Origin: an uncultured Polaribacter sp.
GTDB taxonomy: Bacteria > Bacteroidota > Bacteroidia > Flavobacteriales > Flavobacteriaceae
Assembly (NCBI RefSeq): GCF_947497125.1
Contig: NZ_CANMFI010000001.1
Coordinates: forward strand, 310,001-374,000
Reading direction: 5' to 3'
DNA: 64,000 nucleotides
Below are positions 1 through 64,000 of the stretch, in pieces. A program made the position numbers and the translations under genes. Within the stretch, counting starts at the first letter, position 1. Each line of letters begins with the position of its first letter. The notes under the pieces were generated by a model. The model did no database searches and was not told where the DNA came from. It saw only the letters and a program-made list of their open reading frames with translations.

Positions 1-2
1 GG

Positions 3-311
3 GCAATTATTGTTCACAAAATTCCGATTGCAATTGTATTATCAACTTTTTTGATACACACCAATTATTCTAAAAAAACAATAGTTACTTTTTTATTCTT
101 TTTTGCAGTTATGAGTCCTTTAGGAGTCTTGATAGGAGATAAAATTGAGTTTTTTAACAATTACAACAAAGAAATTACAGCTTTAATTATTGGTGTTTTC
201 TTACACATTTCTACCATTATTCTTTTTGAAAGCTCTGAAAATCATACATTTAATTTGCAAAAATTTACAGCAATATTAATAGGTATTTTATTAACCTTCT
301 TTACATTGTAA
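3..311 (+). CDS. ZIP-family metal transporter, C-terminal part (5' end outside the window)
   Basis: Frame stays open to the window start and reads AIIVHKIPIAIVLSTFLIHTNYSKK...; HKIPIA-type motif and hydrophobic helices resemble ZIP C-termini. Confidence 0.7.
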   Translation, partial: AIIVHKIPIAIVLSTFLIHTNYSKKTIVTFLFFFAVMSPLGVLIGDKIEFFNNYNKEITALIIGVFLHISTIILFESSENHTFNLQKFTAILIGILLTFFTL

Positions 312-321
312 AATAACAGAT

Positions 322-2505
322 TTAATTTGCTACTTCGTTGATAAATTTAATTCTCATTAAACGTAGTTCTTCCTCATCATAATCACCATCAAACTCATCT
401 AAAGCCACTTGTATTTTATCAGTGTCAGCTTCCATAAAGTAATCAAATATTTCTTCTTGTTGATCTTCATCTAATAAATCATCTAAAGAATAATCGATAT
501 TTAGTTTAGTACCAGAAAAGATTATCATCTCCATTTCTTTAATAAGCGCACTCATTTCTAGTCCTTTAGATTTTGCAATATCTATTAGAGGTAGTTTTTT
601 ATCTGTATTTTGTATGATAAATAATTTAAGTCCAGAATTGTTACCTGTACTTTTTACAATTAAATCATCAGGTCTTAAAATATCATTTTCTTCAACATAT
701 TTTTCGATAATCTTTATAAACTCTTTACCAAATTTTCTAGCCTTACCCTCTCCTACGCCATGAACAGTAGAAAGTTCTGCTAAAGAAATTGGGTATTTTA
801 AAGCCATATCATCTAAAGATGGATCTTGAAAAACAGCAAAAGGTGGCACACCTTGTTTGGTTGCAACACTTTTTCTTAAATCCTTTAGTAGTTTTATTAA
901 TTTTTGATCTGTTACGCCTGCAGCAGACTTTGTATTTGTGATAATGGCACTATCATCATCTTCATTGTAAGTATGATCTTCTGTCATTAAAAAAGAATGC
1001 GGGTTGTCTATATATTGATTTCCCTTATCAGTCAGTTTAACAACACCATATTGTTCTATTTCTTTTTTAATTAAATTAACTACTAAAACTTGCCTAATTA
1101 AGGCCATCCAATACAAAGCAGATTTCTCTTTACCACTTCCAAAAAATGGCTGTAAATGAGTTCTATGTGAAGTTAAAAGGGCATTTTCTTTACCAATGAT
1201 AGTATTAACAACTTCTTTCGCTTTGTACTTTTGAAGTGTCTTTTTTATAACTTTTAGTAGTAGTTGAACATCTTCTTTAGCTTCATGCTTTTTCTTTGGA
1301 TTTTTTGTATTGTCATCCATATCAGCACCATCACCATTTACTTCATCAAACTCTTCGCCAAAATAATGTAATAAATACTTTCGCCTATTCATAGAAGTTT
1401 CTGCATAACCAACAACTTCCTGTAATAATGCATGACCAATTTCTTGTTCTGCAATAGGCTTACTAGCCATAAATTTTTCTAGTTTTTCGATATCTTTGTA
1501 AGCATAAAAAGCCAAACAATACCCTTCTCCATCATCTCTACCTGCTCTTCCGGTTTCTTGATAATAGCTTTCTAAACTTTTAGGAATGTCGTGATGAATT
1601 ACAAACCGAACATCTGGTTTGTCAATTCCCATACCAAAAGCAATAGTAGCAACCACTACATCACAATCTTCCATTAAAAACATATCTTGATGCTTTGCTC
1701 TTGTTTTTGCATCTAAACCAGCGTGGTAAGGAAGTGCTTTAATGCCATTAACTTGAAGTATTTGAGCAACTTCTTCAACTTTTTTACGACTTAAACAATA
1801 AATAATGCCCGATTTTCCCATTCGTTGTTTTACAAAACGGATGATATCTTTGCCTACATCTTTTGTTTTTGGCCTAACTTCATAAAATAAATTTGGTCTG
1901 TTAAAAGAAGCTTTAAACCTATTTGCATCTGTAATGCCAAGTGTTTTTAAAATATCTTCTTGTACTTTTTCTGTAGCAGTAGCTGTTAAACAGATAACAG
2001 GTACATTGTCTATGGCTTTAATTATGTGTTTTAAGTTTCTATATTCAGGTCTAAAATCATGCCCCCATTCAGAAATACAGTGGGCTTCATCAATGGCTAC
2101 AAAAGATATTTTTTGAGTTCTTAAAAAAGTTACATATTCTTCTTTAATTAAAGACTCTGGTGCTACATATAATAGTTTGGTAATACCATTGTTTATATCT
2201 TCTTTTACCTGATTAACTTCAGTTTTATTTAAAGATGAGTTTAATACATGAGCCACACCATTGTGCTCAGATATACCTCGAATTGCATCTACTTGATTTT
2301 TCATTAAAGCAATTAAAGGAGAAACTACAATAGCAGTTCCTTCAGACATTAACGCAGGTAGTTGGTAACAAAGCGATTTACCACCACCGGTAGGCATTAT
2401 TACAAAAGTATTGTTATTGTTTACAATGCTTTTTATTACCTGCTCTTGTAATCCTTTAAACTTATTAAAACCAAAGAATTTTTTAAGAGAATCATATAAC
2501 TCCAT
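322..2505 (-). CDS. recQ: ATP-dependent DNA helicase RecQ
   Basis: 727 aa; MPTGGGKSLCYQLPA Walker A, DEAHCISEWGHDFRPEY, QETGRAGRDG-like motif, C-terminal HRDC-like region. Confidence 0.97.
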   Translation of the reverse strand: MELYDSLKKFFGFNKFKGLQEQVIKSIVNNNNTFVIMPTGGGKSLCYQLPALMSEGTAIVVSPLIALMKNQVDAIRGISEHNGVAHVLNSSLNKTEVNQVKEDINNGITKLLYVAPESLIKEEYVTFLRTQKISFVAIDEAHCISEWGHDFRPEYRNLKHIIKAIDNVPVICLTATATEKVQEDILKTLGITDANRFKASFNRPNLFYEVRPKTKDVGKDIIRFVKQRMGKSGIIYCLSRKKVEEVAQILQVNGIKALPYHAGLDAKTRAKHQDMFLMEDCDVVVATIAFGMGIDKPDVRFVIHHDIPKSLESYYQETGRAGRDDGEGYCLAFYAYKDIEKLEKFMASKPIAEQEIGHALLQEVVGYAETSMNRRKYLLHYFGEEFDEVNGDGADMDDNTKNPKKKHEAKEDVQLLLKVIKKTLQKYKAKEVVNTIIGKENALLTSHRTHLQPFFGSGKEKSALYWMALIRQVLVVNLIKKEIEQYGVVKLTDKGNQYIDNPHSFLMTEDHTYNEDDDSAIITNTKSAAGVTDQKLIKLLKDLRKSVATKQGVPPFAVFQDPSLDDMALKYPISLAELSTVHGVGEGKARKFGKEFIKIIEKYVEENDILRPDDLIVKSTGNNSGLKLFIIQNTDKKLPLIDIAKSKGLEMSALIKEMEMIIFSGTKLNIDYSLDDLLDEDQQEEIFDYFMEADTDKIQVALDEFDGDYDEEELRLMRIKFINEVAN

Positions 2506-2640
2506 CTTCTAGAAATATTTATTTAACATCAATCAACTTACAAACCAATGAATAAGTTTGTTCAAACTATTATTTGTAGTAAATTTGCTTGTTTACTATA
2601 CCAAGGTATAACTTTTTTTATTCTGATAAAAACAAAACGA

Positions 2641-3609
2641 TTGAAAGATATAAACACCATTATTAAAACAGCAAAAGAAACAATATTAATTGAAAGCAAT
2701 GCCATTGCTAATTTAGCCAATTTAATTGATGACAATTTTGACAAAGCCGTAAGATTTATTTTAAATGCTAACGGAAGAGTTATTGTTACTGGTATTGGTA
2801 AAAGTGCAAATATAGCTACCAAAATCGTTGCTACTTTAAATTCTACAGGCACACCAGCAATTTTTATGCATGCTGCAGATGCCATACATGGAGATTTAGG
2901 AAACGTTCAGGATGAAGATGTGGTAATATGTATTTCTAAGAGTGGTAATACACCCGAAATTAAAGTTTTAGTGCCATTAATTAAAAATTATGGCAATAAA
3001 ATTGTGGCAATTACAGGTAATATTTCTTCTTATTTAGGCGAAAATGCAGACTTTACTCTTAATGCTTTTGTAGAAAAAGAAGCTTGCCCTAATAATTTAG
3101 CACCTACTACAAGTACAACGGCACAGTTGGTGTTAGGTGATGCTTTAGCGGTTTGTCTACAAGAATTAAGAGGCTTTACAAGTAAAGATTTTGCAAAATA
3201 TCATCCAGGAGGTGCTTTGGGGAAACGTTTGTATTTAAGAGTATCAGATTTATTAAAAGATAATCAAGTACCAAGAGTAAATAAAGAAGATAGTATTGCA
3301 ACTGTTATTTTAGAAATTTCAGCAAAAAGATTGGGCGTAACTGCGGTTGTTGAAAATGATATTGTTGTAGGTATTATTACAGATGGTGATATAAGAAGAA
3401 TGCTATCTAAAACAACAGATATTACAACTTTAGTTGCAAAAGATATTATGGGCGCTAACCCAAAAACCATAAAAGAAGATGCAATGGCTATTGATGCTCT
3501 AAATACTATGGAAAACAATAGCATTACGCAGATATTAGTAACAAACGATTCGGATAAATACTTAGGTGTTGTTCATTTACACGACTTAATTAAAGAAGGT
3601 ATTTTTTAA
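2641..3609 (+). CDS. kdsD: KpsF/GutQ-family arabinose-5-phosphate isomerase (SIS plus two CBS domains)
   Basis: SIS motif GRVIVTGIGKSANIATKIVATLNSTGTPAIFMHAADAIHGDLG, C-terminal CBS repeats; the ORF opens at 2548 but homology appears to start at the in-frame TTG at 2641. Confidence 0.92.
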   Translation: MKDINTIIKTAKETILIESNAIANLANLIDDNFDKAVRFILNANGRVIVTGIGKSANIATKIVATLNSTGTPAIFMHAADAIHGDLGNVQDEDVVICISKSGNTPEIKVLVPLIKNYGNKIVAITGNISSYLGENADFTLNAFVEKEACPNNLAPTTSTTAQLVLGDALAVCLQELRGFTSKDFAKYHPGGALGKRLYLRVSDLLKDNQVPRVNKEDSIATVILEISAKRLGVTAVVENDIVVGIITDGDIRRMLSKTTDITTLVAKDIMGANPKTIKEDAMAIDALNTMENNSITQILVTNDSDKYLGVVHLHDLIKEGIF

Positions 3610-4421
3610 TGAAAGAGAAACAAAAAGAAATGTCTTTTTTAGGGCATCTAGAAGAGTTAAGATGGCATCTTGTTAGAAGCGCATCTGCTATTTTAATCAT
3701 AGGTATTTTAATCTTTATTTTTCAGAAAGAAGTCTATGAAAATTTTTTATTGGCACATAGAAAACCAGATTTTATTACCTATCAATTATTTTGTGATTTT
3801 TTTAGTTTTCTTGGCTTAGATAGTAGTTTCTGCAACGTTACATTTAAAGATAACTTAATAAGTTTAAAGCCTACTCAACAATTAATGAATGCAATTTGGT
3901 CCTCATTAATATTGGGCATCATACTTTCGTTTCCTTATTTGTTATGGGAAATTTGGCGTTTTATTGCACCAGGATTAACTAAAAATGAAGTAAATAAGTC
4001 TAAAGGATTTATTTTTGTAGCGTCTTTTTTATTTTTCTGCGGAATCGCTTTTAGCTTTTATGTAATTGCTCCGATCTCTATTCATTTCTTATACAACTAT
4101 CAAATAACAGATCTTATACAGAATAATTTTACAATGGACTCTCATATTGGTTTGGTAACAAATATGTTACTAGGAGTTTCTATTTTATTTGAATTGCCTG
4201 TTTTAATATTTTTCTTAACTAAAATAGGATTGGTTACCCCTACTTTTTTAAAAAAATATAGAAAGCATGCCTTGGTTGTAGTACTTATTTTAGCGGCTAT
4301 TATTACTCCGCCAGATATTGCTAGCCAAGTTATTGTAGCAATACCTATTTTAATATTATATGAAATAAGTATAAAAGTTTCTAAAATTGTCATCAAAAAA
4401 CAAAAAAATAATGCATCCTAA
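3609..4421 (+). CDS. tatC: Sec-independent protein translocase TatC
   Basis: MSFLGHLEELRWHLVRS N-terminus, polytopic, FELPVLIFFLTKIGLVTP motif. Confidence 0.96.
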   Translation: MKEKQKEMSFLGHLEELRWHLVRSASAILIIGILIFIFQKEVYENFLLAHRKPDFITYQLFCDFFSFLGLDSSFCNVTFKDNLISLKPTQQLMNAIWSSLILGIILSFPYLLWEIWRFIAPGLTKNEVNKSKGFIFVASFLFFCGIAFSFYVIAPISIHFLYNYQITDLIQNNFTMDSHIGLVTNMLLGVSILFELPVLIFFLTKIGLVTPTFLKKYRKHALVVVLILAAIITPPDIASQVIVAIPILILYEISIKVSKIVIKKQKNNAS

Positions 4422-4758
4422 AGTACAAGAGTTTAACGATTATCGTCAAAAAATGAATGATAAAATTTTATCATCAGACAATAAAGTATTAAAAAGAATA
4501 TTTAATTTAGATACCAACACTTTTAAAGAGGCTCATTTACCAGTAAAAACTAAAGAGCTTTTAGGATTGGTAGCTTCTGCTGTGTTAAGGTGTGATGATT
4601 GTGTGCAATATCATTTAGAGGCTGCAATGAAGAACGGAGTTACTAAAGAAGAAATGATGGAAACAATGTCTATAGCCACTTTGGTTGGTGGTACAATTGT
4701 AATTCCGCATTTAAGAAGAGCCGTTGAATATTGGGAAGCATTAGAAAGTGAAATCTAA
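4411..4758 (+). CDS. carboxymuconolactone decarboxylase / AhpD-like family protein
   Basis: KTKELLGLVASAVLRCDDCVQYHLEAA CxxC-H motif; likely start is the ATG at 4411, overlapping the end of tatC. Confidence 0.88.
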   Translation: MHPKVQEFNDYRQKMNDKILSSDNKVLKRIFNLDTNTFKEAHLPVKTKELLGLVASAVLRCDDCVQYHLEAAMKNGVTKEEMMETMSIATLVGGTIVIPHLRRAVEYWEALESEI

Positions 4759-4821
4759 ATTTTTATAACCTTATTCAAGTACTTTTACAATGAATATTAA
4801 TTTACACATTTTTTACTAATT

Positions 4822-5559
4822 ATGATTTTAAGAGCAGATAATATTCAAAAAATTTACGGAAGTAGAAAAGTAGTTCAAGGAATTTCTTTAGAAGTTAAGC
4901 AGGGTGAAATTGTAGGACTTTTAGGACCAAACGGAGCAGGAAAAACAACTTCTTTTTACATGATTGTTGGAATGGTTAAACCCAATGGTGGCTCTATATT
5001 TTTAAATGATAAAGAAATTACAAATGATGCAATGTATAAGCGTGCCGAAAAAGGCATTGGTTATTTAGCACAAGAGGCCTCTATTTTTAGAAAGTTGTCT
5101 GTAGAAGAAAATATTATGTCTGTATTACAATTTACAGACTTATCTAAAAAAGAGCAAAAAATAAAGTTAGAGTCTTTAATTGAAGAGTTTAATATTGGTC
5201 ATGTTCGTAAAAACAGAGGAGATTTATTGTCTGGTGGCGAAAGACGAAGAACAGAAATTGCACGTTGTTTAGCATCTGACCCAAACTTTATATTATTAGA
5301 TGAGCCTTTTGCTGGTGTAGATCCTATTGCGGTTGAAGATATACAGAGTATTGTAGCTCAATTAAAAAATAAAAACATTGGTATATTAATTACCGATCAT
5401 GATGTACAGGCAACTTTAGCCATTACAGATAAAACTTATTTAATGTACAATGGTAGTATTTTAAAAGAAGGAACTCCCGAAGAATTGGCTGCAGATGAAA
5501 TGGTAAGAAAAGTATATTTAGGAAAGGACTTTGAATTAAAAAGAAAAAAAGTATTTTAA
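4822..5559 (+). CDS. lptB: LPS export ABC transporter ATP-binding protein LptB
   Basis: GPNGAGKTTSFYMIVGMVKP, LSGGERRRTEIARCLA, LLDEPFAGVDPIAVEDIQ typical of LptB. Confidence 0.95.
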   Translation: MILRADNIQKIYGSRKVVQGISLEVKQGEIVGLLGPNGAGKTTSFYMIVGMVKPNGGSIFLNDKEITNDAMYKRAEKGIGYLAQEASIFRKLSVEENIMSVLQFTDLSKKEQKIKLESLIEEFNIGHVRKNRGDLLSGGERRRTEIARCLASDPNFILLDEPFAGVDPIAVEDIQSIVAQLKNKNIGILITDHDVQATLAITDKTYLMYNGSILKEGTPEELAADEMVRKVYLGKDFELKRKKVF

Positions 5560-5569
5560 AACTCTTCTT

Positions 5570-6040
5570 TTAAGAAATTAACTGATTAAAATAATCGAAT
5601 ATTTCTCCTTTAGAAATTGCGCCACCTTTTTCAATTAAATCAAATAACTCACTATTTCTTTTATTGTTATTGTAAGGTTTACTGCCTTTGTAAATAGAAA
5701 CTGAATTGTCTAATGGGTTTTGCATCAACCACTCAAAACCCTTTTGTTCAAGTAAATTAATGTCCCAACTTATTTCTATTGCAATTCTGTGAATTTCATT
5801 TTCTTCACACTTAAATAAATTTAAAGTAGTCTTCGAAAAGTGTTCTATATAATTTGTCTTATTTAGTACATCATCCCAAACCATATCAGAAAAAACATCT
5901 AATTGCTTTTCAGCCAACGGCATATTTTCTGCTTTAATAGTGTTCCATTCTTTTATATCAATACTTTGCGTGGCTAAAAAACTAGCAAAATCTTTGTGCA
6001 AACTCTCAAATTGTTCTTTAGATAGTTGTCTGTATTTCAT
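5570..6040 (-). CDS. conserved flavobacterial protein of unknown function (possibly DUF6495 family)
   Basis: ~157 aa ORF with plausible coding composition (MKYRQLSKEQFESLHKDFASFLATQSIDIKEW); family name from memory only. Confidence 0.7.
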   Translation of the reverse strand: MKYRQLSKEQFESLHKDFASFLATQSIDIKEWNTIKAENMPLAEKQLDVFSDMVWDDVLNKTNYIEHFSKTTLNLFKCEENEIHRIAIEISWDINLLEQKGFEWLMQNPLDNSVSIYKGSKPYNNNKRNSELFDLIEKGGAISKGEIFDYFNQLIS

Positions 6041-6058
6041 ATGGTACATTGTAAAAAA

Positions 6059-6082
6059 AACCGCTCAAAAAATTGAGCGGTT
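6059..6082 (-). terminator. rho-independent terminator
   Basis: aaccgctcaa-aaaa-ttgagcggtt hairpin with U-tract on the minus strand, just after the TonB receptor stop. Confidence 0.8.
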
Positions 6083-6106
6083 CAAATATCTTATTTTTAA
6101 AATGAT

Positions 6107-9100
6107 TTAGAAAATATAACGTAAACCAATTTGAGCTTGCCAACGAGATCTTAAATCAGAAACAGGTGTAAATGTTTCTTGTAAGTCTGTGTTAAAAGTA
6201 TAAGTTGGTGTATTTGTTGCATCAACAGTTACAGATAAAGGCTGTAAATCTCTTGGTTCTTTTACAACTCCCCAATCAGAATTTAATAAGTTTCCAATGT
6301 TTAATACATCTAAACTAATCTGAATGGTATGTTCTTTACTTTCTGAAACTTTAATTTGAATATCTTGAAGTGCTTTAAAATCCCAACGAGATCTCCAAGG
6401 AGATAAAGCTCCGTAACGTTCTACATACTGCCCTCTTCTTCCACTTAAATAATCATCTTGGTTGATGTAAGCTTCAAAAGCAGCTGCTTGTCCTGCTCCT
6501 GTAAACTGCATCTGATTTAATTCTGATGCTGTTGGTACATATAACAAGTCATTATTCTGAAAAGAAGAATCTCCATTTATATTTCCTGCATAGGTATAAT
6601 TAAATCTTCCACCTCTAGCATACTCAAAGAATGTAGAAAATGTTGTTGGAGAGTTTTCACCGAAAAAATTAAACTTCTTAGAAGCTACACCAATAAACCT
6701 ATGGGTATCTCCATATTTAGAATATGACAACACATCTTGGTTTGCATTTCCTAAATTTGGATTAAAATCGAATGCATCTCCTGTTATTTCTGCTTCAATT
6801 GAATTTACATCTTTCGCATTTAAATAATTGTATGCAACACTTGTATACAAACCATTATCAAATGATTTTTGTAGTTTTAAAGAAGCATTCCAAACTCTAC
6901 CTTTATCAGAATTTGTAAATACATAAGCATTGTTTTCTTTGTCACTAGCTATATAAACAGGTCTATTATCACCAGGAGCATTCAACGTTCCAGAAGGATT
7001 TCTTAATCCCCAGTTTTGTACATGTGCTCCGTTAATATCTTTTGTGTAAGAAATGTCTGTAGTAGCAATTATGCCGTTTTCGAAACGGTGATCTACCCCA
7101 ATATTTGTTCTCCAAACTTGTGGCCATTTAAATTCAGGATCTACAATTTGATAGAAAAAACTATCTAAGCCTTGTACTTGGTTACCCAACCAAACAAAAG
7201 GAAAACGACCAGTAAATATACCGCTTCCACCTCTAACTTGGGTTGTGCCGTCTCCATTTACATCCCAATTAAAACCAAACCTTGGCGAAAATAAGAAGCC
7301 ATTATCTGGTAATTGTCTAGAATCTAAAGTAGTTGTTTCATTTGTATTTGGGTTAAAATATTCTATACTTGGATCGAAAGTAAAAGGTTTTCTATCGATG
7401 TTTTCATCAATTTTATCTTGAGTGTCAAAGTATAAAGGCTTGTCTAAACGAATACCATAAGTTAATTTAAAATTGTCATTCACATTCCATTCATCTTGCA
7501 CATAAAATGACAACTGACCAACATTTGTTTCTGCTAAAGACCAACCATCACCAGTTGGTAAATTATTATTGGTATTGTAAAGAGATTCTGCATTTGCTAT
7601 TGCATCTGCTAAAAAACCATTATTTACAGCTGTTTCAAAATCTGCAATGCTTGCATAAGCCCCAAAAGCGCCTATATATCCTCTTGCATCTCCAAAACCA
7701 TAAGCACCTAAGTTAAAAGAATTATCAAACTGAAATTTCTCAAAAGAAACCCCTGCTGTAATTGTATGATTTTCTAATAAAAAGTTCGTGTTATTTGTAA
7801 ATTGAAATACTTTTTGATCTAATTTATTGTTAGTAGAAAATGGTTCGTGACCTGTTATAATATAATTAGTTCCGCTTCCATCTTGTATAGAAATTGCTGG
7901 TATTGGTGTTGATAATGGAGTTCTAAAATCATCAAAATGAGTATAACCAGCTTGAAATTTATTCGTAATTTTATCAGATAATGTTGAATTTAATTCTACC
8001 TGAAATGAATTTATATTGTTATTAATCTCATAACCAGAATTTTCGAATTGTAATGTTTGAAAATTTGGACCTCTAGTACCTAATGCTGTTGGATGCGCTG
8101 GGTTTTCTTTAGAAGCATTCAAGAAGTTATAAATTAAAGATAATCTATGGTCTTCATTTATGTTTAAATCTAATTTAAAAATACCTTTAGAAGATTTAGA
8201 CCCATAATTAAAACCTTGATATCTACCAGTTTCATAACCTAAGCCAGAAAGTGCATTTTTTACGGTAATTAAATCAGATTCTAAAACACTAGATTCATTA
8301 ATAGACAATGTTCCGTCATTATTATTAGGAATCCATCCCGCAGTTCCTAAATCAGTTCTATCATCTTTCTCATAATTTGCAAAGAAAAATAATTTGTTTT
8401 TAATAATCGGTCCACCAATGCTAAAACCAAATTGTTTTTGGCTTAAATCTGGCTTTACAACATCTTGTCCTTTAATTTTACCACCTGTTAAATTTTCGTT
8501 TCTAAAAAAACCATAAACAGTTCCTTTAAATTCGTTGGTACCACTCTTTGTAACAGCATTTACAGAAGCACCAGTAAACCCAGATTGAGTAACATCATAA
8601 GGTGCTATAGAAACAGAAATTTGTTCAATTGCATCTAAAGATATTGGTTGCGCCCCTGTTTGACCTCCAGGAGTTGGAGAATCTAACCCAAAAGGGTTGT
8701 TAAAGATAGCTCCGTCTAAAGAGAAGTTATTAAACTGATCATTTCTACCACCAAAAGAATTTCCACTTGCAGAAGGTTCTAATCTTGTAAAATCTGATGC
8801 CGATCTAGAAATTGTTGGCAATGTTTTTAGTTGTTCTACAGAAACACTCGTTTGTGCGCCAGTTCTATCACTATTAAACGTTGAGTTTTTAGAAGATGAA
8901 ATTACTATTTCATCTAAAGATTCTCCTTCTTCAAACAATTTACCATTTACGTTAAAAGTTTTACCTAATGACAAATAAATATCATTTACCTCTTGAGATT
9001 TGAATCCCAAGTAACTAAATGTAACTTTGTAAGGACCACCAACTCTTAGGTTTAAAACGGTAAATCTTCCGTTTTCTTGAGCTGTTGTACCTGTTAAAGT

Positions 9101-9259
9101 ACCTGTCGGAGTGTGTAGTACAGAAATAGTTGCACCAAATAACGGTTCTCCTGCAACGTCTGTTACAATCCCTTTAATTTTTGATGTAGTAACCTGTGCA
9201 TTTACAGCGCTAAAAATCAAAAAAAGAAATGATAATGATAAAAGTAATTTTTTGTTCAT
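6107..9259 (-). CDS. TonB-dependent receptor with N-terminal carboxypeptidase-like regulatory domain (Oar-like)
   Basis: 1050 aa; signal peptide, KGIVTDVAGEPLFGATISV, plug motif, C-terminal beta-barrel ending in aromatic residue (IGLRYIF). Confidence 0.92.
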   Translation of the reverse strand: MNKKLLLSLSFLFLIFSAVNAQVTTSKIKGIVTDVAGEPLFGATISVLHTPTGTLTGTTAQENGRFTVLNLRVGGPYKVTFSYLGFKSQEVNDIYLSLGKTFNVNGKLFEEGESLDEIVISSSKNSTFNSDRTGAQTSVSVEQLKTLPTISRSASDFTRLEPSASGNSFGGRNDQFNNFSLDGAIFNNPFGLDSPTPGGQTGAQPISLDAIEQISVSIAPYDVTQSGFTGASVNAVTKSGTNEFKGTVYGFFRNENLTGGKIKGQDVVKPDLSQKQFGFSIGGPIIKNKLFFFANYEKDDRTDLGTAGWIPNNNDGTLSINESSVLESDLITVKNALSGLGYETGRYQGFNYGSKSSKGIFKLDLNINEDHRLSLIYNFLNASKENPAHPTALGTRGPNFQTLQFENSGYEINNNINSFQVELNSTLSDKITNKFQAGYTHFDDFRTPLSTPIPAISIQDGSGTNYIITGHEPFSTNNKLDQKVFQFTNNTNFLLENHTITAGVSFEKFQFDNSFNLGAYGFGDARGYIGAFGAYASIADFETAVNNGFLADAIANAESLYNTNNNLPTGDGWSLAETNVGQLSFYVQDEWNVNDNFKLTYGIRLDKPLYFDTQDKIDENIDRKPFTFDPSIEYFNPNTNETTTLDSRQLPDNGFLFSPRFGFNWDVNGDGTTQVRGGSGIFTGRFPFVWLGNQVQGLDSFFYQIVDPEFKWPQVWRTNIGVDHRFENGIIATTDISYTKDINGAHVQNWGLRNPSGTLNAPGDNRPVYIASDKENNAYVFTNSDKGRVWNASLKLQKSFDNGLYTSVAYNYLNAKDVNSIEAEITGDAFDFNPNLGNANQDVLSYSKYGDTHRFIGVASKKFNFFGENSPTTFSTFFEYARGGRFNYTYAGNINGDSSFQNNDLLYVPTASELNQMQFTGAGQAAAFEAYINQDDYLSGRRGQYVERYGALSPWRSRWDFKALQDIQIKVSESKEHTIQISLDVLNIGNLLNSDWGVVKEPRDLQPLSVTVDATNTPTYTFNTDLQETFTPVSDLRSRWQAQIGLRYIF

Positions 9260-9318
9260 CTTTTTTTAGTTTGAATTAACGTTAACAAAAATAAATCAAA
9301 ATAAAAGCAAAAAAAAAA

Positions 9319-9341
9319 CATCTACTATAATTAGTAGATGT
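9319..9341 (-). terminator. rho-independent terminator of the rpsF-rpsR-rplI operon
   Basis: acatctactataattagtagatgt hairpin flanked by A and T tracts. Confidence 0.8.
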
Positions 9342-9366
9342 TTTTTTAACAATTAGTTAACAACTA

Positions 9367-9813
9367 TTACTCTGCAATAACCTCAAAAGTAATATCTGCA
9401 ACTACAGCTCTGTGTAATCTTACAGATGCTTCGTATTTACCTAATCTTTTTACAGAACCACCAACAACTTTGATAAACTTTTTATCTAAGTTTGTTCCTG
9501 CTTTTGCAAGTGCTGCAGCTAAATCTATGTTGTTTACAGAGCCAAATAACTTGTCTCCAGAACCAACTTTAGATGCAATCTTAATTTCATATCCTTTAAT
9601 TGTTTCTGCTATTTTATTAGCTTCTTCAATTAATTTAGCTTCTTTAAAAGCACGTTGTTTTAAATTCTCTGCTAAAACTTTCTTTGCAGAAGAAGTAGCT
9701 AAAACTGCTTGTCCTGTAGGGATTAAAAAGTTTCTACCATAACCGTTTTTTACAGCTACAACATCATCTTTAAATCCTAAATTTTCTACGTCTTGTCTTA
9801 ATATCAATTCCAT
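9367..9813 (-). CDS. rplI: 50S ribosomal protein L9
   Basis: MELILRQDVENLGFKDDVVAVKNGYGRNFLIP. Confidence 0.98.
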   Translation of the reverse strand: MELILRQDVENLGFKDDVVAVKNGYGRNFLIPTGQAVLATSSAKKVLAENLKQRAFKEAKLIEEANKIAETIKGYEIKIASKVGSGDKLFGSVNNIDLAAALAKAGTNLDKKFIKVVGGSVKRLGKYEASVRLHRAVVADITFEVIAE

Positions 9814-9827
9814 GTCCTACGTCTTTA

Positions 9828-10124
9828 TTATTTTAACATATCTCCAACGTAAGGCATTAATGCCAAATGACGACATCTTTTAATTGCTTGCGCAACTTTA
9901 CGTTGATATTTTAATGAAGTTCCTGTTAAACGTCTTGGTAAAATTTTACCTTGTTCGTTTACTAAATACATTAAGAAGTCTGCATCTTTATAATCGATAT
10001 ACTTAATACCTTTCTTCTTAAATCTACAGTACTTTGATTCTTTTTTAGTATCAATATCTAATGGCGTTAAATATCTAACGTCAGCAGATTTACCACCTTT
10101 TGCTTGTTGTTCTATTGTAGCCAT
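9828..10124 (-). CDS. rpsR: 30S ribosomal protein S18
   Basis: [34 protein letters not shown]. Confidence 0.98.
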
Positions 10125-10127
10125 TTG

Positions 10128-10469
10128 TTATTTTTTTGAAGATTTAACACGTTCAGTTCTAACTTTTGCCCAAGCAGCAGCATGTTTGTCAAGTTTTACA
10201 GTTAAATAACGCATAACGCTATCATCTCTTCTAAACTCTAACTCGAATGCTGAGATTTCTTCTCCGGCAACTTTAAACTCTAATAAGTGATAAAAACCAC
10301 TTTTTTTCTTCTGAATTGGGTATGCTAATTTTTTTAAGCCCCAATCTTCTTTTGAGATCATTTCAGCTCCTTTAGAAACTAAATAATCTTCGAACTTTTG
10401 TACTGTCTCCTTTATCTGAGTATCAGATAAAACGGGATTCATAATGAAAACAGTTTCGTAATGATTCAT
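10128..10469 (-). CDS. rpsF: 30S ribosomal protein S6
   Basis: MNHYETVFIMNPVLSDTQIKETVQKFEDYL. Confidence 0.97.
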   Translation of the reverse strand: MNHYETVFIMNPVLSDTQIKETVQKFEDYLVSKGAEMISKEDWGLKKLAYPIQKKKSGFYHLLEFKVAGEEISAFELEFRRDDSVMRYLTVKLDKHAAAWAKVRTERVKSSKK

Positions 10470-10502
10470 AAATTAAATATTTATTGTTTATTTTTAAGGC
10501 TG

Positions 10503-10510
10503 CAAATATA
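10503..10510 (-). promoter_or_regulatory. Bacteroidetes-type -7 box (TATATTTG) for rpsF operon
   Basis: Matches the TAnnTTTG consensus, about 34 nt upstream of the rpsF start. Confidence 0.6.
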
Positions 10511-10613
10511 CTAACTTTTTCTTATTTAAAAGCATATAACATCAATAAAAATAAGCTATTGATTATTTTGCATTTGTAAGGCTCTTTTTTTTAGGTTTAT
10601 TTTGATAAAAAAA

Positions 10614-10642
10614 AAGAGGAACTTAATTTGTAAGTTCCTCTT
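10614..10642 (-). terminator. rho-independent terminator of the MacAB-like operon
   Basis: aagaggaactta-atttg-taagttcctctt hairpin with flanking A/T tracts. Confidence 0.8.
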
Positions 10643-10661
10643 TTAAATACTTTAATATCTA

Positions 10662-11771
10662 TTAACTCTTATCTTTATTTTCTGATTTAGAAGCTTTGTT
10701 CCAAATTTTAATTTCATCTTCTATTGCAACACCTTCTACTACTTCTACATTTACACCATCTGAAGTACCTAGTTTTAGAGTCTTTTTTTCAAACGTACCA
10801 TCTTCAACCTTAACTTCTACATACGGTTCTTCTGTTTTTTTGTCAAATCTTAACAATGCTTCTTTTATAGAAAGAACACTGTCTTTTTTAACCAACACAA
10901 TATCTGCGTTGGCACTATATCCTGCTCTAATAAAAAAGTCATCATCTAAAGAAACATCTGCTTTAATTTTAAATTGAACAGCACCACCCTCTTCGGTTCC
11001 TTTTGGAGCAATAAAATTAAGTTTCGCAGGAAACTTTTTACCTTCTATAGCACCAATAGAAACTTCAATATCGGTTCCTTTAATTAATTTACCTACTTCA
11101 GATTCATCTACTTTACCTTCAAAAATCATTTTGGTCATATCTGCAATGGTTGCAATTGTTGTTCCCGCACTAAAACCGTTTGTTTCTACAACTTGAGTTC
11201 CTTTTTTTACTGGAATTTCAACCACCATACCAGAAGTAGTTGCTCTAATATTTGTGTTTGCTCCAGAAGCACCTGCAGAACCTTTCTTTATAATTTGATA
11301 ATCGTTCTGAGCATTTCTTAAATCATTTTTTGCTTGATTGTAAGAAAATTCTAAAGTTTCAAATTCTTGACGAGATATAACCCCTTTGTCAAATAAATTC
11401 TTATTTCTGTCATATTGAATTTTAGCATTATTCAATTGAATTTGAATCGAATTAACTCTACCTTTTGCACTGGTTAATGACTGCTCGTTAGGCACTACTC
11501 TTACGGTTGCAATCAAATCTCCTGTTTTAACAACAGCACCTTCTTCCACAACAATTTTATCTATAATACCCGCAATTTGAGGCTTTATTTCAACTTCTTC
11601 TAACGGAGTTACTTTACCTGTTGCTACTGTTTTTTTAACAATGGTAGTTTTAAATGGCGTTTCTGTTTCATAGGCAACAATACTTTTTTTGTTTTTTTTA
11701 CCAAACCAAATAAGTGCTGCTATAAAACCTATTGCAATAACTATTAAAATAATTTTAGATCTTTTACTCAT
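10662..11771 (-). CDS. efflux periplasmic adaptor / membrane fusion protein (MacA/HlyD-like)
   Basis: N-terminal TM, biotinyl-lipoyl-like KPQIAGIIDKIVVEEGAVVKTGDLIATV, coiled coil, beta-barrel region. Confidence 0.9.
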   Translation of the reverse strand: MSKRSKIILIVIAIGFIAALIWFGKKNKKSIVAYETETPFKTTIVKKTVATGKVTPLEEVEIKPQIAGIIDKIVVEEGAVVKTGDLIATVRVVPNEQSLTSAKGRVNSIQIQLNNAKIQYDRNKNLFDKGVISRQEFETLEFSYNQAKNDLRNAQNDYQIIKKGSAGASGANTNIRATTSGMVVEIPVKKGTQVVETNGFSAGTTIATIADMTKMIFEGKVDESEVGKLIKGTDIEVSIGAIEGKKFPAKLNFIAPKGTEEGGAVQFKIKADVSLDDDFFIRAGYSANADIVLVKKDSVLSIKEALLRFDKKTEEPYVEVKVEDGTFEKKTLKLGTSDGVNVEVVEGVAIEDEIKIWNKASKSENKDKS

Positions 11772-11795
11772 GATATATTATTAATTGATTGATTT

Positions 11796-13040
11796 TTATT
11801 CTTCTCTTAATGCTTCTATTGGCCTTACTATTGTTGCCATATGAGCCGGTATTAGTCCTATTAAAGTACCCAACACAATTAGTGTGGTAAATGCAATTAT
11901 AATGATAGGTATGTCTACTGTTGGATTTATTAAAACAGCATCATCACCAGCTCCCAGAAAAGTATCTATTAGTGCTAAAATAGATGCTCCAGAAATAATA
12001 CCAATCATACCTGCAATGGTAGTTAAAAAAACCGACTCTAATATAATTTGTTGCCTTATGCTTTTAGGTGTTGCTCCTAATGCTCTTCTAATTCCTATTT
12101 CTTGTGTTCTTTCTTTAACGGTAATTAATAAAATGTTACCAATCGCAAAAACACCTGCAATTAAAGTTGCTATACCTACAAACCAAGTTAAAAACTGCAT
12201 GCCTGTTAAAAAACCTGTCACTTTACCAATTTCTTTCCCTAGATTTACACTACCAAAAGCTCTTTCATCTTCTGGATGCACTTTATGAAGCCCTTTTAAG
12301 GTAAGTAATACGTCTTTTTCCATTTGCTCTATATCAACGCCTTCATACGCAGTAATCATCATCCAATCTACTCTGTTTGCTGTATTGTATACTTTTTTAA
12401 AAGTTGTAAAAGGTATGTAAGCAGTATCTCCATCAAAATCAACAGATGTAGAAGGCTTGTAAACACCAATTACTTTATAGTTGATGCTATTTATTTTCAC
12501 CAATTGTCCTATTGGAAACTCATCCAAATCAAACAATTGTTTATACATATCTTCTGATATTACTGCAACTTTTGCATTTGATAGAATATCATTTTCGTTT
12601 AAAAAACGTCCATATAAAAGTTGTTTTTTCTGAATTTGATCGACGATGGGATAATCTCCACTTACATTAAAACTTCCAGATTTAAAGTCTTTTATAATAA
12701 GGTTGTTTGTCTGATTTCTGGGTGCTAAAAGTCTAATTTCATTAGCATATTCAGATGTTAAAAGTTCAATATCATTTAATGTTAAAGTAAATCTTCTACC
12801 CTCTTGAAAACCTTTAAAAGGTTTGTCTGTAGATTGTGTCCAAACAAAAACACTATTGGTTGCAAAATTACCAAACAACTTGTTAAAACTATTTTCTAAA
12901 CCTCTTGCAGAACCTAATAAAACTACCAGTAAAAAAATACCCCATAACACTCCAATAATTGTTATTGCAGTTCTTATTTTGTTTTTACGGATGCTACCGT
13001 AAATTTCTTGCCAAGTATCTGAATCGAATAAAAATTTCAT
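11796..13040 (-). CDS. ABC transporter permease (MacB/FtsX type)
   Basis: 414 aa; N-terminal TM, periplasmic core, three C-terminal TMs, ERTQEIGIRRALGATPKSI. Confidence 0.93.
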   Translation of the reverse strand: MKFLFDSDTWQEIYGSIRKNKIRTAITIIGVLWGIFLLVVLLGSARGLENSFNKLFGNFATNSVFVWTQSTDKPFKGFQEGRRFTLTLNDIELLTSEYANEIRLLAPRNQTNNLIIKDFKSGSFNVSGDYPIVDQIQKKQLLYGRFLNENDILSNAKVAVISEDMYKQLFDLDEFPIGQLVKINSINYKVIGVYKPSTSVDFDGDTAYIPFTTFKKVYNTANRVDWMMITAYEGVDIEQMEKDVLLTLKGLHKVHPEDERAFGSVNLGKEIGKVTGFLTGMQFLTWFVGIATLIAGVFAIGNILLITVKERTQEIGIRRALGATPKSIRQQIILESVFLTTIAGMIGIISGASILALIDTFLGAGDDAVLINPTVDIPIIIIAFTTLIVLGTLIGLIPAHMATIVRPIEALREE

Positions 13041-13042
13041 AA

Positions 13043-14275
13043 TTAATCTGCTCTTAAGGCTTCTATAGGTTTAATATTTGCTGCTTTTTTTGCGGGTACA
13101 TAGCCTGCAATCAATCCAGAAATAATCAACACAATTGTTGCACCAATTACCACTCCAGAACTTACACTTGGGTCTTTTATAAAATATTTTTCTTCTAAGC
13201 TATTGCCTATAAAACTTAAAATATAAGTTCCTAAACTTAAACCAATATAACCTGCAATAGTTGTAATTAAAACAGATTCTTGAACAACCATACCAACTAT
13301 AGAAGATGGTTTTGCACCTAGTGCTTTTCGAATACCAAATTCTTTGGTTCTTTCTTTAATAACAAATATCATAATATTAGAAATACCAATAATACCAGCA
13401 ATAAGAGTTCCAGATCCTATAAAAATTATAATAAACAAGAGTGCTAAGCTTACAGTGCTCACAAATTGATTTGCTTCGGCCATGTTTCTTATAGAAAGTG
13501 CACTTTGATCATCTGGATGAATGTTTAGTTTTTTTCTTAAGTCACGTTCCATCTTATTCCCAAAAGCAATCGCTTCATTGGTACTTAATTTCGGATTATA
13601 GCCTAAGTTAATCTGACTGATATAATCGTTATTACCATACATCATTTGAGAGGTAGTAACGGGTATATAAGCCTTACGTTCTTCATTATCTCCTCCATCA
13701 TCAGAAAAAATTCCGATTATCAAAAAAGAACTTCCGTTTACATTTACACGCTTACCCAAAGCGGGCTTTTCGCCAAATAAATCTTTTTTAATAAGCCTTC
13801 CGATAACAATTACTTTCGATTTTTCTCTTAAATCTCGCTCATTTAAATATCGACCCTCATCAATCATTGTTTTTTCTAAAAATTGATGATCTGGATTTAC
13901 TGCCATTACACTATATGTACTAGCCTCATTTTTGTATTTAATTACAAAGTTTTTGTAAATTCTAGTAGATTGATACTCTATCTTATCAGCATACTCTTCG
14001 GTTACATAATTGTAATCTTTGTTTTTTAACTGTATTTTTCTGCCTGTTTGTAATCCTTTATATGGTTTAGAGGTTTTCCAGACTCTTACAAACATCGAAT
14101 TTTGAGCATCATCTGCAAAAGCTCCTTTAAAAAAGTTGCCAAGACCATTAGAAATACCAAATAATAGTGTGAAAAGTAAAATTGCAAATGCAACTGTAAA
14201 TCCCGACATTACAGAACGTAATCGGTTTTTATTAATACTTTGAAAAATCTCTCTCCATCTATCTATATCAAACAT
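13043..14275 (-). CDS. ABC transporter permease (MacB/FtsX type)
   Basis: 410 aa; ERTKEFGIRKALGAKPSSIV, same architecture as the neighbouring permease. Confidence 0.93.
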   Translation of the reverse strand: MFDIDRWREIFQSINKNRLRSVMSGFTVAFAILLFTLLFGISNGLGNFFKGAFADDAQNSMFVRVWKTSKPYKGLQTGRKIQLKNKDYNYVTEEYADKIEYQSTRIYKNFVIKYKNEASTYSVMAVNPDHQFLEKTMIDEGRYLNERDLREKSKVIVIGRLIKKDLFGEKPALGKRVNVNGSSFLIIGIFSDDGGDNEERKAYIPVTTSQMMYGNNDYISQINLGYNPKLSTNEAIAFGNKMERDLRKKLNIHPDDQSALSIRNMAEANQFVSTVSLALLFIIIFIGSGTLIAGIIGISNIMIFVIKERTKEFGIRKALGAKPSSIVGMVVQESVLITTIAGYIGLSLGTYILSFIGNSLEEKYFIKDPSVSSGVVIGATIVLIISGLIAGYVPAKKAANIKPIEALRAD

Positions 14276-14277
14276 AA

Positions 14278-14970
14278 TTAATTAGATTTTGCTGCATTAG
14301 TATATTCATCACTAATAATAACACCATCTTTAAGCCTTACAATTCTTTTGGTTTGTTCTGCAACTTCTTCTTCATGTGTAATTACAAAAACCGTCATTCC
14401 TTCATTATTAATGTCTTTTAACAAATCCATTACAGAGTCTGTCGTGGTAGAATCTAGTGCACCAGTTGGTTCATCTGCCAAAACAACTTTAGGTTTAGTA
14501 ACTAAAGCTCTTGCGATGGCAACACGTTGTTTTTGACCACCAGATAGCTCGTTTGGTAAATGATTTGCCCAATCTTTTAGACCTACTTTGTCTAAATATT
14601 CTAATGCTATTTCTAAACGTTGTTTTCTATTCATTCCCTTATAATATAAAGGAAGAGCAACATTTTCTAGTGCAGTTTTGTAAGATATAAGATTAAATGA
14701 CTGAAAGATAAAGCCTAAGAACTTATTTCTTAAAGTAGCCGCCTTCTTCTCATTCATATCTTTTATTAACTGACCGTTTAAAAAATAGTTACCTTCATCA
14801 TGAATATCTAAAAGACCCACAATATTTAATAAAGTAGATTTTCCTGAACCAGAAGACCCCATAATCGAAACAAACTCACCCTCTTTTATGTGTAAATCTA
14901 TCCCCTTTAAAACATGTAAAGAATCTTTACCAATTGGATACGATTTATGAAGTTTTTCTATTTTAATCAT
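14278..14970 (-). CDS. ABC transporter ATP-binding protein (MacB/LolD type)
   Basis: GSSGSGKSTLLNIVGLLD, LSGGQKQRVAIARALVTKPKVVLADEPTGALDS. Confidence 0.95.
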   Translation of the reverse strand: MIKIEKLHKSYPIGKDSLHVLKGIDLHIKEGEFVSIMGSSGSGKSTLLNIVGLLDIHDEGNYFLNGQLIKDMNEKKAATLRNKFLGFIFQSFNLISYKTALENVALPLYYKGMNRKQRLEIALEYLDKVGLKDWANHLPNELSGGQKQRVAIARALVTKPKVVLADEPTGALDSTTTDSVMDLLKDINNEGMTVFVITHEEEVAEQTKRIVRLKDGVIISDEYTNAAKSN

Positions 14971-15030
14971 TTCTTATTAAATTTTTAACGAAAGTAGCAA
15001 TTATCAAATGCCAGCAATACTAATTTTATG

Positions 15031-15050
15031 TTAAAAGCAATTGCTTTTAA
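15031..15050. repeat. perfect 20-bp palindrome, candidate operator
   Basis: ttaaaagcaa|ttgcttttaa is exactly self-complementary, between the MacAB-like operon and the divergent DCC gene. Confidence 0.6.
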
Positions 15051-15213
15051 AGCACACAAACATAAGACGACTTATTTTAATTTATGTTACAATCAATAAC
15101 TATTTTTTTAATATTAGCAATTGTAGATGCTTCTTATTAATTAAAAAATGTTCTGTTATTTAATGGTTATATAAAGTATCTTTGTTTTTTCTACCAAATA
15201 TTAATTGTTTTAA

Positions 15214-15630
15214 ATGATTGAAATCCCTAAACATAAAAAAGTTATTATTTTTGATGGTATTTGTAATTTATGCAATTCTACAGTAGAAAAAATTATAAAA
15301 TTGGATGTTAAACATCATTTTATGTTTGTTTCCAATCAATCAGAAGTTGGTCAAAATTTAATTCGTTATTTAAATATAGATCCTGCTTTAACAGATTCTG
15401 TAATTTTATATGAACCTGGTGTTTCTTATGATATAAAATCTACTGCAGCCATAAAAGTGATGAGTAGTTTTGGCGGATTTTGGACGATTACCAAAGTTTT
15501 TTGGTTGTTTCCTGAAAGTTTTAGAGATGCTATTTATGATTATATAGCCAGTAATAGATACCAATGGTTTGGACAAAAAGATACTTGTATGCGACCGTCA
15601 AGTGATTTAAAAGAGCGATTTTTAGAATAA
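15214..15630 (+). CDS. thiol-disulfide oxidoreductase DCC family protein (DUF393)
   Basis: VIIFDGICNLCNSTVEKIIKLD (DxxCxxC) motif. Confidence 0.9.
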   Translation: MIEIPKHKKVIIFDGICNLCNSTVEKIIKLDVKHHFMFVSNQSEVGQNLIRYLNIDPALTDSVILYEPGVSYDIKSTAAIKVMSSFGGFWTITKVFWLFPESFRDAIYDYIASNRYQWFGQKDTCMRPSSDLKERFLE

Positions 15631-15638
15631 AATTTTAC

Positions 15639-16304
15639 ATGAAAAAGCAATTAGAATATAAAATTAAATGTGTCATTTTTGACATGGATGGTGTAATTAT
15701 AGATTCAGAAGAAATACATAAAAAAGCTTATTATGAAACTTTTGTTTCTTTAGGTTTAAATGTTTCTGAAGATTTATATAAAACCCTAACAGGATCTTCT
15801 ACAATTAATGCTTTTCAGAAACTAGTAAAACATTTTGATTTAAATTTAAATCCCGAAGATTTAGTTTTAGATAAAAGAAAACGCTATGTAAATTTCTTTG
15901 AAAATGACCCGAATTTAAAATTGGTTGCCGGTGTTGAAGACATTATTAAATATTTCTACGAAAAACAAATAACATTAATTTTAGCTTCATCTTCTGCAAT
16001 GATTAATATTGATCGAGTTTTTAACCGGTTCAATTTAAACAACTATTTTACCGCTAAAATTAGTGGTGCAGACTTAACTGCTTCTAAACCTCATCCAGAA
16101 ATTTTTGAAAAAGCAGCTATTTTAGCCAATATTCCTAAAGAAAACTGTGTTGTTATCGAAGATTCAGACAATGGCATTATGGCCGCTAATGATGCAGGTA
16201 TTTTTGTGTTTGGATATAAAAATCCTTTGTCTGAAGGACAAACTTTAGAAAATGCAGACTTTATAATTAATAACTTTAAGCGCTTAAAGAAGTTTGTAAG
16301 TTAA
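15639..16304 (+). CDS. HAD-superfamily hydrolase (beta-phosphoglucomutase-like)
   Basis: CVIFDMDGVIIDSEEIHKKAYYETF, SKPHPEIFEKAA, VIEDSDNGIMAANDAGI. Confidence 0.92.
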   Translation: MKKQLEYKIKCVIFDMDGVIIDSEEIHKKAYYETFVSLGLNVSEDLYKTLTGSSTINAFQKLVKHFDLNLNPEDLVLDKRKRYVNFFENDPNLKLVAGVEDIIKYFYEKQITLILASSSAMINIDRVFNRFNLNNYFTAKISGADLTASKPHPEIFEKAAILANIPKENCVVIEDSDNGIMAANDAGIFVFGYKNPLSEGQTLENADFIINNFKRLKKFVS

Positions 16305-16357
16305 ACTTCTAAGAATCCATTTTTTATTTATCATACAATTAAAAATAGCTAAAAAAT

Positions 16358-16401
16358 AAATACTTTACTCTAAACTAAAATAGTTTAAGAATAAAGTATT
16401 T
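16358..16401. terminator. bidirectional terminator-like hairpin between convergent genes
   Basis: aaatacttta ... taaagtattt 10-bp inverted repeat with inner aaact/agttt pairing. Confidence 0.55.
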
Positions 16402-16434
16402 ACTGAATTATATTATAAAATGATTAAAGTAAAA

Positions 16435-17763
16435 CTACTTTACTTTATCGTAATTATCATCCCATTCTTTGGTATTTGGTTTGTCTTTTAACTTACCTAA
16501 AGATTTAGCAACTAACATAGAAACAGTAGCGTCACCTGTAACATTTACAGTAGTTCTACACATGTCTAACGGTCTGTCTACTGCAAATATAAGTGCCAAA
16601 CCAATAGGCAATAACTCTGCCGGAAAACCAATAGATTCTAACACAATTACCAACATTACCATACCCGCACTTGGCACAGCTGCAGAACCAATAGATGCCA
16701 ACAAGGCAGTAAAAACAATTACCATTTGATTGCTAAAAGTTAATCCCTCTGGCCAAATAACCTGCATGATAAAAACAGCTGCAATACCTTGGTATAAACT
16801 TGTACCATCCATATTAATGGTTGCTCCAACAGGCAATACAAAACCAGAAACTTCTTTATCTACACCTAAATGCTCTTCTACCCTTTCCATAGTAACTGGT
16901 AGAGTTGCTGCACTAGAACTAGTAGAAAAAGCCAATAATTGTGCAGGACTTATTTGTTTTAGAAACCATAACGGAGATTTTTTAGTAATTACACTAATTA
17001 ATAGCAAATAAAAACCAATCATTAATAGCAAACCACCAACTACACACAATGCATATTGTAAGAGTTTTAAGAGGATTTCTGTATCATCAAAAGCAATAAT
17101 AACGTTTGCTAATAAGGCAAAAACGGCATAAGGTGCAAAAAGCATGATAAGGTCTACCATTTTCATCACCATTTCATTTAAAGAATCAAAAAAGTCCATT
17201 AAAGGTTTTGCTTTTTTCTCTGGAATTAATAACAAAGAAATACCGACAAACATGGCGAAAAATATAATTTGAAGCATGCTAGCATCTACAAACGACTGAA
17301 AAATATTACTCGGAAAAATATCTACCAATGCTTGTAAAGGACCTGCATCATTTTGTGCAGTTGCTTTGGTTAACTTATCTGTAACATCTGCAGAAGTTTC
17401 GTACTTGGCTTTAATTTTTTCGATGGTATCTAATGCCATTCCTTCTCCTGGCTTTACTATATTAACAATACCCAAACCGATAATAATAGCAACTAAAGTA
17501 GTACCTATATATATTGAAATGGTTTTAAACCCCATTTTCTTAATTTTAGAAATATCTTTTAAATCAGAAATTCCTTTAATTAAAGAAGCTAAAATAAGTG
17601 GTACCGCAATTAATTTTAATAAATTGATAAAAATGGTTCCAAAAGGTTTTATCCAATCTGTTACAAAACCTTTACCGCCATCTATAGAATTCATTATAAA
17701 ACCAAATAGGATTCCTAATGTCATTCCAATTAAAATTTTCCAGTGTAGTGCTAATTTTTTCAT
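16435..17763 (-). CDS. dicarboxylate/amino acid:cation (Na+/H+) symporter (DAACS family)
   Basis: 442 aa polytopic; AFSTSSSAATLPVTMERVEE, PVGATINMDGTSLYQGIAAVFIMQ. Confidence 0.95.
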   Translation of the reverse strand: MKKLALHWKILIGMTLGILFGFIMNSIDGGKGFVTDWIKPFGTIFINLLKLIAVPLILASLIKGISDLKDISKIKKMGFKTISIYIGTTLVAIIIGLGIVNIVKPGEGMALDTIEKIKAKYETSADVTDKLTKATAQNDAGPLQALVDIFPSNIFQSFVDASMLQIIFFAMFVGISLLLIPEKKAKPLMDFFDSLNEMVMKMVDLIMLFAPYAVFALLANVIIAFDDTEILLKLLQYALCVVGGLLLMIGFYLLLISVITKKSPLWFLKQISPAQLLAFSTSSSAATLPVTMERVEEHLGVDKEVSGFVLPVGATINMDGTSLYQGIAAVFIMQVIWPEGLTFSNQMVIVFTALLASIGSAAVPSAGMVMLVIVLESIGFPAELLPIGLALIFAVDRPLDMCRTTVNVTGDATVSMLVAKSLGKLKDKPNTKEWDDNYDKVK

Positions 17764-17882
17764 TAATATATGAGTTTATTTAATGCTGAAAGATAAAAAA
17801 TAATTAAAACTTTGAGTGACTTAATGCATAAAATGTGTCAAATTTGTATAAAACAATAACATAAATTATTAAAAAAACAAAA

Positions 17883-18518
17883 ATGGGGGGTATTTTAGAT
17901 TTATTAAACAGTGATTTAGGGAAACAAATTGTATCAGGTGTTGCAGGTGCTACAGGTAATGACAGCAATAAAACAGGAAGTGCATTAACAATGGCTTTGC
18001 CAGTATTAATGAAAGCTATGGAGCGTAATGCTGCTACTCCAGAAGGTGCTGCAGGATTAATGAGTGCTTTGTCTGGCAAACATGATGGTAGTATTTTAGA
18101 CAACCTTGGTGGTTTTTTTGGCGGTGGTGTTGATGAATCTGCAAAACAAGATGGCGCAGGAATTTTAAAACATGTTTTAGGAACAAAGCAACAAGGTGTT
18201 GAACAAGTAATTGGACAAAAATCTGGATTAGATGCGGGCGCTGTTGCAAATATTTTAAAAGTTGCCGCACCTTTAGTAATGGGAATGTTAGGTAAACAAA
18301 AGAACCAACAAAATGTTAGTGATTCTAATGGTTTAGGTAGTCTTTTAGGCGGAATGTTAGGTGCTGGAGATAGTACTACTGACCAAAGTTTTCTTGAAAA
18401 AATATTAGATGCAGATGGTGACGGAAGTATGATTGACGATGTTGCAGGAATGTTATTAGGTGGTGATAAAAAGAAAGGTGGTCTTGGTAGTTTATTAGGT
18501 GGCCTTTTTGGGAAATAA
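17883..18518 (+). CDS. DUF937 domain-containing protein
   Basis: GILDLLNSDLGKQIVSGVAGATGNDSNKT and Gly-rich C-terminus GGLGSLLGGLFGK. Confidence 0.85.
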   Translation: MGGILDLLNSDLGKQIVSGVAGATGNDSNKTGSALTMALPVLMKAMERNAATPEGAAGLMSALSGKHDGSILDNLGGFFGGGVDESAKQDGAGILKHVLGTKQQGVEQVIGQKSGLDAGAVANILKVAAPLVMGMLGKQKNQQNVSDSNGLGSLLGGMLGAGDSTTDQSFLEKILDADGDGSMIDDVAGMLLGGDKKKGGLGSLLGGLFGK

Positions 18519-18556
18519 AAAGTATTTGTAAAAAATTACATTTTACTTATAGGGTA

Positions 18557-18589
18557 AAAAGCTCAAACAGATGTCTGTTTGAGCTTTTT
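18557..18589. terminator. bidirectional rho-independent terminator
   Basis: aaaagctcaaacagatgtctgtttgagctttt hairpin between convergent genes. Confidence 0.85.
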
Positions 18590-18624
18590 ATTGTATTTAA
18601 TTTTAACTAATTAAGCAATTGTAT

Positions 18625-19746
18625 TTAAACAATCGACTTGTAGATACCTTCATAAACAGGTAAAATACTTTCTAAAGAAAATTGCTTTGTATGTTTTTTT
18701 GCATTGCTTTTAAAACGTTTTAAAGTAGCATCGTCTTTTAAAATAGAAATAGCATTTTTAGCCATATCGTTTACATCACCCAAGTCACTTAAATACCCTG
18801 TTTTTCCTTGGGTATTTACTTCTGGTAAACCTCCTGTATTTGTAGAAATTACAGGTGTACTAGCAGCCATGGCTTCTAAAGCTGCCAATCCAAAACTTTC
18901 TGTTTGCGATGGTAACAAAAACACATCAGAATAACATAAAATTTTTGCCACTTCTGTACTATTTCCTAAGAAAAAAACATCTTTAGAAATTTTTAATTCT
19001 TTTACTAATTTTTCTGCTTTTACTCTTTCCGGTCCTTCACCAATTAATAATAACTTAGAGGGTATTTCTTTATGTACTTCGCTAAAAATACGTACAACAT
19101 CTTCTACTCTTTTTACAGGTCTAAAGTTACTTACATGTGTTAAAATACGTTCGTGAGGCTTGGCAAGAGCAATTCTTTTACACTCTTCGTTATGCAACAC
19201 CTCATACTTATCTGTATCAATAAAATTGTAAATAACCTCTATTTTTTTAGATATATTAAAGAGTGTATTTGTAGTTTCCTTTAGGTTGTTAGACACTGCT
19301 GTAACAACATCAGAATTGTTGATGCTAAATTCTACCGCTGTTTTATAGGTTGGATGACTGCCTACCAAAGTAATATCTGTACCATGCAAAGTTGTAACCA
19401 CTTTTACATCTAAGCCCTTTTCTTTTAACATTTGCTTTGCCATATATGCTGCGTAAGCATGTGGTATTGCATAATGTACATGCAGTACTTCTAATTCATG
19501 CTTTCTTACAACTTCAACCATTTTACTAGACAGAGCCAATTCGTACGGTTGGTATTCAAACAATGGATATTCTTCTATAACTACTTGATGAAAATGTAAA
19601 TTGTGTGATAAAAAATCTAATCGAACAGGCTGATTATAGGTGATAAAGTGCACCTCATGCCCTTTATCTGCCAAAGCCATTCCTAATTCTGTAGCTACTA
19701 CTCCACTTCCTCCAAAAGTTGGATAACATACAATACCTATTTTCAT
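18625..19746 (-). CDS. bshA: N-acetyl-alpha-D-glucosaminyl L-malate synthase BshA (bacillithiol biosynthesis)
   Basis: MKIGIVCYPTFGGSGVVATELGMALADKGHEVHFI typical of BshA; GT4 motifs. Confidence 0.93.
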   Translation of the reverse strand: MKIGIVCYPTFGGSGVVATELGMALADKGHEVHFITYNQPVRLDFLSHNLHFHQVVIEEYPLFEYQPYELALSSKMVEVVRKHELEVLHVHYAIPHAYAAYMAKQMLKEKGLDVKVVTTLHGTDITLVGSHPTYKTAVEFSINNSDVVTAVSNNLKETTNTLFNISKKIEVIYNFIDTDKYEVLHNEECKRIALAKPHERILTHVSNFRPVKRVEDVVRIFSEVHKEIPSKLLLIGEGPERVKAEKLVKELKISKDVFFLGNSTEVAKILCYSDVFLLPSQTESFGLAALEAMAASTPVISTNTGGLPEVNTQGKTGYLSDLGDVNDMAKNAISILKDDATLKRFKSNAKKHTKQFSLESILPVYEGIYKSIV

Positions 19747-19851
19747 GAAATTATATAAAATTTAAACAATATGTAAAGGTAGAACTATTCTTATGGTTTA
19801 ATTCTAAATAAAACTATAAAAAAGCAACCTCTTAAATCTATTAGAAATAAA

Positions 19852-19876
19852 AAACCTGCACGTTGTGTACAGGTTT
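19852..19876 (-). terminator. terminator downstream of the transketolase N-subunit gene
   Basis: aaacctg-cacgttgtgta-caggttt hairpin with T-tract on the minus strand. Confidence 0.65.
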
Positions 19877-19915
19877 AAAATTTATCTTTAAAAAATACTA
19901 AAAACAAGTTTAGTA

Positions 19916-20761
19916 TTAATAATCACCTAAAGTTACAGGGTTTTGCTCTAAAGCACTTTCTAATTGTGCATCATTAGGTGCTTTTCCGTGCCAAGCATGC
20001 GTATGCATCATAAAATCTACACCATTCCCCATTTCTGTATACAATAAAATACAAACAGGCTTTCCTTTTCCTGTTAATGATTTTGCTGCTGCCAAACCAG
20101 CAAGAATAGATTCGATATCATTTCCTTTTTTTACTTGTAATACTTCCCAGTCAAAAGCTTCAAACTTCGCTTTTAAACTTCCCATTGCAAGAACTTCGTC
20201 AGTTGTTCCGTCAATCTGCTTTTCATTAACATCAATTGTACAAATAAGGTTGTCTACTTTTTTTGCAGATGCATACATAATTGCCTCCCAGTTTTGTCCT
20301 TCTTGCAATTCTCCATCTCCGTGTAAAGTATATACTATTTTAGAATCTCCATTCAGTTTTTTTGCTTGTGCAGCACCTAAAGCAACAGACATTCCTTGCC
20401 CTAAAGAACCAGAAGCCATTCTAATACCAGGCAAACCTTCGTGCGTAGTTGGGTGGCCTTGCAATCTAGAATTTAACAATCTAAAAGTGCTTAATTCTTC
20501 TACTGGAAAAAATCCAGAATGTGCCAAAACACTGTAAAAAACAGGAGAAATATGTCCGTTTGATAAAAAGAATAGATCTTCATTATTACCATCCATCGTA
20601 AAATCTGTACTATAATCCATTACTTCTTGATACAAACAAGTAATAAATTCTGCACAACCTAAAGAACCTCCCGGATGCCCAGAATTAACTTTGTGTACCA
20701 TTCTTAAAATATCTCTACGAACCTGTTGGGTAAAATCTTGTAACTGTTGTGTTGTTGGCAT
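19916..20761 (-). CDS. transketolase, N-terminal (TPP-binding) subunit
   Basis: 281 aa; MVHKVNSGHPGGSLGCAEFITCLY, LHGDGELQEGQNWEAIMYAS; no C-terminal domain in the ORF. Confidence 0.93.
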   Translation of the reverse strand: MPTTQQLQDFTQQVRRDILRMVHKVNSGHPGGSLGCAEFITCLYQEVMDYSTDFTMDGNNEDLFFLSNGHISPVFYSVLAHSGFFPVEELSTFRLLNSRLQGHPTTHEGLPGIRMASGSLGQGMSVALGAAQAKKLNGDSKIVYTLHGDGELQEGQNWEAIMYASAKKVDNLICTIDVNEKQIDGTTDEVLAMGSLKAKFEAFDWEVLQVKKGNDIESILAGLAAAKSLTGKGKPVCILLYTEMGNGVDFMMHTHAWHGKAPNDAQLESALEQNPVTLGDY

Positions 20762-20925
20762 TTTGTTATTTGTTTATAAAAACAAAAATACAAAAGAGAA
20801 TGAATTAGTAGTGGTTTTAATAATTTTTTATTTGATAATTATAAACAGTTATAATTTATAAATCCATAAATACTTTTATTAAAAATTGGTCAAAATAGGA
20901 TGACCTTAAAATAGTTATCAAAAAA

Positions 20926-20952
20926 AAGACAGTTACTATTTAGCAACTGTCT
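20926..20952 (-). terminator. terminator downstream of dnaB
   Basis: aagacagtt-actatttag-caactgtctt hairpin with T-tract on the minus strand. Confidence 0.75.
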
Positions 20953-20982
20953 TGTAATATAATTGTGTTAATCATTTAATCT

Positions 20983-22491
20983 TTAAAAGGGAACATCGTC
21001 ACCAAAAGCATCTTTAGGTTCAATTCTCTGATTAATAGTAGTGTCATCATCAAAAGGATTGTTCATAGAAGACTGAAACTCGCTACTAAAACCTTCTTCT
21101 AAATCAGAAAATTTAGCAAGATGTCCAGTAAATTTCAAACGAATATTGTCTAAACCACCATTTCTGTGTTTTGCTACAATAAACTCACCTTGTCCTTCAC
21201 AAGGGGTGTGTTCATCATCATCCCATTCTGTCATTCCGTAGTATTCTGGTCTAAAAATAAAGCTTACAATATCTGCATCTTGCTCTATGGCTCCAGATTC
21301 ACGTAAATCTGATAACAATGGTCTTTTAGAACCACCACGGGTTTCAACGGCACGAGATAGTTGAGATAGTGCAATAACGGGTACTTCTAATTCTTTTGCT
21401 AATGCTTTTAAATTTCTAGAAATCATAGAGATTTCTTGTTCACGGTTCCCTCCTGCTTTACCACCAGCTGTCATTAATTGTAAATAATCTATTACAATAA
21501 TTTTTACATTATGTTGCGATACTAATCTTCTTGCTTTTGCACGTAAATCAAATACAGAAAGAGAAGGGGTATCATCTATAAAAATAGGTGCGTCAGATAG
21601 TTTTTTAACCTTTACGTTTAGTTGTTCCCACTCATGAGGCTCTAGGTTTCCTTTTCTTAATTTTTCTGATGTTAGCCCTGTTTCAGAAGAAATCATACGC
21701 GTTATTAACTGCACAGAAGACATCTCTAGAGAAAATACCGCAACACCATGATTAAAATCAATAGCCATGTTTTTTGCCATAGAAATTACAAAAGCTGTTT
21801 TTCCCATACCTGGTCTTGCAGCAATAATTACCAAATCAGAAGGTTGCCAACCAGAGGTTAAAGCATCTAATTTTGTAAAACCTGTTGCCAAACCAGACAT
21901 TCCTTCTTGATTCCCAATTTCTTGAATCTTCTTTAAAGCTTGTTTAACAAGAGATCCTGCAGGTTCTGAACTCTTTTTTAAATTGCCTTGGGTAACTTCA
22001 AATAATTTTGCTTCTGCGTCATCTAACAAATCAAATACATCTGTACCTTCATCGTAGGCATTTTCAATTATTTCACTAGAAATAGAAATTAATTTACGTT
22101 GAATATATTTTTGTAAAATAATACGAGCATGGAACTCGATATGTGCAGAAGAGGCTACTTTTTGTGTAAGTCTTATCAATGAGAAATCACCACCAACAAA
22201 ATCTAATTTCCCGTTCTTTTTTAACAAGTTAGATACTGTTAATAAATCGATAGGTTCAGAATTTTGAAACAACTGATAAATTGCTGCATATATTTCTTGG
22301 TGTTTTTGATCATAAAAAGCATCAGAACTTAAAACATCAATTACATCATCAATTCCTTTTTTATCAATCATCATTGCACCCAAAACAGCTTCTTCTAATT
22401 CTACTGCTTGTGGCGGAATTTTACCTTTTTCGAGGCTAATAATTCTTGCTTTATCTTTTTTTTTACCTGCTATTGCATTCGTTTTTTCCAT
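20983..22491 (-). CDS. dnaB: replicative DNA helicase DnaB
   Basis: PPQAVELEEAVLGAMM, IIAARPGMGKTAFVISMA, DLRESGAIEQDADIV; no intein. Confidence 0.97.
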   Translation of the reverse strand: MEKTNAIAGKKKDKARIISLEKGKIPPQAVELEEAVLGAMMIDKKGIDDVIDVLSSDAFYDQKHQEIYAAIYQLFQNSEPIDLLTVSNLLKKNGKLDFVGGDFSLIRLTQKVASSAHIEFHARIILQKYIQRKLISISSEIIENAYDEGTDVFDLLDDAEAKLFEVTQGNLKKSSEPAGSLVKQALKKIQEIGNQEGMSGLATGFTKLDALTSGWQPSDLVIIAARPGMGKTAFVISMAKNMAIDFNHGVAVFSLEMSSVQLITRMISSETGLTSEKLRKGNLEPHEWEQLNVKVKKLSDAPIFIDDTPSLSVFDLRAKARRLVSQHNVKIIVIDYLQLMTAGGKAGGNREQEISMISRNLKALAKELEVPVIALSQLSRAVETRGGSKRPLLSDLRESGAIEQDADIVSFIFRPEYYGMTEWDDDEHTPCEGQGEFIVAKHRNGGLDNIRLKFTGHLAKFSDLEEGFSSEFQSSMNNPFDDDTTINQRIEPKDAFGDDVPF

Positions 22492-22496
22492 GACTA

Positions 22497-22504
22497 CAAA
22501 TGTA
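22497..22504 (-). promoter_or_regulatory. -7 box (TACATTTG) immediately upstream of dnaB start
   Basis: TAnnTTTG match ending 5 nt from the ATG. Confidence 0.45.
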
Positions 22505-22630
22505 CTTTTTTAGGTTGATTGTATTTTTAAATTTCTAATTTTTATTTGTACACATTTTTTGTAAACTAAATTGTTATTATCTTGTTAACAACCAGTCAAC
22601 TTGTAAAAAATAATAGTATTTTTACAATAA

Positions 22631-23707
22631 ATGAAGTTAAACAAAAACCATCTTTTTCTTTGTATTTCTCTACCAATTCAGATTTTTTTGGTACAATTAT
22701 CTGCAAAAAATCCTAGTTTTGTAGAACAGTATTATGCAAATGGAATCTACCCTTTTATTTCTAAATTTTTAAGAATTATTTTTGGTTGGCTCCCTTTTTC
22801 AATTGGAGATCTTTTATTGGGTTTCCTCCTATTTATGTTTCTACGCTTTTTAGTTAGATTGATAACGTCTCGTTTTAAAAACTTTATTCCAAAAGTAATT
22901 CATTTTACGGCAATCGTATCAGTACTTTATTTTTGTTTCTATCTTTTTTGGGGATTGAATTATTATCGAAAACCATTGGCTGAAAACTTAAATTATCAAC
23001 AAAAAAAATATACTACAGTACAACTTCAAAATGTTACAGAACATATTATAGAAAAACTTAATTTTTATCAACTTGAAATCACAAAAAACGATACTCTACA
23101 AGTAAAAAATCCTTATCAACAAAAAGAAATGTATGATATGGCTGTTGTAGGTTATCAAAATTTAGAGAAAGAGTATCCGCAGTTAAAATACCGATATGCA
23201 TCTGTAAAAAGCTCTTTAATGAGTTTGTTGCAAACCTATAATAGTACCGGAGGTTATATGAATCCGTTAACCGGAGAAGCTCAGGTAAATGATAAAATTC
23301 CGAAAACAGGATATCCAACAACGGTTTGTCATGAAATGGCACATCAGATTGGGTATGCGGCAGAAAATGAAGCCAATTTTGTAGGTTTTTTAGCAGCAAC
23401 CTGTAATGAGGATCTGTATTTTAAATATGCAAGTTACAGAATGGCTTTTAGTTACTGTATTTCTGAACTTAGAAAAAGAGACTCACAGCTATCTAAAGAA
23501 CTTTGGCTATCTGTAAACAAAGGTGTTTTAAAAGATTTTAACTCGAGTTATTTGTTTTGGGAAACGTATAAAAATCCTTTTGAACCCATTGTGAAAAAAG
23601 GATATAATGCGTATTTGAAAGCCAATAAACAAGCCAAAGGCATTGCTTCTTATAATTATGTAGTAGATCTATTAATCACTTATTTTGATACTTTAGAGCT
23701 GAACTAG
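22631..23707 (+). CDS. DUF3810 domain-containing membrane protein, zincin-like HExxH motif
   Basis: N-terminal TMs; CHEMAHQIGYAAENEANFVGFLA. Confidence 0.85.
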   Translation: MKLNKNHLFLCISLPIQIFLVQLSAKNPSFVEQYYANGIYPFISKFLRIIFGWLPFSIGDLLLGFLLFMFLRFLVRLITSRFKNFIPKVIHFTAIVSVLYFCFYLFWGLNYYRKPLAENLNYQQKKYTTVQLQNVTEHIIEKLNFYQLEITKNDTLQVKNPYQQKEMYDMAVVGYQNLEKEYPQLKYRYASVKSSLMSLLQTYNSTGGYMNPLTGEAQVNDKIPKTGYPTTVCHEMAHQIGYAAENEANFVGFLAATCNEDLYFKYASYRMAFSYCISELRKRDSQLSKELWLSVNKGVLKDFNSSYLFWETYKNPFEPIVKKGYNAYLKANKQAKGIASYNYVVDLLITYFDTLELN

Positions 23708-23798
23708 TTTCCTTAAAAAATTGTTAATTTTTTGTTTTTTAACAACTAACAAAAATGGTATCTATAAATTTAGCAACAATTCAAATAACCCAAACTAC

Positions 23799-26759
23799 AT
23801 GAAAAAACTATTTTTCCTACTCTTTTTCTTGTCGCTAACCTTTTCTTATGCGCAAGACTATTTCCCTACGGATGCAGGAGTAAAAACAACAGAAAACACC
23901 TTAACGGCATTTACAAATGCTATCATTTATGAAACCCCAAAAAAAGTAATTAAAAATGGGACTTTACTAATAGAAAATGGCAAAGTATTGGCTATTGGAA
24001 AATCTGTAAAAATTCCAAAAAATGCAAAAATCATTGATTTAGAGGGTAAAACAATCTACCCTTCTTTTATAGATGTGTATTCTAATTTCGGAATCAATAA
24101 ACCTAAAAGAGCAAGTAGCAACTCTAGATCAACACAATACGAACCTTCTAGAGAAGGCTATTATTGGAACGATCATATTAGACCAGACGTAAATCCTTTA
24201 AAAGATTTTTCTTTTGATGGTAAAAAAGCAAAAGAATTAATTGCTGCTGGTTTTGGTGTAGTAAATACGCACATGGAAGACGGTATTGTTAGAGGAAACG
24301 GAATATTGGTTGCTTTAAACCCTAATTCTTCTGATGCATACAGAATTTTAGATACCAAGTCAGCACAATATTTATCGTTCTCTAAAAGTGCTGCTTCTAG
24401 TCAAGCTTATCCTGGTTCTAAAATGGGTGCTATGGCATTGTTAAGACAAACCTATAATGATGCTTCTTGGTATGCAGACGGAAATATGCAGAATAAAGAT
24501 TTAGCATTAGAAGCTTTAAATAAGAACAAAAACTTAGTTCAAATTTTTAAAACTGATAACCTTTTAGATGCATTTAGAGCAGATAAGGTAGGAGATGAAT
24601 TTGGAATTCAATACACCATTGTTGGATCTGGAGAAGAATATGAAAGAATTACTGATGTTAAAAACACAAATGCAAATTTTATAATTCCGATTAATTTTAG
24701 CAATGCATACGATGTTTCTAATCCGCTTTTGGCGCAACAAATATCTCTAAGAGATATGCGTAAATGGAATCAAGAACCATCAAATTTAAAAGTATTAGCA
24801 GAAAACAATGTAAACTTTGCAATTACCACAAATGGTTTAAAATCTGTAAAAACATTTCATACAAACCTACAGAAGGCCATAAAATATGGTTTTGATAAAG
24901 AAAAAGCGCTAGAAGCTCTTACAACAATACCTGCAAGCATCATTGGTAACAACCTAGTTGGTAATTTAACTGAAGGTAGTTATGCCAATTTTATCATTAC
25001 TTCTGGCGATGTTTTTGATGCCGAAACAACCTTATATGAAAATTGGGTGCAAGGCGGTAAAAATGTAGTAAACAGCATGTCTATAAAAGACATTACAGGT
25101 GAGTACATGCTTTCTGTAAATGGCCAAAATTATTCAATGTCTGTTTCAGGAAAAGGAGCTAAACAAACTGCAGCCATTCAATTAGGAGATCAAAAAATTA
25201 AGTCTAAATTTTCTTTTAAAGATGATTGGATTGCGATTACTTTAAACGAAGATAGTGGCTACACAAGGTTAATGGGGCAAACTATTAACAATGCTTCTGT
25301 TTTAGAAGGAATAGCCTATGATACAAAAGGAAATGAAACTTCTTGGTCTGCAAGTAAAAAAGTAGCTAAAGATTCTGAAAAGAAAAAACAAAAAGAAACC
25401 AAACAAACTCCAGTTGTTGTACTTCCGGTTAGTTATCCAAACCTTGGTTTTGGAAATATAAAGGTACCAGAAACTGAAACGATTTTAATAAAAAACACAA
25501 CTGTTTGGACTAGTGAAGACGCAGGTATATTAAAAAACACAGATGTACTTTTAAAAGATGGAAAGATAGCAGCCATCGGTAAAAATTTAAAATCAAGAAA
25601 TGCTACCGAAATTGACGGAACAGGCAAACATTTAACTGCTGGTATTGTAGACGAACATTCACACATTGCAACATCTGCAGTAAATGAATGGGCTCAAAAC
25701 TCTACAGCAGAAGTAACCATAGAAGATGTAATAGATCCGAACGATATTAATATTTATAGAAATCTTTCTGGTGGTACTACTACATCACAAATATTACATG
25801 GTTCTGCAAACCCAATTGGTGGACGTTCTGCAATTATCAAACTAAAATGGGGAGAAAATGCAGAAAATATGATTTATGACAATTCGCCTAAATTTATAAA
25901 GTTTGCTTTAGGAGAAAATGTAAAACAGTCTAGATATGAGAATGGTACTCGTTTTCCACAAACCAGAATGGGTGTAGAACAATTGTTTATAGATTATTTT
26001 ACAAGAGCCAAAGCCTATGATGCTGTTAAAAAAAGTGGCAAACCCTACAGAAAGGATGACGAAATGGAAACCTTGGCGGAAATTTTAAACGGAGAACGTT
26101 TTATTTCTTGTCACTCTTATGTTCAATCAGAAATTAATATGTTAATGAAGGTTGCAGATAAAATGGGCTTTAAAGTAAACACGTTTACACATATTTTAGA
26201 AGGCTATAAAGTAGCAGATAAAATGGCGGCTCATGGTGTTGGAGGTTCTACTTTTTCTGATTGGTGGGCATACAAATACGAAGTAAATGATGCCATTCCT
26301 TACAATGCTGCAATTATGCACAATGCGGGTGTAACTGTTGCTATTAATTCTGATGATAGAGAAATGTCTAGAAGATTAAACCAAGAAGCAGCTAAAACTA
26401 TAAAATATGGAGGTATGTCTGAGTTAGAAGCTTGGAAAACAGTAACCATTAACCCTGCAAAGTTATTGCATATAGACGACAGGGTTGGTAGTATAAAAGA
26501 AGGTAAAGATGCTGATGTAGTGTTGTGGAGCCATCATCCGATGTCTATTTATGCAAAAGTTGAAAAAACAATTGTAGAAGGTAGTATTTTTTTTGACAGA
26601 ATAGAAGATCAGAAAAAACGTGTTGCAATTCAACAAGAAAAAAGTACTTTAATTACAATGATGTTGAATGAAAAATTGAATGGCGGAAAAACAAAACCAC
26701 CAATGAAAAGAGAAGACAGAAACTTTGAATGTGATACTTTAGAAGAACTTAAAAACTAA
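23799..26759 (+). CDS. secreted amidohydrolase family protein with two amidohydrolase-like regions
   Basis: Signal peptide MKKLFFLLFFLSLTFSYAQ at ATG 23799; GKHLTAGIVDEHSHIATSAVNEW, GSIKEGKDADVVLWSHHP; two repeats of the N-terminal beta-sandwich. Confidence 0.9.
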   Translation: MKKLFFLLFFLSLTFSYAQDYFPTDAGVKTTENTLTAFTNAIIYETPKKVIKNGTLLIENGKVLAIGKSVKIPKNAKIIDLEGKTIYPSFIDVYSNFGINKPKRASSNSRSTQYEPSREGYYWNDHIRPDVNPLKDFSFDGKKAKELIAAGFGVVNTHMEDGIVRGNGILVALNPNSSDAYRILDTKSAQYLSFSKSAASSQAYPGSKMGAMALLRQTYNDASWYADGNMQNKDLALEALNKNKNLVQIFKTDNLLDAFRADKVGDEFGIQYTIVGSGEEYERITDVKNTNANFIIPINFSNAYDVSNPLLAQQISLRDMRKWNQEPSNLKVLAENNVNFAITTNGLKSVKTFHTNLQKAIKYGFDKEKALEALTTIPASIIGNNLVGNLTEGSYANFIITSGDVFDAETTLYENWVQGGKNVVNSMSIKDITGEYMLSVNGQNYSMSVSGKGAKQTAAIQLGDQKIKSKFSFKDDWIAITLNEDSGYTRLMGQTINNASVLEGIAYDTKGNETSWSASKKVAKDSEKKKQKETKQTPVVVLPVSYPNLGFGNIKVPETETILIKNTTVWTSEDAGILKNTDVLLKDGKIAAIGKNLKSRNATEIDGTGKHLTAGIVDEHSHIATSAVNEWAQNSTAEVTIEDVIDPNDINIYRNLSGGTTTSQILHGSANPIGGRSAIIKLKWGENAENMIYDNSPKFIKFALGENVKQSRYENGTRFPQTRMGVEQLFIDYFTRAKAYDAVKKSGKPYRKDDEMETLAEILNGERFISCHSYVQSEINMLMKVADKMGFKVNTFTHILEGYKVADKMAAHGVGGSTFSDWWAYKYEVNDAIPYNAAIMHNAGVTVAINSDDREMSRRLNQEAAKTIKYGGMSELEAWKTVTINPAKLLHIDDRVGSIKEGKDADVVLWSHHPMSIYAKVEKTIVEGSIFFDRIEDQKKRVAIQQEKSTLITMMLNEKLNGGKTKPPMKREDRNFECDTLEELKN

Positions 26760-26764
26760 TAACC

Positions 26765-28060
26765 ATGAAAAAAACATTATATAGTTTGCTATTTTTCTTC
26801 TTAGTAGGAAATAGTATAGCGCAGCAAACACCAGCAGATACACAAACAATGCCATTTTCTATTGAAGGTGCAACAGCACATTTAGGAAACGGAAAAGTAA
26901 TAGAGAACTCATTAATTATATTTAGTGATGGGAAACTTACGTTTGTAGGCTCTGCAATGAATAAAATTGCAAGACAAGGCACCATTATTGATGCCAAAAA
27001 CAAACACGTATATCCTGGATTTATTGCTACCAATGCCACTTTAGGTTTGGTAGAAATAGATGCCGTAAAAGCAAGTGATGATGAAGATGAAATTGGTCCA
27101 GTAAATCCGCATATTAGAAGTATTATTGCCTACAATGCAGAAAGTAAGGTAGTAGAATCTATGCGTCCGAATGGTGTTTTAATGGCACAAATTACTCCAA
27201 GAGGCGGTATTATTTCAGGTACTTCTTCTGTTGTACAATTAGATGCTTGGAACTGGGAAGATGCAGCCATAAAAACAGATGACGGAATTCATATGAATTG
27301 GCCAGGAAGTTTTAAGCGTGGTAGATGGTGGTTGGGTGAAGATCCGGCAATGAAACCAGACACAAAATATGCCGAAAACATCCAAGAGATAAAAGGTTAT
27401 TTAGAAAATGCTAAATTGTATCTATCAAACACCAATGTAGAAAAACATCTACCATACGAAGCTACTGCTGGCTTGTTTGATGGTTCTAAAAGATTGTATG
27501 TACATGTAGATGGTTTAAAAGAAATAACAGATGCAGTAACCATTGCAAAACAATTAGGAGTTAAAAAAGTTACCATTGTAAGAGCTGCAGAAGCAGATAA
27601 AGTAACAGAGCTATTAAAAAAGCACAATGTTTCTGTTATAATAAACAGACCTCATAGAAATCCTGATAATGAAGATGATGCTTATGATGCTTCTTATACA
27701 ATTGCAAAAACATTAAATGATGCCGGTATTGTGGTAAGTGTTGGTATGGAAGGGCAAATGGAGCGTATGAATACTAGAAATATTCCGTTTTACGCTGGTA
27801 CTTTTGCCGCTCACGGTTTAGAAAAAGAAGAAGCTGTAAAATTAATTACCCTAAATGCAGCTAAAATAATTGGTATAGATGCTTTTGCAGGTTCTTTGGA
27901 AGTTGGTAAAGATGCTACCCTATTTATTTCTGAAGGAGATGCATTAGAAATGACAGGAAACATTTTAACAGATGCATTTATTCAAGGAAGAAAAATTAGT
28001 TTAGAAACGCACCAAACAAAATTATGGAAACGTTATTCTAATAAATACAAGTCTAAGTAA
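26765..28060 (+). CDS. secreted amidohydrolase family protein
   Basis: Signal peptide; KHVYPGFIATNATLGLVEIDAV, AGSLEVGKDATLFISEGDALEM. Confidence 0.88.
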   Translation: MKKTLYSLLFFFLVGNSIAQQTPADTQTMPFSIEGATAHLGNGKVIENSLIIFSDGKLTFVGSAMNKIARQGTIIDAKNKHVYPGFIATNATLGLVEIDAVKASDDEDEIGPVNPHIRSIIAYNAESKVVESMRPNGVLMAQITPRGGIISGTSSVVQLDAWNWEDAAIKTDDGIHMNWPGSFKRGRWWLGEDPAMKPDTKYAENIQEIKGYLENAKLYLSNTNVEKHLPYEATAGLFDGSKRLYVHVDGLKEITDAVTIAKQLGVKKVTIVRAAEADKVTELLKKHNVSVIINRPHRNPDNEDDAYDASYTIAKTLNDAGIVVSVGMEGQMERMNTRNIPFYAGTFAAHGLEKEEAVKLITLNAAKIIGIDAFAGSLEVGKDATLFISEGDALEMTGNILTDAFIQGRKISLETHQTKLWKRYSNKYKSK

Positions 28061-28074
28061 ATGTATTGAAAATA

Positions 28075-28109
28075 AAAGTAAAGGCTCGCTATTTGCGAGC
28101 CTTTACTTT
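28075..28109 (+). terminator. rho-independent terminator
   Basis: aaagtaaaggctcgc-tattt-gcgagcctttacttt hairpin followed by T-tract. Confidence 0.88.
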
Positions 28110-28171
28110 TTAAATGAAATAGACAGACAGTTAATACATGTTGTTAGTAGTAAAAAACACCAACAATTAGG

Positions 28172-28179
28172 TATATTTG
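28172..28179 (+). promoter_or_regulatory. -7 box (TATATTTG) just upstream of the rRNA/tRNA methyltransferase start
   Basis: TAnnTTTG match ending 5 nt before the ATG at 28185. Confidence 0.5.
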
Positions 28180-28184
28180 TGCTA

Positions 28185-28976
28185 ATGAAAGAAATTACAA
28201 GCACGCAGAACCCTTACATTAAAGACCTTTTAAAACTGCAGGAAAAAGCAAGAGAACGCAAAAAAAAAGGACTTTTTATTATTGAAGGAAAAAGAGAAAT
28301 ATCACTCGCAGTAACTGCAAATTATGTTTTTGATACTGTACTTTTTGTCCCAGATTTAATTACTGAACAAGAACTCTTAGCATTGTTTAACGAAAACGTA
28401 AATCGTATTGTAATTTCTAAAGAAGTCTATCAAAAAGTTGCTTATAGAGATTCTACGGAAGGCATTATTGCAGTTACAAAAACCAAAAACTTTGCACTAG
28501 ATCAAATCGTGTTTAACAACAAAAAACCATTAGTTTTAGTTGCAGAAGGCATTGAAAAACCTGGAAACCTTGGAGCACTTTTAAGAACTGCAGACGCAGC
28601 AAATGCAGATGCGGTATTTATTGCAAATCCAAAAACAGACGTTTACAATACAAATATTATTAGATCTAGCGTAGGATGTGTATTTACCAATCAAATCGGC
28701 ATTGGCACATCAGAAGAAATTGTAACCTTTTTACATGCAAACAATATCGCTATGTTTGCTACTACCTTGCAAAACTCAAATCCCTATTTTAAAGAAGATT
28801 ATACCAAGGCAACTGCTATTGTAGTTGGTACAGAAGCAACAGGTTTAACTACTATTTTTAGAGAAAAAGCAACTCAAAATATAAACATACCAATGCAAGG
28901 CAAAATAGATTCTATGAATGTATCTGTTGCTGCAGCTATTGTTTTGTTTGAAGCAAAAAGACAACGCGGTTTTTAA
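28185..28976 (+). CDS. TrmH/SpoU-family RNA 2'-O-methyltransferase
   Basis: ITSTQNPYIKDLLKLQEKARERKKKGLFIIEGKREI, LVAEGIEKPGNLGALLRTADAANADAV, VGTEATGL, MQGKIDSMNVSVAAAIVLFE. Confidence 0.95.
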   Translation: MKEITSTQNPYIKDLLKLQEKARERKKKGLFIIEGKREISLAVTANYVFDTVLFVPDLITEQELLALFNENVNRIVISKEVYQKVAYRDSTEGIIAVTKTKNFALDQIVFNNKKPLVLVAEGIEKPGNLGALLRTADAANADAVFIANPKTDVYNTNIIRSSVGCVFTNQIGIGTSEEIVTFLHANNIAMFATTLQNSNPYFKEDYTKATAIVVGTEATGLTTIFREKATQNINIPMQGKIDSMNVSVAAAIVLFEAKRQRGF

Positions 28977-29060
28977 ACAAAACCCAAACAATAGTCGTAT
29001 TATTTTCGCGAAAAATTGTAAATTGTATGCGAACACCTCATATAAAGTAACGTAGAGAAA

Positions 29061-29807
29061 ATGAAAATGTTAGGAATAGATATTGGTGGTTCTGGTATAA
29101 AAGGAGCCATTGTAAATACAAAGACAGGAGCTTTATTGTCTGATAGATTTAGAATAGAAACACCAAAACCTGCTACACCAGAAGCTGTTGCCAAAGTAAT
29201 ACAAGAAATGGTTACTCATTTTAATTGGAAAAAAGCTGTGGGTTGTAGTTTTCCTACTACAATTGTAGATGGTAAATGCATACATTCAGGAAATTTAAGC
29301 GAAAAATGGCTACATGTAAAAGTAGACAAGTTGTTTAAAAAAGAATGCAACTTACCTTTTTACATTAGCAATGATGCAGATTTAGCTGGTTTGGCTGAAG
29401 TTAGTTTAGGAGCTGCAAAAAAAGAAAAAGGAGTTGTAATTGTAATTACAATTGGCACAGGCATTGGTTCTGGCTTATTTTATAATGGTAAATTAATTCC
29501 GAATCTAGAAATAGGTAAAATGCTACATTCAAACGGTAAAATTATTGAGCTTTATACTGCAGATTCTGTAAGAAAAAAAGAAGGTTTAAAATTGGCGGAA
29601 TGGGCAAAAAGATTTGACAATCTTTTAGAATATATTAGAGTTGTGTACACACCCAGTTTAATTGTGTTAGGTGGTGGTATTAGTAAAAAATTCGATAATT
29701 TTAAACAACACCTAACCACAGATGTAAAAGTAAAAGTTGCTAAATTTAAAAACAATGCAGGCATTATTGGTGCTGCAATGCATGCTGCTAATAATTCTAA
29801 AAAGTAA
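29061..29807 (+). CDS. ppgK: polyphosphate glucokinase (ROK family)
   Basis: MLGIDIGGSGIKGAIVNTKTG, VVIVITIGTGIGSGLFYNGKLIPNLE. Confidence 0.9.
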   Translation: MKMLGIDIGGSGIKGAIVNTKTGALLSDRFRIETPKPATPEAVAKVIQEMVTHFNWKKAVGCSFPTTIVDGKCIHSGNLSEKWLHVKVDKLFKKECNLPFYISNDADLAGLAEVSLGAAKKEKGVVIVITIGTGIGSGLFYNGKLIPNLEIGKMLHSNGKIIELYTADSVRKKEGLKLAEWAKRFDNLLEYIRVVYTPSLIVLGGGISKKFDNFKQHLTTDVKVKVAKFKNNAGIIGAAMHAANNSKK

Positions 29808-29926
29808 TTTTATCTAAAATTAGATTACACCCTTCATTTAGCTATAAATATTTTTAAATGATAATCTTTGTAAGTTATCATTCTTATTGTTAATTTCACT
29901 TTATCATATACTAACAAACATTTCAC

Positions 29927-32146
29927 TTGAATTACACAGCAACAATAGAAGAAGAAAACAAGGAAATAGCAAATCGATACAAAGATTTACTGAAAGGCAC
30001 CTATGAGATTTTATCAAAGGAAGATAAAGAACTGATAAGAAAAGCCTTCGATATTGCTGTAGATGCACATGCAGATCAACGAAGAAAAACAGGAGAACCA
30101 TATATATATCATCCTATTGCTGTTGCCAAAATAGTAGCATATGAAATAGGTTTAGATGCAGTCTCTATTGCATCTGCACTTTTACATGATGTTGTAGAAG
30201 ATACCTCCTACACCATTGAAGATATGGAGCGTTTATTTGGTGAAACGATTGCTAAAATTGTCAATGGTTTAACCAAAATTTCAAGACTAAATAAAGAACA
30301 AGACGCATCTATACAAGCCGAAAATTTTAGAAAAATGCTTTTGACATTAAATGATGATGTTCGAGTTATCTTGATAAAAATTGCAGATCGGCTTCATAAC
30401 ATGCAGACCATGGATGCCATGCCTGCATATAAACAAGTTAAAATAGCCTCTGAAACCCTTTATATTTATGCTCCTTTAGCACATAGACTTGGGTTGTATA
30501 ATATTAAAACATCTTTAGAGGATTTAGGTTTAAAATATACAGAACCAGAAGCATATTACGGAATTTTAAGTAAAATTAAAGAAAGTAAAGAAGATCAAAA
30601 TAAATACCTAGCTAGTTTCGAAGAAACTTTAAAAGCAGGCTTAGATAAAGAAAATTTTGATTACGAAATAAAAGGACGATTTAAATCTATTTATTCTATT
30701 AGAAGAAAGATGATTCGTCAGAATGTAACTTTTGATGAAGTATATGACAAATATGCCATTCGAATTATTTACAATACAAAATCGAATGATGATAAATTTG
30801 ATGCTTGGAAAATTTATACCATTGTAACCGATTACTTTAAACCCAATCCCTCTCGATTAAGAGATTGGATTTCTCAACCAAAATCTACAGGGTATGAAGC
30901 CCTACATATAACAGTTGTAGGACCTGGCTCTGAATGGGTTGAAGTTCAGATTCGTTCTAATAGAATGAATGAAATAGCAGAAAAAGGGTATGCAGCTCAT
31001 TTTAAATACAAACAAGTTGCCAGTAATGAAAATGGTCTAGAAGATTGGCTAAATAAGCTTAAAGAAACCTTAGAAACTCAATCTTTAAATGCTGTAGATT
31101 TTGTAGAGAATTTTAAATTAAACCTATATTCTAAAGAAATTTATGTTTTTACACCTAAAGGGGATTTAAAATCTTTACCTAAAAATGCAACAGCATTAGA
31201 TTTTGCTTTTTCGATACATACAGATGTTGGTTTAAAATGTAGAGGAGCTAAAGTAAACGGAAAGTTAATGCCTTTAAGTCATCAACTTAAGAGTGGTGAT
31301 CAGATAGAAGTAATTACTACAACCAATAATAAACCTAACTCTAGATGGTTAGATTTTGTAATAACCGCAAGAGCTAAAGCAAAAATTAGAACCGCATTAA
31401 AAGAAGAAGAAAAAGCTATTTCTATTGAAGGAAAAGCAATTTTATTAAGAAAATTGCGTCATCTAAAAATTACTTTTAATGAAAAAGTAACCAATGAATT
31501 GGTTAATTACTTTAAGTTAAAAACAAGTTTCGATCTATTTTTTAGAATTGGTAATGGCGCAATAGACAACACACATTTAAAGGCATTTGTATCGCAACGA
31601 AATAGTAAGTTGATAAATTTCTTTAAAACAAAATTAAGAAAAAATACGGCTGTTAAAGAAGTAATTGACACCGAAGAAGTAAATTTTAAGTATGACGATT
31701 TAGTTTTTGGTAGAGAAGAAGAAAAATTAGACTATAAATTTTCTAAGTGCTGTAATGCAATACCAGGAGATAAAGTTTTTGGTTTTTTAACTATAAATGA
31801 CGGAATTAAGGTTCATAAAACGAATTGTCCGAATGCAATTTCTTTACAATCTAATTATGCTTACAGAATCATGCAAGCAAAATGGATAGACTCTACAAAA
31901 CAGGATTTTAAAGTTATCATACATATTTCTGGAGTTGATAACCAAGGTATGGCAAATGACGTTACAAAAACAATTTCTAACAATATGGGAGTTTTTATTC
32001 ACAGTATTAACATTGCAGGTAACGAAGGTGTTTTTGATGGAAAAATATCTATAAGTGTTAAAAACAGTACTCAGTTAGACAAATTGATTAAAAGCCTTTC
32101 TAAGATAGAAGGAATGAAAAAAGTAGAACGTGTTAATACTTTGTAA
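29927..32146 (+). CDS. spoT: bifunctional (p)ppGpp synthetase/hydrolase (RelA/SpoT)
   Basis: HD motif ALLHDVVEDT, synthetase region RLRDWISQPKSTGYEALHITV, TGS domain (IYVFTPKGDLKSLPKNATALDFAFSIH), ACT domain; TTG start. Confidence 0.96.
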   Translation: MNYTATIEEENKEIANRYKDLLKGTYEILSKEDKELIRKAFDIAVDAHADQRRKTGEPYIYHPIAVAKIVAYEIGLDAVSIASALLHDVVEDTSYTIEDMERLFGETIAKIVNGLTKISRLNKEQDASIQAENFRKMLLTLNDDVRVILIKIADRLHNMQTMDAMPAYKQVKIASETLYIYAPLAHRLGLYNIKTSLEDLGLKYTEPEAYYGILSKIKESKEDQNKYLASFEETLKAGLDKENFDYEIKGRFKSIYSIRRKMIRQNVTFDEVYDKYAIRIIYNTKSNDDKFDAWKIYTIVTDYFKPNPSRLRDWISQPKSTGYEALHITVVGPGSEWVEVQIRSNRMNEIAEKGYAAHFKYKQVASNENGLEDWLNKLKETLETQSLNAVDFVENFKLNLYSKEIYVFTPKGDLKSLPKNATALDFAFSIHTDVGLKCRGAKVNGKLMPLSHQLKSGDQIEVITTTNNKPNSRWLDFVITARAKAKIRTALKEEEKAISIEGKAILLRKLRHLKITFNEKVTNELVNYFKLKTSFDLFFRIGNGAIDNTHLKAFVSQRNSKLINFFKTKLRKNTAVKEVIDTEEVNFKYDDLVFGREEEKLDYKFSKCCNAIPGDKVFGFLTINDGIKVHKTNCPNAISLQSNYAYRIMQAKWIDSTKQDFKVIIHISGVDNQGMANDVTKTISNNMGVFIHSINIAGNEGVFDGKISISVKNSTQLDKLIKSLSKIEGMKKVERVNTL

Positions 32147-32187
32147 ATATCATTTGATAAAAGTATTTTTTAATTCAGAAATAACTG

Positions 32188-32195
32188 TAAATTTG
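32188..32195 (+). promoter_or_regulatory. -7 box (TAAATTTG) for the Fur-family gene
   Basis: TAnnTTTG match 23 nt before the start codon. Confidence 0.45.
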
Positions 32196-32218
32196 TTTTT
32201 TTGTAAAATCATTTATAA

Positions 32219-32698
32219 ATGAGTAATTCTCTTGAAAATCAAGAAATAGTAAAAAAAGTTTTCACTAGCTATTTAGAAGAAAAAAAGCATAGAAAAACAC
32301 CCGAACGTTACGCTATACTTCAAGAAATTTATGTAGCCGATGAACATTTTGATATCGAATCTCTTTATATCAAAATGAAAAATAAAAACTACCGCGTTAG
32401 TAGGGCTACACTCTACAATACAATTGACTTACTTTTAGATTGTGGATTGGTTAGAAAACACCAATTTGATGGACAATCGATGGCTCGATATGAAAAAAGT
32501 TATTTTGATAAAAATCACGATCATGTAATATTTACAGATTCTGGAGATGTAAAAGAGTTTTGCGACCCTAGAATTCAAATTATCAAAAAAACAATTGAAG
32601 AAATTTTTGATATCGACATACATAGCCATTCGCTATATTTTTACGGAACAAAAAAAAACACAACAGAAAATAACAACACAACAGAAAATAACAACTAA
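32219..32698 (+). CDS. Fur-family transcriptional regulator
   Basis: [59 protein letters not shown]. Confidence 0.92.
32657..32692 (+). repeat. 2 x 18-bp perfect tandem duplication at the 3' end of the Fur-family gene
   Basis: aacacaacagaaaataac repeated twice exactly, followed by aactaatg. Confidence 0.9.
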
Positions 32699-33969
32699 TG
32701 GCTGTAGATTTATTATTAGGATTACAATGGGGAGATGAAGGAAAAGGAAAAATTGTAGACGTACTTACAAAAAATTATGACATCATTGCACGTTTTCAGG
32801 GCGGGCCAAATGCAGGTCATACTTTAATTTTTGATGGTCGTAAACATGTTTTACATACAATACCTTCCGGAATTTTTCATAAAACAGCTTTAAATGTTGT
32901 TGGTAACGGTGTTGTAATAGACCCTGTTATCTTTAAAAAAGAATTAGAAAACTTAGACAAACATAAAATTGATTATACTTCTAAATTACTAATTTCTAGA
33001 AAAGCACATTTAATTTTACCAACACACCGTTTGTTAGATGCCGCTTCTGAAACCTCTAAAGGTAAAGCAAAAATTGGCTCTACATTAAAAGGAATTGGTC
33101 CAACGTACATGGATAAAACCGGAAGAAATGGAATGCGTGTTGGAGATTTAGAATTAGAGAATTGGAAAGATAAGTATGATGCTTTAACTGCAAAGCACAT
33201 TAAAATGCTTGAATTTTTTGATGTACAAGTTGAATATGATTTAAAAGAGTTAGAAGCAGAATTTTGTAGAGGAATTGATAAATTAAGAACGCTTAAGTTT
33301 ATTGATAGTGAAGAATTTTTGAATCAAGCTATAAAAGATAAAAAAACAATTTTAGCAGAAGGTGCTCAAGGTTCTTTATTAGACATCGATTTTGGTACTT
33401 ATCCATTTGTTACATCATCTAACACTACTGCGGCAGGTGCTTGTACAGGTTTGGGTGTTGCACCAAATAGAATTGGCGAAGTTTTTGGTATTTTTAAAGC
33501 CTATACAACTCGTGTTGGTTCTGGCCCCTTCCCTACTGAGCTGTTTGATAAAGATGGTGAAGACATGGCAAGAATTGGTCATGAATTTGGAGCTACAACA
33601 GGAAGACCAAGAAGATGTGGTTGGCTAGATTTAGTTGCCCTAAAATATGCCGTAGATGTAAATGGGGTTACACAGTTAATGATGATGAAAGGTGATGTTT
33701 TATCAGGCTTTGATACTTTAAAAGTTTGTACTACTTACAACTATAAAGGAGAAGAAATCAGTCATCTTCCTTATAATATAGAACCAGAAAATGTAACAGT
33801 TAATTATACTGAATTTAAAGGTTGGGATGAAGATTTAACAAAAATGACATCAGCAGAACAACTGCCTAAAAACTTATTAGATTACGTTGCTTTTATTGAA
33901 AAGGAAACAGGTGTACCTGTATCAATTGTTTCTGTAGGACCAGACAGAAAACAAACAATAATTAGATAA
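32698..33969 (+). CDS. purA: adenylosuccinate synthase
   Basis: [33 protein letters not shown]; overlaps the fur stop by 1 nt. Confidence 0.98.
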   Translation: MAVDLLLGLQWGDEGKGKIVDVLTKNYDIIARFQGGPNAGHTLIFDGRKHVLHTIPSGIFHKTALNVVGNGVVIDPVIFKKELENLDKHKIDYTSKLLISRKAHLILPTHRLLDAASETSKGKAKIGSTLKGIGPTYMDKTGRNGMRVGDLELENWKDKYDALTAKHIKMLEFFDVQVEYDLKELEAEFCRGIDKLRTLKFIDSEEFLNQAIKDKKTILAEGAQGSLLDIDFGTYPFVTSSNTTAAGACTGLGVAPNRIGEVFGIFKAYTTRVGSGPFPTELFDKDGEDMARIGHEFGATTGRPRRCGWLDLVALKYAVDVNGVTQLMMMKGDVLSGFDTLKVCTTYNYKGEEISHLPYNIEPENVTVNYTEFKGWDEDLTKMTSAEQLPKNLLDYVAFIEKETGVPVSIVSVGPDRKQTIIR

Positions 33970-33990
33970 ATACTACTTACAACAAATAAT

Positions 33991-34022
33991 AAACGCCTTT
34001 TAAGAATTTTAAAAGGCGTTTT
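33991..34022 (+). terminator. rho-independent terminator after purA
   Basis: aaacgccttttaa-gaatt-ttaaaaggcgttt hairpin plus T-tract. Confidence 0.85.
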
Positions 34023-34041
34023 TTATATAACTATTTTAAAA

Positions 34042-34794
34042 TTATTTATTTGCCGTTGGTTTGTTTGAAAATAAAGACATTACTACATACAAGGTAATAA
34101 TTAATGGTATAGAAACATATTTTAAAAAAAATACTAGTAAAAACGAAGCTAAAATAAATATGTATTTAACAAGGTTATTTTTTAAAGTATAGTCTTTAAA
34201 TTTTAGAGAAAATAAAGGGATTTCAGCGTTCATCAAATAAGTCAATAAAAAGGTTATACCAATTAAAAAATAATTATTTGAAATTAAATTTTGAACCATT
34301 ATAATTGTGGTATGCTCTTGAATTAGAGGTAAAGAAATTACAAATAAACTCATCGCTGGTGTTGGTAAGCCAATAAAAGAGTCTGTCTGTCTTGTGTCTA
34401 TATTAAATTTTGCCAGTCTATAACAAGCACCTAAAGTTAATAGTAAACCAATAATTTGAATAGAACTACTATTAAAAGTAAACCAGTCGTTTGTTACTGT
34501 ATTCTCTGCAAAAGAGCCAGAATTGCTGTTGTTTGCTATTAAATAAAACATAATAATTCCTGGTACTACCCCACTAGTTACCATGTCTGCCAAAGAATCT
34601 AATTGTTTACCTAGCTCACCAGAAACATTTAAAAGTCTTGCTGCAAAACCATCAAAAAAATCTAACAAAATACCAATAAGCACAAATAATCCTGCAGCAA
34701 CAAAGTTGTTTTGAACCGCAAATATTGTAGCAATTGTACCGCATAAAAGATTTCCTAATGTAATTAAATTCGGAATGTGTTTTTTTAGTGTCAT
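34042..34794 (-). CDS. pssA: CDP-diacylglycerol--serine O-phosphatidyltransferase
   Basis: LKKHIPNLITLGNLLCG, DFFDGFAARLLNVSGELGKQLDSLADMVTSGVVPG (CDP-alcohol phosphatidyltransferase motif); likely start at 34794. Confidence 0.94.
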   Translation of the reverse strand: MTLKKHIPNLITLGNLLCGTIATIFAVQNNFVAAGLFVLIGILLDFFDGFAARLLNVSGELGKQLDSLADMVTSGVVPGIIMFYLIANNSNSGSFAENTVTNDWFTFNSSSIQIIGLLLTLGACYRLAKFNIDTRQTDSFIGLPTPAMSLFVISLPLIQEHTTIIMVQNLISNNYFLIGITFLLTYLMNAEIPLFSLKFKDYTLKNNLVKYIFILASFLLVFFLKYVSIPLIITLYVVMSLFSNKPTANK

Positions 34795-34907
34795 ATCTAT
34801 TAATTGAACAGCGAAAATAAGAAATCCTATTTTGCTAGTTTTCAATAAACTGTTTTTTTTATCAATTAAAAAAAAAATCGTTACTTAGAGCACATCAAAC
34901 ACATACA

Positions 34908-35882
34908 ATGCCCATATTAAAAACAAGCTTCTCGCCTACTTTGCCCTTTAAAAATGGTTATTTTAACACAATATATAGGCCATTATTTATGAAAGATAAA
35001 GCCGTTTATAGTAGAAAAAGAATCACTACCTGGGATGGAGATTTTATAGATTTAGATTTCTCTATAGTTGGCTCTAAAACCCTTGTTTTATTAATACATG
35101 GTTTAGAAGGCAGTTCTAACTCTAGGTACATGGCCTCTACAAGCAACCATTTAAATAAAATTGGTTTTGATACGGTTTGTTTTAATTTAAGAGGGTGTTC
35201 TGGCGAAGATAATTTATTACTATCTACTTACCACAGTGGTAAAACTGATGATGTAGATTTTATTGTTAAAAATTTAATTGAAAATTATACTTATAAGAAT
35301 ATTATTATAGTTGGTTTTAGCTTGGGCGGAAATTTGACTTTAAAATACATTGGAGAACAAGGAAATAAAATTTCACCTATAGTAAAAGGTGCTATTGCTA
35401 TTTCTGTTCCGATAGATATTACTTCTGCTGAAAAAGAAATGGATAAATTTAAAAACAAATTTTATATAGAAATGTTTTTTAAAACCATGAAAAACAAACT
35501 AATTGAAAAAGCTGCAAAATTCCCTACTTATAATTTAGACAAAGAAAAGTTATCAAAAGCTACTAAATTTAAACATCTAGAATATTTATATACTGTTCCT
35601 GTATTTGGTTTTAAAAACCCCGAAGATTATTGGCAACAAGCAAGTGCAAAGCCTTATTTAAATACTATTGCAAGACCAACACTATTAATTAATTCTAAAG
35701 ACGATACTTTTTTATCAAAAGAATGTTTTCCATATCAAGAAGCAAAAAATTCTAATTATTTCTTTTTTGAAGCAACTAAATATGGTGGGCATGTCGGTTT
35801 TATGTCTTCGTTTGTTACCGAAGAAAATAATTGGTTAGAAAAGCGAATAGAAAGGTTTATTATAGAAAACATTTTAATATGA
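34908..35882 (+). CDS. alpha/beta hydrolase, YheT family
   Basis: LVLLIHGLEGSSNSRYMASTSNHLNKIGFDTVCFNLRGCSGE, GFSLGGNLTLKYIGE. Confidence 0.92.
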   Translation: MPILKTSFSPTLPFKNGYFNTIYRPLFMKDKAVYSRKRITTWDGDFIDLDFSIVGSKTLVLLIHGLEGSSNSRYMASTSNHLNKIGFDTVCFNLRGCSGEDNLLLSTYHSGKTDDVDFIVKNLIENYTYKNIIIVGFSLGGNLTLKYIGEQGNKISPIVKGAIAISVPIDITSAEKEMDKFKNKFYIEMFFKTMKNKLIEKAAKFPTYNLDKEKLSKATKFKHLEYLYTVPVFGFKNPEDYWQQASAKPYLNTIARPTLLINSKDDTFLSKECFPYQEAKNSNYFFFEATKYGGHVGFMSSFVTEENNWLEKRIERFIIENILI

Positions 35883-35955
35883 TTTGTTGTCACAATAATT
35901 TTAAAAAACAAGTGTTAATTAAAGAAGGATTTTAGATATTTGTTCTGATAATTAA

Positions 35956-37032
35956 TTGATTTTGAAACATAAAAAATTTTTTTTCTTATTGTTACTTCCT
36001 ACTCTTTTAAATGCACAAGCATTTAGAGGGTATTCGAACGAGTTTTTGTCAATTGGTGTAGATGCTGCTGGTTTAGGAATGAGTAAAAGTGTGGTAGCAA
36101 CCACAAATGATGTAAATTCAACTTACTGGAATCCTGCGGGTTTGGTAGGTATCGAAGACTATCAAGGTTCTTTAATGCATACTTCTTATTTTGCAGGTAT
36201 TGCTAGCTATAATCATGCTGCTTTTGCAATGCCAATAGACAAACAAAGTGCTGTTGGAGTTTCTATTATTCGTTTTGGGGTTGATGATATATTAAATACA
36301 ACAACATTAATTGATAATGATGGAAATATCAATTTTGATAGAATTAGCCTTTTTTCTTCTGTAGATTATGCTTTTAATATTGCTTATGCTAGAAACTTAA
36401 TTTTAAAAGATATTAAGTTTGGTGTCAATACAAAGATCATTAGAAGAATTATAGGCGATTTTGCGTCTTCTTGGGGTTTTGGTTTTGATGTTGGAATTCA
36501 GTTTGAACGTAATTCTTGGAAGTTTGGTGTAATGGCAAGAGATATAACAACTACATTTAATAGTTGGTCTATTAATGAAAATGCTTTTAATACGATTAAA
36601 GATGCTATTCCGGGCGAAAATCAAGAATTACCAGAAACAACAGAACTTACCAAACCTAAAGTACAATTAGGTATTGCCAAATCATGGAATATTGGACGTT
36701 CATTTAATCTTTTATCTGAAGTAAATGCTAATATTCGTTTCACAAAAACTAATGATTTATTTTCATCAGAAGCGTTTAGTATAGATCCTGCAATCGGATT
36801 TCAAATTGACTATGAGTCTCTTGTTTATCTAAGAACAGGCGTTGGTAACTTTCAATATATTACCGATTTTAATGACACAAAATCACTATCATTACAGCCA
36901 AATTTTGGTGTAGGTTTTAATTATAACGGAATTAAAATTGATTATGCTTTAACTAATATAGGAAGTATTGGAAATGCTTTATATTCTAATATTTTCTCTG
37001 TTACAGTAGATTTTAGTTACTTTAGGCAATAA
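35956..37032 (+). CDS. PorV/PorQ-type outer-membrane beta-barrel protein (type IX secretion-related family)
   Basis: Signal peptide, GYSNEFLSIGVDAAGLGMSKSVVATTNDVNSTYWNPAGL motif. Confidence 0.85.
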   Translation: MILKHKKFFFLLLLPTLLNAQAFRGYSNEFLSIGVDAAGLGMSKSVVATTNDVNSTYWNPAGLVGIEDYQGSLMHTSYFAGIASYNHAAFAMPIDKQSAVGVSIIRFGVDDILNTTTLIDNDGNINFDRISLFSSVDYAFNIAYARNLILKDIKFGVNTKIIRRIIGDFASSWGFGFDVGIQFERNSWKFGVMARDITTTFNSWSINENAFNTIKDAIPGENQELPETTELTKPKVQLGIAKSWNIGRSFNLLSEVNANIRFTKTNDLFSSEAFSIDPAIGFQIDYESLVYLRTGVGNFQYITDFNDTKSLSLQPNFGVGFNYNGIKIDYALTNIGSIGNALYSNIFSVTVDFSYFRQ

Positions 37033-37035
37033 TTT

Positions 37036-38217
37036 ATGAATATCAGATCTTTACTATTAATCCTTTGTTTTTTTACTTTTAACTCTATAACAGCACAAGC
37101 TAAGCTTTCTGTTTATTCAGAAATTAGTATCTTAACTGTAGGTCCCGGAGAAGATTTACACGTCGCCTTTGGTCATTCTGCAATTAGAGTTAAAGACCCT
37201 GTATTGAATCTAGATTTAGTTTACAATTATGGTGTTTTTGACTTTGATGCCCCAAACTTTTTAATAAATTTTGCTAATGGAAATATGATTTATAGTCTTG
37301 CTCGCTATGATTTTAAATATTTTTTAGCAAGCTATAAAAACGAAAAACGTTGGGTTAAACAACAAACGTTAAACTTAAATCAACAAGAAAAACAAGCATA
37401 TTTCTTATTTTTAGAAAACAACGCACTCCCAAAAAATAAAAATTATCAGTACGACCCGTATTTTAATAACTGTGCCACCAAACTAAGAGATATTACAACC
37501 TCTATTTTAAAAGAAAAAGTTGTCTTTTTTGATAATAATAAAGCAACAAATACTAGTTTTAGAAAGTTAACAAACAACGAGTTATTATCTAATTCTTGGA
37601 GTTCTTTTGGATTAAATTTAATTGCAGGTACAAAATTAGATAGAAAAACAACCTTAGACGAGCAGTTGTTTTTACCAGATTATGTTTATAAATCGTTTAA
37701 GGAAGCTAAATTATTTCGAAAAAACCAACCAGAAGAATTGGTTAAAAAAGAAACAATCTTATTGAATTTTGAAGAAAAGAAAGCGGAAATAATTTTATTT
37801 AATCCACTATTTTGTTTTACTCTTTTCCTCCTTTTTACAATTTACATTACTTATCAAAATTTAAAAAAGAAGAAAAGATCTACATGGTTCGATTTCATTT
37901 TGTTCTTTATACCTGGTTTAATAGGAAGTATTTTATTGTATTTATGGCTATTTTCTAGCCATTCTACTGCACCTAATAATTTTAATGTTTTTTGGGCTTT
38001 TCCAATAAACCTTATTGTTGCTTTTTTGATGTTAAAAAAAGAAGTTTCTAGATGGATTAAAATGTATGTACTTTTTTTAATAGTTTTTCTGTTCGTTCTT
38101 ATGTTAATTTGGATACAAGAAATACAAGTGTTTCCGTTTGTAATTATACCTTTATTAATATCATTATTAATTAGATATACTTACTTAAAAGGAAATCTAT
38201 TGACCTTTTTTAAGTAA
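37036..38217 (+). CDS. DUF4105 domain-containing membrane protein
   Basis: LSILTVGPGEDLHVAFGHSAIRVKDPVLNLDLVYNYGVFDFDAPNF plus C-terminal TM helices. Confidence 0.88.
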   Translation: MNIRSLLLILCFFTFNSITAQAKLSVYSEISILTVGPGEDLHVAFGHSAIRVKDPVLNLDLVYNYGVFDFDAPNFLINFANGNMIYSLARYDFKYFLASYKNEKRWVKQQTLNLNQQEKQAYFLFLENNALPKNKNYQYDPYFNNCATKLRDITTSILKEKVVFFDNNKATNTSFRKLTNNELLSNSWSSFGLNLIAGTKLDRKTTLDEQLFLPDYVYKSFKEAKLFRKNQPEELVKKETILLNFEEKKAEIILFNPLFCFTLFLLFTIYITYQNLKKKKRSTWFDFILFFIPGLIGSILLYLWLFSSHSTAPNNFNVFWAFPINLIVAFLMLKKEVSRWIKMYVLFLIVFLFVLMLIWIQEIQVFPFVIIPLLISLLIRYTYLKGNLLTFFK

Positions 38218-39579
38218 AACTGTTGTAAATGTTTTAATTAGAATTTTAAAATCTAAGAAAGTTGTTCTTTCCTTAATATAATATAAATCATAGCGTAATT
38301 TTATTTCTTGTTCTTCTACCGAATTTGCATACGGATAATTAACTTGTGCCCAACCTGTTAATCCGGGTCTTATTATGTTTCTAATAGTGTAAAAAGGGAT
38401 TTCTTTTGCCAGTTCTTTTACAAATTCTGGTCTTTCTGGTCTTGGGCCAATAATACTCATATCGCCTTTAATAATATTAAAAAATTGTGGTAATTCATCA
38501 ATTCTTGTATCTCGTAAAAACTTACCAAAATAGGTAATTCGAACATCATTTTTACTTGCCCAAATAGCAGTGCCATTTTCGGCATTTGGCACCATAGTTC
38601 TAAATTTATATATAGTAAATAATTCACCACTCATTCCCATTCTTTTTTGAGTATAAAATAACGGTCCTTTGTTAAAAAATAGATTGCATATAAATACAAT
38701 TGGAGTTACTAATAGCATTACACTTAAGCCAAATAAAGAAGACACTAAATCTAAGGTTCTTAAAATAAAAAGATAAAACCGATTGCTATTATTTTGATTT
38801 AAGCTTATAAACTTATAAAAATTTTCATTTAAATATTCTTTGGGTACTCTTTGGTATATTTCTTCATAAAAATTTTCAAAACTTTTAATTTCAATTCCCT
38901 TCTCAAAAAAGAATAATAAATCTTTATCTATGCTATTTACAATGCTTAAGGGAAAACCACCTGTACAAACTACTATTTCGTAATTATTATGATTGTTAGC
39001 CAAAGTAGAAAGTTTTACTTCTTCAATAGAACTAAATCCCTTAACGTCATTAATTTCTTTATCTGATAAATAGGCTTTTAAATTGTGAATATTGTTTTTG
39101 TTAATCGCTTTAAGAATTGCACTAATTTTATCGGACTTACCTACAAAAATTATATTTTTAAACTTTTCAGGTGAAAAAAACATCCATAAGTAGAGAAAAC
39201 GCCATAAAAATACTGGAATGCTAAGAATTAGAAAAAAGTAAATAATTTGTAATCTATTAGAAGGAAGATCAGGTGTTAAAAATGGGGTAATTACATAAGT
39301 AATTGTTGTAAAGTAAGAAGTTAAAATGATACTTCTAAAAATATCATATCTATTATTTAGTATTTTAGGGTTGTATAATTGAAATACTTCTCCGATGATT
39401 AGGTAATAAATAGTTAATAAAACAGCCCAATAAAAAATATATTGTTTATTAAAATTAAAGTATGTAAAATCTAAATAAGTAAATGAAATATTTAATCCTA
39501 AAAGAATTAATGTGATATCAACAACCCTTAAAAGTGATATTCTTTCGTAAATATTATATTTTTTCTTATTAATATTCAA
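38197..39579 (-). CDS. undecaprenyl-phosphate sugar transferase (polyprenyl glycosylphosphotransferase, WcaJ/WbaP type)
   Basis: N-terminal TMs, FYTQKRMGMSGELFTIYKFRTMVPNAE, DELPQFFNIIKGDMSIIGPRPERPEFV. Confidence 0.95.
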   Translation of the reverse strand: MNINKKKYNIYERISLLRVVDITLILLGLNISFTYLDFTYFNFNKQYIFYWAVLLTIYYLIIGEVFQLYNPKILNNRYDIFRSIILTSYFTTITYVITPFLTPDLPSNRLQIIYFFLILSIPVFLWRFLYLWMFFSPEKFKNIIFVGKSDKISAILKAINKNNIHNLKAYLSDKEINDVKGFSSIEEVKLSTLANNHNNYEIVVCTGGFPLSIVNSIDKDLLFFFEKGIEIKSFENFYEEIYQRVPKEYLNENFYKFISLNQNNSNRFYLFILRTLDLVSSLFGLSVMLLVTPIVFICNLFFNKGPLFYTQKRMGMSGELFTIYKFRTMVPNAENGTAIWASKNDVRITYFGKFLRDTRIDELPQFFNIIKGDMSIIGPRPERPEFVKELAKEIPFYTIRNIIRPGLTGWAQVNYPYANSVEEQEIKLRYDLYYIKERTTFLDFKILIKTFTTVLLKKGQ

Positions 39580-39654
39580 AGTACATTATTGTGTGTATTT
39601 TTATAAACAGCCATAAAGATAATTATTATAATATTGAATATTCTAAAATGGTTA

Positions 39655-40401
39655 CTAAAAAAATAATTTATTAATTACATTACATAAAGTATAGTAACTA
39701 GCTCTAAAGAATGAAAATTTTTCAACTTCATAAAATAATTTAAAATTCCATTTAATCATTTCTATTTTATTATTAGAAATTGAGTTATTAGTTTTGCGAT
39801 AAGAAGCATAAATACCTCTCATTCCAGATGCATGACTATACTTTTTTAAAATAAATAACCATAAACCATAATCTTGTCTTTTTCTTATATTTGGCATATA
39901 TATTTTACCTATAATATCTTTGTTATACATAGCTGTCAGACATCCTATCTTATTAGAGTACAACATTTTTTTATAAGTCATCTTTGAATCACAATATATC
40001 GGTTTTTCAATTTCTATACTATTTGCATTCATAATTTTGTAGGAAGTATATGATAGTGGTAATTTATTATCTAGCATAAATTTTAACTGATGTTCTAGCT
40101 TAGATGGTATCCATAGATCATCACTGTCTAAAAAAGCAATAAAATTACCTTTAGAAAGTTCAATAGCCTTATTTCTAGCTATTGCAGTACCTGAGTTGTT
40201 TTTTAATTGATGAACTTTAATACGTAAATCTTTTTTTGCGTAAGAATTAATTATTTGTAAACTATTATCAGTTGACAAATCATCTACTATAATTAATTCC
40301 CAATTTTTAAATGTTTGATTAACAACACTCTCAATAGTTTCAGCTATAAAATTTTCTGAATTAAAACATGGTGTAATTATAGATACTAAATTGTTTGACA
40401 T
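39655..40401 (-). CDS. glycosyltransferase family 2
   Basis: SIITPCFNSENFIAETIESVVNQTFKNWELIIVDDLSTDNSL, FLDSDD. Confidence 0.95.
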   Translation of the reverse strand: MSNNLVSIITPCFNSENFIAETIESVVNQTFKNWELIIVDDLSTDNSLQIINSYAKKDLRIKVHQLKNNSGTAIARNKAIELSKGNFIAFLDSDDLWIPSKLEHQLKFMLDNKLPLSYTSYKIMNANSIEIEKPIYCDSKMTYKKMLYSNKIGCLTAMYNKDIIGKIYMPNIRKRQDYGLWLFILKKYSHASGMRGIYASYRKTNNSISNNKIEMIKWNFKLFYEVEKFSFFRASYYTLCNVINKLFF

Positions 40402-41724
40402 TTATAAAGTTAAATAAGATTTTATCAACTGTGTTTTACCTGAAACAGCACTTTTTATAGATGTTACTTCTATAAATTCTATATAAAATTCTTCATTTGC
40501 TATGTGCTTTTGAAGTTTCCTTTTAATGTTAGCAAGTATATTATTTTCAAAATTATCAGCAGGTATGTATTCTATTAATATCCCACTTTTATCCTTTTGA
40601 ATTATTTTGAACTGTTTGATTTCTACTATATATTCAAATATGCCAGTGAATGAGTGTACTACCATTTTTCTATTATCTGGTAAAATTACAATATCAGTAT
40701 TTCTACCAACAACCTTTTCTAATAATGGAAAATTATATTTTCTCTTTTTGGGGTAATGTTCTTTGGGTAACTTTATAGCCAAATCTCCTATTTTATACCT
40801 TATTAATGGCATATTGTAATTATCTAACCTCGTTACTACTACATTTCCAATTTCACCATCTTTCACCTCATTATCATTGTCATCTAACAATTCTAAATAA
40901 ACCTGTGGAGAATATTGATACATGTATTTTAAGTCATATTGAAAACCAATTTGAAAACCTTCAGAAGTACCATACATTTCATAAATTTCACATTTTAATG
41001 CTTTTTTAATATTCAATTTATATTTTGATAGCATTGCATCACCAATACCTATAAATCTTGCTATTGAAAGATCTAAATCATTTTCTAAAATATAACTTGC
41101 TATTATATTTACTGAAGAAGGATACCCTATAATTGTATATAATTTATTTTTATTCAGCTTTTTACATATAGTTTGTAACTGTTTTTCTGTTAATGAAAAT
41201 GCCGATATATACATTGTGCCAAAGAATATATCTTTTAATTTTTTTAATAAACTTCTTTTTGGTGAAATTCCTGTTTGTAAAACAGGCATACCAATTTTAT
41301 ATCCACACAATTCCCATAAATGAAATTGAAGAGCTTGAAGTGATGTTAAGTCTTTAATATTCATAAAAACAGTGGTACTCTCTCCTGTAGAACCACTACT
41401 CGATATTTTTGTTGATTTTTCTTTTGAGTTAGAAATCAAAATATTGGGGTTAACCTTTAAATCAGTTTTAGTTAAAATAGGAAATTTAAGTAACATCTCT
41501 TCTATTGTATCGTTATCTGAAAGAAGAATATCTTTATATTTTATTATATTTTCATTGGCAAACTGTAATTTCTTCTTTAAAGCTTTTTTTTGATAATCCT
41601 CTAGATCTTTTTGTGAAAAATCTTTAAATTTTCTCCAAAAACGTAAACTTTTTATAAAGTTGCCTTTAAAAACAATATCTCCAAATGGAAGAATAAACCT
41701 CATTAAAATTAAATTCCTAAGCAT
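40402..41724 (-). CDS. phenylacetate--CoA ligase-like adenylate-forming protein (PaaK/CapK type)
   Basis: KISSSGSTGESTTVFMN, EMYGTSEGFQIGFQY, VVTRLDNYNMPLIRYKIGD. Confidence 0.88.
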   Translation of the reverse strand: MLRNLILMRFILPFGDIVFKGNFIKSLRFWRKFKDFSQKDLEDYQKKALKKKLQFANENIIKYKDILLSDNDTIEEMLLKFPILTKTDLKVNPNILISNSKEKSTKISSSGSTGESTTVFMNIKDLTSLQALQFHLWELCGYKIGMPVLQTGISPKRSLLKKLKDIFFGTMYISAFSLTEKQLQTICKKLNKNKLYTIIGYPSSVNIIASYILENDLDLSIARFIGIGDAMLSKYKLNIKKALKCEIYEMYGTSEGFQIGFQYDLKYMYQYSPQVYLELLDDNDNEVKDGEIGNVVVTRLDNYNMPLIRYKIGDLAIKLPKEHYPKKRKYNFPLLEKVVGRNTDIVILPDNRKMVVHSFTGIFEYIVEIKQFKIIQKDKSGILIEYIPADNFENNILANIKRKLQKHIANEEFYIEFIEVTSIKSAVSGKTQLIKSYLTL

Positions 41725-42736
41725 CCTTTAATATTTTATGCCATTTAGTCTTTAAATTTTTCCATTTAAAGCTTTCTACCTTTTTCCTAGCATTATAAAT
41801 TATTTGCTTGTTTTCATTTTTCAATAAAAGTATAACAGCGTTATAAAACATTTTTGAATTATTTTTTTCTACCAACAGCGCATCTTTTTTATTTTCTAAT
41901 AAGTAAGGAATTCCACCAACATTAGTACTAATTACAGGTAAGCCCAAAGCCATTGCTTCCATTACGCTAACTGGCGTGTTATCAAAGTCTGTCGTATTCA
42001 AAAAAATATCAAAATCTTCAGATTTCTTATGCCATTCTTCTTTTAAAAGTACACCTGTAAATTCGATTGAATCTTCTAAATTATACTTTTTCACTAACGA
42101 TAAACATTGATTATATGAACTATCTACAAAAGGGCCTATCATGCATAATTTTGCGCTTTTGTATTTACTTTTAACCTCTTTAAATACTTTTATGGCTAAC
42201 GTTGGATTGTAAATATGTTTAAAGGCTCTGACCCAAAGTAATTTTGGAGCTAATACGTCTCTTTTCTTAAATTGATATTTTTCAACTTCTAAAATATTGG
42301 GTATTAAATCTGTTATAAAACCATGTTTTTCAAATTCAATTTTTAAATAATTTGATGGAGCAATATTTTTATAAGAGTTTTTAAAAATTAATTTAGAAAG
42401 CCATTTAGAATTAGAAATTCTATACGGTAAGTTACCTCCATGTAAAATTGTAATGTATTTAACTGAATATATTCTTGCCAGTTGTGAAATTATAAATGCA
42501 TAATAAAAATTATATGTGCTATAGGTATCAATTAAAATATAATTCACCTTTCTCTTATTTTTAAAAAAAGAGAATACCATATCTAAGATTCTTAATACTT
42601 TATTTTGTTTAGAAGAGGATTTGTAAACAATATATCCTTCTTTCTCTAAAAGATCAGATAAAACTGTATATGTAGAATTATACTTTGTCTTCTTTGTTAA
42701 ATTATTACCAATATATAGAACTTTTATTTTTTTCAT
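41717..42736 (-). CDS. glycosyltransferase family 4/1
   Basis: PVSVMEAMALGLPVISTNVGGIPYLLENKKDALLVEKNN. Confidence 0.92.
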   Translation of the reverse strand: MKKIKVLYIGNNLTKKTKYNSTYTVLSDLLEKEGYIVYKSSSKQNKVLRILDMVFSFFKNKRKVNYILIDTYSTYNFYYAFIISQLARIYSVKYITILHGGNLPYRISNSKWLSKLIFKNSYKNIAPSNYLKIEFEKHGFITDLIPNILEVEKYQFKKRDVLAPKLLWVRAFKHIYNPTLAIKVFKEVKSKYKSAKLCMIGPFVDSSYNQCLSLVKKYNLEDSIEFTGVLLKEEWHKKSEDFDIFLNTTDFDNTPVSVMEAMALGLPVISTNVGGIPYLLENKKDALLVEKNNSKMFYNAVILLLKNENKQIIYNARKKVESFKWKNLKTKWHKILKDA

Positions 42737-44062
42737 TTAATCTTCGATATTGGTGATTTTGATTAAACTTAAAGCGTAAATAAAGCCTGGCATAGCAATT
42801 CGCATTGCAGAATGGTTTATTGTTAGAAACCATATGAGATAAAAACACCCAATAAATGCTTTTTGAAAATTGTTACTTTTACTCATTATTAATATGGGGA
42901 TCGTTAACAACATAATTAAAAGAGATAAACCAATAAAACCATGCTCTTCGATTAACCTACCTACTTCGTTATGAGAAGTTGTACTTATGTTTTCTGCTAT
43001 CTTTTCTCGTTCAAATTTACCATTTCCAACACCTATACCTAAAGGGTTATTAAAAAAATTAATTACTTGAACTTCAAAAATAGCTATTCTTCCTGTAGAA
43101 ATATCTTTCTTCTGAACGCCTAAAGCATTTTGACCTGCATATCTATTATCTAACATGCCTCCGGTAACTTCAGAAGTGTAAATCCAAATTGCAAATATAA
43201 AAAAGAGTATTATAGATATATATTTTAATAATAATTTACCTGAAATCTTCTTATATAAAAAAAAGAAAAAAAGAAAAAACAGTAAACTAATAACTGCAGT
43301 AAATATACCTCCTCTAGAGAAAGTTAGTAAACCTCTGTAAATGAAATAAGTTAAAATACAAAAATCTAATAACAAAAAACCAGAAAGTTTTTCTTTTGAA
43401 ACAATAAAAATAGTTATAATTACAACACCTAAACCAATAGCAGTAGCTACTTGATTTGGTCCAAACCCTCCTGATGTTTCAAAATTTGCAGAAGTACCAA
43501 ATATTATTTCAGATAATTCTGGAGTTCTAAAATATAGAAATGTAATAGTAGATATTAGAGGTAACAACATAAAAAATAATATGTTGTATAATTCTTTTTT
43601 ACTTACGGGTCTATGATAAAAATATATTGCTGAAATACCCAAAAGAACCGGACCACTTAAATTAAAAACTATAGAGTTTCTTATTGATTGACCTTCTGGC
43701 ACTTGAGTGAAAACTATACCTAATAATAATAGCAATATGTATAAGATATAATGAATTGAAAATTTTTGTTTAAAATGCCCAACAAAAACACCAATCATTA
43801 AAAGAATAATTACGTAGTATTTTCCAGTCTCATAAAAAAAATAACCTTTAGTCATTCTTAAAAACACTTCTGAACCTACAATATATGCGGCAAAAACCCC
43901 AGCTTCTTCATTTATGTTTTTTCTTTTTACTATATAAAATATGAATACTAATATTGAAAAAGAACTATATACTAATGGGAAATAAGAAAATGTAGCCAGA
44001 ATACCGATTAAAATGTGGGCTATTATCCAGTATATTTTTTTATTACTTATTTTATTGTTCAA
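42737..44062 (-). CDS. O-antigen polymerase/ligase-family polytopic protein (Wzy-like)
   Basis: 441 aa, many TMs; GIGVGNGKFE...TTSHNEVGRLIEEHGFIGLSLLI. Confidence 0.85.
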   Translation of the reverse strand: MNNKISNKKIYWIIAHILIGILATFSYFPLVYSSFSILVFIFYIVKRKNINEEAGVFAAYIVGSEVFLRMTKGYFFYETGKYYVIILLMIGVFVGHFKQKFSIHYILYILLLLLGIVFTQVPEGQSIRNSIVFNLSGPVLLGISAIYFYHRPVSKKELYNILFFMLLPLISTITFLYFRTPELSEIIFGTSANFETSGGFGPNQVATAIGLGVVIITIFIVSKEKLSGFLLLDFCILTYFIYRGLLTFSRGGIFTAVISLLFFLFFFFLYKKISGKLLLKYISIILFFIFAIWIYTSEVTGGMLDNRYAGQNALGVQKKDISTGRIAIFEVQVINFFNNPLGIGVGNGKFEREKIAENISTTSHNEVGRLIEEHGFIGLSLLIMLLTIPILIMSKSNNFQKAFIGCFYLIWFLTINHSAMRIAMPGFIYALSLIKITNIED

Positions 44063-45126
44063 GAGGTATAGATTTTTAATAATTTTTTAAAGAATATATC
44101 TTTAGAATATTTTTCAGTTATATTCTTTTGATGATTCTTTCCAAAATAAATTCTTTTTTCTTTTGATAATATTAACTCTTCTAATGCCAATGCTAACTGT
44201 AAACTATTTTCTCTATCTACTATTAATCCAGATTTTTGATGTTTAACGATTTTTTTACATTCGCCAACGTCAGTAACTACGACTGGTAATTTAGCCAAAC
44301 CATATTCTAAAATAGAAATAGGTAAACCTTCATTTTTTGATTGTAAAACACCTATATTAGATTGTAAAAGTATGTTTTTTATGTCTCTTTGTAAATCATA
44401 AATAAAAACATTATAGTCTAACTTATTTGATGTTATAAATTGTTTTATTTTTTTTGAATAATTATCATTATAATCTTTACCAACTAAATGTAACGTCCAA
44501 TTAGGATATTTAGCATAGTTTATATAAAATGCTTTTAATAGATTAATATGGTCTTTTTCAGGTCTTAATGCTGCAAGACAAACAATCTTATTTCCAATTT
44601 TACCCCGTAATATTGTTTTCTTACTAGTATCAACAAATTCAGGAAAATTATTTAGTTTAATTGAATTTTTATGATTTAACTTGTTTAGTGACCACGTATT
44701 TAAATCTTCATTTACACAAATAATTTTACTATAAATAAAACTAAACCATTTTATAAAAATAAATTTCAAACCTTTTAAATTAACATAATCTCCAGTGTGA
44801 TTATGCCAAATAAAATTAACATTTTTAATAAAAAAACTAAAACAAAAAATAAAGAAAATTGAGGTATTATGGGTGTGAATAATTTCAATTTTATGCTCCT
44901 TTACGTATCTCTTTAATTTTTTAATAGCTTTAATTTCGATACTTTTTTTCCTATTCAGGTATATATAACCGACACTCGAATTAATATTTTCTTTTAATTC
45001 CCCTTCAACTCTAGTTACACAAATATGAGAGTCAATCTTTTTTTCTGATAGACCATTTGCAATGTTAACTGCTAATACTTCAGCCCCACCTATACTTAAA
45101 GAATCTATAACTTGTAATACTCTCAT
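44059..45126 (-). CDS. glycosyltransferase family 4
   Basis: VLQVIDSLSIGGAEVLAVNIANGL, GLPISILEYGLAKLPVVVTDVGECKKIV. Confidence 0.92.
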   Translation of the reverse strand: MRVLQVIDSLSIGGAEVLAVNIANGLSEKKIDSHICVTRVEGELKENINSSVGYIYLNRKKSIEIKAIKKLKRYVKEHKIEIIHTHNTSIFFIFCFSFFIKNVNFIWHNHTGDYVNLKGLKFIFIKWFSFIYSKIICVNEDLNTWSLNKLNHKNSIKLNNFPEFVDTSKKTILRGKIGNKIVCLAALRPEKDHINLLKAFYINYAKYPNWTLHLVGKDYNDNYSKKIKQFITSNKLDYNVFIYDLQRDIKNILLQSNIGVLQSKNEGLPISILEYGLAKLPVVVTDVGECKKIVKHQKSGLIVDRENSLQLALALEELILSKEKRIYFGKNHQKNITEKYSKDIFFKKLLKIYTS

Positions 45127-45127
45127 T

Positions 45128-45682
45128 TTAAAATTTAAATAGATCTAAATAAAATATTTCTTCATTTTGATAATATTCTTCTTTTAAAATTGATAATAAA
45201 ATGTTGTCATGATAATCATTATTCATAAAAATACTTTTACGCTCTTTACCCTCTATTACCCAATAACACTTCCTAAATAAGTTTAAAGAAGCTAAATTGT
45301 AATCAATGATGTGAGTATGCAATCGGTTTATGTTTATTTTATTAAATAAAAAAGACATACCTGTTTTTAAAGAGTCTGTACCGATCTTTTTACCCCTAGA
45401 ATTCTTTATAATTTTTATTGCTATTAGTCCACTTTTCGAGATTGAATTTGTGTATTTAAATGAAAAATACCCTAGTTTTAAATTTGTTTCTTTTTCATAA
45501 ATAATAAATCGATAACCAGTACTTAAATTTTTTAAAAACCATTCCTTTTGAGATTCATTAGTTTTTAAAAACTCATTTTTACCTTCCCAATAAGCTAATT
45601 CTTGATTATTAACTAAAGTTAACATGAAATCTATATCATTTTGCTCTAATGCTTTTAAATAAATATTTTTACCTTCTATCAT
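45128..45682 (-). CDS. GNAT-family N-acetyltransferase (RimJ/RimL-like)
   Basis: IYLKALEQNDIDFML, SRGKKIGTDSLKTGMSFLFNKININRLHTHI. Confidence 0.85.
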   Translation of the reverse strand: MIEGKNIYLKALEQNDIDFMLTLVNNQELAYWEGKNEFLKTNESQKEWFLKNLSTGYRFIIYEKETNLKLGYFSFKYTNSISKSGLIAIKIIKNSRGKKIGTDSLKTGMSFLFNKININRLHTHIIDYNLASLNLFRKCYWVIEGKERKSIFMNNDYHDNILLSILKEEYYQNEEIFYLDLFKF

Positions 45683-46101
45683 TGTAATGATTTTATAATA
45701 TTACTCAACTTAATTTGAAAATTCTCTAGTGAATATTGAATAGCAAATTTTGTGAGATTTATTTTTTCTTTGTTTTCTAATAAGTATTTAAATGCTTTTT
45801 TAATTGTTTTTGATAATTCTTCAGCTGTTGGTTCAAAACACAAACCTTTATTTTTAGTATCAATTATATCAGGAACATTGCCTTTATTTGCAGCTAATGG
45901 CAGACAGTTATGAGCCCAAGATTCTGCAATAGGTTTGGGCCAACCTTCCATAACACCTGGCATTATTAGAACATGACATTTTGCTAAAACACTTTGTGCT
46001 TCTTTAAAAGGTAAACCACCATAAAAAGTAATATTGCTTAGTAAATTTAATTCTTTTGCTTTATTATGTATTTCTTCTTTTAAGTGACCATCACCGATCA
46101 A
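45679..46101 (-). pseudogene. glycosyltransferase family 4, 5'-truncated fragment (C-terminal domain only)
   Basis: Begins at the (Q)LIGDGHLKEEI motif that is normally mid-protein in GT4 enzymes; upstream frame hits a stop (TAG) a few codons earlier. Confidence 0.8.
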
Positions 46102-46612
46102 TTGGCAAATATGCTATGTTCGAAGATATATTTACAAGCATTCCTTTATATGCAAAATAAGCAAAGAAACTACTGAAAATTAGTAATTGAATTCCAAATT
46201 TTATCAAGTTTGAAACAATAATAGACATTGGCATAATTACTCTTGGAAAATATACTTTTCCAAAAATAGCCTCATTTTTTTTAAAGGTATCCGAAGTTTC
46301 AGTTAAACAATCTTTAAAATAATTCCATGCAGTTATTCCTGCTAAATTGAATAAAAAAGAAGGTATATGACCCGTTGTAATGCCCGCTATATTATTGAAA
46401 ACTAATGTAAAAATGATAGAGGTAAATAAAGGTTGAATAATATACCAAAGAGGGCCTAATATGGTTTGCTTATACAACGTAACCACATCTCTTTTTACAA
46501 ATAGCATTAAAAGATCTCTATACTGCCAAACTTCTTTTAAGTTTAAATCTAATAAATTGTTTTTTGGCGATATTTCATAAAGCCACTTTTCTTTTTTCAT
46601 TGTGTAATTCAC
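46091..46612 (-). pseudogene. ABC-2 type polysaccharide export permease (Wzm-like), 3'-truncated fragment
   Basis: LNLKEVWQYRDLLMLFVKRDVVTLYKQTILGPLWYIIQPLFTSIIFTLVF N-terminal domain; ends abruptly at ...NIAYLPIDR* (173 aa; such permeases are usually well over 250 aa). Confidence 0.8.
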
Positions 46613-46620
46613 TTCTTCAA

Positions 46621-46628
46621 CAAATATA
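46621..46628 (-). promoter_or_regulatory. -7 box (TATATTTG) for the polysaccharide operon
   Basis: caaatata on the plus strand, 8 nt upstream of the permease start. Confidence 0.5.
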
Positions 46629-46841
46629 ATTTATTTTGAACTAAAGCTCTGTTGTTTTTCGTTCAATCGTCTTATTTTTACGATAGAAAAAGAATTGAAA
46701 TTAATTATATCTATAACTATTAAAAAGATTGAATTATTCTAATTATCTATTAACTTCATCCATAATAAAAGATAACTTTATTGATTTTTAATAGATAATA
46801 TATTGACATTATATCAACTACAACTAAATTTATAAAAGCAA

Positions 46842-47309
46842 ATGAATTTAAAAAATTTAAAAATTATACCATACCAACCAAATCTTGCGAAAGATTTTTA
46901 CAACTTAAATGTCGAATGGCTTAAAAAATACTTTTATGTAGAACCTTATGATGAAAAAGTATTAAGCAATCCTCAGAAATATATTATTGATGAAGGCGGA
47001 TATATTTTTTATGCAACATACAACGATGAAATTATTGGAGTTGCTGCTTATATAAACCAAAAATCATACTTCGAATTAAGTAAAATGGCAATTTCACCCA
47101 AATACCGTGGTTTAAAAATAGGTTTATTTCTAATTAACTTTTGTGTTCAATTTGCTAAAAATAAAGAATGGGAAAGTATTACATTGTATTCTAACACAAA
47201 GTTAGTGCCTGCAATAAACTTATACAAAAAAATAGGTTTTAAAGAAGTACCATTAGAGCAAGAAGCTCATTATAAGCGTTCAGACATTAAAATGATTCTT
47301 AACCTATAA
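46842..47309 (+). CDS. GNAT-family N-acetyltransferase
   Basis: SKMAISPKYRGLKIGLFLINFCVQFAKNKEWESITLYSNTKLVPAINLYKKIGF. Confidence 0.92.
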   Translation: MNLKNLKIIPYQPNLAKDFYNLNVEWLKKYFYVEPYDEKVLSNPQKYIIDEGGYIFYATYNDEIIGVAAYINQKSYFELSKMAISPKYRGLKIGLFLINFCVQFAKNKEWESITLYSNTKLVPAINLYKKIGFKEVPLEQEAHYKRSDIKMILNL

Positions 47310-47717
47310 AAAACTTTGTATTGCTAAATTATATCCTTTTAATCCAAAACCAAATAGCACACCTTTTGCTGCAGGAGCAATAAAACTTTGATGCCTAAAC
47401 TCTTCTCTAGCATGAACGTTAGAAATATGCAACTCTACTACTGGTGTTGTAATTGCTTTTACAGCATCACCAATACCTACAGAAGTATGCGTATAAGCAG
47501 CAGCATTTAAAATTACACCATCATAAGTAAAACCAATTTCATGTAATTTATCTATAATTTCTCCTTCTATATTAGACTGAAAATAAAACAATTCTACATT
47601 TTTAAATTGCGATTGCAATTCTTTAAAATAATCTTCAAAGGTTTTAGATCCATATATTTCTGGTTCTCTTTTGCCTAGAAGATTTAAATTTGGACCGTTT
47701 ATTATAATTAGTTTCAT
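47304..47717 (-). CDS. aroQ: type II 3-dehydroquinate dehydratase
   Basis: MKLIIINGPNLNLLGKREPEIYG, VILNAAAYTHTSVGIGDA, ELHISNVHAREEFRHQS; start at 47717, shorter than the ORF track. Confidence 0.97.
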   Translation of the reverse strand: MKLIIINGPNLNLLGKREPEIYGSKTFEDYFKELQSQFKNVELFYFQSNIEGEIIDKLHEIGFTYDGVILNAAAYTHTSVGIGDAVKAITTPVVELHISNVHAREEFRHQSFIAPAAKGVLFGFGLKGYNLAIQSFL

Positions 47718-47759
47718 AAATAACTTTAAGATTGTAAATATAAACTTTATTTTTAGCAC

Positions 47760-48656
47760 ATGAAATGGCAAAATGCAATTATCGATTTTCAACTATTTTT
47801 AAAAATAGAAAGAGGCTTGTCTCAGAACACCATTGATAGTTATTCTAGAGATATAGAAAAATTGATACTATTCATCACAAATAACTCTATAAATATTTCA
47901 CCAATTTCTATTGACGAGTCTATAGTTCAACAGTTTATTTATCATATTTCTAAAGAAATAAATGCCAGAAGCCAGGCAAGAATTATCTCTGGTTTGCGAA
48001 GTTTCTTTGATTATTTAGTTTTTGAAAACTATAGAGAAACAAATCCGACAGAAATAATAGAAGCACCTAAAATAGGCTTGAAATTACCAGATACATTAAC
48101 AGAAGATGAAATTAATAGCCTTATTACTGCGATAGATTTAAGTAAAGCAAACGGAGAAAGAAATAGGTGTATTTTAGAAACAATGTACAGTTGTGGTTTA
48201 AGAGTTAGTGAATTAATTACTTTAAAAATTTCAGATTTATTTTTTGATGAAGGATTGATTAGAGTAATTGGTAAGGGTAATAAACAACGCTTTATTCCTA
48301 TCCATTATAAAGCGCAGAAAATGATATCGCTATACATCAATCAAACTAGGTGTATGATAAAACCAGCAAAAGGACATGACGATATTTTATTTTTAAATAG
48401 ACGAGGAAAATCACTAACAAGACAAATGATTTTTATTATCCTTAAAGATTTAGGAAATTTAATAGATCTTCAAAAAAAGATTAGCCCGCACACACTTCGA
48501 CATTCTTTTGCTACGCATTTACTTAAAAATGGTGCAGATTTAAGAGCTATTCAACAAATGTTAGGACATGAAAGCATTACTACAACCGAGGTTTACGTTC
48601 ATTTAGATAAAAGCTATTTAAAAGAAGTTGTAGAAAAATTTCATCCTAGAAAATAA
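47760..48656 (+). CDS. xerD: tyrosine recombinase XerD/XerC
   Basis: SCGLRVSELITLKISDL, PHTLRHSFATHLLKNGADLRAIQQMLGHESITTTEVYVHLD. Confidence 0.96.
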   Translation: MKWQNAIIDFQLFLKIERGLSQNTIDSYSRDIEKLILFITNNSINISPISIDESIVQQFIYHISKEINARSQARIISGLRSFFDYLVFENYRETNPTEIIEAPKIGLKLPDTLTEDEINSLITAIDLSKANGERNRCILETMYSCGLRVSELITLKISDLFFDEGLIRVIGKGNKQRFIPIHYKAQKMISLYINQTRCMIKPAKGHDDILFLNRRGKSLTRQMIFIILKDLGNLIDLQKKISPHTLRHSFATHLLKNGADLRAIQQMLGHESITTTEVYVHLDKSYLKEVVEKFHPRK

Positions 48657-48661
48657 CCCAT

Positions 48662-48697
48662 AAAAAAACTCCTAACTGTTACAGATTAGGAGTTTTT
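48662..48697. terminator. bidirectional terminator between xerD and rny
   Basis: aaaaaactcctaa-ctgttacaga-ttaggagttttt hairpin. Confidence 0.85.
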
Positions 48698-48717
48698 AAA
48701 TTATTTAGAAGATACTT

Positions 48718-50286
48718 TTACTTCGCTACATTTACAGCTCTTGTTTCTCTAATTACTGTAACTTTAACTTGACCAGGATACGTCATGTCTGTTTGTATTT
48801 TTTGGGAAATACTAAAAGATAATTCTGCGGCTTTTGTATCATTTACTTTAGTACTTTCTACCATTACCCTTAATTCTCTTCCTGCCTGAATAGCATAGGC
48901 TTTTTGCACCCCTGGAAATCCAAAAGCAATGTTTTCTAAATCTTTTAATCGTTGAATGTAAGAATCTAACACTTGTCTTCTAGCACCAGGTCTAGCACCA
49001 GAAATAGCATCACAAACCTGAACGATTGGAGCTATTAATGATTTCATTTCAATTTCATCATGATGGGCTCCGATGGCATTACACACATCTGGTTTTTCAC
49101 CATATTTTTCGGCCCATTGCATTCCTAACAAAGCATGTGGTAATTCACTCTCTGTATCAGGCACTTTACCAATGTCATGTAACAATCCGGCACGTTTAGC
49201 AACTTTAGAATTTAAGCCCATTTCAGAGGCCATAATTCCACATAAATTTGCTACTTCTCGCGAGTGTTGTAATAAATTTTGTCCGTAAGAAGAGCGATAC
49301 TTCATTCTACCTACAGTTTTAATTAACTCTGGATGTAAACCATGAATTCCTAAATCAATTACCGTTCTTTTACCAACTTCAATAATTTCTTGTGTAATTT
49401 GATTTTCTGTCTTTTTTACTACTTCTTCTATTCTCGCTGGGTGTATTCTACCATCTGTAACAAGTTTATGCATAGACAAGCGTGCAATTTCTCTTCGAAC
49501 AGGATCAAAACAAGAAAGAATAATTGCTTCCGGAGTATCATCTACAATAATTTCCACACCAGTTGCTGCTTCTAAAGCTCTAATATTACGTCCTTCTCTA
49601 CCAATAATTCTACCTTTAACATCATCAGACTCTAAATTAAAAACTGAAACACAATTTTCTACAGCTTGTTCTACACCAACTCTTTGTATGGTTCCTAAAA
49701 CTACTTTTCTAGCTTCTTGTTCTGCGGTTAATTTTGCCTCTTCGATAGCTGTTTGTACAAAAGCCATTGCCTCTGTTTTAGCTTCGTCTTTTAAAGAAGT
49801 AACCAGTTCTACTTTTGCTTCATCTGCAGATAAGCCAGAAATTTGCTCTAACATATCTACATGACGCTTGTGCATAACATCTAATTCTGATTCTTTATTT
49901 TCTAAAAAATCTAATTTATTATTGTAGTCATTTTCTTTGTGCTCTAAAGATTTGTTAAGACGTTTATTTTTGTCTACTTCAGAAGCTACTTGAGATTCTC
50001 TATCACGTATTCTTTTTTCTACATCAGAAATCTTTTTTTCTCTTGTAAGAATCACTTTTTCGTGCTCAGACTTAAGTTCAATAAATTTTTCTTTTGCTTG
50101 TAAAATCTTATCTTTTTTAAGAGATTCTGCATCAATTTTGGCTTGCTTTAATATTGAAGAAGCTTCTTTTCTTGTTGCATTTAATAATTTTTTACCTTTT
50201 GATTTCTCTATCGCCTTTAAGATAAAGAAACCCACTGTAACTCCTATAAAAATTCCCACAATAAGGGGAAGTATCATTCCATCCAT
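48718..50286 (-). CDS. rny: ribonuclease Y
   Basis: KH domain [35 protein letters not shown] domain [13 protein letters not shown]-terminal TM. Confidence 0.98.
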
Positions 50287-50310
50287 AATTTATTTTTGTA
50301 TAAAAAAAGC

Positions 50311-50485
50311 CTACATCAGTTTGGTTTTTTAAACTCTAGTTATGGTATTTATAGGACTAACTAACTATTTAAGAATCCATTTAAAAATTGAATAAATTCA
50401 ATAATAATGGCGTGCTTTTGTAGTTAAGACTCATCCTTCATAATTGAATCGTGTTGAGTTTAATAAACAATTTACTAACGTAGGC
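50311..50485 (-). ncRNA. ssrS: 6S RNA candidate (6S-Flavo-like)
   Basis: ~175-nt hairpin: GCCTACGTTAGT...ACTGATGTAGGC 12-bp closing stem (two G-U pairs), internal AAACTC/GAGTTT helix, apical ATTGAA-TTTA-TTCAAT hairpin near the midpoint, followed by T7; lies just downstream of zapA. Confidence 0.72.
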
Positions 50486-50515
50486 AGTGTGTTGTTAATG
50501 TGTATTTTAATGAAC

Positions 50516-50806
50516 TTATTTTAAATGAGAATCAACCAAAAGGGTCAATTCTTTAATTTTATCTACTACTTCTCTACTTGTAGAATCTTTTTCTATGGAT
50601 GATATTTCAATTTTTGAAGCAAACTGTAAAGCACACATGGCTAAAACATCTTGTTTGTCGCTTACTGCATAATTTTTTTCATACATAGAAATTAAGTTGT
50701 TTATTGCATTGGCAGCTTTTCTCATCCCCTCTTCTTCTTTTGTGTTTTGTACACTTAAAGGATAATTTCTACCTGCTATAACAACGTTAATTTTTAGTTT
50801 TTCCAC
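50516..50806 (-). CDS. zapA: cell division protein ZapA
   Basis: MEKLKINVVIAGRNYPLSVQNTKEEEGMRKAANAINNLI. Confidence 0.93.
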   Translation of the reverse strand: MEKLKINVVIAGRNYPLSVQNTKEEEGMRKAANAINNLISMYEKNYAVSDKQDVLAMCALQFASKIEISSIEKDSTSREVVDKIKELTLLVDSHLK

Positions 50807-50819
50807 AATTTAATGAACT

Positions 50820-51110
50820 TTATTCTTGTATTTGAATAATACATTTATCGATTTCTCGAATTAAAGCATTTATTTTGAGTTTTGTATCTCTTGTATTTTC
50901 ACTACTGCCATTTATAGTTTTTGCAATTTTAAGCAAATCATATTGTTTTTTCTGAGCTTCTAAAAATTGCAATTGTTCTTTTAGTTGATAATGTAATTTA
51001 GTGTTATTTTGAAGCAATAATTCATTTTCATTTTTTAAAAACTCATAATTAGAAAGTAAGTTTTTTAACTTATCTTCCAGTAAATGAATTGCTTCTACTT
51101 TATTACTCAT
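50820..51110 (-). CDS. small coiled-coil protein co-directional with zapA, function unknown
   Basis: 96 aa heptad-rich sequence (LEDKLKNLLSNYEFLKNENELLLQNNTKLHYQLKEQLQFLEAQ). Confidence 0.8.
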   Translation of the reverse strand: MSNKVEAIHLLEDKLKNLLSNYEFLKNENELLLQNNTKLHYQLKEQLQFLEAQKKQYDLLKIAKTINGSSENTRDTKLKINALIREIDKCIIQIQE

Positions 51111-51254
51111 CTAACTTTTAAGAATAAACTATTCCTACAAAGTTAACATTCTGTTTTAAATTTTACAACATTTTGTTACTTTTTTAATAATAGACTATTT
51201 ACTAGCACTTTATCTAAAAAATGATTTTTAGTATTTTTACAAAAAAAATTAATC

Positions 51255-52958
51255 TTGAAAGTATTATTATTTTTAATAACCTTATTTTATTCTGTAAGTT
51301 TTTGTGCACAAAAATCTATTGATAACGATTATTTTAGAAATCCATTAAATATACCAACAGTTCTCTCTGGTACTTTTGGAGAGTTGCGATCTAACCATTT
51401 TCATTCTGGTATTGATATAAAAACGCAAGGCAAAGAAGGTTTAAATATTTATGCTGCTGCAGACGGTTTTGTTTCTAGAATTAAAGTTGCTCAATATGGT
51501 TTTGGCAAAGCTCTTTACGTTACACATTCTAATGGCTTCACAACTGTGTATGCACATTTAAGCAAATATGCCCCTAAAATAGAAAATTATATAAAAAAAA
51601 TACAGTATCAAAAGGAAAATTATCAAACTGGTAATTTATTTTTTAAAAACGATAAGTTTCCGGTAAAAAAAGGAGAAATTATTGCTTATTCTGGTGATAC
51701 TGGAAGTTCTGGCGGACCTCATTTACACTATGAAGTTAGAGATACTAAAACCGAAAAAATAATAAACCCTTTGTTATTTGGCATTTCGGCTAAAGACACA
51801 AAACCACCAACTTTTAATTCTTTAAAAATATATGCTCTAAATGGCAATGCAAGAATTAACAATCAAAACAAAAGCTTTGTAATTCCCTTAAAAAACACCG
51901 CTCATCAAAAGCATACTGTAAATAGTATTACAGCATCTGGAGCTATTGGTTTTGGTGTTAATGTATTTGATAGATTAAACGATGCCAATAATAAAAATGG
52001 TATATATAGCCTAGAAATGAAAGTAAACGGATCCCTAGTTTACTACCACGATGTAAAAACGTTTTCTTTTGCAGAAAGCAAGTTTATCAACTTACATATA
52101 GATTATAAGCACTACAAAACATACAAAAGAAAATACCAGAAAACATACAAACAAAAGGCTAACAGGTTATCTACTTATAAAAACTTGGTGAATGATGGTA
52201 AAATTACAATTGAACCGGGACTAAATTACCAAGTTACTATTACTGCAAAAGATTTTAAAGGGAACAATAGTTCTATTACAATTCCTATTATTGGTGTTAA
52301 AAACAATGTACTTTATACCACACCTAAAGACACTACTAATTACAAGATTGTTGCGCAAAATTTTCAAAAATTTACTAAAGAAAATGTTACTGTCGCATTT
52401 CCTAAAAATACCTTTTACCAAAATTTATATTTAGATTTTGATGTTGATAATGGAATAGCAACAATACACAACCCTACAGTTCCATTAGATAAAAAATTTA
52501 CACTTACTTTTGATGTTACAAAATATTCTGATATCGAAAAACAACAACTTTATATAGCCAATGTTAGCAATCCTAAGTATCCTAACTATCAATACACCAT
52601 AAAAAAAGAGAACACTTTTTATACCACTAGTAAAACTTTAGGCAAATATGCTTTATTAAAAGATACATCAAAACCAAAAATAAAAACTTTGTATTTTAAA
52701 GACAATCAATGGATTTCTAAACTAAATACATTAAAAGTTAAAATTTCTGATACTGGTTCTGGCATAAAAAACTACCGAGCAACTATAGATGGGCAATGGG
52801 TTTTAATGCAATACAATCATAAAAAAGGAATACTTACTTATAATTTTAGTGATAAAAAATTGGTTGGTAGCAAACATATCTTTAAAATTGTAGTCTCAGA
52901 CAATGTAGGAAATACGAATTCTTATTCTACAACGTTTTTTAAAAAACAAGTAAACTAA
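51255..52958 (+). CDS. M23-family metallopeptidase (LytM domain), secreted
   Basis: FGELRSNHFHSGIDIKTQGKEGLNIYAAADG, SSGGPHLHYEVRD; TTG start with signal peptide. Confidence 0.95.
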   Translation: MKVLLFLITLFYSVSFCAQKSIDNDYFRNPLNIPTVLSGTFGELRSNHFHSGIDIKTQGKEGLNIYAAADGFVSRIKVAQYGFGKALYVTHSNGFTTVYAHLSKYAPKIENYIKKIQYQKENYQTGNLFFKNDKFPVKKGEIIAYSGDTGSSGGPHLHYEVRDTKTEKIINPLLFGISAKDTKPPTFNSLKIYALNGNARINNQNKSFVIPLKNTAHQKHTVNSITASGAIGFGVNVFDRLNDANNKNGIYSLEMKVNGSLVYYHDVKTFSFAESKFINLHIDYKHYKTYKRKYQKTYKQKANRLSTYKNLVNDGKITIEPGLNYQVTITAKDFKGNNSSITIPIIGVKNNVLYTTPKDTTNYKIVAQNFQKFTKENVTVAFPKNTFYQNLYLDFDVDNGIATIHNPTVPLDKKFTLTFDVTKYSDIEKQQLYIANVSNPKYPNYQYTIKKENTFYTTSKTLGKYALLKDTSKPKIKTLYFKDNQWISKLNTLKVKISDTGSGIKNYRATIDGQWVLMQYNHKKGILTYNFSDKKLVGSKHIFKIVVSDNVGNTNSYSTTFFKKQVN

Positions 52959-52964
52959 ACCTAC

Positions 52965-55412
52965 GTGAAAAAAGTCATTTTTATTATCTTTTTATTCCCC
53001 CTTCTCGCTTACTCACAAAAAACGACGATCTTAAAAGGCACAGTAAAAAACAAAAACAAGGAGCCAATTGAAGGTGTTTCTATTAAGTATCAAAAAACAG
53101 GAACAACTACAGATAAAAATGGTAATTATATAATTAGAATACCTCTTAAAGAAGAAATTACATTAGTCTTTAGTCATGTTGCTTATCAAAAAGCAACCAA
53201 AAAGTATACCACAAGTAGTAGAAATGGCGCTCGCTTTTCTGTTGTTTTAACATCAAAAACAGAAACATTAACAGAGATTATAATCAAAGACAATAAAAAA
53301 GCTGCTGCAGGTATTAAAACGATAGACATTGCAACAGTTAAAAATGTTATTGGTGCAAACGAAGGTGTAGAAAATATTTTAATGACTTTACCGGGTGTTA
53401 ATAACAACAATGAATTAAGTACACAATACAATGTTAGAGGTGGCAATTTTGATGAAAACCTAGTGTATGTTAATGACATAGAAGTGTATAGGCCTTTTTT
53501 AATTCGATCTGGGCAACAAGAAGGATTAAGTTTTATAAACCCTCAATTGGTACAAAATATCAATTTTTCTGCTGGTGGTTTTCAAGCAAAATATGGAGAT
53601 AAATTATCTTCTGTATTAGACATAACCTACAGAAAACCCACAGAAACAGCAACAAGCGTTGCTTTAAGCCTATTAGGAGCAAGTGCTACTTTTGAAACGA
53701 CTATGTTTAACAATAAACTAACCGCTATTAGTAGCTTTAGATACAGAAATAACAGTCTTTTTGTGAATAGTAAACAGATAGAAACTAATTTTAAACCTGT
53801 TTTTATAGATTTTCAAACCTATTTATCGTACGCGCTAACTAAAGATTTAACTGTTAATTTTTTAGGCACTATTTCGTCAAACAATTATAACTACACACCT
53901 TTATCTAGAAGAACACGTTTTGGTACGGTTGCAGATCCATTAGAGTTGGTGGTTTTTTATCAAGGTCAAGAACAAAATAATTACAAAACATATTTTGGAG
54001 CTATTTCTACCACATATGAGGTTAACGATAAACTATCATTAACAACAACATTATCTAGCTACAATACCCAAGAAGAAGAATATTTTGATATCTCTGCGGC
54101 TTATAATATTGGTGAAGTTGATGCTAATATTGGTTCTGAAAATTTTGGAAATGTTGAATTTTCACAAGGCATTGGCGCTCAATTAAATCATGCCAGAAAT
54201 GATTTAGATGCATTAATTACCAACTTACAGGTAAAAGGAAGGTATAAAACAGATAAAAGTCAGATTGATTTTGGTGTAAAGTATCAAAAAGAAGATATAA
54301 AAGATCGTATTAGAGAATGGGAGTTGATTGATTCTTTAGGGTTTTCAGTTAGACCTCCTAATCATATTGGTAATCAACAACCGTATCAACCTTTTGAAGG
54401 ACCTTTAGAGGCGTATCAAAATATTAGGGTTGATAACAATGTTCAAATTAACCGTTTATCCGGATTTTTTCAGTTTAATAAACGTGCTTTCATAAATGAT
54501 CATGAAGTTGCTTATAACCTAGGTATTAGAGCTCAAAACTGGAACGTAACAGGAAATGGTATTTCTTCAAAAAATAAAATGATTATTAGTCCAAGAGCTC
54601 AGTTTTCTATAAAACCAAATTGGGAAAAAGATATTTTATTTAGAGTTTCTGGAGGTTGGTATTTGCAACCCCCAAGTTATAGAGAATTAAGAAATGCTGC
54701 TGGTAATATAAATGTAGATTTAGAGGCTCAAAATTCTATTCATTTAGTCTCTGGTATGGATTATAGCTTTAACTTATGGAAAAGACCTTTTAAGTTAACT
54801 ACAGAAATGTATTATAAAGATTTATCAAACGTTAACACTTATACGGTAGATAATGTTCGAATAAGGTACAGTGCAAATAACAACGCACAAGCTTATGCTT
54901 ATGGTCTTGATGTTAGACTTAATGGTGAATTTGTGCCAGGTAGTGATAGTTGGATAAGTCTTGGGTATTTAAAAACAGAAGAAAACATAGACAACCGAGG
55001 ATTTATTGCAAGACCTTCTGATCAACGCTTAAAATTAGGCATTTTATTTCAAGATTATGTACCAAACTTACCAAACTTAAAAGCCTATTTAAATTTAGTT
55101 TACAATACGGGTGTTCCTGGTGGCTCTCCTTCTTATGCAGATGTTTATCAGTTTCAAGAACGATTAAGAGATTATAAAAGAGCAGACTTAGGTGTTTCTT
55201 ATGTTTTTACAGATGCTACAAAAGTTTACAAAGAAGGCTTTCTTTCTAATTTTAAAGAATTTAGCGTTGGTTTAGAGCTTTTTAATATGTTTGATATTCA
55301 AAACTCAATTACAAATACCTGGGTTAGAGATGTCTATTCTAAAAGACAATACGGCATCCCTAACTTTATGACAGGTAGAGTTTTAAACATTAAAACAAGT
55401 ATTAAGTTTTAG
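52965..55412 (+). CDS. TonB-dependent receptor with carboxypeptidase-like domain
   Basis: LKGTVKNKNKEPIEGVSIKYQKTGTTTDKNGNY, plug NVRGGNFDENLVYVNDIEVYRPFL, beta-barrel; GTG start. Confidence 0.93.
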   Translation: MKKVIFIIFLFPLLAYSQKTTILKGTVKNKNKEPIEGVSIKYQKTGTTTDKNGNYIIRIPLKEEITLVFSHVAYQKATKKYTTSSRNGARFSVVLTSKTETLTEIIIKDNKKAAAGIKTIDIATVKNVIGANEGVENILMTLPGVNNNNELSTQYNVRGGNFDENLVYVNDIEVYRPFLIRSGQQEGLSFINPQLVQNINFSAGGFQAKYGDKLSSVLDITYRKPTETATSVALSLLGASATFETTMFNNKLTAISSFRYRNNSLFVNSKQIETNFKPVFIDFQTYLSYALTKDLTVNFLGTISSNNYNYTPLSRRTRFGTVADPLELVVFYQGQEQNNYKTYFGAISTTYEVNDKLSLTTTLSSYNTQEEEYFDISAAYNIGEVDANIGSENFGNVEFSQGIGAQLNHARNDLDALITNLQVKGRYKTDKSQIDFGVKYQKEDIKDRIREWELIDSLGFSVRPPNHIGNQQPYQPFEGPLEAYQNIRVDNNVQINRLSGFFQFNKRAFINDHEVAYNLGIRAQNWNVTGNGISSKNKMIISPRAQFSIKPNWEKDILFRVSGGWYLQPPSYRELRNAAGNINVDLEAQNSIHLVSGMDYSFNLWKRPFKLTTEMYYKDLSNVNTYTVDNVRIRYSANNNAQAYAYGLDVRLNGEFVPGSDSWISLGYLKTEENIDNRGFIARPSDQRLKLGILFQDYVPNLPNLKAYLNLVYNTGVPGGSPSYADVYQFQERLRDYKRADLGVSYVFTDATKVYKEGFLSNFKEFSVGLELFNMFDIQNSITNTWVRDVYSKRQYGIPNFMTGRVLNIKTSIKF

Positions 55413-55419
55413 TGCAAAA

Positions 55420-55872
55420 CTATTCTAAAATTTGAGCAGCGTGTGCTTTTGTTTTTACTTTTAAAATTATGTTTTCGATAGTTCCTTTTTCATCAATAAC
55501 AAATGTTGTTCTATGAATTCCGTCGTATTCTTTACCCATAAATTTTTTAGGGCCCCAAACACCAAAAGCTTCAATTACAGTTTTGTCTTCATCTGCTAAA
55601 AGAGGAAAAGGTAGATCGTGTTTATCAATCCAGTTTTGCTGCCTTTTTGCAGAGTCTGCACTAACACCAAGAATGGCATAGCCTTTTGCTAAAAAAGAGG
55701 CATGGTGGTCTCTTAAATCACAAGCCTCTGCAGTACAACCTGGTGTGCTTGCTTTTGGATAAAAAAACAAAACTAATTTTTTCCCTAAATAATCTGATAG
55801 TTTTACAAGATTTCCTTTTTCATCTTTAGCTTCAAATGAAGGTGCCTTGTCTCCTATTTTTAATGTTGTCAT
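55420..55872 (-). CDS. bcp: thioredoxin-dependent thiol peroxidase (Bcp/PrxQ)
   Basis: VLFFYPKASTPGCTAEACDLRDHH. Confidence 0.96.
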   Translation of the reverse strand: MTTLKIGDKAPSFEAKDEKGNLVKLSDYLGKKLVLFFYPKASTPGCTAEACDLRDHHASFLAKGYAILGVSADSAKRQQNWIDKHDLPFPLLADEDKTVIEAFGVWGPKKFMGKEYDGIHRTTFVIDEKGTIENIILKVKTKAHAAQILE

Positions 55873-55991
55873 ATAATTATTGTTCTTTTAATTTATAAAG
55901 TCGAAAGTTAAAAAGTTAAAATGATAATTGAAACTTTATTGTAAAAAACTTTATAAACTTTGTACTTTTATACTTTACAATTTATAATAAA

Positions 55992-56645
55992 ATGAATAAA
56001 ATAGAAAAAGTACAATTTGTAATTGATACGCTTCAAGAGTTATATCCAGAAATTCCAATTCCGTTAGACCATAAAGACCCTTATACATTATTAATTGCTG
56101 TTTTATTATCTGCCCAATGTACAGATGTAAGGGTAAATCAAATTACCCCTTTGTTATTTGCAAAAGCAGACAATCCGTTTGATATGGTTAAAATGTCTGT
56201 AGAGCAAATAAAAGAAATTATTAGGCCCTGTGGCTTATCGCCAATGAAAAGTAAAGGGATTTATGGATTATCTAAAATTTTAATTGAAAAATATAATGGT
56301 GAAGTTCCGCAAAGTTTTGAAGGCTTAGAAGAATTACCAGCTGTTGGCCATAAAACTGCAAGCGTAGTAATGAGTCAGGCTTTCGGTGTGCCTGCTTTTC
56401 CGGTTGATACTCATATTCATCGTTTAATGTATCGTTGGAATTTAACGAACGGTAAAAGTGTTGTGCAAACAGAAAAAGATGCAAAGCGCTTGTTTCCAAG
56501 AGAATTATGGAATGATTTGCACTTGCAAATTATTTGGTATGGTAGAGAATATTCACCTGCAAGAGGCTGGCAATTAGAAAAAGATATTATTACCAAAACA
56601 ATTGGTAGAAAATCTGTTTTAGACCAATTATCAAATAAAAAATAG
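55992..56645 (+). CDS. nth: endonuclease III
   Basis: LLIAVLLSAQCTDVRVNQITP, LEELPAVGHKTASVVMSQAFGVPAFPVDTHIHRL. Confidence 0.93.
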   Translation: MNKIEKVQFVIDTLQELYPEIPIPLDHKDPYTLLIAVLLSAQCTDVRVNQITPLLFAKADNPFDMVKMSVEQIKEIIRPCGLSPMKSKGIYGLSKILIEKYNGEVPQSFEGLEELPAVGHKTASVVMSQAFGVPAFPVDTHIHRLMYRWNLTNGKSVVQTEKDAKRLFPRELWNDLHLQIIWYGREYSPARGWQLEKDIITKTIGRKSVLDQLSNKK

Positions 56646-56657
56646 TGTTATTAAATT

Positions 56658-56692
56658 AGAAAAAGTTTTAACCACTGGCTAAAACTTTTTCT
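56658..56692. terminator. bidirectional terminator
   Basis: agaaaaagttttaacca-ctgg-ctaaaactttttct hairpin between nth and the sigma/smORF unit. Confidence 0.8.
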
Positions 56693-56695
56693 TTT

Positions 56696-56839
56696 CTAAT
56701 TCAAATTCAATTCAATGAAGGTTTTTGATTTGGTTTTTACAAAATGTAACGATTTAGAAAAATTAATCAAAAATTGAACTGTTTCTTTTTTGGGTTGCAT
56801 TTGGGTTTCAAATGACTTCTCTGAGTAAAGTTGCATCAT
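56696..56839 (-). CDS. small ORF (47 aa), MMQLYSEKSFETQMQPKKETVQFLINFSKSLHFVKTKSKTFIELNLN
   Basis: Reading of the minus strand: tandem ATG, intact frame, directly downstream of the ECF sigma gene and ending at a terminator; absent from the supplied ORF track. Confidence 0.65.
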   Translation of the reverse strand: MMQLYSEKSFETQMQPKKETVQFLINFSKSLHFVKTKSKTFIELNLN

Positions 56840-56897
56840 ATATAGTTATTTAATCTATTGGTTATAAATAAGTAACGCAACTTTACAGGTTATAGTA

Positions 56898-57485
56898 TTA
56901 AGAAACTAAAATAATTTTATTTTTTTCGATCAACTTACGTATATTTATAAGCGCATATCGCATTCTACCCAATGCAGTATTAATACTTACCCCTGTATTT
57001 TCGCTAATTTCTTTAAAACTCATATCTTTATACATACGCATAATTAACACTTCTTTTTGCTCTAGAGGCAATTCATCAACTAAGTTTTTTACGTCGTTAT
57101 AAATTTGTTCTTGTATGGTTTTGCTTTCTATATTTAAGCTATCATCACCTAAAACAGAAAAAATATCAAAAGTATCTGTGTTTTTAAATTTTGGAATTCT
57201 TTTAGATTTTCTAAAATGATCTATGACCAAGTTGTGAGCAATTCTCATTACCCATGGTAAAAATTTACCTTCCTCATTATACTTGCCTTTTTTAAGGGTT
57301 TTGATAACTTTAATAAAAGTATCCTGAAAAATATCTTCAGTTAAATCTTTATCTTGAATTTTACTGTAAATAAAAGCATAAAGTCTTTGTTGGTGTCTTT
57401 TAATAAGAATTGCTAAATCACTTTCTTTACCTTGAATGTAATTACTAACTAATATACTATCTGAAATTTCTTGTTTTTGCATCAT
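56898..57485 (-). CDS. RNA polymerase sigma-70 family (ECF-type) sigma factor
   Basis: DLTEDIFQDTFIKVIKTLKKGKYNEEGKFLPWVMRIAHNLVIDHFRKSKR, ELPLEQKEVLIMRMYKDMSFKEISENTGVSINTALGRMRYAL. Confidence 0.95.
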   Translation of the reverse strand: MMQKQEISDSILVSNYIQGKESDLAILIKRHQQRLYAFIYSKIQDKDLTEDIFQDTFIKVIKTLKKGKYNEEGKFLPWVMRIAHNLVIDHFRKSKRIPKFKNTDTFDIFSVLGDDSLNIESKTIQEQIYNDVKNLVDELPLEQKEVLIMRMYKDMSFKEISENTGVSINTALGRMRYALINIRKLIEKNKIILVS

Positions 57486-57675
57486 AACTATCTTTTAGAA
57501 GAGATTGAGATTCTTCTGGTTAATTATTTATTAAATAATTTTAAAGAGTAGTTTTTTGTATATGCAACTAATTTATAGATTGTTAAGAACTTCAAATATG
57601 ATGCTTTTTTTTTAAAGCGACAAATAAATTAGCAAATTTCAATAATTATTAGCTACAAAACAGCTTAAAATAAGG

Positions 57676-57683
57676 TATTTTTG
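57676..57683 (+). promoter_or_regulatory. -7 box (TATTTTTG) for uvrA
   Basis: TAnnTTTG match 20 nt before ATG. Confidence 0.5.
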
Positions 57684-57703
57684 TAATTCATTTTATTTGA
57701 TAT

Positions 57704-60490
57704 ATGAAGACAGATCTTTCTACTATAAATCCAAAACATAATATTATAATTAAAGGAGCTAAACTCCATAATTTAAAGAATATAGACGTAGTAATACCCC
57801 GAAATAAATTGGTTGTAATTACAGGTCTTTCTGGTTCTGGAAAATCTTCATTAGCCTTTGATACTTTGTATGCCGAAGGGCAAAGACGGTATGTAGAAAG
57901 TTTAAGTTCTTATGCTCGTCAATTTTTAGGTAAATTAGACAAGCCAAAAGTAGATTATATCAAAGGGATTGCCCCAGCAATTGCCATTGAGCAGAAAGTA
58001 AACTCAACCAACCCAAGATCTACTGTAGGAACAAGTACAGAGATTTACGATTATATTAAGTTATTATATGCAAGAATTGGGGTTACCTACTCACCTATTT
58101 CTGGCAGAAAAGTAAAAAAAGATACCATTACAGATGTTGTAAATTTTGTTAAAGAATTTAAAGACAATACAAAATTACTTCTTTTATCACCTGTCAATAT
58201 AGATGAAAACAGAGATTTAAAAACAGTTTTACAAGTTTTAGAACAGCAAGGATATGCTAGATTAAAATGGAAAGATACTGTTTATAAGATAACCGATTTT
58301 CCTCAAGAAGAATTTCAAAAAGAACCTTTGTATTTGGTAGTTGATAGAGTTATTACTAAAAATGATGAAGATTTTTACAATCGATTAGCAGATGCCATTC
58401 AGACAGCATTTTTTGAAGGAAAAGGAGTTTGTTTTATTGAAAACTTAGCTACAAGTAAGGTGTCAGAATTTAGTAACAAATTTGATTTAGATGGTCTTAG
58501 TTTTTTAGAGCCTAACACACATTTATTTAGTTTTAACAATCCTTATGGAGCTTGCCCAACTTGTGAAGGATATGGTAATGTTGTTGGTATTGATAAAGAT
58601 CTAGTAATACCAAATACTGGGTTGTCTATTTTCGAAGACTGTATTTTTCCTTTTAAAACGCCATCTTACTCACATTATAAAGAACAATTAATAGCAGTTG
58701 CTTATCAATTTGATATTCCTGTTCATAAACCTTGGTTTCAATTAACAGACGAACAAAAAGAGTTAGTATGGCAAGGAAATAAATCGTTTAAAGGTATTCA
58801 ACACTTCTTTAACACATTAGAAGAAAAAAGTTATAAAATTCAAAACCGAGTTATGCTTTCGAGATATCGAGGCAAAACCAAATGTACTTCTTGTAATGGC
58901 AATCGATTAAGACATGAAACCAATTTTGTTAAAATAAATAATAAAACTATTTCAGACTTAGTAGCGCTTCCATTAGATGAATTGTCTGTTTTTTTTAATA
59001 CTATTGAATTAAATGTTTACGAAGAAAAAATTGGCAAGCGTTTATTGACAGAAATTATAAATCGATTACAGTTTTTAACAGATGTTGGTCTATCTTACTT
59101 AACTATAAACAGAACTTCTAATACCTTATCAGGCGGAGAAAGTCAACGAATTAATTTAGCAACATCTTTAGGGAGTTCTTTAGTTGGTTCTATGTATATT
59201 TTAGATGAGCCTAGTATTGGTTTGCATCCAAAAGACACAGAAAAACTAATAAAAGTATTAAAAGACTTAAGAAATTTAGGGAATACAGTTGTAGTAGTTG
59301 AGCATGACGAAGACATCATGAAACAGGCCGACTACATTATAGATATCGGACCAGAAGCTGGTTCTTTTGGAGGAAATGTAGTTGCAGAAGGCACCTATAA
59401 AGATTTATTAGCCTCTAGCTCTTTAACCGCTAAATATCTTAATGAAGAGCTAAAAATAGAGGTGCCTAAAAAACGTAGAGTATCAAAAAACAGCATAGAA
59501 ATAATTGGTGCCAAAGAACATAATTTACAAAATATAGACGTCACTTTCCCTTTAAACTGCTTAACTGTCATTACAGGTGTTTCTGGTTCAGGTAAAAGCA
59601 CCTTAGTTAAAAATATTTTATACCCTAGCTTGCAAAAAAATCTTTTTGGTTATGGAGACAGAATAGGACAACATACTGATATAAAAGGAGATTTTAGCAC
59701 CTTAAAGCATGTAGAATTTATAGATCAAAACCCAATTGGTAGATCATCTAGATCAAACCCAGTTACGTATATAAAAGCATACGATGATATTAGGGCATTG
59801 TTTTCTAATGAAAAATTATCGAAAATTAGAAATTACAAACCCAAACACTTCTCTTTTAATGTAGAAGGTGGCCGATGTGAGGTATGTAAAGGTGAAGGAG
59901 AAGTAACCATAGAAATGCAGTTTATGGCAGATGTTCATTTAGAATGTGATGCATGTAACGGAAAACGATTTAAAAAAGAAGTTTTAGAAATTACTTTTGC
60001 AGACAAATCTATTGATGCTATTTTAAACCTTACAATTGATGATGCAGTAACATTTTTTTCTGAAAATTTAGCTACTAAAATTGCTCAGAAATTAAAGCCG
60101 CTTCAAGATGTTGGTTTGGGCTATGTAAAATTGGGGCAGTCATCCTCTACCCTTTCTGGTGGCGAGGCACAAAGAATTAAATTGGCTTCATTTCTAGTAA
60201 AAGGAAACACAAAGGACAAAGCGTTGTTTATATTTGATGAACCTACAACCGGCTTACATTTTCATGATATTAAAAAATTATTGAGATCGTTTAATGCTTT
60301 GATAGAAAAAGGACATTCTATCATTGTAATAGAGCATAATATTGATCTTATTAAATGTGCCGATTATATTATTGACCTTGGTTTAGAGGGCGGTAAAAAT
60401 GGTGGAAGACTTATTTTTCAAGGATCGCCACAAGATTTAGCTAAAAACAAAGAATCATACACTTCAAAATTTTTAGCAGAAAAGCTATAA
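57704..60490 (+). CDS. uvrA: excinuclease ABC subunit UvrA
   Basis: GLSGSGKSSLAFDTLYAEGQRRYVESLSSYARQFLG, LSGGESQRINLATSLGSSLVG, CEVCKGEGEVTIEMQFMADV. Confidence 0.98.
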   Translation: MKTDLSTINPKHNIIIKGAKLHNLKNIDVVIPRNKLVVITGLSGSGKSSLAFDTLYAEGQRRYVESLSSYARQFLGKLDKPKVDYIKGIAPAIAIEQKVNSTNPRSTVGTSTEIYDYIKLLYARIGVTYSPISGRKVKKDTITDVVNFVKEFKDNTKLLLLSPVNIDENRDLKTVLQVLEQQGYARLKWKDTVYKITDFPQEEFQKEPLYLVVDRVITKNDEDFYNRLADAIQTAFFEGKGVCFIENLATSKVSEFSNKFDLDGLSFLEPNTHLFSFNNPYGACPTCEGYGNVVGIDKDLVIPNTGLSIFEDCIFPFKTPSYSHYKEQLIAVAYQFDIPVHKPWFQLTDEQKELVWQGNKSFKGIQHFFNTLEEKSYKIQNRVMLSRYRGKTKCTSCNGNRLRHETNFVKINNKTISDLVALPLDELSVFFNTIELNVYEEKIGKRLLTEIINRLQFLTDVGLSYLTINRTSNTLSGGESQRINLATSLGSSLVGSMYILDEPSIGLHPKDTEKLIKVLKDLRNLGNTVVVVEHDEDIMKQADYIIDIGPEAGSFGGNVVAEGTYKDLLASSSLTAKYLNEELKIEVPKKRRVSKNSIEIIGAKEHNLQNIDVTFPLNCLTVITGVSGSGKSTLVKNILYPSLQKNLFGYGDRIGQHTDIKGDFSTLKHVEFIDQNPIGRSSRSNPVTYIKAYDDIRALFSNEKLSKIRNYKPKHFSFNVEGGRCEVCKGEGEVTIEMQFMADVHLECDACNGKRFKKEVLEITFADKSIDAILNLTIDDAVTFFSENLATKIAQKLKPLQDVGLGYVKLGQSSSTLSGGEAQRIKLASFLVKGNTKDKALFIFDEPTTGLHFHDIKKLLRSFNALIEKGHSIIVIEHNIDLIKCADYIIDLGLEGGKNGGRLIFQGSPQDLAKNKESYTSKFLAEKL

Positions 60491-60694
60491 TTTTTTTAAA
60501 AAAAAATAGTAAAAAATAAAAAATGTTAAAAATTTATTAAAATTTATGTTCAATTGTAGTTTTTTATTGATATCTTTAGTAAAACCTTAATAAAGAAAAT
60601 TAAAAAACGTTTAATTTTACCCTCCTTCTAAAGATCCCCCTTCTTTAATGCTTAATGAAGTAGCAGTGTATAAAGCTCATTATAATTAAAAAGT

Positions 60695-61405
60695 ATGGAT
60701 ACTGATATTAAAATTTTAATAGTTGAAGACAATGTTATCATTGCCGATGATCTACAACTAACCCTCGAAGACTTAGGTTACACTGTTTTAGACAGTGTTA
60801 TTTCTTATGAAAAAGCCATAGAGTATTTAGATAATAACAGTGTAGATTTAGTGCTTTTAGATATAAGTCTTGCTACAAAAAAAACAGGAATTGATGTAGC
60901 TCAATATATCAACGAAAAAATTAAAATTCCGTTTATATTTATTACTTCAAACTCTGATTCTAAAACAATAAAAGAAGCCAGTAAAACAAAGCCAAATGCT
61001 TACTTAGTAAAACCGTTTGATAAAAAAAACATTCATGCTTCTATAGAACTCGCAGTTACAAATCATAACACTAAAGAAACTAGTAATTCTATTATTAAAG
61101 ACAATTTATTTGTAAAAAAGAACAATTTATATCATAAGATTTCTATTAATAATATTGCTTATGTTAAGGCAGATAACGTTTATTTAGAAATATATTCTGC
61201 AGAAAATAAAAAATATATTTTAAGATCAACTTTAAAAAGTTTCTTTCTTAAACTTCCTGATAATTTTCATAAATGCCACAAATCTTACATTATAAACCTA
61301 GATCATGTAATGGCATTTAATGCAAGACAAGTTGTTGTAAACAACACCAAAATACCTGTTTCTGAAGAGTTTAAAACATTTTTGAAAAACTTTATAACTA
61401 AATAA
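60695..61405 (+). CDS. LytTR-family response regulator
   Basis: Receiver DTDIKILIVEDNVIIADDLQLTLEDLGY, LVLLDISL, C-terminal LytTR region (KISINNIAYVKADNVYLEIYSAENKKYILRSTLKSF, CHKSYIINLDHV). Confidence 0.93.
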   Translation: MDTDIKILIVEDNVIIADDLQLTLEDLGYTVLDSVISYEKAIEYLDNNSVDLVLLDISLATKKTGIDVAQYINEKIKIPFIFITSNSDSKTIKEASKTKPNAYLVKPFDKKNIHASIELAVTNHNTKETSNSIIKDNLFVKKNNLYHKISINNIAYVKADNVYLEIYSAENKKYILRSTLKSFFLKLPDNFHKCHKSYIINLDHVMAFNARQVVVNNTKIPVSEEFKTFLKNFITK

Positions 61406-61412
61406 TTTTAAA

Positions 61413-63323
61413 ATGAAATATTTAATACACTTAGTTTTATTTTTAAATTTAAGTGTATTTTATGGGCAACAAGAAAATTATAAGCTTTTTAAATACAAGA
61501 AACTTTTAACGGATGTTAATTATTTTCAAAAAGAAGAATTATTTAAAAGGATAGATCAATTAAAAAGTAATAACACAAACGATTGGATTGCTTTTTTTGA
61601 AAAGGAAAGAGAAAATAAAAAAGATTTTATTACTCAAGAGTATATTTTACAAACAATTATTATTGACTTACACAAAACTTCTGGCGATATTATTAAAGCA
61701 AATGATATAGCCTTAAATTATTACTATTCAAGTTTAGATAAGTTAGAAAAAAAGGATCTTTGTGATTTATTGGTTAATATTGAAAAAAACTGCATTGTAC
61801 TAAACCAGACAATAAATCTTATTCTAATAAACAAAGAAAAATTAAAAGTTTGCAAACCAGAACAAGTAGATTTTTACAACATTTATACTAAATTAGATTT
61901 ACATGATTCTGCGTTAGAAAGTTATCGAAATAAATACAAAAAAGATTTAGAAGACAATACCAACAATATTAAAAAAGGCATGCACTATAACAATATTGGT
62001 GTATTTTTTAAGAGAGACTTAAATATAGATTCTGCCTTATATTACTTTAACAAGTCATTACATATTGTTGACGATGTTATTGCCAAAACCCAAAAAAATA
62101 ATCTAAATCTTAGAAACTATTATTATTGCAAAGGAATGATACAAGGTAATTTAGGTGATTGCTATCTAAGTTTAGAAAAATACAACCTAGCTATAGATCA
62201 ATTTAAAGCAGAAGCTAAAGCTGCAAAAATTTATTACAAAAATATCTTTTGGTTTGGAGAAAATAAGTTTTATGAAAATATGGCAATTGCTCATATCAAA
62301 ATAAAAAAACAAAAAGAAGCTGATATTTATATAAACCTATTAAAAAAGGATAAAGTTGTTTATAATAAGCTTAAGTATGTATACTTCGAGAGCCTTAAAA
62401 AGTATGATTCGGCAAATTACTATTCTCTAAAATACATCAAACAAAAAGATTCACTTAGAGATACAAACATCAAACAAAATAATAAAAGCATTGTTAAAAT
62501 TTTAGATTTTATAGATGATGTTGTAGAACAGAGAAAAATAATTCAAAATATTAATAATCAAAACAACTCTAAAGAAATTAAGATTAAAGTAATCTACTTT
62601 ATAGCGGTAGCTCTTTTAATTATTGTTTTGATATTAAGCTTTTTATTTATAAAATTAAGTAAACAAAAGAAAATAATTTCAAAGCAAAACAAAGCAATAA
62701 AAAACACCTTATCAGAAAAAAATATTCTTCTTAGTGAACTTCATCATCGTGTAAAAAATAATTTACAAATTATGAGTAGTATTTTAAACTTACAGTTAAG
62801 TAAATTACAAAGTGCAGATTTAAAAGAGGTTTTTCAATACAGTATAAATAGAATAAATGTACTATCAAGAGTACAAAGTAAATTATTAGCAAATGAAAGT
62901 TTGTCTAAAATTTCTTTAAGGAACTATGTTCTTAGTATTATTAATGAACTAAAAAGTGTTTATGAAACAATGGAAGAAATTAATTTTACTACTAAAATTG
63001 ATCCTAACTTGTTCATTCACATAGATCAAACACAAACAATTGGTCTTATCACAAATGAACTTCTAACAAATTCTTTAAAACACGCATTTAAAAACAACTT
63101 TGAATGTAAAATTAAGATTGAAATACATAATAAAAAAAATGAAGTTTCTTATAAGTATTCTGATAATGGAAAAGGGTTTGACATTCTTAGTATTAAAAAA
63201 ACATCTTCTATTGGTTTAAGTCTAATTTTTAAGCTTATTAAACAATTAGATACTGTCGGTGAATTGGTAAACAATAATGGTATGCAAATTTCTTTTACTT
63301 TTAAAAATAAATTAAAACTGTAA
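61413..63323 (+). CDS. sensor histidine kinase, TPR-like sensor region, TM, HisKA_2-type dimerisation domain
   Basis: Signal peptide, tetratricopeptide-like helices, TM around VIYFIAVALLIIVLILSFLFI, ELHHRVKNNLQIMSSILNLQLSKL, HATPase NELLTNSLKHAF...YSDNGKGFD. Confidence 0.93.
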   Translation: MKYLIHLVLFLNLSVFYGQQENYKLFKYKKLLTDVNYFQKEELFKRIDQLKSNNTNDWIAFFEKERENKKDFITQEYILQTIIIDLHKTSGDIIKANDIALNYYYSSLDKLEKKDLCDLLVNIEKNCIVLNQTINLILINKEKLKVCKPEQVDFYNIYTKLDLHDSALESYRNKYKKDLEDNTNNIKKGMHYNNIGVFFKRDLNIDSALYYFNKSLHIVDDVIAKTQKNNLNLRNYYYCKGMIQGNLGDCYLSLEKYNLAIDQFKAEAKAAKIYYKNIFWFGENKFYENMAIAHIKIKKQKEADIYINLLKKDKVVYNKLKYVYFESLKKYDSANYYSLKYIKQKDSLRDTNIKQNNKSIVKILDFIDDVVEQRKIIQNINNQNNSKEIKIKVIYFIAVALLIIVLILSFLFIKLSKQKKIISKQNKAIKNTLSEKNILLSELHHRVKNNLQIMSSILNLQLSKLQSADLKEVFQYSINRINVLSRVQSKLLANESLSKISLRNYVLSIINELKSVYETMEEINFTTKIDPNLFIHIDQTQTIGLITNELLTNSLKHAFKNNFECKIKIEIHNKKNEVSYKYSDNGKGFDILSIKKTSSIGLSLIFKLIKQLDTVGELVNNNGMQISFTFKNKLKL

Positions 63324-63378
63324 AAAGAAGTTTTACAACAAATATCAGGTACTTTACAACATTAGTAATTAAAATAAA

Positions 63379-63486
63379 GGGGCAATACATTAATTTTGAA
63401 CAAGCAAAATATTTTAAAAGTTAATTTAGATTAATTGTTCCCCCAGCAGCGTTAGAATTCTTTACTGAATGAGCGCTGTTTTTTTT
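63379..63486 (+). ncRNA. structured RNA candidate (sRNA or 3'UTR) ending in a rho-independent terminator
   Basis: ggggcaat(63379) can pair with attgttcccc (to 63444), followed by terminator hairpin cagcg...cgctg (63447-63478) and T8; no ORF. Confidence 0.4.
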
Positions 63487-63518
63487 GTTTAAATAGTAAC
63501 CTTAATAGCACAAAAAAA

Positions 63519-63538
63519 GCCTCTCTAAATAGAGAGGC
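63519..63538. terminator. terminator downstream of tRNA-His
   Basis: gcctctct-aaat-agagaggc with A7 on the left (T7 on the minus strand) and T4 on the right. Confidence 0.85.
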
Positions 63539-63550
63539 TTTTACTTTCTG

Positions 63551-63625
63551 GGTGGAAGACGGGACTCGAACCCGCGACACTCGGTACCACAAACCGATAC
63601 TCTAACCAACTGAGCTACAACCACC
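63551..63625 (-). tRNA. tRNA-His (anticodon GTG)
   Basis: Minus strand GGTGGTTGTAGCTCAGTTGGTTAGAGTATCGGTTTGTGGTACCGAGTGTCGCGGGTTCGAGTCCCGTCTTCCACC; G-1/C73 typical of tRNA-His; anticodon loop TTTGTGG. Confidence 0.95.
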
Positions 63626-63641
63626 ATGTAATTAACGGGTG

Positions 63642-63649
63642 CAAATATA
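63642..63649 (-). promoter_or_regulatory. -7 box (TATATTTG) for tRNA-His
   Basis: TAnnTTTG match 17 nt upstream of the tRNA. Confidence 0.55.
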
Positions 63650-63679
63650 ATTCTTTTTTCTATTCTTGGAAAAGAAAAA

Positions 63680-64000
63680 TTAAATTAATTTATCTAAATT
63701 TTTTACTGCAACATAACGTTCTGTAGTAAAGCCTTCTGCATAAGAAACTCCTATCAATCTCCCTAAATCTTTTGCCCTATACGCTATACTTTCTATAAAG
63801 TTTTTACTAGAAATAGGTGTTTCTGGTTCATTACTTGTTGGATCAAAAAATTGAGAAGCATAGGCTTGTAAAGATTTTGTTTTAATTTCAATAAAATTAG
63901 AAACATCTACAACAAAGTCTGGCTCAATATTTTTCCATTGAATGTAATGATATACATTTTTGGGTCTCCATTTTTCTTGTTGCTTCCCTTCTACTTCAGT
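63680..64000 (-). CDS. bshB1: bacillithiol biosynthesis deacetylase BshB1, C-terminal part (5' end outside the window)
   Basis: Open minus-strand frame to the window edge: TEVEGKQQEKWRPKNVYHYIQWKNIEPDFVVDVSNFIEIKTKSLQAYASQFFDPTSNEPETPISSKNFIESIAYRAKDLGRLIGVSYAEGFTTERYVAVKNLDKLI*; not in ORF track. Confidence 0.9.
   Translation of the reverse strand, partial: TEVEGKQQEKWRPKNVYHYIQWKNIEPDFVVDVSNFIEIKTKSLQAYASQFFDPTSNEPETPISSKNFIESIAYRAKDLGRLIGVSYAEGFTTERYVAVKNLDKLI

Follow-up and report, generated by a model that had tools for sequence, protein, structure and literature searches.

The window, i.e., the whole stretch of 64,000 nucleotides of DNA from an uncultured Polaribacter sp. that was analyzed, carries on its minus strand the remains of a surface-polysaccharide locus in which two truncated genes lie against each other. 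The features of the locus, from its 5′ edge to its 3′ end, were the following:

46842..47309, plus strand: GNAT acetyltransferase GNAT155 (155 aa), the marker for the 5′ boundary of this locus in the genus
46091..46600, minus strand: 5′ part of wzm, an ABC-2 polysaccharide export permease, from the alignment to relatives and NF050109
46099..46105, minus strand: putative deletion junction, CCAATTG on the minus strand, from the homology limits of permease and GT4
45679..46104, minus strand: 3′ part of a GT4 glycosyltransferase gene, from PF00534 and full-length homologues
45128..45682, minus strand: GNAT acetyltransferase (184 aa), intact, overlapping the GT4 stop (ATGA), with the same neighbour in genomes G187 and G410
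44059..45126, minus strand: GT4 glycosyltransferase (355 aa), intact, matching full-length counterparts
42737..44062, minus strand: PF04932 membrane protein of the O-antigen ligase / Wzy type (441 aa), intact
41717..42736, minus strand: glycosyltransferase (339 aa), intact
40402..41724, minus strand: CapK/PaaK-like AMP-ligase family protein (440 aa), intact
39655..40401, minus strand: GT2 glycosyltransferase (248 aa)
38197..39579, minus strand: polyprenyl glycosylphosphotransferase (GPT; 460 aa), the initiating enzyme, at the 3′ end of the locus

A sequence-only reading of this DNA had described a truncated permease abutting a truncated GT4 in another frame with a TAG upstream, and this arrangement was confirmed by the reading frames and by the limits of homology. 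The permease frame ends in ...SSNIAYLPI followed by DR* (TGA at 46093-46091 of the minus strand) and comprises 171 codons, of which ~167, from the likely ATG at 46600 to the PI at 46100, are conserved. The gene had been said to run from 46612; the frame stands, and its start was moved to ATG 46600, likelier than GTG 46612 because the relatives begin with M(K)KEKWLFEI. When aligned to 83 relatives, the similarity ended at the Pro-Ile at 46100. The Pro at this site is kept in 83/83 of them, with the continuation (I/L/V/F)-hydrophobic...MG.LGLGM, and the DR* of the window corresponds to codons read through the join. The fragment lacks ~115–120 C-terminal residues, that is, the C-terminal third of the permease. 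Its identity to the intact permeases of genus-mates was 73–83%, and NF050109 (Wzm/RfbD) matched fragment residues 24-154 with an E-value of 2.4e-10, below the curated cut-off. Since the intact relatives themselves score 65 bits against a cut-off of 380 bits on the curated equivalog models, these proteins appear to form a divergent flavobacterial Wzm branch. All permease homologues of more than 55% identity in the first collection measured 281–313 aa, the sole short one being the copy in the window. Similarity to the Wzm-type family was detected in a protein that has neither the full-length membrane domain of ~280–310 aa nor a wzt ATPase gene adjacent to it.

The GT4 frame, HICQLIGDGHLKEE..., starts at QLIGDGHLKEE, is shifted by +1 with respect to wzm and has an in-frame TAG just upstream. 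The open frame of 144 aa contains the C-terminal ~140 of ~382 residues. PF00534 (Glycos_transf_1) matched it with an E-value of 7.8e-16, and the translation includes the E-x7-E motif EGWPKPIAE of the C-terminal domain of GT4 (GT-B fold) enzymes; the N-terminal acceptor half of that fold (the first ~243 residues) is missing. Similarity starts at CAA/TTG (46104-46099), equivalent to residue ~243–245 of the 381–382-aa homologues. Only two close homologues (53–55% identity) were found among 400 genomes of the family, those of G187 and G410. Both are full-length, with 381 and 382 aa (L137:8530-9675 and L138:6332-7480), and GNAT, GT, PF04932 and GT come after each of them in the order of the window. 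The earlier statement that no single indel restores either protein also held.

Because permease similarity ends at 46100 and GT4 similarity starts at 46104-46101, the join could be placed to within ~5 bases, inside 46100-46104. The word that fits both parents there is up to ~5 bp long; as the closest wzm is only ~83% identical, the exact length of this microhomology is an estimate. No insertion-sequence gene lies at the join, which combines short or no homology (~5 bp maximum) with the absence of a mobile element. No long repeat was found near it, the repeats there being short, A/T-rich chance matches, and no break in composition occurs across it, with a GC of 0.28 in both fragments.

The counterpart of this region is complete in G187, where wzm (L177:9899-10774) and GT4 lie on one contig in the same order and on the same strand as in the window. 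The comparison with related genomes that the sequence-only reading had proposed thus recovered a full-length wzm-wzt-...-GT4 in one cluster. The gene order in G187 is wzm, wzt, GTs, neuA, neuB, neuC, GTs, a putative PIG-L-like protein, a WbqC-like protein and GT4; from GT4 on (L137) it continues with GNAT, GT355, PF04932, GT339 and GPT, and then with the genes that flank the locus in the window. The two positions that correspond to the join are separated by ~19 kb in G187, and by ~11 kb in G020 if the 370-aa GT there (24% identical) is the counterpart. Moreover, the distance from GNAT155 to GT355 is 1.7 kb in the window and 14–34 kb in the seven genus-mates (7/7) that carry both markers on one contig. 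From these three measures, the lost block was estimated at 11–20 kb. The intervening block was therefore found in relatives, exactly in G187 and through flanking markers in the genus-mates. The gene content between wzm-wzt and GT4 varies among relatives. Since they keep the order wzm-wzt-(NeuA/B/C, GTs)-GT4-GNAT-GT-PF04932, the two truncated genes can be read as the ends of one block in a conserved operon-like locus. The earlier suggestion that a block with the rest of wzm, the wzt and other genes is missing is supported by the G187 order and the marker distances. Judging from the relatives, this block would have included the wzm C-terminus, wzt, neuA/neuB/neuC (CMP-nonulosonic-acid), several glycosyltransferases and the GT4 N-terminus.

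The loci of the relatives resemble the Wzm/Wzt O-polysaccharide loci of Klebsiella (O1/O2 rfb; NF050109/NF050108), with a permease, an ATPase and then genes for sugar precursors and GTs. The window differs from those rfb-type loci in that it lacks wzt and its permease, which matches Wzm over the N-terminal half, breaks off at ~171 codons. The PF04932 protein (42737-44062) is constant in the Wzm/Wzt-type locus, among whose genes no flippase was noticed; its role may be that of an O-antigen ligase and not of a polymerase.

The state of the locus was then surveyed in the genus (168 genomes), in which 47 of the 167 other genomes gave a wzm match. An open frame of at least 282 aa was present in 45 of these 47, and wzm was decayed in the other two, G567 and G568. 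In G568:C1 (L213:8820-9222), the join between wzm codons 1-77 and GPT codons 403-460 falls on a single base position. The wzm remnant has a frameshift near codon 23, the last 58 GPT codons are kept and the site is otherwise emptied. This join reads CCTACAGATTAAGA, a sequence that may reflect a short microhomology. In G585:C1, a single-contig genome (L216:10129-11225), neuC is cut at ~codon 211 and lies directly against GPT from ~codon 267; the GPT remnant contains an in-frame stop, and wzm and wzt are intact. A GPT remnant, from the gene that closes the locus in the window, is thus the other half of both scars. In G567:C2 (L214:8109-10224), wzm has four in-frame stops and wzt is split into pieces, which shows an exporter in decay through point mutations and frameshifts. 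Additionally, the polysaccharide locus was absent beside GNAT155 in seven further genus-mates whose flank was inspected (L197-L203) and, given these seven empty sites, it behaves like an accessory module. The wzm′-′GPT join of G568 and the neuC′-′GPT join of G585 resemble that of the window in that the start of one gene runs into the end of another, located downstream in the same locus and in the same orientation. Since the breakpoints differ, the three scars represent independent events. G568 differs from the window in having lost essentially the whole locus and in a wzm remnant that is already frameshifted.

Taken together, the full-length pair in G187, the marker distances, the missing pieces that were not found elsewhere and the scars of the genus-mates favor a real deletion. 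We consider it highly probable (about 0.86) that this genome truly lacks an internal block of a Wzm/Wzt-type surface-polysaccharide locus, removed in a single event of an estimated 11–20 kb. A single illegitimate recombination would have joined wzm at codon ~171 to the downstream GT4 at codon ~243, using no more than ~5 bp of common sequence, with deletion of everything in between. Of the two possibilities left by the sequence-only reading, the real deletion is hence well supported by the collinear relatives, by the negative searches in the own genome and by the genus-mate scars, and the chimeric contig is disfavored.

An assembly artefact, in which the block is still in the cell and was skipped by the assembler through collapsed strain variation or a chimeric read, is improbable, even though the junction was seen once, in one assembly. 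O-antigen-type loci do vary between strains and often break assemblies, and the genome is a draft of 17 contigs in which an unassembled piece could lie elsewhere. Nevertheless, the join is collinear inside one locus, with the right order and orientation; the shared word of ~5 bp is too short for an assembler overlap and no useful repeat exists at the join; and the same kind of scar occurs in other genomes, including the single contig of G585. Besides, the assembly is 99.86% complete, and searches across its 17 contigs found none of the missing pieces sought. No wzm C-terminus was detected in the genome (best E-value 0.012, unrelated), nor was the GT4 N-terminus. The weak match that the wzm C-terminus gave on contig C4 was to an unrelated membrane protein of 167 aa, encoded in an apparent mre (rod-shape) cluster. 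The wzt that had been proposed to be sought elsewhere had no orthologue in a protein search of the genome, where the best ABC proteins reached ~33% identity; Wzt orthologues are 53–84% identical between relatives. Wzt_C (PF14524) was also negative in the genome, and was discarded as a probe because the intact Wzt of the relatives gives no match either. The genome encodes a single NeuB, on contig C8, within a different EPS locus of the Wzx type. It was rejected as a displaced part of the block, since that locus is complete and separate and has its own Wzx-like flippase, and since the protein shares only 28% identity with the NeuB encoded in the relatives' version of the locus studied here. Tandem near-identical genes for a small (84–85 aa) GIY-YIG-like protein were also noted on G000:C8 (L146:10490-11141).

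The short ORFs might instead encode working proteins, a mini-permease and/or a GT4 C-terminal domain that acts alone, linked by translational coupling and under selection. Both frames are free of stops, the frame overlap at 46091-46101 would permit re-initiation at TTG 46101, and the permease fragment is fully conserved, which could mean retained function. We regard this as very unlikely, because the permease would operate without its C-terminal third and with no wzt partner in the genome, and the GT4 without its whole N-terminal domain. Furthermore, relatives with the same short ORFs, which according to the sequence-only reading would speak against a deletion, were found in 0/47 of the other wzm-bearing genomes, whose homologues are full-length or visibly decayed. 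Finally, horizontal transfer does bring genes into surface-polysaccharide loci, and the variable content between wzm-wzt and GT4 would suit an insertion between pre-existing halves in the relatives; yet the relatives examined have full-length versions of both genes, whose wzm C-terminus and GT4 N-terminus could not have been created in frame by an insertion in each lineage, so that an ancestral join has practically no chance and is already refuted by gene structure.

As for the age of the proposed deletion, the wzm fragment departs from none of the 46 invariant residues and from one of the 76 near-invariant ones, and its divergence from the relatives is no greater than theirs among themselves. 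The downstream genes, which had been described as intact, are indeed full-length (GNAT 184, GT 355, PF04932 441, GT 339 and GPT 460 aa). With undamaged fragments and full-length genes downstream, the loss is probably recent. The claim that the operon promoter is intact as well fared less well and is weak, as the 11 promoter-like sites that were detected compare with an expectation of 6.8 ± 2.6.

By analogy with known systems, the deletion has probably abolished the export, by an ABC transporter, of a surface polysaccharide containing nonulosonic acid. The cell would then lack this glycan or make a truncated form of it, and the remaining downstream genes would have become dispensable or have another role. 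In Klebsiella, an O-antigen-negative state is predicted for O loci whose wzm or wzt carries an IS insertion (PMC7556023). The window resembles these mutants in its broken exporter gene and in the loss of display to be expected; it differs from them in having no insertion sequence and in a deletion that joins two genes across the estimated 11–20 kb.

The loss of an O-antigen-type locus is already known in kind, and the interest here lies in its repetition within one genus. A literature search on Polaribacter, O-antigen and ABC transporter returned only unrelated genome work. At somewhat less than even odds, the locus could have been lost repeatedly and independently within the genus, because losing the exported glycan is often favored, for example under pressure from phages or predators; if so, the scars would amount to a natural series of escapes or simplifications. 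The junctions show at base level how an export locus is dismantled in marine-type flavobacteria, through internal deletions by which two of its genes are fused, followed by decay. Should this be confirmed, the occurrence of intact, scarred and empty states at one site in one genus would offer a direct test of selection for glycan loss. For annotators, caution is advisable, since both short ORFs resemble clean genes and are nevertheless remnants.

The 3′ end of the locus is flanked (35956-38217) by a PorV2 gene (NF052325, 2e-126) and a gene for an Lnb-domain protein. PorV2 is a T9SS-associated protein, and its position is only a hint of a possible connection between T9SS and the glycan. A-LPS is linked to T9SS surface anchoring in Porphyromonas gingivalis (PMC9143113, PMC8545088), and the adjacency poses the question of whether the glycan is tied to surface anchoring. 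The PorV2 / Lnb-domain flank was also seen beside the polysaccharide locus of relatives and, judging by gene lengths, Lnb-like and PorV2-like genes appear almost directly beside GNAT155 in six of the seven empty sites.
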